A DNA stretch of 31,028 nucleotides from a virus. A program made the translations under genes and the position numbers. The notes under the pieces are model-generated. The model saw only the letters and a list, made by a program, of their open reading frames with translations, ran no database searches and was not told where the DNA came from. Where the stretch lies: positions 1-31,028 of IMG/VR virus record IMGVR_UViG_3300035180_001597; one strand, given 5' to 3'. Each line of letters opens with the position of its first letter. Position 1 is the first letter of the stretch. Of the stretch, positions 1 through 31,028 are shown one piece after another.

Positions 1-207
1 GTTCTCGCGGTGCCCCGTCGTGACGTGATCTCGACGAGCGGGTAGCCACGCGTGGATGGAGCACGGAGAAGTCACGCTGGCGTCACTGCGCCGAGAGCTG
101 CGGTCGCGGGTCGCCGGTCGGGGCCGGGGTTGAAGGCGCGGTTGATCGCGTACGCGGTGAGGCGCCGCCGCGAGGGCATCGCGGTGCAGGCGATCGCGCG
201 CGAGCTC
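1..207 (+). mobile_element. Left partial copy of an IS66-family 5' end
   Basis: This stretch matches 30665-30884 except for a 13-base deletion after position 127 and one substitution near position 199. The matching right-hand copy starts with GTAA, the typical IS66 terminal sequence, four bases before the shared region. The left copy therefore lacks only its outermost bases because the window begins there. After position 207 the sequence leaves the IS66 match completely, so this is a truncated remnant. It is very GC-rich compared with the phage DNA that follows. Family assignment rests on the terminus and on the encoded accessory protein; no full element is visible. Confidence 0.7.
56..207 (+). 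pseudogene. IS66 accessory gene (TnpA-like) remnant, frameshifted and truncated
   Basis: The ATG at 56 opens the same reading frame as the intact copy at 30720, reading MEHGEVTLASLRRELRSR. A 13-base deletion after position 127 (between CCGG repeats in the intact copy) shifts the frame and creates a TGA within about 26 codons. Similarity to the intact gene continues to position 207 in the shifted frame, covering most of the helix-turn-helix region, and then stops at a junction with unrelated DNA. The intact relative is a small DNA-binding accessory protein of IS66 transposition. This copy cannot make a working product. Confidence 0.65.
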
Positions 208-238
208 ACGCGACCCACCCCAGCCCCGGCAAGGCTGA

Positions 239-478
239 CTCAGCCTGGATTTCGCGTACGCCGCGACGCGTCGCGCTGCACGCGAAGTGGACGGGACCGT
301 CGAGGTCGACGCCGACGACAAGCCGCTCACGCAGGTGGCCGAGATCCGTTTCGCGCGCGACGCGTGGCGCGACGCCGGGCTCGACGTACGCGTCGTCGCG
401 ATGCGCACGGCGTACGCGAAATGGAGGCTCAGGGGCCTGGCTATTCCCAGCGAGCATGACCACGTCACGGGACCGTGA
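239..478 (+). pseudogene. Probable DDE transposase fragment (possibly IS1380-like)
   Basis: The frame is open from 239 to a TGA at 476-478, with no natural start; GTG 287 is the first possible one. The encoded stretch QVAEIRFARDAWRDAGLDVR followed by VVAMRT resembles the central part of IS1380-type transposases, where a V-x-E-x(n)-W-x(n)-V-R-V-V-x-R pattern precedes the catalytic core. Codons are strongly GC-rich at the third position up to about 420, as in host DNA. Similarity fades after roughly position 405 and the rest may already belong to the prophage junction. It follows directly on the IS66 remnant, so this looks like nested mobile-element debris. Family assignment is tentative. Confidence 0.35.
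465..478. other. Perfect inverted repeat at the host/phage boundary (candidate att region)
   Basis: TCACGG-GA-CCGTGA is a 6-2-6 perfect inverted repeat around a central dinucleotide. It lies between the transposase debris and the 3' end of the integrase gene, where GC content drops to the phage level. Serine integrase sites have a 2-bp crossover core inside an imperfect inverted repeat, so this is a possible attL core. It could also be chance or a small terminator arm. No partner sequence is visible at the right end. Confidence 0.25.
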
Positions 479-505
479 GGGCCGCTGGTATGCCCACTGT
501 GTGGC

Positions 506-2143
506 TCACCCCAGTGAGACCTCATCATCCACTGAGTAAATCGCTTCCAGGGTCTGACGGCTGACCCCGTGCATCTGGGTGCAGATGTCTTGGTTTGACT
601 TGATGGTCACTGGGGCCAGTGACCCAAAAGCGGGAAGGGTGATGGTCACCCAATAGGCACCCTTAGGGCCATGGAACTGGATGACGGCTCGCTCACCTTG
701 CAGCAAGTCAGAGAGTATCTGGCGCTTGCCCTCTAGAGGCACGTGGCCCTCACGTAGACGGGCTAGCGTCTCCTGGACCTTGCTCTGTACAGACCGCTCA
801 CCAGAGAGCCTCTGAGCATGCTGGGCCCTCGCTGATTCCAAGCGGTCTACTTCCACTTGTGCGGCTGCTTTCTCGTTTCGTAGTTTCTCGTTCGATTTGG
901 TCAGAGCTGCCTTATCGATCTCACCCTCAGCGTACAGAGACACCAGACGCTCTAGCGAGTCTTGCACCTTGGTGAGCCTGGCCTTTGCTGCTGTCAGCTG
1001 AGGCCCATACGGATCCTTGCCGTTCGATGCGATGCGCTCATGCTCCTTGATCTGGATGAGGCGAGCTACCACTAGTTCCCACAGGGCTTTTGAAAACACA
1101 GTATCAGGGATGGAGCCACAGCGGCCCCCCTCCAGGTTCCCACAGATGATCTTCATAGGCATCTGATCGGTAGCGGCTCCCCGGTGGCCGTGCACATGGT
1201 GACCACACATGCAATCCACATAGCCGGTGCTCAGTAGGGTGGTCCGGTGTTTGAGCGTGCGTTCCTTCTGACGTCGCACGATCGCGCTATACAGCTTGGT
1301 GTCCAGGAGAGCCGGATACTGGACCGTGTAGGGAGTGCCCTGCACCGTGAGGGTAGCCTCACCCAGGTAGACCTTGATCTTGTTGAGCGTGTGTTGCAGC
1401 GCACTGGGGAACCATTCCGGCCCTCCCTTCGGACCCGGCCAGCCTGCCTTGGTGGCCTGCCTGGCAGCGTGCGCTAGTCCACCCTCCACATACCAGCGCA
1501 TGATTTGAATGAACCGATCCCCGTTCACAGGATCGATCGCTAGGGTGGTGCCTTGCTTGTTGTTGACCCCGTTGATGGGGACCCGCTTGTAGCCGTACGG
1601 CACAGGGCCACCGGTCGCATACGCTCCGTTGGCCAGCACACGGGCCTTCCCGTTCATGGTCTTGCGCCGGATGTCCGCGTACTCTTCTCCTGCCAGCGTT
1701 TGCTTGATCTCGGTGACCACGGATGCCGGATCGTTGATGCCGCTGTGATCGATGATCTGCACCTTGTTGACGTTCAGGCAGGCCATGATGTCTGCCTGGT
1801 CACGTGCTGACTGTCTGACCTTGTCCCGATCCTTGCTGGTCTTGTCGTGCCGTGAGAGCCGGTTCATGTTGGACACGATCAGGTAGTCCACGTGGATCTT
1901 TCGGGCCCAGAGGTCCTCCACGAATTTCTTAAACGATCGGCCCTCCAGGAGTGACCCCGAGATCCCATCGTCCATGATCCACCCGTCACCCTTCGGGCCG
2001 TACGGGATGAGGGTCACGCCGTACTGTTCCACGTACTGTTTGCACGTCGTGCGCTGTGCCTCGATCGTGTCAGCGTCCTTCTGACCCTTGCCGCTTACGC
2101 GGCAATAAACGACGGCTGTCTTCCCGGTTTTCTTGGTGACCAT
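506..2143 (-). CDS. int: Large serine integrase (phage site-specific recombinase)
   Basis: This 545-aa protein catalyses integration of the phage into the host chromosome by serine-mediated recombination between attP and attB. The N-terminal resolvase domain (about residues 8-150) has the YCRVS motif with nucleophile Ser17 and the NRLSR motif near residue 94. The recombinase domain follows (about 160-290; GGPVPYGYKR at 178-187). A zinc-ribbon-like region has Cys311, Cys313, Cys334 and Cys342, and a coiled coil spans about 384-450; both are typical of large serine integrases. The length is normal for the family. It is the last gene at the left end of the phage DNA, next to the host junction. 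There is no clear Shine-Dalgarno before the ATG at 2143, and near-identical 17-base repeats bracket the gene. A few GC-rich ORFs overlap it antisense and are not believed. Confidence 0.93.
   Translation of the reverse strand: MVTKKTGKTAVVYCRVSGKGQKDADTIEAQRTTCKQYVEQYGVTLIPYGPKGDGWIMDDGISGSLLEGRSFKKFVEDLWARKIHVDYLIVSNMNRLSRHDKTSKDRDKVRQSARDQADIMACLNVNKVQIIDHSGINDPASVVTEIKQTLAGEEYADIRRKTMNGKARVLANGAYATGGPVPYGYKRVPINGVNNKQGTTLAIDPVNGDRFIQIMRWYVEGGLAHAARQATKAGWPGPKGGPEWFPSALQHTLNKIKVYLGEATLTVQGTPYTVQYPALLDTKLYSAIVRRQKERTLKHRTTLLSTGYVDCMCGHHVHGHRGAATDQMPMKIICGNLEGGRCGSIPDTVFSKALWELVVARLIQIKEHERIASNGKDPYGPQLTAAKARLTKVQDSLERLVSLYAEGEIDKAALTKSNEKLRNEKAAAQVEVDRLESARAQHAQRLSGERSVQSKVQETLARLREGHVPLEGKRQILSDLLQGERAVIQFHGPKGAYWVTITLPAFGSLAPVTIKSNQDICTQMHGVSRQTLEAIYSVDDEVSLG
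526..542. repeat. 17-bp direct repeat, copy 1 (integrase 3' end)
   Basis: CATCCACTGAGTAAATC matches 2141-2157 at 16 of 17 bases in the same orientation. It lies inside the last codons of the integrase gene. The two copies sit at the extreme 3' and 5' ends of the same gene. Their role is unknown: recombinase binding sites or a duplication scar are both possible. Confidence 0.6.
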
Positions 2144-2157
2144 CCAGTGAGTAAATC
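2141..2157. repeat. 17-bp direct repeat, copy 2 (integrase start)
   Basis: CATCCAGTGAGTAAATC overlaps the integrase start codon and the 14 bases upstream. It matches copy 1 at 526-542 with a single C/G difference. Its place over the start means that anything binding here would affect integrase expression. Confidence 0.6.
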
Positions 2158-2160
2158 ACA

Positions 2161-2176
2161 GAGCATGCCGATGCTC
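2161..2176 (-). terminator. Short hairpin between structural operon and integrase
   Basis: GAGCAT-gccg-ATGCTC is a perfect 6-bp stem with a 4-base loop. It lies between the last gene of the structural block (stop at 2211) and the integrase start (2143). On the minus strand it is followed by only a weak T-rich stretch (TGTGATTTACTC). It may attenuate read-through into the integrase, or act as an operator. Confidence 0.3.
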
Positions 2177-2210
2177 CATACTTTCCGCACATCAGAGAAA
2201 CCCAGGGGAT

Positions 2211-2465
2211 CTAGAGCTTCTGCCGGATCTCCCCGGTCTCCAGGATCTTGTAACCGTCGCCTGGATGCTTCTCATACGGGCTGGGAACCACCGTCCACGT
2301 CCGGGCCCCTTCGGCCCCTCGCCACGTGATCCTCACGTAGTGGGTCCCTACGTCGTGCAGCTCCTGGAGGCGAGCATGCAACGGCTCGTGCTCAGGATCC
2401 CAACGTCCCGCGAGTCTGAAGAAGGCCACGTAGGTTGGCACATGCACGAGAGCACCACGGGTCAC
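2211..2465 (-). CDS. Hypothetical small phage protein, end of structural operon
   Basis: This 84-aa protein of unknown function is the last gene of the long minus-strand block. It starts with GTG at 2465, and that codon overlaps the TGA of the gene upstream (GTGA, 4 bases), which supports both the start and translational coupling. The sequence is soluble-looking, with an aromatic and basic middle (YVRITWRGAEGARTWTVV) and no signal peptide or membrane segment. Its place beside a small membrane protein at the end of the virion genes would suit a lysis or accessory role, but no lysozyme, amidase or spanin motif is present. Function is not assigned. Confidence 0.65.
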   Translation of the reverse strand: MTRGALVHVPTYVAFFRLAGRWDPEHEPLHARLQELHDVGTHYVRITWRGAEGARTWTVVPSPYEKHPGDGYKILETGEIRQKL

Positions 2466-2653
2466 GGCTGCACCGTGGGATCCTTGGGCTTGGCTGGAGC
2501 CAGCGCTTGCACGATCGCGTCGACCACGATCAAGATCAACGGCCAGACGTTGCTGCTACGGAGCGAGCCCAGGAGGCCCTGGGGCTTCCGGCCCTCCAGG
2601 GCCGCTAGCCGGGCCTCCAGTGCTTCCAGGCGCTCCTCATCGGCCAGCCGCAT
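2462..2653 (-). CDS. Small membrane protein, coiled coil plus one transmembrane helix (holin-like candidate)
   Basis: This is a 63-aa protein. The start is the ATG at 2653, which shares its A with the TGA of the receptor-binding protein gene (TGATG). A longer reading from a start about 30 bases upstream would overlap that gene without reason. The N-terminal half is a charged heptad-like helix (LADEERLEALEARLAALEGR). It is followed by a hydrophobic segment (NVWPLILIVVDAIVQALA, about residues 35-52) and a short Lys/Pro tail. This layout occurs in small phage membrane proteins of lysis modules, including some holins and spanin components, and in tail-associated ones. It is the only membrane protein in the late block, so a lysis role is plausible but unproven. 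Confidence 0.6.
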   Translation of the reverse strand: MRLADEERLEALEARLAALEGRKPQGLLGSLRSSNVWPLILIVVDAIVQALAPAKPKDPTVQP

Positions 2654-3687
2654 CACACGACCCCAAAGCGCTGCTGTGCCCACTGGGTGAGCAAGCCCAT
2701 GTCAGTGCTGCCCATCGTGTTGGTCGTGACCACCACAGCACCTAGGTCCCCGATCCACGCATCCTGGCCCGGGGTAGCACCCGAGTATCCACAGCCGATC
2801 GTGTACCAGCCAGAGAGACCCGTATAGAAATTGGCCGTCTGAGGTGCACCCTGTTGCACGTTGCCCTGGTACGCCGTGGCTGTGTTCGTGTCGCTAAATG
2901 TCCAGCCTACTAGATGGGGGTTGCCGTCGTTAAATCCAGAGCCAGCGTCCACCTCAATGGCGTAGCCGTACAGGGAGATCTGAGAGCCGCTACCACCGGG
3001 CCCGGGACCATACCCGGCACTGTCGCCGAACAAGCTCTGAGGGACCTCGTAGGAGCCGGTAGCTACGCTCTTGTTATTGGTCCACTTGCCCACCCAAAAG
3101 AACGAACAAGCGGTAGTGAAATAGTGTAGTCCAGCCGTGTTATACAGAGCGGAAAGCCCGTCAAATCTCAGAGACGGGAGGGACCCGAATTGGCTAGCCA
3201 CTACCGTCACATTTCCCGCAAACGGCGCAAACGCAAAAGCGCTAGAGGATTGGTCCAGCCAATTGCTAACGGGGCTGCCTGTAACCCCCTTGCCTGAGTC
3301 CAAGTAGGCCTGCACACCCGCTATCTGAGCTGGGCTCCAATAATTAAACGGCTGGGTGCCACTAGTCCCCCCAGGTGTAGTGACGCTGGCCGTCACAGCC
3401 CCAGCGGCATGAGCTGGGAGAATAAAGGTAACGGTGGTGGATGTAGTGGAGGACGGGCTAACAGCGTTGCCACCGATCGTGACGGCGGTTGCACTCAGGA
3501 GGTTAGTACCAGTGCCCACGATGGCCTGACCTCCACCCGAGATGTCACCCAAAGAAAAGCTGAGACTCGTGAGGGTGGGGGGCAGGAGGCCAGCAAAGTG
3601 AGGCCCACCCTTGACGGTGATCGTCTTAGCGGCTGGCTTACCGATCTTGTGCGTCAGAGCCGCTGGCTTGCGGATGATGATCGTCAC
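2653..3687 (-). CDS. Putative tail fibre/spike receptor-binding protein (IPT/TIG plus lectin-like domain)
   Basis: This 344-aa protein starts with GTG at 3687, overlapping the stop of the endonuclease VII gene by four bases. Residues about 36-115 form an immunoglobulin-like IPT/TIG domain (GTGTNLLSATAVTIGG, then alternating Thr/Val strands). From about residue 117 the protein looks like a concanavalin A/LamG-type lectin fold: YLDSGKGV, SNWLDQSS and LPSLRFDG are the usual opening signatures of such phage domains. The sequence is rich in Gly, Ser, Thr and aromatic residues, as expected for surface-exposed beta structure. It lies at the end of the tail genes, where adsorption proteins are usually encoded. 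The likely role is binding a host surface glycan. There is no enzymatic motif. Confidence 0.7.
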   Translation of the reverse strand: MTIIIRKPAALTHKIGKPAAKTITVKGGPHFAGLLPPTLTSLSFSLGDISGGGQAIVGTGTNLLSATAVTIGGNAVSPSSTTSTTVTFILPAHAAGAVTASVTTPGGTSGTQPFNYWSPAQIAGVQAYLDSGKGVTGSPVSNWLDQSSSAFAFAPFAGNVTVVASQFGSLPSLRFDGLSALYNTAGLHYFTTACSFFWVGKWTNNKSVATGSYEVPQSLFGDSAGYGPGPGGSGSQISLYGYAIEVDAGSGFNDGNPHLVGWTFSDTNTATAYQGNVQQGAPQTANFYTGLSGWYTIGCGYSGATPGQDAWIGDLGAVVVTTNTMGSTDMGLLTQWAQQRFGVV

Positions 3688-4052
3688 GTGGAGGCCCGCT
3701 CCAGGTAGTCAGCGGCTGCCCTCGCGGTAGCAGGGTTGTCCTTGAGGGAGCCGATCGCTGTGTTGCATCGGCTGCACAAAAGCCCCCTGATCGCCTTGGT
3801 TGCATGACAGTGGTCTACCGCCAGGTTCTTAACTTTGCCGTAGCGTCTCGCGGTTTCAGGTTGGCGGCAAATGGCACATACGCCGTTTTGTTCTACCAGC
3901 ATGCGCTGATAGTCCTCAGGACTAAGGCCAAACTTTTTGGCGATCCGATACCGATGCTCCCTCTGGGGATCATCTCCAGGGAGGCCTAGCGCCTTACGCT
4001 TGTTGCGGTAGTTTTGCCTGGCCCTTCTCCTGGCCTCAGTGTCAGGGGTCAT
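3684..4052 (-). CDS. Endonuclease VII-like recombination (Holliday-junction) nuclease
   Basis: This 122-aa protein has the classic phage endonuclease VII zinc-binding and His-Me finger pattern. Cys59-x2-Cys62 is followed by LAVDHCH (residues 77-83; Asp80, His81, His83) and then RGLLCSRCN with Cys93-x2-Cys96 and Asn97. Family members resolve branched DNA before or during packaging. The N-terminal 40 residues are strongly basic and probably contact DNA. It is coupled on both sides: ATGA with the gene upstream and GTGA with the receptor-binding protein downstream. Sitting between tail genes is an unusual but known position for HNH/EndoVII genes. Catalytic residues look complete. Confidence 0.88.
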   Translation of the reverse strand: MTPDTEARRRARQNYRNKRKALGLPGDDPQREHRYRIAKKFGLSPEDYQRMLVEQNGVCAICRQPETARRYGKVKNLAVDHCHATKAIRGLLCSRCNTAIGSLKDNPATARAAADYLERAST

Positions 4053-4393
4053 ACCATCCCCCTCACCAAGACAGAGCCGCTAAGCAGCATGACCGTCACA
4101 CCACCGGACGTGACCATGAGATTGTAGAAGTAGGTCCCCTGGGGGATCGTTGCTGTGGTGGCAGCCGGGATGGCAAACACCACCGTACCGAGCACACCAC
4201 CCAGCGTGATACCTGCACCGTCTGTGAGGCTCACTAGAGCAGGCGCTGAGGCATCAGAGACACGGGCCTTTACGGTCATGGTCGCTGTAGCGCCCGTGAG
4301 GTTTACGGCCGCTCCAGCTGAGTCCAACCAAGCAAAAGTGTCTGACGTGTAGTCAGCACCCTGATCAAGATAGATATCCTGGGGGGTAGCCAC
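4049..4393 (-). CDS. Small Ig-like phage structural protein (baseplate/upper-fibre type)
   Basis: This 114-aa protein opens with DIYLDQGADYTSDTFAWLDS and continues with alternating beta strands (LTGATATMTVKAR, GTVVFAIPAATTATIPQGTY, LMVTSGG, LLSGSVLV). This is the pattern of the N-terminal domain of BppU-type baseplate proteins and of small phage proteins encoded near tail fibres. It starts with GTG at 4393, two bases after the stop of its upstream neighbour. A structural or fibre-connecting role is inferred from the fold pattern and from its place next to the receptor-binding protein. Confidence 0.6.
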   Translation of the reverse strand: MATPQDIYLDQGADYTSDTFAWLDSAGAAVNLTGATATMTVKARVSDASAPALVSLTDGAGITLGGVLGTVVFAIPAATTATIPQGTYFYNLMVTSGGVTVMLLSGSVLVRGMV

Positions 4394-4395
4394 GC

Positions 4396-4851
4396 TCAGG
4401 CCCCTGTGGGGTTGGACTGGAAGATCTCAATCTGCCCAGCGCCTGTAGAGACAAAGCCAAGGAAGAGATCCACACCCGGCTGTAAAAGGTAACGCACCTC
4501 CTGGCCTGCCAGGACGCGGTAACAAGTGCCAGCCGCAACCGTGTAGGCGTTAGATGTCAGGGTGCCTGACGTAGCCAGTACGGGGACGTTACCGCCTGTC
4601 ACGCTGGCTAGCGTGCTGCCAAAAACAATGCCGCAGTCTGTAGTGACGGCCTTGATCGTAATGTACTGGCCTACAGCGCCCTGGGTTCCCTGGCTGGTAG
4701 CAGCGCTGGAGATGTTAGCCACCTGGGTACCAAGGCTGGCCAAGCTCAGGGCAGCCGCTACCGCTGACGTAGCCAGTACGGCCAATGAGCCAACACCCGA
4801 TCCGGCTCTAGGTGGGCTGACGTTTTGAAACTTACGGGACGGATCATACAT
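4396..4851 (-). CDS. Hypothetical small virion protein
   Basis: This 151-aa protein is rich in Ala, Ser, Thr and Gly. An N-terminal Pro/Arg segment is followed by a low-complexity helix (about residues 20-50, LAVLATSAVAAALSLASLG) and a beta-rich C-terminal half ending RYLLQPGVDLFLGF and QIEIFQSNPTGA. The start ATG at 4851 has a GAGG Shine-Dalgarno nine bases upstream. It stands between the largest internal protein gene and the Ig-like protein gene, after a 45-base gap. The layout suits a small capsid- or fibre-associated trimer protein. I do not recognise a named family. Confidence 0.6.
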   Translation of the reverse strand: MYDPSRKFQNVSPPRAGSGVGSLAVLATSAVAAALSLASLGTQVANISSAATSQGTQGAVGQYITIKAVTTDCGIVFGSTLASVTGGNVPVLATSGTLTSNAYTVAAGTCYRVLAGQEVRYLLQPGVDLFLGFVSTGAGQIEIFQSNPTGA

Positions 4852-4896
4852 AGTGAGGACCTCGGTTAGGAGGGATCACAAGAGCTTTAAGGACGG

Positions 4897-7800
4897 CTAG
4901 TCATCGTGATCTGTATCGTCTAGGCCCGTGAGGCGCTCATTCGATATGAACTCAAAATCAGATTCCTTGGGGGTCTTGGCCTTATGGCCCTTACCCTTGG
5001 GTTGCTTGCCCACGGGTAGCCCGTGCTCAGTGGGGTAATTGGCTTGCATCGCCTGGATGAACATGGGCTCAAGTGATGGCCCTGCCAGGGCCGGATCCCC
5101 TAGAAACTGAGCCAGGGCCATCCGCTTCCCGGCTGGGAGGGCCGTCTTTTGAGCCGCTAGCTTGTTGGCCAGTTCGTCACACATTTGGGCGTAAAGCTCA
5201 GGGTACATGCTCCGCATCGCTGAGACCTGGTCAGGCGTTATGGAGCCGTCCTCCAGGCTGCCCAGGATGCTGATAGGATCATGGGCAATATCTACGGCCC
5301 GGGTAAACTTGGCCCGCTCACTGTCCGACCAATCCACCTTTTCCAGGTGAGGGGTCAGGCTAGGCTTTGCCTCACGCTGGGGTATCAGGTGAGCCAGGTA
5401 TGTAGTTACACGGATAGCGGCCCTCGTGAATGCCCCAGCGGTATTGGGTGCATGGGCAGCTATGGGGCTGATGGCAGACTGTACCGCTGCAACGTGGTCC
5501 CCTGACCCGGTAACAGCTTTTGCTACTGCAAGGGCCCTGGCCTCATGGTCACCCCCCATGAGCTTTTCACGGGTAGTAGCGGCTGCACGGCCCTCCCCAA
5601 AGATGTTGTCGACACCTCTGGTGATCTGACGGTCAACCCTTGCGGCTGCCTGCTCTACTGCCCCGTAGGAGGCGAGCTTATCAGCCAATACAGCCGCTGT
5701 AGCGTTTCCGCGATCCTTGATTATGTGGTGCGCTACTCCAGCCGCGATACCCAGGAGCCCGTGACCAGTGGCAGCGCCAATCATTGCAGCGGCATAGTCA
5801 GTAGGGGAGGCCTTCCGGTTGGAGATCTTGCGCTCTAGTGCGTCCTCAGCGGCATCAGATGCAACCTTGAGTTTCCGATACGCTAGCTTGGCCTCCTTGT
5901 ACTCAGCACCACCCCCAGGGACGTGGTCCATAGCCCGCTCTAGTTCGTCTTCTATCGCACGACGTGCACCCTTGAGCCCCTCGGTAAGCTCATTTACGGG
6001 GCTCATGGGATTTGTGTTCCATCGGATCGCATCATCGATCCGGCCCCTCAGCTCCTGAGCCTGACGGAACCCTAGACGGCCCTCCTTAGCCGCTAGTGCC
6101 AAATCTGCCTGGAGACCATTGAGGCGACTGATTGCCCCTTGGTTCATGCTGGGTAGCTTCTCCAGCCGGGCCATGGGCTCCTCCATGCCCTTTAGGATCC
6201 GGTGCAGCTCTGGCCCCGCAATGCCTCCACGATCGGCATTGTCCAGTAGCGTCCCCAAGAACTTGCCAGCCTGGTCTTTCGCCTCCAGGATCCTGGGTGC
6301 AGCTGCCTCCAGGTTATCGCCACCTCGTACTAGTTTCAGGTCAATCAGGAATTGACCGATCGCGCTAGAGCCTCCAGGGATCCTCTCTGCTGATTTCGTG
6401 AAAGCCTTACGTGGATCAAGCGCCCTAAAGGCCTGCTCTCCAGCGATCTTCCTGAGGCCTATGGAGGCCTCCCCTGCAATCTTGCGGGTCAGCACACCAC
6501 CGGATGACAGGGCACCTCCAGTGATGCCACCCAGCAGCATCCCGTGTCCTACAGCCGCAAGCATCTTTTCGCCGTTGGTCTCATGACCACCTAGGCGATC
6601 CTCATTCAGCTGGTCTATACTGCTGTAGATACCACCCTCCACGGCACCCCTGGCACCACCGGCCAGGCCCTTTTGGGCCATCTTGCCCAGGGTGGTCTTA
6701 GCCTCAGGGCCAAGCATCTTGAGGACACCTGACTCTACGCCCTCTCCCAGATGCCCAACGATGTTGGCGGGTATTGCATTAGCCCAACCCGGTGCACCCT
6801 TAGCGACACCAGCCGCTTTACCTACCCCAGTGTTACCTAGGATCTCCTGGCCCAATGCCTCACCCAAGGAGGGCATACGCGGGGTTACTTGCCTGGCCTG
6901 GTTACCCAGGCCAGGCATCTTGACCGTAGACTCTCCTACGCCGGGTGCAGCTCCTGGAGGTGCAGCACCACCAACGGGCTCAGGCCCGATACCCGGTAGG
7001 GTGGTGGGCTCAGCTGGGAGCTGTGGACGCATCCCAGGCTTGGTGGCCTCCAGGGGCTCCATGGGCGCTACTGGCTCTGTGACCCTCGGGGGTGGCTCTC
7101 CCAGGCCAGACATCGTGGGCTCACCGGGTGACATGTCCACAGGCCCACCGGGAAGATTGGGCCGCTCACCTATGCCGGGATTGGTGCCACGCTCCAGCCC
7201 CTCAGCAGCCTCTTGGGCTGCCTGGGCACGTCTGGCCGATCCTTGCGGATTGGTCGCTTCTAGGGCTTGCTGGGCTGCCTGGGCACGACGTGCGGACCCC
7301 TGAGGGTTGGTTGCCTCCAGGGCCTCTTGAGCGCCTTTGCTGGCTGCCTCATCCACGGTACCGGCAGACCCCTTACCGGCCTTGCCGAGCATCTCCTCTA
7401 GCCACCGTGCTCCCTTGATTTCCTCGGGGGTGGTGCTCTGAGAAGCGGTAGCTAGCGTGTCAGCGATCTTGGTAAGCCGTCCCCCCCCGAACGCCTCCCC
7501 GGCTGCATCCACGACAGGGGCCGCAACCTTGGCCAGCCCTGGAGCTGCCTCCATGACCTTCGGTGCAAGGCTCTCAGCCATCGCACCGGCTCTAGCGGCT
7601 GTGGGCGCTCCAGCTGCACCACCGGTCATGAGCGATGGAATGATCGTCCCTTCGATCTCTCCACCCAGGGACATGTAGGGGTGCTCATTCTTGAGTCGCT
7701 CTAGATACTGGCGTGCATGCTCTCCACCCAGCGCTATCGCTAGTTCGTCCGTCTGGCCCATGGAGGCCCCACGGGCGACACCCAGGAACCCAGCGCCCTT

Positions 7801-7977
7801 TTCCTCAGCCTGGTCTACCAAGTTCTCCGTAAACGTATGGGGACGGTTGGCCTCTATCTCATGGGAGTTGGCAAACGTGGCACCACCGGCCAGAGCTGCC
7901 TGGAGCTTGGGGCCCTTCGGTATTGTGGCTATCTGGCCACCCTTGGTACGGATGTACTCTAGATCTTCGTCAGCCAT
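4897..7977 (-). CDS. Large internal virion/DNA-ejection-type protein (1026 aa)
   Basis: This is the second-longest protein of the phage. It lies downstream of the nozzle gene and next to two other Ala/Gln-rich proteins, which is where podoviruses encode the internal proteins that leave the head first to form the DNA-ejection channel. The N-terminal 260 residues are Ala/Gly-rich helices. Residues about 214-251 hold two copies of a 19-residue repeat. A Pro/Gly-rich linker follows (about 265-380), then glycine-rich amphipathic and hydrophobic helices (GMLLGGITGGALSSGG) and a long charged helical region (about 500-720). No transglycosylase or protease motif is visible, unlike T7 gp16. It ends in an acidic tail. 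A tape-measure-like or ejection role is inferred from position and composition only. Confidence 0.65.
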   Translation of the reverse strand: MADEDLEYIRTKGGQIATIPKGPKLQAALAGGATFANSHEIEANRPHTFTENLVDQAEEKGAGFLGVARGASMGQTDELAIALGGEHARQYLERLKNEHPYMSLGGEIEGTIIPSLMTGGAAGAPTAARAGAMAESLAPKVMEAAPGLAKVAAPVVDAAGEAFGGGRLTKIADTLATASQSTTPEEIKGARWLEEMLGKAGKGSAGTVDEAASKGAQEALEATNPQGSARRAQAAQQALEATNPQGSARRAQAAQEAAEGLERGTNPGIGERPNLPGGPVDMSPGEPTMSGLGEPPPRVTEPVAPMEPLEATKPGMRPQLPAEPTTLPGIGPEPVGGAAPPGAAPGVGESTVKMPGLGNQARQVTPRMPSLGEALGQEILGNTGVGKAAGVAKGAPGWANAIPANIVGHLGEGVESGVLKMLGPEAKTTLGKMAQKGLAGGARGAVEGGIYSSIDQLNEDRLGGHETNGEKMLAAVGHGMLLGGITGGALSSGGVLTRKIAGEASIGLRKIAGEQAFRALDPRKAFTKSAERIPGGSSAIGQFLIDLKLVRGGDNLEAAAPRILEAKDQAGKFLGTLLDNADRGGIAGPELHRILKGMEEPMARLEKLPSMNQGAISRLNGLQADLALAAKEGRLGFRQAQELRGRIDDAIRWNTNPMSPVNELTEGLKGARRAIEDELERAMDHVPGGGAEYKEAKLAYRKLKVASDAAEDALERKISNRKASPTDYAAAMIGAATGHGLLGIAAGVAHHIIKDRGNATAAVLADKLASYGAVEQAAARVDRQITRGVDNIFGEGRAAATTREKLMGGDHEARALAVAKAVTGSGDHVAAVQSAISPIAAHAPNTAGAFTRAAIRVTTYLAHLIPQREAKPSLTPHLEKVDWSDSERAKFTRAVDIAHDPISILGSLEDGSITPDQVSAMRSMYPELYAQMCDELANKLAAQKTALPAGKRMALAQFLGDPALAGPSLEPMFIQAMQANYPTEHGLPVGKQPKGKGHKAKTPKESDFEFISNERLTGLDDTDHDD
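7213..7326 (-). repeat. Two tandem 57-bp coding repeats in the large internal protein
   Basis: Units 7213-7269 and 7270-7326 each encode 19 residues with the core ALEATNPQGSARRAQAAQ. The proteins differ at one residue (Glu/Gln) while the DNA differs at about 15 of 57 bases, nearly all at synonymous positions. This is an old duplication kept under protein-level selection. Confidence 0.85.
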
Positions 7978-7980
7978 CGT

Positions 7981-9849
7981 TTACTTTCTGACCAGCGTGG
8001 CGCCATCTGGCAAATCGTCGTCCTCAGGCGCTGCCTGAGGCTGGCCGCCACGGAACGGGGTAGACACTGGGGCTACCGTCCTGTTCACGCCACCTATGAG
8101 GCTTTGCTGTACTGGGTGTGAGCCGTTGATGTTCTTCTCTTCGGACCGGAAGACCGAGCGAGCGTGATTGATTCCACGCATGACAGACTCATGTGAGCCA
8201 TTGCCGGTAACGATCCCCTTGTTGAGGTGGATAGCCTCAGTGCCACGCTGACCAGATGCTTTGGCGAGACCCTCACCCACACCCGTGAGGATGCCGTCAG
8301 CCTCCACGGCCTCTGGGCTCAGCTGACTCATGGCTACACGGGCTGCCATCGTTGGCTGTCCATGTTCGTCTGTCTGACGTGCGACGCTCCAGAGGACACG
8401 GGATTTCATATCCGTCCCTGGGACCTGCCCACCATTCGCTTTGGTCAACTCATCCAAGCGAGCCATACGGGCCTCCTGAGCATCAAGACCAGCAGCATGC
8501 CGCTCCTTGTTCATTTTGCCCTGAGCGTCCCAATCAGTCATGGAGCCAGGTGCACCTGGTACGCCACCCGGGTAGACCATGTGGGCCGGTACATAGGTGT
8601 TGTTTTTGATGCCTGCCTCTACGCGCTTCTGGCCTACCTGGGCATTCTCTTGGGCAAGCTTAGAGCGCAGCATGGCAGCATTAGCGATCTCCACCTGAGA
8701 GCCGCTAGACGCTGCCATGCTATCGGCCTGAGACAGCATACCCTGCACATGCCATTTCTCAGCCAGCTGCATCGCTTGATCGTGATTGCCCGTTGCCTCC
8801 ATGGCCATACCGTAGAGGCTCTTAGCATCCCCGATCCTGTCTCTCCCATGCTGGTACTGTTGCCGCTGGGCCTCAATATCAGAACGGGCTAGATTCTTCA
8901 TTGCCTCCATTGCCGGATTGTGTCCGTCATTGGTGAAGCTGCCCAGCGCTGCACCGATCGCAAACTTGGCTTTGCTGGCAGTGCTCTGGCTATTCCACCA
9001 CCGTTGGGGATCTTCCTTGTTCTCGTGATAGACCTGGTTACTCAGGGCATCGATCTTGGCCTGGAGCATCTCAGACTTTGCCAGCCGTGCATCAGCTCTA
9101 GCGGCTGTCTTGTCTCCAGCTTCCTTCTGAGTCTGTGCGACTTGCTGCAAGCCAGCTGCCTTGGATAGTTCCACGCCTGACTTGGCATCACCGATATCGG
9201 TTTGCTTGTCTTGTTGATCGTCTATCGAGTCTTGCTCTTTCTTGTACTCAGCATCTAGAGCTTTCTGGCGCTTGGGGTCGACCTTGGCAACCTCCTGGGC
9301 TCCAACCATGCGGGGCATCATGGCTGCTTTCATCGCGTCAGCGGCTGCCTGATCGGCTGCCTGATCGGCTGCTACGCCCTGCATACCCTGGTCAACCTTA
9401 TCCATCTGGCCCTCACTTAGAGGACGCTGAGCAATGGTCTGGCTCATATCGCGACCAACGGACGTATCAGCCGGGCCCTCTTCTTCCTTGGGTTTGATGC
9501 CAAGGTATCCAAGGCCCGCACTGATGAGGGGCTTAGTGAGCGGCTCACCCGTCAAGGGAGCCGCGACAGCCCTTACTAGCTTCTGTCCCTGAGGGGTCGC
9601 AAGTGCAGCACCTGGGAGGTATGGCACTGCCTTGGCAAGGCCGGACCTGACAGCCTGTGCATACGGGCTGAGCGTAGCTCCTGGAGCCTGTACAGCCTTC
9701 ATTGCACCGTCAGGGAGGTTTTGCGTAACGGGCGCAATCGCCCGATCGGCTCCAACGTTCCCCGTTACGTACGGGGGTGCCTTGGCAGGTGCTGGGGCAT
9801 CGGGTGGGAGGAGATCCGGGGGGACCTGCTCTAGTAGTTTGCTGGCCAT
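7981..9849 (-). CDS. Internal virion protein, helical/coiled-coil (622 aa)
   Basis: This is the middle member of the three internal-protein genes. The N-terminus is Pro/Ala-rich (residues 8-30). The centre is a long, charged, Gln/Asp/Lys-rich helical region (about 130-420) with coiled-coil character (KQTDIGDAKSGVELSKAAGL) and a duplicated DQAADQAA segment. The C-terminal part carries Ser/Gly-rich loops and ends DDDLPDGATLVRK. Its ATG at 9849 follows GGAAGG nine or more bases upstream, and it is closely spaced with both neighbours (5 and 3 bases). By position it corresponds to the T7 gp15-type ejection protein, but sequence similarity is not evident. There is no enzymatic motif. Confidence 0.65.
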   Translation of the reverse strand: MASKLLEQVPPDLLPPDAPAPAKAPPYVTGNVGADRAIAPVTQNLPDGAMKAVQAPGATLSPYAQAVRSGLAKAVPYLPGAALATPQGQKLVRAVAAPLTGEPLTKPLISAGLGYLGIKPKEEEGPADTSVGRDMSQTIAQRPLSEGQMDKVDQGMQGVAADQAADQAAADAMKAAMMPRMVGAQEVAKVDPKRQKALDAEYKKEQDSIDDQQDKQTDIGDAKSGVELSKAAGLQQVAQTQKEAGDKTAARADARLAKSEMLQAKIDALSNQVYHENKEDPQRWWNSQSTASKAKFAIGAALGSFTNDGHNPAMEAMKNLARSDIEAQRQQYQHGRDRIGDAKSLYGMAMEATGNHDQAMQLAEKWHVQGMLSQADSMAASSGSQVEIANAAMLRSKLAQENAQVGQKRVEAGIKNNTYVPAHMVYPGGVPGAPGSMTDWDAQGKMNKERHAAGLDAQEARMARLDELTKANGGQVPGTDMKSRVLWSVARQTDEHGQPTMAARVAMSQLSPEAVEADGILTGVGEGLAKASGQRGTEAIHLNKGIVTGNGSHESVMRGINHARSVFRSEEKNINGSHPVQQSLIGGVNRTVAPVSTPFRGGQPQAAPEDDDLPDGATLVRK

Positions 9850-9854
9850 CTTAC

Positions 9855-11201
9855 TTACCTTCCAGATTTTCCAGGCGCCTGACGGGCCGCATAGGCCTTG
9901 GGATCCACGTGCCTCAGGAAGTCATCCACCATGCTGGGCCGCATGTCGTGCAGTTGCTTTGCCGTGGGAGGTGCTCCCCTGAGGGCCGCTGTCTGAGCTG
10001 CTGTCATGACAAAGCCATCTCGGTCGGGGAGTACAAGCTCTGGCCCGTGCTCCCCGACCAGTGTGGGCTGACCCCTGTGGATCGCTCCACCTCTTGCCGC
10101 TGCTGCTACTGCACCGGCATCACCCCCACCCCCACCTCCACCACCGGCCCCAGCGTCAACACCTGAGCCAGCTGCACCGGCATCACCCCCAGCCGCATCA
10201 GCACCACCGGCCCCAGCGTCGGCCCCTGAGCCAGCACCACCGGCCCCTGAGCCAGCTGCACCGGCCCCCCCCCCTGCACCGATACCGAGCAAAGAGCTAC
10301 CAGCGCCTACAATCTTGCCGAATAGATCGTTACCACCCCCGGCTGCATTGCTGGCCGTTTGGGCGTTGATCTTTTGGGCAGCATTATTGCCCTCCGTGTA
10401 CCCATTGAGCGCCTGGAGCGCTTGCTCATTGGCCGTGTTGGCATCCCCGTAGAGGCCTAGTGAGTATTGATCGTTAAGCTGGTTCTGCTGTTCCACTAGC
10501 GACGCTTGCTTCTCAGCGTCGCTTTGCTCTAGGCCGTATTGGCTCATGTCATTCGTAGACATGTTGTTTGCGACCTGCCCGTAAAGCTGCTGTGCCTGCC
10601 ATTGTTCCTGAGCTGACAGCTGTGCCGCTGAGGACGTAGCAGCCGCTTGGCTCTGTACGCCCTGCTGTGCAGCCGCACGCTGTGCCCCAGCCTGGGCCGT
10701 CGCGCCTCCACGGACTGAGTTAGCGGCTGCCTGCTGGGCCGCTATAGAGGCGTCTAGACCGCGCTGGAACTGAGCTGAGCCAGCTCCCTGGGTGGTGCCG
10801 TCAGCCTCACCCTTGAGGCTGCTGAGGAGCCCTCCAAGGTTTCCACGGTCCTCACCAAGGTTACCCCGGCTCTGACCCTGAAACTGGTTATTGATCTGGG
10901 CAGCCCCACGGTTTTCCGCTGCATCTCCCTTTTGCTGGTAGGTGCCCTCATTATTGATGGAGCCGCTAATGAAACCACCATAGGCTTTCTTGTCCGGGCC
11001 CTGGGCCTGGAAGCTGGAGCTGAGGCCCAGGGCCTGGGCCCAACCACCCAAGCCAGGAGCGTGGCCCTCTTGGTGGTTGTTATCCGTGCCGTCACCGAGG
11101 TCATACGGGTTAGAGCCGTCACCGGAACCCCCACCCTTAGAAGGGCCACCAAAGTTGGGACCACCACCGTTACCAGCTGTGTTGTTGTCAACCACTCCCA
11201 T
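9855..11201 (-). CDS. Internal virion protein with tape-measure-like C-terminal motif (448 aa)
   Basis: This is a Gly/Ala/Gln-rich protein. Residues 1-60 are glycine/asparagine-rich, 100-290 are Gln/Ala helices of internal-protein type, and 300-365 are a Gly/Ala low-complexity repeat. Residues 377-392 read GQPTLVGEHGPELVLP. This G-x(3)-LVGE-x-GPEL motif is common near the C-terminus of siphovirus tape-measure proteins. The start ATG at 11201 is preceded by AGAGG at a good distance, and the nozzle gene ends 11 bases upstream. It is the first of three internal-protein genes. A 10-C run at 10265-10274 lies in its coding sequence. It may act as a channel, scaffold or ruler protein in DNA ejection. 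Confidence 0.65.
   Translation of the reverse strand: MGVVDNNTAGNGGGPNFGGPSKGGGSGDGSNPYDLGDGTDNNHQEGHAPGLGGWAQALGLSSSFQAQGPDKKAYGGFISGSINNEGTYQQKGDAAENRGAAQINNQFQGQSRGNLGEDRGNLGGLLSSLKGEADGTTQGAGSAQFQRGLDASIAAQQAAANSVRGGATAQAGAQRAAAQQGVQSQAAATSSAAQLSAQEQWQAQQLYGQVANNMSTNDMSQYGLEQSDAEKQASLVEQQNQLNDQYSLGLYGDANTANEQALQALNGYTEGNNAAQKINAQTASNAAGGGNDLFGKIVGAGSSLLGIGAGGGAGAAGSGAGGAGSGADAGAGGADAAGGDAGAAGSGVDAGAGGGGGGGGDAGAVAAAARGGAIHRGQPTLVGEHGPELVLPDRDGFVMTAAQTAALRGAPPTAKQLHDMRPSMVDDFLRHVDPKAYAARQAPGKSGR
10141..10274 (-). repeat. Degenerate Gly/Ala-coding repeats ending in a C10 homopolymer
   Basis: Perfect direct repeats include CCTGAGCCAGCTGCACCGGC at 10162-10181 and 10246-10265, and CCACCGGCCCCAGCGTC at 10141-10157 and 10204-10220. 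Ten consecutive C bases follow at 10265-10274. The block encodes Gly/Ala/Asp/Ser low-complexity sequence in the internal protein and is prone to slippage and recombination. Confidence 0.8.
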
Positions 11202-11211
11202 GAGATGCCTC

Positions 11212-14200
11212 TTACTGCCTGACCCCGTTGGGGAGTCTCTGATAGCGATTTCCTATGACCTGAATTTCAACGGCCAAGTTTGTAAATACAGCCCCCTGAC
11301 CGGTGACCATGGCAGCGCCTGGGGTATCGGTCATGGTGATCTGGACGGATTGCCCCTTAGCGTAGTTGCCCAGGGGCCTCATGGAGACCTGGACAATTCC
11401 AGCCGGGTTAGCAGACAGGCGTGCTGAGTCCCATGTGACGGTTTGCTTGATCGTGGGGTCATAGTTCACGGCGATCCCCATGGTGATCCCATGGTCGTCT
11501 GGACGCTCTCCAAGGTAGCTGATGTGGGATAGCCGCTGGCTCCCCTGCTTACCGTTCACGGCCAGCCAGGGCATGGTTACGGACGTGGGGACGAAGTAGG
11601 TCCCCCCGACGCTATCAGCGTCATACCAGGGGGTAGGGTCCGTGGGGGCACGCTCCACGAACAGGAGCCCCCCCGTGGACGCAACCATGTAGTAGCCGCT
11701 AACCAGTGTCGTGGAGGCTATCGAGCTGCCCACGTGGGCATAGTTCAGCGTCGTCCACTGGTCTAGCTGGTAGTCATACACGATGACTTGAGCGCTTCCC
11801 TGGAGGCTAAACCGCACGTGCTGAGGCACAGGGCAAAGCGTCGCACTAGTGATCGTCTGGGTGCCCAGCGTTGTCTGGACTGACTTGCCGATGTCTGTAA
11901 GCTGGCCGCCCCTATCCAGGAGCGAGATCCCACCCTGACCCCTGAAGAGGTGCCCTCTAGGTATCTGGACAACCGAGCGCCAATCAGTGGCGCCCATGTC
12001 AGAGCTAATCCGGAAGGGTTCACTAAGGTCTGAGCCCGTGCCTGTGATGGCTGGGCCGTCCCCAGTGACTACCCAGATGGAGTCACCCTTGTAGATGATT
12101 AGCCGGTCATCCAAGCTTTGGAGGGCCGTGATATCGCCTCCCTCACTGACGGGGAATGTGAGGGCCTCCTGGAAGTAGGGGGCCAAGCCTGGGGTATACT
12201 TTTGTGTAAACCAGACGGTCTGGCCGGACTCATCTACCATCCAAAGGCGATTCTTATGCACGGTCTCACAGCGGGCCGCTGGGGGGTTGACCCCGTCCAA
12301 GACATTGCCCGTGGTATACAGTAACGTGGAGATCTGGAGGTTCGCGTCTGACTGAGTATCGGGGCCGTAGGTGGTAAAGAGGTTGGCCTGGGTGCTGATG
12401 ACCGTCCCTGGGTTGGTTGCGTCCACGGACCCTAGGAGGTAGTAGGTACCGCCAGCCGTTATGGTCCTGTAGATGTCAGCGTATACGGGTGCATTCTTGA
12501 CTTGGTTTGCATAGGTCATGGACAGCAAGGGGATCGTCAGCGTGACCTTCTGACCACCCGTGACGTTGATCAGGGGCAGGAAGAAAGGAGCACTCTGGTG
12601 CACGTCCCCAGCAGCATCAATGCGACGGTAGACGATCGCGTAACCGTAGTTACCTGCCAGGGCACCACCTGCACCCGATTGGGTCGCATAGGAGCCCTCA
12701 GGGTAGTAGAAGAAGGAACGCTCAAAGACCGCGTTACCGTCATAGAACATAGGCACTGAGGCTTGTATATGGACCCCGTCTCCTAGCTCGTGACAGTCAA
12801 AGCTCAGATCCTGGTTGAAGAAGAATTCCCCCTGATAGGCAGCGTTGCTGTAGTCAGCGAATGAGGACGTATTGGGGGATCGGATCTGGAGCCCCACGGC
12901 TGCCCTGGTTGGGAGCGTGTTGGTGCCGCCACAGCTCATGAACGGATAGCGGCCCAGGGACGCAACAGAGCCCATGTAAGACTCATCCAAGACACGTGGT
13001 GCAACGGTCGCGATGGGTAGTGCCCCGTCGTGGTAGCTGGCAGCAAACCGCATCAGATAGAGGGTGTGCTGTCCCGCTTGTGCGGAGCTCGAATTGTACG
13101 CGTAGAGGGCGAACGCACACGGCATGATGACCGAGGAATCCACGTCCACCACGGGCTTACCCACGGGGTAGAGCCCCATGGGGAATTGAGCCTTAACGTT
13201 ACTGACGGCATTGGCGGTAAACCTCGATTGCAGGCCCCACTGAGCTACCAGCCCTGAGGGAATGCCGCTCATGGTGAACAGGATCCCACCCCATGCATGG
13301 GTGGGATCTAGCCTGCAAATGGGAGTGAGCTGGAAGCCAATCGTATTGGCTACGCTGTGCAGCACTGCAACGGCGGCATTGACAGCCCAGGTACCGTCAC
13401 CCAGATAGGTCTGTATGCACCACTCATGGTTAGCGCCATTGGTCCGACCGTACGAAATCCAAATCAGCTCTGAGGCTCCGTAGGTGCCGCAAATCTCGAT
13501 GTTGGTAAAGAGCGTATTAGCCGTCTGAACGACGATCGTCCCGCTCGTATTGGTTCCTGAGGCGTCATAGTACCGATAGAGCAGGTTGGTGGTTGCAACG
13601 GGGTTAAACACAACCAGGAAGCCTCCACCGGGGTCACCAATGAACGGACAAGCGTCCATGTAGTTGGCAGCGGTACCCGCAATCACCGTAGCGGCTGAGT
13701 AGTTCCCAGAGGCCAGGTCATAGATCGTGAACCGATGATCTGAGGCCGTCATGTAGACGATAAAGATCTTCGTCCCAAGGGAGTTGATGAAGGCGCCAAC
13801 GATGGAGTTGACCACCACCGGATCCAGTTGAAGTGGCTGCTGTATGACCTCCCCGGTATCGCGATCGTAGATCGTTGACGTGAGCTTGAATGAGCCAGCG
13901 TAGCTGCCTAGGTAGACGGCCATACGTAGAGACGTAGAGAAATCTACAAGGTTAGGCGCAAACGATCCTGAGCTGCCTGGGATGCCTCTACGGGTGACGT
14001 AGACGTTAGGCACCTTGCCGACGCACGCTAGGGCATTTTTGGCTGTGCTGTAGTTGTAGACATCCTGGTCAGAGAAGGCCATCAGGCCACTCTTCTTTGT
14101 GTAGTGGACTCGCGTAGCGACCGTGAAAGCGTCGGTTAGCAGGTTGTTGGGGAGGATCGTGTTTCCGAGGTACCTCAGGCCATAGCGCTTGTTGACCTGG

Positions 14201-14337
14201 CCGATCTTGGTGAACATTCCATTTGAGATCGCGGCTACGCGCTTCTCAGGGTCCAGGTAGATAGACGCGCTCTTTTCGTCCATGCCTCCCGTGAAAGGCA
14301 GATTGACGATCGTGGTTGTGGGTGGCTGGTAGACCAT
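11212..14337 (-). CDS. Tail nozzle / tail tubular protein B-like protein (1041 aa)
   Basis: This is the longest gene of the phage. The protein is almost entirely beta-rich, with many aromatic and Thr/Gly residues. The N-terminal segment (LPFTGGMDEKSASIYLDPEK) resembles the opening of podovirus nozzle or stabilisation proteins. Further typical signs are the Asn-Arg-Leu-Trp element KNRLWMVDESGQTVWFTQ (about residue 690), DDRLIIYKGDSIWVVTG, GGISLLDRGGQLTDIGKSV and YDYQLDQWTT near the C-terminus, which are signatures of the propeller-like nozzle domain. It shares one base of its start codon with the stop of its upstream neighbour (TGATG) and follows the adaptor gene closely, as in T7-like gp11/gp12 order. 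Its role would be to form the distal end of the short tail. Confidence 0.72.
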   Translation of the reverse strand: MVYQPPTTTIVNLPFTGGMDEKSASIYLDPEKRVAAISNGMFTKIGQVNKRYGLRYLGNTILPNNLLTDAFTVATRVHYTKKSGLMAFSDQDVYNYSTAKNALACVGKVPNVYVTRRGIPGSSGSFAPNLVDFSTSLRMAVYLGSYAGSFKLTSTIYDRDTGEVIQQPLQLDPVVVNSIVGAFINSLGTKIFIVYMTASDHRFTIYDLASGNYSAATVIAGTAANYMDACPFIGDPGGGFLVVFNPVATTNLLYRYYDASGTNTSGTIVVQTANTLFTNIEICGTYGASELIWISYGRTNGANHEWCIQTYLGDGTWAVNAAVAVLHSVANTIGFQLTPICRLDPTHAWGGILFTMSGIPSGLVAQWGLQSRFTANAVSNVKAQFPMGLYPVGKPVVDVDSSVIMPCAFALYAYNSSSAQAGQHTLYLMRFAASYHDGALPIATVAPRVLDESYMGSVASLGRYPFMSCGGTNTLPTRAAVGLQIRSPNTSSFADYSNAAYQGEFFFNQDLSFDCHELGDGVHIQASVPMFYDGNAVFERSFFYYPEGSYATQSGAGGALAGNYGYAIVYRRIDAAGDVHQSAPFFLPLINVTGGQKVTLTIPLLSMTYANQVKNAPVYADIYRTITAGGTYYLLGSVDATNPGTVISTQANLFTTYGPDTQSDANLQISTLLYTTGNVLDGVNPPAARCETVHKNRLWMVDESGQTVWFTQKYTPGLAPYFQEALTFPVSEGGDITALQSLDDRLIIYKGDSIWVVTGDGPAITGTGSDLSEPFRISSDMGATDWRSVVQIPRGHLFRGQGGISLLDRGGQLTDIGKSVQTTLGTQTITSATLCPVPQHVRFSLQGSAQVIVYDYQLDQWTTLNYAHVGSSIASTTLVSGYYMVASTGGLLFVERAPTDPTPWYDADSVGGTYFVPTSVTMPWLAVNGKQGSQRLSHISYLGERPDDHGITMGIAVNYDPTIKQTVTWDSARLSANPAGIVQVSMRPLGNYAKGQSVQITMTDTPGAAMVTGQGAVFTNLAVEIQVIGNRYQRLPNGVRQ

Positions 14338-14786
14338 CAGTACACCCAGACATCCGAAATGAACGTCCCATCAGAGAAGAGCGCAATCTGAGCGTTAGGC
14401 GCTGGCTGTGTCGCTGAGGTCAGCACAGCCGGGATACCAGCCGTGGCAGGGAAGCGAGGATTGACCAACCAAAAGCCTTGGAAGGCTCTCCCTAGGTGGT
14501 GGCTCAGTACGGTGGTAGCGCCGTTAACGAACGAGACACCTGAGATCACGGTGCCATCGAGAAACGGGCAAGCGTTGATTATCACGCTCATTGCCGTGAG
14601 GCCCTCCTGGAGCTGGTTGAGCTGACGGATCGTTTGCTCACTGAGAGCCGGATCCGAGAAGTGTTGCGTGGAGTGCTGCCCAACGGCCTTGAGGACCGTG
14701 GAAGGAACTTGAGGGTGCCGTCCACCCGCATTGGGGTTATAACTCCCTATCCCACCCGGATAGACTCTGACTGGAACCCTGGGCAT
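14337..14786 (-). CDS. Small tail-associated phage protein
   Basis: This is a 149-aa protein. An N-terminal Pro/Gly-rich segment is followed by a helix with NQLQEGLTAMSVIINACPFL and then beta strands reading DGTVISGVSFVNGATTVLSH, HLGRAFQGFWLVNPR and ALFSDGTFISDVWVY. The pattern of a short helix, a V-S-L/F element, an xHxLGR turn and a GF/GWxxVR strand is common in small proteins encoded between the adaptor and nozzle or fibre genes of podoviruses. The start ATG at 14786 lies 31 bases after the adaptor stop. Function beyond a tail or fibre connector is not established. Confidence 0.6.
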   Translation of the reverse strand: MPRVPVRVYPGGIGSYNPNAGGRHPQVPSTVLKAVGQHSTQHFSDPALSEQTIRQLNQLQEGLTAMSVIINACPFLDGTVISGVSFVNGATTVLSHHLGRAFQGFWLVNPRFPATAGIPAVLTSATQPAPNAQIALFSDGTFISDVWVY

Positions 14787-14817
14787 GTATCCTCAGCTAG
14801 GCCCTTGGACCAATGGA

Positions 14818-15507
14818 TTAGTAGTCGTACGGTTCGCCGTAGGTCTCTACTTCGTTTACGTAGGCAGCCTGGTTGAGATCACGAGACATGACAGCCTCAA
14901 TGATCCGCTGTTTCTGGGATGCCTTCTCCTGGCCCAGAACGGGGATGATGTCTAGTTGCCCCTGTTTCGTTAGGAGCTTGATAGCGCCGTCAAGGATGAT
15001 CCACTCTTCCCACCCGTGCTGAGTTGTCAGGACGTCCTGGGAGGACGTCAGCTGGGGGGCAGTAGGCGTATAGGCGATCGTGACGCTGGTAGAGCCGTCC
15101 GGCGTGGGGAATAGCTCGATATTGGCGCCCGTGACACGGTAGAAGATAGGAGACCTTCCCCACGTGATCGCGTAAGGAGTCGCACCCCTGAACACGTTAC
15201 GCTGTGCCCTCTGAATGCGCGTAGCCGTCTGAGGGGACCCGTTGAGAATGACGTCAACGCTGAGCACCTGGAGGCAGTCCGTAGGGAGTGCCAGGGTGCT
15301 TACGTTGGCTGTGGTCGTGGAGGTGGCGCTACTTACGTACCACTCGCCTCCCCACTGAGTCTGTACGATTATCTCATACCACTCGAATAGGGAGGCATTG
15401 ATGTAGTTGAGTAGCTCAGAGTCTGGGGTAGACGCGTCCTCACCCTGGCTGTTAGCCCTGGCTCGGATTTGCGCTATCAGGCTCTGAGCTGTGACTGTAG
15501 AGGCCAA
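14818..15507 (-). CDS. Head-tail adaptor (tail tubular protein A-like)
   Basis: This 229-aa protein starts with an Ala/Ile/Arg helix (AQSLIAQIRARANSQGEDAS), then SELLNYINASLFEWYEIIVQ and TTTANVSTLALPTDCLQVLS, followed by a beta region and a C-terminal helix with WEEWIILDGAIKLLTKQGQ. This is the usual layout of podovirus adaptor or gatekeeper proteins that dock under the portal. Position fits: capsid genes upstream, nozzle downstream. The start ATG at 15507 is four bases from the stop of the small acidic protein gene. Confidence 0.7.
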   Translation of the reverse strand: MASTVTAQSLIAQIRARANSQGEDASTPDSELLNYINASLFEWYEIIVQTQWGGEWYVSSATSTTTANVSTLALPTDCLQVLSVDVILNGSPQTATRIQRAQRNVFRGATPYAITWGRSPIFYRVTGANIELFPTPDGSTSVTIAYTPTAPQLTSSQDVLTTQHGWEEWIILDGAIKLLTKQGQLDIIPVLGQEKASQKQRIIEAVMSRDLNQAAYVNEVETYGEPYDY

Positions 15508-15510
15508 GGG

Positions 15511-15786
15511 TTACCCCTCATCCTCATCAGTGTCCTCTTCTTCGGGCTCTTCTTTGCAGTGTATGCAAAGATCTACAAAGGTGCTGAGGGCATCAGATAG
15601 CTTCTCAGCATCCTTGGACTCAGTGGCGTCTAGCACCCCTTGAGCGGCATTCTTTTTAGCCTCGTTTCCGTCCACGTCCTCACTGGACATGTCCGGATCA
15701 CTCTCGTGATCATCATGCTCCTCAACCTTGGGAGGCTTGCCCCCAAGGCCAAGGACAATGGCTAGGCCTTTCTTGGCCGTACCCAT
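15511..15786 (-). CDS. Small acidic phage protein
   Basis: This is a 91-aa protein. A basic/hydrophobic N-terminus (KKGLAIVLGLGGK) is followed by very acidic stretches (EEHDDHESDPDMSSEDVD) and a short helix (KDAEKLSDALSTFVDLCIHC). It ends in a Glu/Asp tail. The start overlaps the stop of the capsid-associated gene upstream (TAATG). Small proteins of this kind, with an alternating DAxxxxDAExLSDAL helix, are often found between the capsid and adaptor genes of podoviruses and siphoviruses. Function is unknown; a role in prohead assembly is a guess from position. Confidence 0.6.
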   Translation of the reverse strand: MGTAKKGLAIVLGLGGKPPKVEEHDDHESDPDMSSEDVDGNEAKKNAAQGVLDATESKDAEKLSDALSTFVDLCIHCKEEPEEEDTDEDEG

Positions 15787-16181
15787 TAGCTGAGCACCGT
15801 AGAGTTACGGAGCCGCACATACAGGGAGACGATGTTACCCGCACCCGCTGCAATGTCCGCCGCTGACGCACCGTTGAAAATCGTAAACGGCAGGGTGTAG
15901 AGGTTGGCAGCGCTCTTGGTTGCAGTGCCGAAACACACGGACCAGGAGCCAGCGGGGGTACCCAGAGCAACGGAGCCAGAGCAGGCCCCGAGACCCACGT
16001 AGGGGTCTTTGATGAGGAGCGTATAGGTACCCACACCCGTACGGGCGAGGGTGACGTATGTCCCCTTGAGATCGCCTTCTCCCAGCACCGGGGCTGAGGT
16101 GCCCTGTGGGAGGAAAGTGATCTCATAATCAACGGCCCTGTGGGCGTTAGTTAGAGAGTCAAATAGCGTGCGCTGTCCCAT
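15786..16181 (-). CDS. Capsid-associated/decoration-type protein
   Basis: This 131-aa beta-rich protein opens with RTLFDSLTNAHRAVDYEITF and contains Gly/Thr-rich strands (YVTLARTGVGTYTLLIKDPY, VGLGACSGSVALG). It is encoded directly downstream of the major capsid gene, 25 bases away, where head-decoration or capsid-fibre proteins usually lie. It shares one base with the start of the next gene. The composition suits an Ig-like or jelly-roll decoration protein. Family name not recognised. Confidence 0.6.
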   Translation of the reverse strand: MGQRTLFDSLTNAHRAVDYEITFLPQGTSAPVLGEGDLKGTYVTLARTGVGTYTLLIKDPYVGLGACSGSVALGTPAGSWSVCFGTATKSAANLYTLPFTIFNGASAADIAAGAGNIVSLYVRLRNSTVLS

Positions 16182-16206
16182 GACGGATTACTCCTAAGAA
16201 AGTGGA

Positions 16207-17448
16207 TTAGAAGGTAACTACGCCGTTCCAGCCGGGAGCCGAACAGAACGTAGTTGCACGGTAGTAGGCGTGCGCCGTATAGGAGTCGTTTGCTTGCTGA
16301 CGGAGCCAGTCACCGGACAGCTTGTCCATGGCCTGGAAGCGGGGCAGCTCACCCACAGAGACAAGCTCCCAGGTGTTTTTCTGGAGCATGTACCCGATAC
16401 CCTGAGGGCAGAAAGGATCCTGGAGGACCGTTACCATGCCCGTCGGACATGCGAGCTTGAAGCCCTCAAACGAGATCTGAGCGTCCCCGAAGGAGCCCAC
16501 AGTCTGAGGCGCGTACATCTGCTTAGATGCAAGCTCCTTGGCCAGGTCAACGAAGTCCAGCGGGTTCATGACCGCTGTATCGGGCTGGCCGTAGAAACGG
16601 CTGATGAGGGCCGCAAGCTGAATCAGGGATTCAGTCTTAGGGGCTCCAAGGCCGTTGTATCGGACACCACCAAGGCGCTCAGGATCGCCCGAACGGTCTA
16701 CGCCACAGAAGGCCGTAGAGGTGGGGGACGTGGTAGGCAGCCAACCCGCAAGACCGATGATCTTGGAGTTATAGTCGCCTTGCTTGAACAAAAAGTCAGA
16801 GGCAGCGACAGCCGCGATACCAGCAGACCAGTTACCCGAAACCGTGATGGTACCGGTTGCCGTATTGACAGCTGTGACCGTGACGGTGGCACCAGCCGAA
16901 CGGGTACCCGCATTGGGGATGCCAGAGTCTACTGAGGCCTGGAGGACGTCACCTACTTGGAAATTCAAGATTTGGCTGATGTTCGCCAGGGTGATCGTGG
17001 GGGTACCAACGTTGGAACCAGCAGAGATCTGGCCGATAGCTCCACCACCGTCACCATAGAGGCCTGTACCCAGCGAGATGCCCAGCGACAGCAAAGCGCC
17101 GTCGACCTCACCCATGGCAGCGTCTACTAGGGAGTTTTGGTCCCCGGCTGCCAAGTCAACTACGGTGCCGCTGATGTTTGCGGCGCAATAGTCAGAAGCC
17201 CACGCACAGGTGAATTTCTTGTAGCTCGAAGCTGCACCGGTTGCGCCGTATGCAACCGTGTCCGACGCTGAGCGGGTTGTAGCCGTTGCGTTGCGGATCG
17301 TTCCCTGCCAGGAGGCACCACCACCATTGGTGTTCTTGGGCATGATGCCCAGAAGGGACGACTTGATTACGATGCTCTCTACCTTCTTCTTCGTGTAGCG
17401 TTGCTTGACGAAGTTCTGAAGCTGAGAGGAGTCGAGAATATTAGCCAT
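16207..17448 (-). CDS. Major capsid protein (HK97-fold type)
   Basis: This 413-aa protein is encoded just after the scaffold gene and before head-tail genes, the expected major-capsid position. It opens with a basic N-terminal arm (FVKQRYTKKKVESIVIKSS) and has a glycine/alanine-rich core and an inserted beta domain (about residues 155-225, TITLANISQILNFQVGDVLQ and TVTVTAVNTATGTITVSGNW). The C-terminal half carries MNPLDFVDLAKELASKQMY and RQQANDSYTAHAYYRATT, typical of HK97-fold P- and A-domain elements. The 106-base leader upstream holds a hairpin and an AGGGG near the ATG at 17448. The assignment rests on position, size and these patterns together. Confidence 0.78.
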   Translation of the reverse strand: MANILDSSQLQNFVKQRYTKKKVESIVIKSSLLGIMPKNTNGGGASWQGTIRNATATTRSASDTVAYGATGAASSYKKFTCAWASDYCAANISGTVVDLAAGDQNSLVDAAMGEVDGALLSLGISLGTGLYGDGGGAIGQISAGSNVGTPTITLANISQILNFQVGDVLQASVDSGIPNAGTRSAGATVTVTAVNTATGTITVSGNWSAGIAAVAASDFLFKQGDYNSKIIGLAGWLPTTSPTSTAFCGVDRSGDPERLGGVRYNGLGAPKTESLIQLAALISRFYGQPDTAVMNPLDFVDLAKELASKQMYAPQTVGSFGDAQISFEGFKLACPTGMVTVLQDPFCPQGIGYMLQKNTWELVSVGELPRFQAMDKLSGDWLRQQANDSYTAHAYYRATTFCSAPGWNGVVTF

Positions 17449-17507
17449 GACGAAAGCCCCTGAAACGCAGGCTTGTCGGCGGTTGAAAACCCTATGTCCT
17501 CAGTGGG

Positions 17508-17528
17508 CCGAACAAGCGATTTGCTCGG
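17508..17528 (-). promoter_or_regulatory. Leader hairpin upstream of the major capsid gene
   Basis: On the minus strand, CCGAGCAA-ATCGC-TTGTTCGG forms an 8-bp stem with one G-U pair and a five-base loop. It lies in the 106-base gap between scaffold and capsid genes, the longest gap inside the virion block before 22961. There is no T tract, so it is not an obvious terminator. It could stabilise or separately regulate the capsid message. Confidence 0.35.
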
Positions 17529-17554
17529 CTCGCGACGCGGGTACTAACTGGGCT

Positions 17555-18469
17555 CTACTTCATCGATGCTTTGAATTGGGCAGCGAAGTAGCGCTTTTGC
17601 TCAGAGTCCGACATGTCATCAATAGACTTGGGGGCTGAGCTAGAGCGTGAGCTGAGATCGTTAGTAATCGTCCGAGACGTCTGGGCCGTTTTTTCGTCGC
17701 TGGCCGGTGCTTCTGCTTTACGGGGCCTTGATTCGGTCTTTGCTTTGGCTTTCGCCGAAAAGTCTTCCTCTAGGTAACCAAGTGCATCATCAAAACTATA
17801 TTGGTTGCCCGTACGCTTGTAGGCCTCTGCAAGAACGTGCCTTACCCGCTCAACCACGATATCGTCTGGCAACAGGGACACATGGGGATACTTGGTTTCA
17901 TCCGCTGCCTGTGTCTTGACGTATTCGATGTTACGGGCGATCTGTCCCTGCCTTACCCGCTGTTGCTCAGCCGCTCTAGCGGCCCGGTCCTCATTGATCA
18001 TCCGCTCAACCCGCTGCACCTCAGTCTCCTGGGGGGCCTGGTTGTTGAGGTTGTTGATTACGAAGTCCACAGCTTGCTGTGCTGTAAGGCCCATCTCCTG
18101 GAGGGCCGTAGTCAGGTCCCCCCTCTGGGCCTTCTCACGGAAGGATTGGACCTTGGCAGCCTCAGCCCTGGCCTGTGTCAGCTCTTGCTGGGTGCGCGCA
18201 TAGTCAGCCTGTAGGCGCTCAGTCTTGGCCCGCTGACGTGCACGCTTCTCTTGCTGGGCCTTGGTGCGCGCTAGCGTCTCCTTTGCCCGGTCAAGCCTGC
18301 TCTTCTCCTGTGCCGCTGCCTCCACCTGTTCGGGTGTTTGCGGCTGCTGGGAGGCCTCTGGAGAGCCTTCCACGGGTGGGCTCCCTTCGGTCGCCTCCAC
18401 GGGTGCGGGGCTCTCAGAGGCTACAGGTGAGGGTGTGGCTACAAGGGATGCGGTTGCGAGATCGGACAT
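17555..18469 (-). CDS. Capsid assembly scaffolding protein
   Basis: This 304-aa protein lies between portal and major capsid. The N-terminus is Pro/Glu/Ser-rich and disordered (residues 10-50). Residues about 50-125 are a highly charged Arg/Lys/Glu/Gln coiled coil (KSRLDRAKETLARTKAQQEK). A second helical region follows, and the basic C-terminus ends EQKRYFAAQFKASMK. This layout (acidic disordered start, long helix, short basic capsid-binding tail) is typical of phage scaffolds. It would guide coat assembly and be absent from the mature virion. The start ATG at 18469 lies 12 bases after the portal stop. Confidence 0.78.
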   Translation of the reverse strand: MSDLATASLVATPSPVASESPAPVEATEGSPPVEGSPEASQQPQTPEQVEAAAQEKSRLDRAKETLARTKAQQEKRARQRAKTERLQADYARTQQELTQARAEAAKVQSFREKAQRGDLTTALQEMGLTAQQAVDFVINNLNNQAPQETEVQRVERMINEDRAARAAEQQRVRQGQIARNIEYVKTQAADETKYPHVSLLPDDIVVERVRHVLAEAYKRTGNQYSFDDALGYLEEDFSAKAKAKTESRPRKAEAPASDEKTAQTSRTITNDLSSRSSSAPKSIDDMSDSEQKRYFAAQFKASMK

Positions 18470-18481
18470 GGGTACTTTCGG

Positions 18482-20344
18482 TTAAGCCGCTTGCGGCTGG
18501 GGAGGTGGTCCAGGGGGTGCGCCCTGAGGTGGCCCTGGAGGGCCAGGAGCTGCACCCGGTGGGGGTGCCGGTGGGGGTGCCGGTGGGGCCGGTGGTGTGA
18601 GCATCGCTTGGGCCCGCTCCATCCAACGGCGCATCAGCTCCAGGGTTTCCTCAGGCTCAGCTGGGCTAGCCATCTTGGCCCTGAGGTATGCGGTCTGTAC
18701 GAGCTTGATAGACTCACCCAGATTCATCTCAGGTTCAGGGCTGACCCACTTCCCCTGGAGAAGGGTGTCAATCATGCTCTGTGTGAGGTCATAGGATGCG
18801 TTTTGGTCTTTGAAGTAGGTTTCAAGGTCGGGATTGGCTGCTAGGAGCCTTCCAGCGTCCTGAGGCGACATGAGGCCCCCGGTTGCCATGCCCTGGACGA
18901 TCTCCAGGAGTGCAGCCGGATCGTCAGCCAGCGCATTGCCAGGCTTCATTTTCAGGATGAATTCGTCATCATCCATGTGGGCATCTGCCCAGCTCGTTGC
19001 CTGGAAGATGTCGCGGTTAACCTCGGTCTTGACCGTGTAGCCACGGCACTTCTTAGCGATCTCACGGGCCAGGGCGATCTCTTGCCGGGCAAGCCTGAGA
19101 AAGAAGTCCTGGTATGAGCGGTAGGAGGGTTGGAAGCGCTGGGCCTGGACGTCAGCGTAAACAAGCATGGCCCTGCCAGAGTTGAGGCCAGCTGGCTTCT
19201 GGCTCTGAGCCGTCATCTGGCTTACGCCCACGTTCTCGAATGCCTTTTGCACTAACCAATTGAGGTGCTGGAAGAGCTGAGGGCTAATAGGGTCTACGCC
19301 CTGCCAAGTCGGGGGCATGCCCTTGTGTTGGATGATGGAGCCGATCCGGTTGTTGATTTGCTCCAGCGGCACCTGTCCAGCCTGCACAAGCCAATGACCG
19401 GTAAGCAGCTCCAGGGAACGCTGTATCTTTACTAGGATCTTGTTGATCGCTAGCTGGATACCCCGTAGCTCATAGACCAGGGATCCGGATTGGATGCCCA
19501 TTCGAGGCTGTAGGCGATAGAGCCACTCAAAGGGAGGCGTCAGACGTGTCCAGGCTTGATCCTCCAGGAGTGTCTGACCACAGATGATGACGCGCCTACC
19601 ATCCTTGCTGGACTTCGTTCCGGGCAGGTGCCAGGCCTCCACAACCACCACCCGATCACGGGATACCTGGCCGTCAGCGTCCTGTAGAAGATCGTCAAAG
19701 CCATTTGTCTTGGCTACCCGGATGTCCTCAGCGCGCTCAGGGAATTGGTCCATGAGCGCCATTCGGTCTACGGTCCGAATGTGGTAAAAGTTCTTGAGGC
19801 TCTTGTGTCCGTAGTAGGCCTCAGACGGGTCTACCAGTAGCTCCCAGGGGTAGATCCGATCGGCTACGATCTGAGGGCTTGCAGCGTCAGCCGTGTCAGC
19901 CCAGAGCTTGACGATCGCCTGACCAAAAATGCACGCATCCAAGACCAGGTTAGGGGCCATCTCATGGAGGCCAGCCTCATAGCTGATACCGTCCGTGAAT
20001 TTCTCCAGGGCCTCAGCTCGCTTCTGTGTGGCGTAGTCTGCCCCAGCTGGCTGGAAGATGGCCTTTGGGCGATCCTTGGTAAGCGTCGCTGTGAAGCTGT
20101 CACAGACAGCTTTGACCACGTTTAAGCTTAGGCTCTGGTCTGCATCCCCGGAAAACGATGTGTGGCGGTATTTGCCAGAGAAGAGCCCCGGCATATGCCC
20201 ACCGTAGAGGCGAGCATTGCGCCACATGATTTCACGCTCATAGGTGGCCTGAGTCCAGAGCTTGGACGCCACAGACTGAACGATCCTTGCTCGGTCGTCC
20301 TCCTGATCATCATTCCACCACCGAATATCAACTGTTGGTTTCAC
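18482..20344 (-). CDS. Portal protein
   Basis: This 620-aa protein forms the dodecameric vertex through which DNA is packaged. It has the usual features of podovirus portals: an N-terminal Trp/Asp-rich segment with NARLYGGHMPG and DADQSLSLNVVKAVCDSF (clip/wing start), VVVVEAWHLPGTK, GSLVYELRGIQLAINKI, and a long helical stem/crown in the C-terminal half. The last 45 residues are a proline/glycine-rich tail (PPAPPAPPPAPPPG), which is unusual and probably flexible. It starts with GTG at 20344 and overlaps the upstream stop as GTGA. Position between terminase and scaffold supports the call. Confidence 0.88.
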   Translation of the reverse strand: MKPTVDIRWWNDDQEDDRARIVQSVASKLWTQATYEREIMWRNARLYGGHMPGLFSGKYRHTSFSGDADQSLSLNVVKAVCDSFTATLTKDRPKAIFQPAGADYATQKRAEALEKFTDGISYEAGLHEMAPNLVLDACIFGQAIVKLWADTADAASPQIVADRIYPWELLVDPSEAYYGHKSLKNFYHIRTVDRMALMDQFPERAEDIRVAKTNGFDDLLQDADGQVSRDRVVVVEAWHLPGTKSSKDGRRVIICGQTLLEDQAWTRLTPPFEWLYRLQPRMGIQSGSLVYELRGIQLAINKILVKIQRSLELLTGHWLVQAGQVPLEQINNRIGSIIQHKGMPPTWQGVDPISPQLFQHLNWLVQKAFENVGVSQMTAQSQKPAGLNSGRAMLVYADVQAQRFQPSYRSYQDFFLRLARQEIALAREIAKKCRGYTVKTEVNRDIFQATSWADAHMDDDEFILKMKPGNALADDPAALLEIVQGMATGGLMSPQDAGRLLAANPDLETYFKDQNASYDLTQSMIDTLLQGKWVSPEPEMNLGESIKLVQTAYLRAKMASPAEPEETLELMRRWMERAQAMLTPPAPPAPPPAPPPGAAPGPPGPPQGAPPGPPPQPQAA

Positions 20345-20568
20345 CCATGGCTACCAAGTTCCGTTTCCCCCGGGAAACCTTCGGATGACGCGAACAAGAG
20401 GCGATCCTCTTCCCGCTGTTGCTCTTCCCTTGTGGGGGGCTTGCGCGTAGGTGCACGGGGAGGCATGACGATCGAGATCTCGCCTTGCTGGTCATCCTTG
20501 AGGACAAGCTGAGTAAGCCCCTCATCCCGCATGACCTGGGCATACTGACGTAGTAGCTCTGGGCTCAT
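20341..20568 (-). CDS. Small hypothetical protein upstream of portal
   Basis: This 75-aa protein is translationally coupled on both sides, with ATGA overlapping the gene upstream and GTGA overlapping the portal start. The N-terminal half is a helix-strand unit (LRQYAQVMRDEGLTQLVLKD then GEISIVMPP); the rest is charged and probably disordered. Small proteins with this opening are common next to phage portal or terminase genes, but I know of no function. Confidence 0.6.
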   Translation of the reverse strand: MSPELLRQYAQVMRDEGLTQLVLKDDQQGEISIVMPPRAPTRKPPTREEQQREEDRLLFASSEGFPGETELGSHG

Positions 20569-20939
20569 ACGGCTGTGCCAGGAGCTGGGGCCACGATCTT
20601 CTTCTTCGCGACAGGCTTGGACGGGGCTACGGCCTTCTCCACGTAGGGAGGGGCAAGCTTTACGGGCGCTGCCTTGGGTGCATGCGGGTCCTCAAAGCCA
20701 AGCTCAGTGATATCCTGGCCGGGCTGCAATTCGAATTCCAGCGCCGCACCAACGTGCACGATCCTGTGGGCGTTGCCTTTGCGGATGTAGATCAGGTCCC
20801 CACTGATCTGGATATCGTCCACACCACCTGAGGCAGCGTGGCCCGTACCAAGTACGTGGGCAAAGATGTATGAGGAGCTTGCGCTAGTGTTGGGCACACG
20901 CACAGCACCAACCAGGTTGAGGGTTTTAATCTTGAGCAT
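20565..20939 (-). CDS. Small hypothetical virion-region protein
   Basis: This is a 124-aa protein. The first 85 residues are beta-rich with Gly and Ser (LVGAVRVPNTSASSSYIFAH, DDIQISGDLIYIRKG, HVGAALEFELQPGQDI). The last 35 are Lys/Pro/Ala-rich and likely disordered. It has a good Shine-Dalgarno (GAGG, seven bases from the ATG at 20939) and overlaps its upstream neighbour by 14 bases. It could be a small head-vertex or decoration protein; the family is not recognised. Confidence 0.55.
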   Translation of the reverse strand: MLKIKTLNLVGAVRVPNTSASSSYIFAHVLGTGHAASGGVDDIQISGDLIYIRKGNAHRIVHVGAALEFELQPGQDITELGFEDPHAPKAAPVKLAPPYVEKAVAPSKPVAKKKIVAPAPGTAV

Positions 20940-21504
20940 CAGGATCCTCGGTCATGTGAGTAAAGAAGACGTACGGGTTGAATTGCCAGCTAGCTGGCTC
21001 AGGGAAGGACGCTAAGAAATGTCCAGTCTCGGGGTCCTGGGGATCGCCTTTTTGCTTGGACCGAAACCAGGTAGTGTCACAGACCTTGTGAGTCATGATC
21101 GCTGGGGCCTTGCCAAACGGCTCCAGGAGAGCCGTGGCCATGCCTAGCCGTCTCATGTCCCTACGGACGTAGACGTAATGGACGATCCGGGTGGGCTCCT
21201 CATAGGCAGCCCACCCAACAAGGGCCGTGGGCGCGCCCAGAACGTGGGCGATCCTCAGCGTGGATCGCCTCAGCGCAATCTCAATCAGGCGCCTGTGCTC
21301 TCGCCTGTAGGTGCTGGCACCTGAGTAGCGCCCACCCATAGGAGCGTCCCGGTTGGCTTCAAGCCATGAGCTCACTACGAAACCGTAGTCAGCTGGAGTG
21401 CCCTCGCGAATTGCCCAAAGGGGCCTTTCGGATAGCTCTTTCGCTGTGGGGGTTGGCACACCAAGGGGGCGGTATAGGTGCTTTAGTAATCCTCTTCCCA
21501 CCAT
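20926..21504 (-). CDS. GNAT-like N-acetyltransferase fold protein
   Basis: This 192-aa protein carries a recognisable GNAT acetyl-CoA-binding motif A, YVYVRRDMRRLGMATALL (about residues 110-127). It is preceded by the strand LVGWAAYE and by WAIREGTPADYGFV near residue 30, which resembles the N-terminal GNAT strand. The R-x-x-G-x-A loop has Gly121 and Ala123. The substrate cannot be told from sequence. It lies between the large terminase (22-base overlap) and portal-side genes, so it is expressed with packaging functions. A GNAT-like gene at this place recurs in some podoviruses, where it may modify a virion or host protein or DNA; this is inference. Confidence 0.65.
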   Translation of the reverse strand: MVGRGLLKHLYRPLGVPTPTAKELSERPLWAIREGTPADYGFVVSSWLEANRDAPMGGRYSGASTYRREHRRLIEIALRRSTLRIAHVLGAPTALVGWAAYEEPTRIVHYVYVRRDMRRLGMATALLEPFGKAPAIMTHKVCDTTWFRSKQKGDPQDPETGHFLASFPEPASWQFNPYVFFTHMTEDPDAQD

Positions 21505-22961
21505 TCTTGGGGGTTCTGGCGCCTCTGTTCATCTTCTCGGTGCCAGGCTTCCGTCTGAGCGTGGATGCGCTCAGCCTCAGTCATGGGTGGGGGTGGGGGC
21601 TCAGCGTGGTAGTTGAAACACGATTGCCACCCGTACAAGGTGGCATCCAAGAGGTGGTCCTCTGAGCCGCTGGCTACGTCGTCTGATTCATCGTTCCATC
21701 GGACTGAGGCCCACTCCTTGAGAAGCGGCTCAGCCATGATGGGATCTACCTTGATTAGCCCACGGGCCAGGTAGCCTTTCATGAGCCGCATCATGGGCCC
21801 CTTGTACCCAGGGCGCTTATCGGCCGCCTCAATGGGGAGCTGGAAGCGTCTCCTCATTTCCTCCTGGTAGGTCTTACCCATGCCTCCCTGGTCACCCACC
21901 ATGGAGGAGAAGCGATAGCGCTTGTCCAGATCCTTTACGACCTGGGCAGCCTGGTCTGTGAGTAGTTCGGCCTTTTTGAGCGCCTCCACTACGTAGACGG
22001 TGGGATCATCGGCCTTGATACCGAGAACACTAAAGGCGCTTGCGTGCGTATAGCCGTAGTCCACTCCCAGGTGATATGAGACGAACGGGCGCTCATTTCG
22101 GGAGGGCTCATAGAGGTTGATCTTTCGGTCCCACTTGAAGATCTGATCCCCACCGTCGTCTAGCCACTCTCCATCACCCAACTGTCTACGGGTGGTTTCG
22201 TCCAAGTGGCTGAGAGACTCCCTGAGGGATGTGGCATTGATCGAAAGGTTGTCCTCAATGATGCTGGGGACGTAAACCCGCTTGGGGGACGCGCTCATAA
22301 GGAAACGCTCTTTCACCCACTTGGCCCCTGGCCCTCCAGGGTTCGCGGTTGCCCTCATCCGCAAGGGGATGTCTGATTTGGCGTCCTGGCTCTGCCGGGA
22401 GAACAGGTACTGATACGTATATTCGTCTTTGAAGTGGCAGATCTCATCAAAGGCAATGAACTGGTATGAGCCCCCCTGGAACTTGTAGATATCTAGGCGC
22501 TCATTGTCGAGGCCGGCTAGCTGGAGCCGTGCCCCAGAGGGAAAGGACCATGTCTTGTGCTGCTCGCTCCACTGAGCCGCTGTGCTGCCTAGCCACTCAT
22601 GGAGCTTGGGGATCAGAGCCTCACTGGAGTTTCGTAGATCGCTCAGCGTCTTACGGAAGATGATCGCGTTATAGCCCGGCCGGTCTACATACTTGAGGGC
22701 ACTAGCCAGGAGGGCGATCGTCTTACCTCCACGGGTTGCACCACCGTAGAGAGCCTCACGGGCCTGGAGGTCTACAAACTCTTGCTGACGTGGGTACAGG
22801 TCGTAGGGGCAGAACTGGATAGCCCTTGCGGCTCTAGCGTCCTCATTCTCAATCTCAGCCAGCTTGGCTAGGAGCACCTCCCGGGACTGCCCTGCTTTCA
22901 GGTCAGCGTTATACGGGACTGGCCGGGGGGCTTTCTTCGGTCGCTGAGGTGGGGACGGCAC
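21483..22961 (-). CDS. terL: Terminase large subunit (DNA-packaging ATPase/nuclease)
   Basis: This 492-aa motor packages DNA into the prohead. The ATPase domain shows Walker A GGATRGGKT (residues 73-81), Walker B FIAFDE (168-173, with catalytic Glu173) and the coupling motif ATANPGG (204-210). The RNase H-like nuclease domain has Asp301 in GVDYGYTH, Asp357 in MVGDQGG and Asp436/Asp439 in EDHLLDA. Length and motifs are complete. The start is GTG at 22961 with no clear Shine-Dalgarno. A strong terminator lies directly upstream, so it must have its own promoter or depend on read-through. The small subunit is not adjacent; a cassette of about 1.8 kb separates them. Confidence 0.95.
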   Translation of the reverse strand: MPSPPQRPKKAPRPVPYNADLKAGQSREVLLAKLAEIENEDARAARAIQFCPYDLYPRQQEFVDLQAREALYGGATRGGKTIALLASALKYVDRPGYNAIIFRKTLSDLRNSSEALIPKLHEWLGSTAAQWSEQHKTWSFPSGARLQLAGLDNERLDIYKFQGGSYQFIAFDEICHFKDEYTYQYLFSRQSQDAKSDIPLRMRATANPGGPGAKWVKERFLMSASPKRVYVPSIIEDNLSINATSLRESLSHLDETTRRQLGDGEWLDDGGDQIFKWDRKINLYEPSRNERPFVSYHLGVDYGYTHASAFSVLGIKADDPTVYVVEALKKAELLTDQAAQVVKDLDKRYRFSSMVGDQGGMGKTYQEEMRRRFQLPIEAADKRPGYKGPMMRLMKGYLARGLIKVDPIMAEPLLKEWASVRWNDESDDVASGSEDHLLDATLYGWQSCFNYHAEPPPPPMTEAERIHAQTEAWHREDEQRRQNPQEWWEEDY

Positions 22962-22979
22962 AGCACTGGGGGCGCAATA

Positions 22980-23020
22980 AAGAAAAACCCCCCTAGGAAA
23001 ATGCCTTTCCTAGGGGGTTA
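22980..23020 (-). terminator. Rho-independent terminator between the 67-aa gene and terL
   Basis: CCCCCTAGGAAA (22989-23000) pairs perfectly with TTTCCTAGGGGG (23006-23017) around a five-base loop. In the minus direction the stem is followed by TTTTTCTTTATT. It would stop transcripts of the small Cys/His gene before they enter terL. Confidence 0.85.
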
Positions 23021-23042
23021 GTGCCAGCTCTTTGGCTGTAGC

Positions 23043-23246
23043 TCAGTGCGGCTCAATGATGCTGGGCTCATCCTGCTGAGCGTCTACATCATCCTTGGTA
23101 GGCAAGTGATATACAGCCTTGTCGTATTCCCCGTAGTAGTGCGGGCCAGGATGGTCATGAGGTCCCACACATCTGGGGCCTTGCTCCCTGTCCGTGGAGG
23201 GGTTGTGGCCGCAAGCCTGCTCTAGGGTCGTCACATCATTGGACAT
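23043..23246 (-). CDS. Small Cys/His-rich protein (possible zinc binder)
   Basis: This is a 67-aa protein. The ATG at 23246 has an AGGAG Shine-Dalgarno eight bases upstream; this start is preferred over an open frame reaching much further upstream through the opposite-strand gene. Cys and His are clustered: ACGHNPS, then RCVGPHDHPGPHYYG. The C-x(4)-HDH-x-GPH arrangement is common in short phage proteins that may bind zinc. The C-terminus is acidic. It is flanked by a terminator downstream and a divergent gene upstream, so it is a single-gene transcript. Function unknown. Confidence 0.65.
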   Translation of the reverse strand: MSNDVTTLEQACGHNPSTDREQGPRCVGPHDHPGPHYYGEYDKAVYHLPTKDDVDAQQDEPSIIEPH

Positions 23247-23402
23247 GGGGGCATCTCCTGGAAGTAGAGCCCAGGCCCCAGACTCTACTGGGGCACTGCC
23301 TGATCGGGCTGGGCACCCCTGGAGATTTATAGGTACTTTACATGGGGGGTTGACGGGGGGCCTCAGGGGTGATGGTCTCGGGGCCCGACGATGGAGGTAA
23401 CG
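23247..23402. promoter_or_regulatory. Divergent promoter region of the accessory cassette
   Basis: This 156-base gap separates the minus 67-aa gene from the plus DNA-binding gene. AGTAGAG (23263-23269) and CTCTACT (23283-23289) form a 7-bp inverted repeat in the leader of the minus gene. TATAAA on the minus strand (around 23325-23330) is a fair -10, but its -35 is poor. TTGACG on the plus strand (23347-23352) is a fair -35 with a poor -10. Both promoters are therefore only tentative. Confidence 0.35.
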
Positions 23403-23840
23403 ATGGCAGCGAAGAAGAAGGCAGCGAAGAAGACCACTGAGGCACCCAAGGCAGCACCGAAACCGGGGACCTTGCCGGGCATCACCAAGAGCCAGTTTAT
23501 TAGGGACCACAGCCACCTGAGCCCAGCTGAGACCGTGGAGGCAGCTGCTAAGCAGGGGCTGACCATCACACCCGGTTTCGTGCATTCGGTCCGGTATGAC
23601 CAGAAGAAGAAAGCGGGTCAGGCCCCCGGCAAGCCTGGCAGGAAGCCCAAGAGCCTGGGGGCCACGGCTGCCAGCCTTCCTATCGTGAAGCTTGACCACC
23701 CGGACAAGGGGAGCCTGGGATCGGAACGGCTCAAGGCCACCCATGAGCAAGCCATGTGGGACGCTGTCCGGGACCTGGGGATCATCGCTGCACAGGACCT
23801 GATGCAACGGGCCGTGGATAAGCTGAGGAGGATCCCCTAG
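23403..23840 (+). CDS. Lys/Ala-rich DNA-binding protein of a type common in Myxococcota
   Basis: This is a 145-aa protein. The ATG at 23403 is chosen because GGAGG stands five bases before it; an earlier ATG at 23391 would place that Shine-Dalgarno inside the gene. The N-terminus is a histone-tail-like Lys/Ala segment (MAAKKKAAKKTTEAPKAAPK). The centre (about residues 27-65: SQFIRDHSHLSPAETVEAAA, GLTITPGFVHSVRYDQKKK) resembles a small winged-helix-like unit abundant in myxobacterial genomes with the form F-V-R-x(n)-A-x-x-x-G-I-x-L-T-x-x-Y-V-x-x-V-R. The C-terminal helix (WDAVRDLGIIAAQDLMQRAV) is usual in those relatives. It runs against the surrounding genes and has its own terminator, so it is probably a host-derived accessory gene, perhaps a regulator or nucleoid protein. 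Confidence 0.7.
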   Translation: MAAKKKAAKKTTEAPKAAPKPGTLPGITKSQFIRDHSHLSPAETVEAAAKQGLTITPGFVHSVRYDQKKKAGQAPGKPGRKPKSLGATAASLPIVKLDHPDKGSLGSERLKATHEQAMWDAVRDLGIIAAQDLMQRAVDKLRRIP

Positions 23841-23903
23841 CCAGCCAGCCAGAGTCACGCACGGGTCCTAGACGAGTGCGTGCCCAGCCAGCGGCTGTGG
23901 CGC

Positions 23904-23949
23904 AAGAGAAAGGCCCTCCCACCGTCAGGTGAGGGGGCCTTTCTCTTTT
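23904..23949. terminator. Bidirectional terminator between convergent genes
   Basis: AAGAGAAAGGCCC (23904-23916) pairs perfectly with GGGCCTTTCTCTT (23935-23947), a 13-bp stem, with T runs on both outgoing strands. It lies between the plus DNA-binding gene (stop 23840) and the minus serine recombinase gene (stop 23965), and can serve both. Confidence 0.9.
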
Positions 23950-23964
23950 GGGGTCTGGGGGGCT

Positions 23965-24660
23965 CTAGGCTGCCCTGTGGAGCATCCGGCCCACCTGGAC
24001 CGGAGAGAAGGGACGGCCCACCCTGGAGAGCCTTCCACGGGCTGCCAGCTCCTCACCCACAGCCCGCTGGCTGAGGCCATCGGCCCGAAGGGCCAGGGCA
24101 AGAGCGATGGTCTCTTGCTCCTCAGGGACCGGGGCCAGGCCCAGGCCCTCCGTACGGTACCCGTACGGGGCATAGCCCCCGGTCTTCTCTCCACGGGCCC
24201 GCTTGGCTTGGAGGGCTGCCTTAGTCCGGGCTGCAATCATGGAACGCTCATACTCTGCCATACCGCTCAGGATCGTCCGCATCAGGGCATCGGTGGCCGT
24301 GTCCCCGTTACCGGCGCCGTCAGCGCTGACCAGGGCAGCACCCAGACGGGTGACAGCCCGGTCAATCGCAATGGCGATCCCAGCGTCACGGGCTACCCGG
24401 TCCCGCTTGGCTACCAGGAGCTTGCCAGCCTTGAGGGTCTGGAGCCCTGCCAGGGCACCTAGGAGCCCCGTACGCGCATCAATGGGGGCAGCACCACTAA
24501 CGCCCCTATCGATGTACAGGGCAGCCAGCTGGAGGCCCTGGGAGGCCGCGTAAGCGGCAAGGGCCTGGGCCTGAGCCTCAAGGCCTAGAGCCTGGTCTTC
24601 CGTGGAGACCCTGAGGTAGCCGATTGCCAGGAGAGCATCTGTCTTGGGTGTGCGAGCCAT
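23965..24660 (-). CDS. Small serine recombinase (resolvase/invertase-type)
   Basis: This 231-aa protein contains the catalytic serine domain: YLRVSTEDQ with Ser19, DRGVSGA near residue 48, AKRDRVARD near 84, and the E-helix MAEYERSMIAARTKAALQAK. It is followed by the connector GGYAPYGYR and a short C-terminal helix-turn-helix (DGLSQRAVGEELAARG) ending VGRMLHRAA. There is no zinc ribbon or coiled coil, so it differs in class from the large integrase at 506-2143. Candidate jobs are resolution, inversion, or mobility of the cassette around it. ATG 24660 has AGGT just upstream. GC content (about 66%) is higher than in the neighbouring phage genes, suggesting recent acquisition. Confidence 0.88.
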   Translation of the reverse strand: MARTPKTDALLAIGYLRVSTEDQALGLEAQAQALAAYAASQGLQLAALYIDRGVSGAAPIDARTGLLGALAGLQTLKAGKLLVAKRDRVARDAGIAIAIDRAVTRLGAALVSADGAGNGDTATDALMRTILSGMAEYERSMIAARTKAALQAKRARGEKTGGYAPYGYRTEGLGLAPVPEEQETIALALALRADGLSQRAVGEELAARGRLSRVGRPFSPVQVGRMLHRAA

Positions 24661-24695
24661 GACCTACCTATGAGGCCCAGAGCCCCTATAGTCAA

Positions 24696-24715
24696 TACAC
24701 TTCGGTCGAAGTGTA
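24696..24715. promoter_or_regulatory. 20-bp perfect palindrome upstream of the small recombinase
   Basis: TACACTTCGGTCGAAGTGTA is a perfect 9-2-9 inverted repeat, about 36 bases upstream of the recombinase start. A -10-like TATAGG follows five bases downstream on the minus strand, so the palindrome would overlap the promoter spacer and -35. It is a good operator candidate, or a recombinase binding/crossover site, since such sites are palindromic with a 2-bp core. Confidence 0.6.
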
Positions 24716-24738
24716 AGTGATAGTTATTGCTCGGTGCG

Positions 24739-25239
24739 TCAATCCTCGGGGTCTGGCACGTCAGTCTCCCCAGCTTCCCCCTCACCTGTGGACAACTGAG
24801 GGGGCTCAGCCTCAGCCAGGAGGGCTAGTATCTCCTCCTTGCGTCTGGCCCGGTCGTCTGACGTCAGGGCGTGGACGTCTACCTGCTGGTAGACTTGTTT
24901 TGGCGCATCTAGGCCCAAAAGGGCCGATCTACGCTTCATTACGGCCAAAACCTCATCAATACCTATCAGATTGCCGTCTTTCGCCGCTTCCAGGGCCGCT
25001 ATTGCCTTGCGCTGGAGCATGGAAAGCGTGGCCAGCTCAATCTGTAGAATTTCTGCGACGGGCTCCGTGACGGCCAGTCTACGGGCTTCCCTGACAGCCT
25101 TGTAAGCTCCACTCTCTGAGCTGTAACCAAGCTCCTGGGCAATATCCCCATAGGAGTAGCCTTTTGCCCTCAGCTCAAAGGCTTTTGCGCGCTTCTTGGC
25201 CAGTTCCCTCACCAGCACTGGGTTATCTTGGGGGTTCAT
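24739..25239 (-). CDS. terS: Terminase small subunit (DNA-recognition HTH protein)
   Basis: This 166-aa protein has an N-terminal basic helix and helix-turn-helix (AKKRAKAFELRAKGYSYGDI, then AQELGYSSESGAYKAVREA, about residues 9-53). A long helical oligomerisation segment follows (ILQIELATLSMLQRKAIAAL), with the phrase MKRRSALLGLDAPKQV (about 108-123) that is very common in small terminase subunits. The C-terminus is acidic and disordered. It would recognise phage DNA and load the large subunit. In most phages it is adjacent to terL; here 1.8 kb of accessory genes intervene. Its own promoter lies upstream in the control region. Confidence 0.78.
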   Translation of the reverse strand: MNPQDNPVLVRELAKKRAKAFELRAKGYSYGDIAQELGYSSESGAYKAVREARRLAVTEPVAEILQIELATLSMLQRKAIAALEAAKDGNLIGIDEVLAVMKRRSALLGLDAPKQVYQQVDVHALTSDDRARRKEEILALLAEAEPPQLSTGEGEAGETDVPDPED

Positions 25240-25275
25240 CTTGATCGGACCGGCTCCTTTCCTAGTGGGATCTAG

Positions 25276-25310
25276 AAGCGGATTATGCGTTTTAGCGTGT
25301 AGTCTACACG
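25276..25310 (-). promoter_or_regulatory. Putative late promoter of terS with palindrome in the -35 position
   Basis: On the minus strand a good -10 (CATAAT, 25287-25282) stands about 36 bases before the terS start region. There is no -35 match. Instead the perfect palindrome CGTGTAG-A-CTACACG (25296-25310) covers the -35 position, ending eight bases before the -10. This is the usual geometry of an activator-dependent promoter. The inference is from sequence only. Confidence 0.5.
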
Positions 25311-25318
25311 GGAAAGCC

Positions 25319-25344
25319 CTATTAGCGCCTATTGGGGCTAATAG
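25319..25344. promoter_or_regulatory. Hairpin/inverted repeat in control region
   Basis: CTATTAGCGCC (25319-25329) and GGGGCTAATAG (25334-25344) pair at 10 of 11 positions around a four-base TATT loop. It lies just upstream of the terS promoter palindrome. There is no T tract, so an operator or cruciform is more likely than a terminator. Confidence 0.45.
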
Positions 25345-25347
25345 GTT

Positions 25348-25362
25348 CCCTACACTGTAGGG
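25348..25362. promoter_or_regulatory. Palindrome CCCTACA-C-TGTAGGG
   Basis: This 7-1-7 perfect inverted repeat contains the same TACA/TGTA elements as the palindrome at 25296-25310, 45 bases away. It overlaps the stop codon of the small zinc-ribbon-like reading frame. It is a likely second operator for the late promoter. Confidence 0.5.
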
Positions 25363-25448
25363 TAGCAGCTCCTACACCAAGGAAGGCTATCAAGCCACGG
25401 CTGTGCAGTGTCACGGCCACAGGCCCTACAGGGCCCCTTCGGGGCCAT
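25350..25448 (-). CDS. Tiny zinc-ribbon-like peptide (candidate gene)
   Basis: From ATG 25448 this frame encodes 32 residues: MAPKGPCRACGRDTAQPWLD, then SLPWCRSCYPTV. The two C-x2-C pairs (CRAC and CRSC, 12 residues apart) form a complete four-cysteine zinc ribbon with Trp and Pro in the connecting loop, a pattern frequent in very small phage proteins. It is on the same strand as, and just upstream of, terS. There is no convincing Shine-Dalgarno, and the frame is open for a further 118 codons upstream without looking coding. The cysteine spacing is the main argument. Confidence 0.4.
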   Translation of the reverse strand: MAPKGPCRACGRDTAQPWLDSLPWCRSCYPTV

Positions 25449-26054
25449 CTCAGAGGCAGTGGCGGTAGCTTGCTCTTGCTCCTCGCATGGGTGCACCTTG
25501 TTGTGGCACCCGTAAGTTATGTGGATCGCTTCTACCTGCTCTTGGAGGCAAACCGGGACTCCACTGAACGCCTGTACGTAACTACAACTCCCGGAAATTC
25601 TCAGCCGTGTAGTTACCGAAAACGCGGGACCCCCAAAGGTGCTCCACACCTTTCTTGGAAGACCTTCGGATCTGTGGTGCAGGTTCCGGGTCCTATCCTG
25701 CTCTCTTGCGACCTTCGGATCCTTGGTTCTCGGATGCTCTGATCTGTGTCGGGTCACAGTTCTTTCTATTAACATTACTGACTCCGCGCTCCGCGCACCC
25801 ATATGGGATTTCTGGGAAGATCAATAGAGAGAGAACCGTGAGGACACGGAAACAACCGAAAACCACGAGAAAACCTCTATGTTGAGAAGGAAGGGCTCCA
25901 AGGATCTTCTGTGGTGTAGAGGGGACCTCAATGGATGATCGCTGGGGGCTCCACGCTGTAGTTACACGCCTGGGATTTCTTGGGTGGTTGTAGCTACAGA
26001 GGATTCTTGTAAAGAACTTCGCTAATCCTCTTGTATCCCGGTGTATGTGCCGAC
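25449..26054. promoter_or_regulatory. Non-coding divergent control region with repeated TGTAGTTAC motifs
   Basis: I see no convincing gene here. GTAACTACA (25578-25586) and TGTAGTTAC (25608-25616) form a 9-bp inverted repeat, TGTAGTTACAC lies at 25957-25967, and the perfect palindrome TGTAGCTACA at 25989-25998. GACCTTCGGATC is repeated at 25661-25672 and 25710-25721, 49 bases apart. GGGTGC/GCACCC form a small hairpin around 25489-25511. The region separates the minus late genes from the plus early genes and probably carries both sets of promoters and operators, possibly also a replication origin. Confidence 0.55.
25989..26031 (+). promoter_or_regulatory. Putative early promoter and leader hairpin of the plus-strand operon
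   Basis: The palindrome TGTAGCTACA (25989-25998) is followed after nine bases by TGTAAA, a 4/6 match to a -10. The spacing is almost the same as at the terS promoter. AGAGGATT (25998-26005) and AATCCTCT (26024-26031) form a perfect 8-bp inverted repeat around an 18-base loop just before the first gene. Promoter assignment is tentative; the repeats are plain in the sequence. Confidence 0.4.
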
Positions 26055-26777
26055 ATGGAAGCACAGAACATCCTGGGTATCCTCCCCGTGGAGGTCAGAG
26101 ACCTTCTGAGGGACTATCGGGTCATCCAACACAACTGGCAGGGTCAGCCGGGGGAAGTGGACGCTGACGCGTCTGAGGTCTCCCTAGGCGACTCTGGGGG
26201 ACCTAGACGGACCGAGCCCTTACCATCTGGGGATGACTTGCGGCTCAAGTGGAAGGCCCGCTATCCAGACCTGGCCTCTACGGACCACTTGGTAGCGATG
26301 CTCCCAGGCTTGCGTGAGACCCTCCTGGAGGCCTGCTCCAAGCTCACCTGTGATTACCCCCGGGGTCGGCTCAGCAAGGCCGATAAGGGGGAGGCCTGTG
26401 CAGCGCTCCAGCCGGTGCGCCGTGCTGTGTCGGCCTATGCCCGGTTTCTCTGGGCCCTCTCATCATTGCGCTCCATGATCTGCCATGAGACCGGGAAGAC
26501 GGACCACTACAGCGCCTATGAGACCGGTGGGGCCACGATGCGGGACCCTCGCTACCGGCCATATAACCGTCTCCTGGGTAAGGTTGGCCGGTCTAACCCT
26601 AAGTTCATTGCGAAGCGCCGTGAACGGGACGCTAAGCCCGAAAACCAACGGGCCCGGAACGAATGGAAGGCAACCAAGCGAGCTACCGATCCTGCCTACC
26701 GGGCGGCTGAGAACAAGAAACGCCGCGACCGATACGCCCTCAAGAAACAACTAGCCACCATGCTGGAGCAAGTCTGA
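26055..26777 (+). CDS. Hypothetical early phage protein with basic C-terminus
   Basis: This is a 240-aa protein and the first gene of the plus operon. ATG 26055 is preferred to a TTG 24 bases earlier, although neither has a good Shine-Dalgarno. The N-terminal part opens ILGILPVEVRDLLRDYRVIQ, followed by a disordered acidic stretch and a helical middle (about residues 85-140). The last 55 residues are strongly basic with a repeating ERDAKPENQRARNEWKATKR character, resembling the arginine-rich N-terminal extensions of phage HNH/EndoVII proteins. DNA or RNA binding is likely. No known domain is recognised. Its stop overlaps the next start (TGATG). Confidence 0.65.
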   Translation: MEAQNILGILPVEVRDLLRDYRVIQHNWQGQPGEVDADASEVSLGDSGGPRRTEPLPSGDDLRLKWKARYPDLASTDHLVAMLPGLRETLLEACSKLTCDYPRGRLSKADKGEACAALQPVRRAVSAYARFLWALSSLRSMICHETGKTDHYSAYETGGATMRDPRYRPYNRLLGKVGRSNPKFIAKRRERDAKPENQRARNEWKATKRATDPAYRAAENKKRRDRYALKKQLATMLEQV

Positions 26778-27409
26778 TGTCCGACCCTAAACTTTACGAG
26801 TACTCATCCATTGACGCCACCACCGGGAAGGCTTGCACGGTATGGAAGCCAGCCCCCAGCAAAGCTGATGCCCTATTCTACAAAATTCTTCATCATGTCA
26901 ACCGGGAGTTTTCCGACTTGTGGGCATTCCACACTGGCCGCAAGGCCCGTGAGGTCTTGGATGCGAGTGGCATCTTTTCTCGTACTGAGCCCCCCCGGGA
27001 AGGCCATTCCCGGCTCTTCTTGCGTGGCTACTGGCATGATCTCCAGCTCCTGTGTGGGTACTATCTCATATGGGCTGCCAAGCGTGACATCTGGGGCTAT
27101 CGCCTTACGGACGATTACAAGCTGACTCAGGCTTGGTTGTCCAACGAAGAGGGACACGAGACCTTTGACTCTATCGTGAGGTCCCCTGAGATCTTGATCA
27201 TTCGCCTGGGATTCCAGACCACCAAAAACGAACAGCTACCCGGGCTGGTCCTCCAGGCGTTGCGTCAACGTGAGGACTCAGGCAAGCGCACGATCGTTGT
27301 CCTGGAGCCCTACAGCGCCTGGGCTCCAGGTGGTCATAGAGCGTTCTCTGCTGAGCTAGACGCATACCTCACGGCTCAATACGTCACTGTCAAATGGAAG
27401 CGACCATGA
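26777..27409 (+). CDS. Unrecognised early protein with P-loop-like Walker B region (helicase-loader-like?)
   Basis: This 210-aa protein has an ATG at 26777 overlapping the upstream stop. A hydrophobic strand (PEILIIRLGFQTTKNEQLPG) is followed by the helix LVLQALRQREDSGKRTIVVL, giving a strand-helix-strand order. This resembles the half of DnaC-like AAA+ helicase loaders after Walker B, where a loader would read V-D-D-L-G then R-x(n)-P-T-I-V-T-S-N. However, no Walker A (GxxxxGKT) is present upstream and the Asp pair is replaced, so it cannot be a normal ATPase. The N-terminal half is aromatic-rich (YKILHHVNREFSDLWAFHTG). It could be a degenerate loader or a partner of host replication. Low certainty on role, high on being a gene. 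Confidence 0.6.
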   Translation: MSDPKLYEYSSIDATTGKACTVWKPAPSKADALFYKILHHVNREFSDLWAFHTGRKAREVLDASGIFSRTEPPREGHSRLFLRGYWHDLQLLCGYYLIWAAKRDIWGYRLTDDYKLTQAWLSNEEGHETFDSIVRSPEILIIRLGFQTTKNEQLPGLVLQALRQREDSGKRTIVVLEPYSAWAPGGHRAFSAELDAYLTAQYVTVKWKRP

Positions 27410-27582
27410 GCCGCACAGCCTCCAGGGCCTCAGCTGTCATGCCTACCGGCAACCCAGCCGGTATGTGGAGCGGTTCCTTATCTGGGTACCGCGCACTAGA
27501 GAGGCTCTTGGCATTCACTACGATGTGCTGGTTTTTAGGGGCGCTCATGATCTGCACTACACCGGCCAGAGAAGAGATTTAG
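27406..27582 (+). CDS. Small hydrophobic protein (candidate)
   Basis: The 58-aa frame starts ATG 27406, overlapping the upstream TGA (ATGA), and ends two bases before the ATG of the next gene, which fits a coupled operon. Residues about 31-52 are hydrophobic (ALERLLAFTTMCWFLGALMI), suggesting one membrane helix. A second frame is open over the same bases and would extend the next gene at its N-terminus by 40 residues (start GTG 27465). Only one of the two is likely to be used. The gene-coupling pattern favours this one. Confidence 0.45.
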   Translation: MSRTASRASAVMPTGNPAGMWSGSLSGYRALERLLAFTTMCWFLGALMICTTPAREEI

Positions 27583-27584
27583 CT

Positions 27585-27821
27585 ATGCCGCTACCGAAAT
27601 CGAAACCAAACCTTGGCTCACAAAAGCTACGTGCCTGGCTGATTGCTAACCAGATGACCGTCGGCAAGCTGTCACGAGTCCTGATGACCACCTATCAGAC
27701 GGTGTTGCATTGGTGCCGTGGCGAAAACATGCCGTCCATCCGTCTCGGTGTAGAGATCCGTCGTGTGACGGGCATCCCGTTGGAGGACTGGCTACAGCCA
27801 GAGGTGCAGGATGATATCTAG
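27585..27821 (+). CDS. Small helix-turn-helix DNA-binding protein (Cro/XRE-like)
   Basis: From ATG 27585 the product is 78 aa; from GTG 27465 it would be 118 aa. Residues about 12-68 form an XRE-like five-helix unit: LRAWLIANQMTVGKLSRVLM, then TTYQTVLHWCRGENMPS and IRLGVEIRRVTGIPLEDWL. The helix pair TVGKLSRVLMTTYQTVLHW corresponds to the turn and recognition helix. AGAAGAG precedes the ATG at about nine bases. It is the only clear repressor-type protein in the window apart from the truncated one at 30508, so it is a candidate regulator of the TGTAG/CTACA sites. Confidence 0.68.
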   Translation: MPLPKSKPNLGSQKLRAWLIANQMTVGKLSRVLMTTYQTVLHWCRGENMPSIRLGVEIRRVTGIPLEDWLQPEVQDDI

Positions 27822-28041
27822 GACGTTCAAGACCGAATCAGCCTTTCGCCGCTTCATTGAGAGTAGGCCCGCACTAGCGGACAAGCTCTTGCTCTCCAGG
27901 TTGCACGTCACGCATTGCGCGATCCGACGCACCGGCCTCTGTGACTGCACCCCATGGTGGAGGATTGAGGAGCAGACTGAGGAGACGATCGCTAACGTAG
28001 TGGCCGAGCATCGTCTGTGGCGAAAGCTGACCTCATCATGA
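27811..28041 (+). CDS. Small Cys-containing hypothetical protein
   Basis: This 76-aa protein starts ATG 27811 with AGAGG/CAGG just upstream and overlaps the HTH gene by 11 bases. The sequence is basic at the N-terminus (KTESAFRRFIESRPALADKL). A Cys/His group follows (HVTHCAIRRTGLCDCTPWW), possibly a metal site, and then an acidic helix (EEQTEETIANVVAEHRLW). Its stop overlaps the next start (ATGA). Family unknown. Confidence 0.6.
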   Translation: MISRTFKTESAFRRFIESRPALADKLLLSRLHVTHCAIRRTGLCDCTPWWRIEEQTEETIANVVAEHRLWRKLTSS

Positions 28042-28181
28042 GTGACCCGACCCCCGACGAACTAGCCCAAGCTGGGCTAAACGAGATGCTTACCCGGTGG
28101 TTTGAGGAGCCGGCCGACGTCCCGATACCCGATCCTAAGAGTCCGGACCCCGATCCTAAGAGTCCGGACCCCCGATCCTAA
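28038..28181 (+). CDS. 47-aa Asp/Pro repeat protein
   Basis: ATG 28038 overlaps the upstream stop as ATGA. The protein has an amphipathic start (MSDPTPDELAQAGLNEMLTR) and then the 7-residue repeat DPKSPDP twice, ending PRS. A third copy of the repeat DNA begins at 28174 but is out of frame by one base because the C run before it has five C bases instead of four; this creates the TAA. With four C bases the frame would run on to 28230 and add an acidic Asn/Glu-rich tail. The gene may therefore be slippage-sensitive. Confidence 0.55.
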   Translation: MSDPTPDELAQAGLNEMLTRWFEEPADVPIPDPKSPDPDPKSPDPRS

Positions 28182-28182
28182 G
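28131..28182 (+). repeat. Tandem 21-bp repeat (2.4 copies)
   Basis: GATCCTAAGAGTCCGGACCC is the core. Copy 1 is 28131-28151, copy 2 is 28152-28173 (one extra C), and a partial third copy GATCCTAAG is 28174-28182. It encodes the DPKSPDP repeats. Confidence 0.85.
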
Positions 28183-28216
28183 TGTGAAGATAACAGTAAC
28201 GAAGGAACTAACGACA

Positions 28217-28258
28217 ATGAAGCCAAGTAAGACAACCACCAGGGTGACCAGGGCATGA
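28217..28258 (+). CDS. Possible 13-residue leader peptide
   Basis: ATG 28217, with AAGGAA about ten bases upstream, reads MKPSKTTTRVTRA and stops with a TGA that overlaps the next start (ATGA). The coupling and the Shine-Dalgarno are suggestive, but so short a frame may be chance. Confidence 0.25.
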   Translation: MKPSKTTTRVTRA

Positions 28259-28509
28259 GCGATCGATCCTCACAGGCCATCTTCGCTACCGCCTTCCAGG
28301 AGCTGGCCCGCATGCTCCCCAAAGGGCCCAAGCGTCAAGCCTACGCGGCAAAGCTTTGGGACCTCACCCAGGACTACGATTTCTCCCCCGACGATCTCAC
28401 GTGCACGCTGGAGCTAGTAGCGCTGGGGTTGCTGACATGGGGCCCTGCTGACAAGCGGTATCCAGAGGACGGGCCTAGTAAGATTTGGAAGAAATACGGG
28501 AAGCGCTAA
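28255..28509 (+). CDS. Small hypothetical early protein
   Basis: This 84-aa protein is mainly helical (QAIFATAFQELARMLPKGPK, then LTCTLELVALGLLTWG) with a basic end (KIWKKYGKR). The start ATG 28255 may be coupled to a short leader peptide. Its stop overlaps the next ATG (TAATG). Composition suits a small soluble regulator or inhibitor. No family recognised. Confidence 0.6.
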   Translation: MSDRSSQAIFATAFQELARMLPKGPKRQAYAAKLWDLTQDYDFSPDDLTCTLELVALGLLTWGPADKRYPEDGPSKIWKKYGKR

Positions 28510-28658
28510 TGCCCACAAGACCTAAGCAGCAACCCAAACCCGTTGACCCTGCCTTCCAAGCCCAGCTGGACAGGGATCGTGATCGTCAATGGAGAGATCG
28601 TCTGGACGTCCCTGCTACGTATTGGGAACGGTTGTTACAAGAATCGGAGGGTGAGTAG
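28509..28658 (+). CDS. 49-aa charged hypothetical protein
   Basis: ATG 28509 shares one base with the upstream TAA; the stop TAG at 28656-28658 abuts the next ATG. The peptide is Pro/Gln-rich at the start (RPKQQPKPVDPAFQAQ) and then carries a charged run (LDRDRDRQWRDRLDVPATYW) and a helical end. It also contains the GGAGG Shine-Dalgarno of the next gene. The tight spacing is the best evidence that it is real. Confidence 0.55.
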   Translation: MPTRPKQQPKPVDPAFQAQLDRDRDRQWRDRLDVPATYWERLLQESEGE

Positions 28659-29273
28659 ATGCCTCCCCGGAATCTATCAGGTGCAGCCCTCCAGACGATG
28701 TACCAAGGTATCAACCGTGACCCTGAGCCCACCCGCTTGAGGGACTACTACGGCCAGGACCCGATCCAATATCAGTTTGTGGTGCATCCCTCCAGGCTGG
28801 CCTCCATTGGCGTCACCTCCCCGATCACAAGCTCAGCACACCGGTTGATGTTGCCCTACGGGCATGAGGTCCAGGGGCGTTACTACCAGGCTCTCAGTGA
28901 CTGGCAGCGGGACCACTACGATAGTCACCCCAGCATGGGTACCGTGGGCCTACTAGACTTCCTACGGATGGTCAGCCCGATCGCCAGGTGGGGTCGAGAC
29001 TTCCAAGTGGGCCCCTCTCGCAACCTCGTAACGGTCAATCCAAGTGGAGGGCTTGTTGATTCTTGGCACCTCTACCCAGACAACTCACGAGATCACGGCT
29101 TCACCTTCTACGGCCAGCTCAGGACTGAGGAGCACCGGTATGCTGAGCGCCTTGAGGCTGAGCCGGATGATCATCGCTACTGGTCTAGCCGTGCGGATGA
29201 GGGGACACCTGCCCCGGTAGCAGCGCTCCAGGAGATGACCACGTCATGGGCCCGGCTCCTGGAGGACGACTAG
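28659..29273 (+). CDS. Unrecognised early protein (204 aa)
   Basis: ATG 28659 has a strong GGAGG eight bases upstream. The protein is rich in Tyr, His, Asp and Arg: DYYGQDPIQYQFVVHPSR, LMLPYGHEVQGRYYQALSDW, then SWHLYPDNSRDHGFTFYGQL. The C-terminal part is acidic and helical. There is no signal peptide, membrane segment or known motif. It ends where the next plus gene is separated by 138 bases. Middle-of-operon position suggests an accessory or host-takeover function, but nothing specific can be said. Confidence 0.65.
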   Translation: MPPRNLSGAALQTMYQGINRDPEPTRLRDYYGQDPIQYQFVVHPSRLASIGVTSPITSSAHRLMLPYGHEVQGRYYQALSDWQRDHYDSHPSMGTVGLLDFLRMVSPIARWGRDFQVGPSRNLVTVNPSGGLVDSWHLYPDNSRDHGFTFYGQLRTEEHRYAERLEAEPDDHRYWSSRADEGTPAPVAALQEMTTSWARLLEDD

Positions 29274-29402
29274 CTAGCGTTTCTTCCGTGTGAGCTTGCG
29301 ATGCTCCTTGGAGATCCATTCGGTGATGGCAGCACGTACCAAGCTGTAGATCTCCCGGTACTGTGTGCAAGGTGAGCCCACCTTGCGCCGCACGCTTGAC
29401 AA
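29274..29402 (-). CDS. Possible small minus-strand basic protein inside the early operon
   Basis: The 138-base gap between plus genes holds a minus frame ending exactly at the gap (TAG at 29276-29274). From TTG 29402 it would encode 42 residues with a coding-like sequence (SPCTQYREIYSLVRAAITEW, then ISKEHRKLTRKKR), helical and basic. An ATG at 29468 would lengthen it to 64 aa but overlap the next plus gene. There is no Shine-Dalgarno and it runs against the operon, so it remains a candidate. Confidence 0.3.
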   Translation of the reverse strand: MSSVRRKVGSPCTQYREIYSLVRAAITEWISKEHRKLTRKKR

Positions 29403-29411
29403 GGTGAAGCT

Positions 29412-29606
29412 GTGAGGGCCCTGGTTGTCTTGGCTCTCCTGGCCGTGGGTGTGGCGCTGGCAGGGCATCCAGGTTTCTTAGCCGTTCCGCGCTCTTACGA
29501 GAAATCGACCGAGTCATGTCGATTTAACATGATTCTGACCGATCTGGAGTTGTACCCCCCTTGCCAAGGCCACTCACGGTCCTGGCAGAAAGTCAGGACC
29601 AGATGA
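29412..29606 (+). CDS. Small exported or membrane-anchored protein
   Basis: This 64-aa protein starts GTG 29412 with AAGGTG nine bases upstream. The first 20 residues (MRALVVLALLAVGVALAGHP) form a clear signal peptide or N-terminal membrane anchor. The remaining 45 residues contain two Cys (ESCRFNM, YPPCQGH) that could form a disulphide. The stop overlaps the next start (ATGA), supporting translation. It could be an envelope-acting function such as superinfection exclusion, lysis control or a short secreted peptide; there is no direct evidence for any of these. Confidence 0.55.
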   Translation: MRALVVLALLAVGVALAGHPGFLAVPRSYEKSTESCRFNMILTDLELYPPCQGHSRSWQKVRTR

Positions 29607-30076
29607 GCACCGCGAAGAAGAAGAGACGCCCGAACTACGCAAAGCAGGACCACGGCCCGAAGCTGCACCTGTTGTCACCCGACGAGCGCCACGCCTTACG
29701 CATGGAGGTTCTGGACCGTAGCCGTGACCACATTCGGGAAACCATCCGGCTGACGGCCAGGAATGGCCAAGACCTTCGGGATGTGGGGATCCTGTTGTGC
29801 GATCCACGTGACCCGGTTGCAGCTGAGATCTTGGAGCACATGGGAGCGTCGATTCCTTCCACATCACCAGACGAGTTTCCGATCGGGGCCATCGTCGTCA
29901 TGCGCTCTATCTTGGGCGAGATCTACACGGGACTGGACGACGGCCGTGCAATCAAAAGCGGCCACTGGGAAGATGACCCCGGATGCCTCTGGGTTATGTG
30001 CCTCTCTCACGGTGGTCTATCATTCCTGTCACTGCCGTACGGGCCTGGCACCAATGCCCCCGGGGGTGACGCATGA
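29603..30076 (+). CDS. Unrecognised early protein (157 aa)
   Basis: ATG 29603 (MSTAKKKRRPNYAKQDHGPK) is chosen because it overlaps the stop of the preceding gene; an upstream start at 29561 lacks a Shine-Dalgarno. After the basic N-terminus come a helix (LSPDERHALRMEVLDRSRDH) and a beta-rich half (EFPIGAIVVMRSILGEIYTG, LWVMCLSHGGLSFLSLPYG). No known domain is recognised. The stop overlaps the next ATG (ATGA). Confidence 0.6.
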   Translation: MSTAKKKRRPNYAKQDHGPKLHLLSPDERHALRMEVLDRSRDHIRETIRLTARNGQDLRDVGILLCDPRDPVAAEILEHMGASIPSTSPDEFPIGAIVVMRSILGEIYTGLDDGRAIKSGHWEDDPGCLWVMCLSHGGLSFLSLPYGPGTNAPGGDA

Positions 30077-30480
30077 GCCCAGAGGATCCCTGGGATCTGT
30101 CTCGGGCAAAAGCCCGTAAGGCCTTTGTGGCACTCATAAAGCGGCTGCCAGGCAAAGACCGACGATTTTTGCGTGCCATCGATGCTGCGGCACGTGAGGT
30201 CTACGGCCAGGATGTGGACAACGAAGCTGGCGTAGAGATCTCCCAGCACATCTCACGGGTCCTGATTTCCGATGCAATCACTCGAAGCATCTGCCGTGAT
30301 GACCAGGCTGGGATCAGTGGCGTCATAGAGGAGGCTGCTACCCGGTTGCTCGATGGAGCCGCAGATTCCGTAATCTGGGAGCAAGAGGGGGGGGAAGGAG
30401 TGCTGGACCTCCTGCGACGGACACTAGCGAAGTGCCTGGATTGGAAAGCCAGCAGCAAGGGCAGCAAGGAGAAGACCTGA
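30073..30480 (+). CDS. Unrecognised early helical protein (135 aa)
   Basis: ATG 30073 overlaps the upstream stop. The protein is predominantly helical and charged: AKARKAFVALIKRLPGKDRR, then DNEAGVEISQHISRVLISDA and GVLDLLRRTLAKCLDW, with a basic tail. It is the last complete gene of the plus operon and is followed by a large hairpin. Function unknown. Confidence 0.6.
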   Translation: MSPEDPWDLSRAKARKAFVALIKRLPGKDRRFLRAIDAAAREVYGQDVDNEAGVEISQHISRVLISDAITRSICRDDQAGISGVIEEAATRLLDGAADSVIWEQEGGEGVLDLLRRTLAKCLDWKASSKGSKEKT

Positions 30481-30497
30481 CGCCACTGATCGGCCTA

Positions 30498-30537
30498 CTC
30501 CTGGGCATTGGGGCTGCAAGCGCCCCATGCCCAGGAG
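30498..30537 (+). terminator. Strong GC-rich hairpin after the early operon
   Basis: CTCCTGGGCATTGGGGC (30498-30514) and GCCCCATGCCCAGGAG (30522-30537) pair over 16 bases with a single T bulge and a seven-base loop. There is no T tract after it. It may be a factor-dependent terminator or a leader structure controlling the HTH gene, whose only in-frame start (TTG 30508) is buried in the stem. Confidence 0.5.
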
Positions 30538-30687
30538 CCCTCGATCCTTCTGGATGTAGATGAGGCTGCCCAGCTCCTGGGCATCACTCCCCAGGCGCTG
30601 CACAAGCGGGTGCAGCGTCACCAGATCCCCGGAGTTGTACGTACACGACCCCGGTGTAACGTAAGTTCTCGCGGTGCCCCGTCGTGA
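30508..30687 (+). pseudogene. Excisionase/MerR-type HTH gene truncated by the IS66-family element
   Basis: The native part (to 30660) encodes SILLDVDEAAQLLGITPQAL followed by HKRVQRHQIPGVV. This is the typical opening of small excisionase-type winged helix-turn-helix proteins: a tyrosine- or serine-integrase partner, or a regulator. The frame then enters the insertion element at 30661 and stops at 30687, adding nine element-derived residues. The wing and everything after it are lost. The start is probably TTG 30508; no ATG or GTG is in frame. In the circular phage the gene would lie next to the integrase, which suits a recombination directionality factor. Confidence 0.6.
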
Positions 30688-31028
30688 CGTGATCTCGACG
30701 AGCGGGTAGCCACGCGTGGATGGAGCACGGAGAAGTCACGCTGGCGTCACTGCGCCGAGAGCTGCGGTCGCGGGTCGCCGGTCGGGGCCGGCGGTACGAG
30801 CCGGGGTTGAAGGCGCGGTTGATCGCGTACGCGGTGAGGCGCCGCCGCGAGGGCATCGCGGTGCAGGCGATCGCCCGCGAGCTCGGCGTGGTGTTCGAGA
30901 GCGTGCGTCGGTGGTGCGTGGCGACTGCGCCTGCGCCCGCGATGCGTGAGGTGCAGATTTCTCCGGAGCCTTCGTCGCGCACGTTCACGGCTGTTTCGCC
31001 GAGCGGCGTCCGCGTGGAGGGGCTGACG
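30661..31028 (+). mobile_element. IS66-family insertion sequence, left part (runs off the window)
   Basis: The element begins GTAAGTTCTCGCGGTGCCCC; IS66-family terminal repeats characteristically start GTAA. It interrupts the HTH gene and raises GC content sharply. The first accessory gene starts 60 bases in. The second accessory gene, the transposase, the other terminal repeat and the expected 8-bp target duplication would lie outside the window. Confidence 0.75.
30720..31028 (+). CDS. tnpA: IS66 accessory protein TnpA-like, partial (3' end beyond window)
   Basis: ATG 30720 opens a frame of 103 codons without a stop to the window edge. The protein reads MEHGEVTLASLRRELRSR, then a helix-turn-helix (RRREGIAVQAIARELGVVFE followed by SVRRWC, residues about 44-69), and a beta segment ending VSPSGVRVEGLT. 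The last phrase (SPxGxRVEGL) is usual near the end of IS66 TnpA proteins from high-GC Proteobacteria and Myxococcota. In this family the small DNA-binding protein assists the DDE transposase encoded downstream. A second, broken copy is at 56-207. Confidence 0.75.
   Translation, partial: MEHGEVTLASLRRELRSRVAGRGRRYEPGLKARLIAYAVRRRREGIAVQAIARELGVVFESVRRWCVATAPAPAMREVQISPEPSSRTFTAVSPSGVRVEGLT

Follow-up and report, generated by a model that had tools for sequence, protein, structure and literature searches.

What does a small serine recombinase do between the genes for the two terminase subunits of a phage, and can the block of genes in which it lies move? We addressed this question in the 31,028 bases of IMG/VR virus record IMGVR_UViG_3300035180_001597, the whole of which was analysed and is called the window below. 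The original prediction held that the genes for the small (TerS) and large (TerL) terminase subunits normally adjoin, and that in the window they are split by a self-contained, moron-type cassette that may be mobile or invertible through its own recombinase.

The block and its prophage context

Both ends of the record are host-like, with a GC content of 72%, and each carries a copy of a host-like, high-GC HTH gene (1-207 and 30665-30884). At the left end, beside host-like DNA, a large serine integrase is encoded, and the structural genes in the window include a portal (phrog_156) and a major head protein (phrog_14242). The window has the appearance of an integrated prophage that carries structural genes of its own, and its protein relatives point to a host among the Myxococcota. 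The two HTH copies are near-identical, differing by one 13-bp gap and one mismatch, and the large serine integrase alone is an insufficient explanation for host paralogues on both sides of the prophage. An HNH-endonuclease-like ORF, named solely from a sequence motif, lies beside the tail-end genes (3684-4052).

All the features on which the original prediction was built, namely TerL, the TerS-like gene, the three genes of the block, the terminators and the palindrome, were recovered where it had placed them. The features that matter here are as follows.

506-2143: large serine integrase, 545 aa
20926-21504, minus strand: GNAT-like gene, following TerL
21483-22961, minus strand: TerL (PF03237; Terminase_6N, E 3.8e-10; phrog_979, 4e-46)
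22989-23017, minus strand: intrinsic terminator on the TerL side, a perfect 12-bp stem followed by GTTTTTCTTT, at the top of the terminator scan list
23043-23246, minus strand: Cys/His ORF, 67 aa, with C..C..HDHPGPH; an orphan, divergent to the basic-protein gene
23391-23840, plus strand: basic protein, 149 aa, belonging to a Myxococcota family and putatively DNA-binding as judged by composition only
23904-23947: bidirectional terminator-like hairpin with 20-nt arms (90% complementary), a 4-nt loop and T-rich tails on both strands
23965-24660, minus strand: small serine recombinase, 231 aa (Resolvase PF00239, E 1e-31)
24696-24715: 20-bp palindrome, TACACTTCG-GT-CGAAGTGTA, 36 bp upstream of the start codon of the recombinase gene
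24739-25239, minus strand: TerS candidate, 166 aa, with an HTH (phrog_645, E 7e-25; synteny)

The TerS call is based on synteny, since phrog_645 is labelled 'Rnase E' and yet behaves, by its position, as a terminase small subunit: in Arthrobacter phage PrincessTrina a gene named 'Rnase E' stands immediately before terL and overlaps it. An HMM search also ties the window candidate to the TerS candidates of related phages. With this assignment the gap between TerS and TerL in the window is 1777 bp.

The interval between TerS and TerL is a variable hotspot

Scans of viral and genome contigs with the single TerL sequence gave no matches, and TerL relatives were recovered by using a two-sequence TerL alignment. 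The 80 TerL loci fetched in this way included about 33 closer relatives, most of which have portal and capsid genes in common where the contig extends far enough. By iterated HMM searches and gene lists we could place TerS in about 15 relatives, whose TerL proteins are 35-41% identical. TerS and TerL adjoin in four or five of these (L193, L194/L195, which represent one phage, L197, L234 and tentatively L214, where the call is only probable because its TerS has no PHROG match), while in 10 they lie 0.3-2.7 kb apart, usually with a GNAT acetyltransferase-like gene intervening. The individual distances are 0.3 kb in L205, 0.7 kb in L206 and L198, 0.9 kb in L207, 1.4 kb in L213 and L199, 1.6 kb in L219, 1.7 kb in L210, 2.6 kb in L217 and 2.7 kb in L202/L175. 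Thus, the assumption that the two genes normally adjoin holds for the first set and fails for the second, and a split is not unusual in this family, since the subunits are separated in most relatives with a placeable TerS.

The GNAT-like gene itself moves within the family. It lies between TerS and TerL in many members, among them L198, L199, L202, L206, L207, L210, L217 and L219, and between TerL and the portal gene in others; in the window it follows TerL, as it does in L195, L197, L205 and L234, and in L208 it is on the opposite strand. In L219 a gene for a GroES-like co-chaperonin (6442-6864) is also found between TerS and TerL.

The small recombinase was absent from all of the approximately 33 related TerL contigs, many of which are fragments. 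Rather than the same genes in every relative, the corresponding interval at the examined TerL loci holds other genes or nothing. An empty site at the DNA level was not found among the relatives, because they are too diverged. We conclude that the TerS-TerL interval is a variable hotspot for accessory genes, which the window fills in its own way.

The block consists of two parts divided by hairpins

Two hairpins divide the block. The recombinase gene forms the part adjacent to TerS, and the basic-protein gene and the Cys/His ORF, a divergent pair, form the part adjacent to TerL, with the hairpin at 23904-23947 separating the recombinase gene from that of the basic protein. The probable start of the basic protein is at 23403 (145 aa), after GGAGG. 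Its homologues were found in 4 of the 379 Myxococcota genomes searched, and the conserved core of their alignment lies around F-I/V-R, G-I/L/M and Y/F-V..V/I-R; a single-sequence structure model, with a mean pLDDT of 66, was too poor for interpretation. The Cys/His ORF had no matches in Pfam, PHROGs, NCBIfam or the fetched loci. The GC content of the recombinase gene (67.1%) and of the basic-protein gene (62.0%) is shifted in the direction of the host-like flanks (72%), that of the Cys/His ORF is 57%, and most phage genes range from 55 to 61%, the exceptions being two genes at 61-62% and one short gene at 64%. Unlike its GC content, the GC3 of the recombinase gene (0.716) is inside the range of the phage. 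No sigma-70-type promoter scored above the scan threshold in the block, and no repeats flanking it were detected in 22900-24800.

A small serine recombinase with a putative site

The product of 23965-24660 is a member of the small serine resolvase/invertase class and not a large integrase. Its catalytic residues R17, S19, R88 and R91 are present, in columns that are invariant in a 36-sequence alignment, and the large domains that Bxb1-type integrases have at the C-terminus are missing from it. Foldseek matched its AlphaFold model (mean pLDDT 91.7) to serine integrases and to gamma-delta resolvase, and the C-terminal helices of the model (179-193, 198-207 and 220-230) form a region that is predicted to bind DNA. 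The closest relatives, at 44-54%, come mostly from Myxococcota assemblies and some from other bacterial assemblies. A function as the phage integrase is unlikely, since the large serine integrase encoded next to host-like DNA at the end of the prophage already provides for integration.

The palindrome upstream of the recombinase gene has perfect 9-bp arms around the asymmetric 2-bp centre GT. Its chance of occurring in the 78-bp intergenic spacer was about 2e-4 (43 of 200,000 shuffles), and a palindrome of such size is not rare across 31 kb. We rejected it as a terminator of terS, as it is not followed by a T-run and does not appear in the terminator scan list. No second copy exists in the window, even when 6 mismatches are allowed, and an exact search of other viral contigs returned four matches, with no recombinase recognisable in the vicinity of any of them. 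No accessory res subsite was clearly recognised near the palindrome; a second dyad, within the end of terS, is weak (10/12). Most likely, as far as the sequence can tell, the palindrome is the putative crossover or operator site of the recombinase itself.

Related recombinases were compared in the same respect by scoring the upstream regions of 78 recombinase clusters (60% identity, window excluded) against those of 608 control genes from the same loci. At a threshold of 10/12 pairs or more, 2-bp-centred dyads were present in 19 of the 78 clusters versus 28 of the 608 controls (p 8e-8), and at 11/12 or more in 8 versus 6 (p 3e-5), so such dyads are 5-10 times commoner upstream of the recombinase relatives than of control genes. 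This enrichment was restricted to even centres, with odd centres staying near background, and the regions downstream of the recombinase genes exhibited little of it. A clear dyad was not found in about three quarters of the relatives, and the arms in the window (9 bp) are shorter than the 12-bp arms of the relatives' dyads.

Three Myxococcota loci (L085, L091 and L097) have a common 26-bp site, GTACACACACCG-TC-CGG...GTGTAC, identical including its centre and embedded in otherwise different flanks, and each whole genome contains exactly one copy of it. In L097, a Myxococcales assembly, the recombinase relative (4469-5238) is frameshifted near its start and the 26-bp site is intact. Of nine plasmid relatives, four carry a 2-bp-centred dyad that reaches 10/12 or better. 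Searching two complete circular plasmids in full, both with toxin-antitoxin or ParA genes, we found window-like sites in a single copy adjoining the recombinase gene: CCTTCG-GT-CGAAG in pDCAR2 and GCTTCG-GG-CGAAGTGT in pMO1. Cleavage of the crossover site by Tn3-type resolvases leaves 2-nt overhangs (PMC9943657), a pattern that a 2-bp centre would serve.

A probable plasmid-type resolvase module and the alternatives

The block is real and accessory, and the best reading of the recombinase and dyad together is a plasmid-type resolvase module. We consider it fairly probable that the hotspot interval holds two units, such a resolvase/res module and a moron-like divergent pair. The unit next to TerS would consist of the recombinase gene and the putative site at 24696-24715 just upstream of it. 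A recombinase dimer would bind this dyad, pair the dyads of two phage genomes joined in a circular dimer or multimer, and cut at the 2-bp GT centre, whereby the joined genomes would be resolved; the dyad would probably also autoregulate the recombinase gene. One site per replicon suits multimer resolution, since two sites arise only when genome copies join. The second unit, made up of the basic Myxococcota-type protein and the Cys/His protein, divergently encoded between two terminators, would be a moron-like insert. We infer the binding, resolution and autoregulation by the recombinase, as well as the acquisition of the block from a host-like source.

A single site, however, also fits a plain operator, and the dyad could be an autoregulatory operator only, in which case the recombinase would act elsewhere or be carried as a passenger that currently does nothing for the phage. 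Consistent with this, the dyad stands immediately before a TTGAC-like hexamer ahead of the gene in the window, in L085 and in L092, besides being present only once in the window. We nevertheless regard the explanation as doubtful, since operators need no 2-bp centre, whereas the enrichment is restricted to even centres and three diverged genomes have preserved the centre along with the arms; the catalytic residues, too, are retained. Far less probable is a role of the recombinase in moving or inverting the block, which would then be a moron cassette with its own DNA-moving enzyme, as originally predicted. Its location inside an accessory block of raised GC would agree with such a role, but there is neither a second site within 6 mismatches nor any repeat flanking the block, and the sites of the relatives are single in the whole genomes of the three Myxococcota and in the two complete plasmids. 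The moron-type module of the original prediction thus stands as an accessory block, absent from the relatives' TerL loci that were examined and equipped with its own terminators, and is not borne out as a self-mobile one.

The position of the gene also suggested a role associated with packaging, in which the recombinase would resolve replicating phage DNA into a properly linked substrate for terminase and would for that reason recur beside terS and terL. Indeed, recombinase relatives lie upstream of TerL on the same strand at a distance of 13 bp in L028, about 0.2 kb in L089/L090 and 1.3-2.1 kb in L031, L161, L048 and L002, the TerL proteins of these loci belonging to different PHROG families, and the complete phage MW202879 has the order terS - resolvase - small genes - terL. 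Against this, the terL-adjacent cases are in the minority among about 115 relatives, the rest being mostly distant from TerL, on fragments or on plasmids, and MW202879 has no dyad, so we hold a packaging role to be unlikely. With only a minority so placed, a general rule that puts such recombinases beside terL is unsupported. We likewise see a small chance that tailed phages have repeatedly and independently acquired terminase-linked serine resolvases as accessories to packaging, with the resolvase and a single site next to terS tuning the topology of replicating DNA, by resolution of multimers, ahead of packaging. In the open-access literature searched, we found no paper on serine resolvases between terminase subunits, and we treat the terminase-linked recombinases elsewhere as a lead.

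In summary, a family of temperate phages, probably of myxobacteria, has a gene hotspot between terS and terL. Our results also provide a candidate site for small serine recombinases from phages and plasmids, a large group of which most members are uncharacterised; this site is a single upstream dyad with an asymmetric 2-bp centre. If the plasmid-type resolvase reading is true, this group would be a source of new site-specific resolvases with defined sites.

Comparison with known systems

The window recombinase resembles the plasmid and Tn3-type serine resolvases (gamma-delta, Tn3, Sin) in its catalytic domain and active-site residues, and its surroundings resemble their res systems in the putative 2-bp-centred dyad directly upstream and, as seen in complete plasmids, in the one site per replicon. 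It differs from them in having a C-terminal region similar to the beginning of the PF07508 recombinase domain and in being encoded within a phage packaging cluster, and no subsite II or III was recognised in the window. DNA invertases such as Hin and Gin share the catalytic fold and a 26-bp-type dyad with a 2-bp centre; however, they require two inverted sites and an enhancer, whereas the window has one site. In plasmid prophages such as phiCD38-2, D6 and those of B. cereus, small serine recombinases are viewed as resolvases or invertases (PMC8026635). Like these prophages, the window represents a temperate tailed phage carrying such an enzyme, but it also encodes a large serine integrase, is flanked by host-like DNA, appears integrated, and has its recombinase between terS and terL. 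Finally, the block shares with phage morons its accessory genes, variable interval, raised GC, bounding terminators and absence from the same place in relatives, while its recombinase gene, unlike typical morons, is on the late-gene strand.
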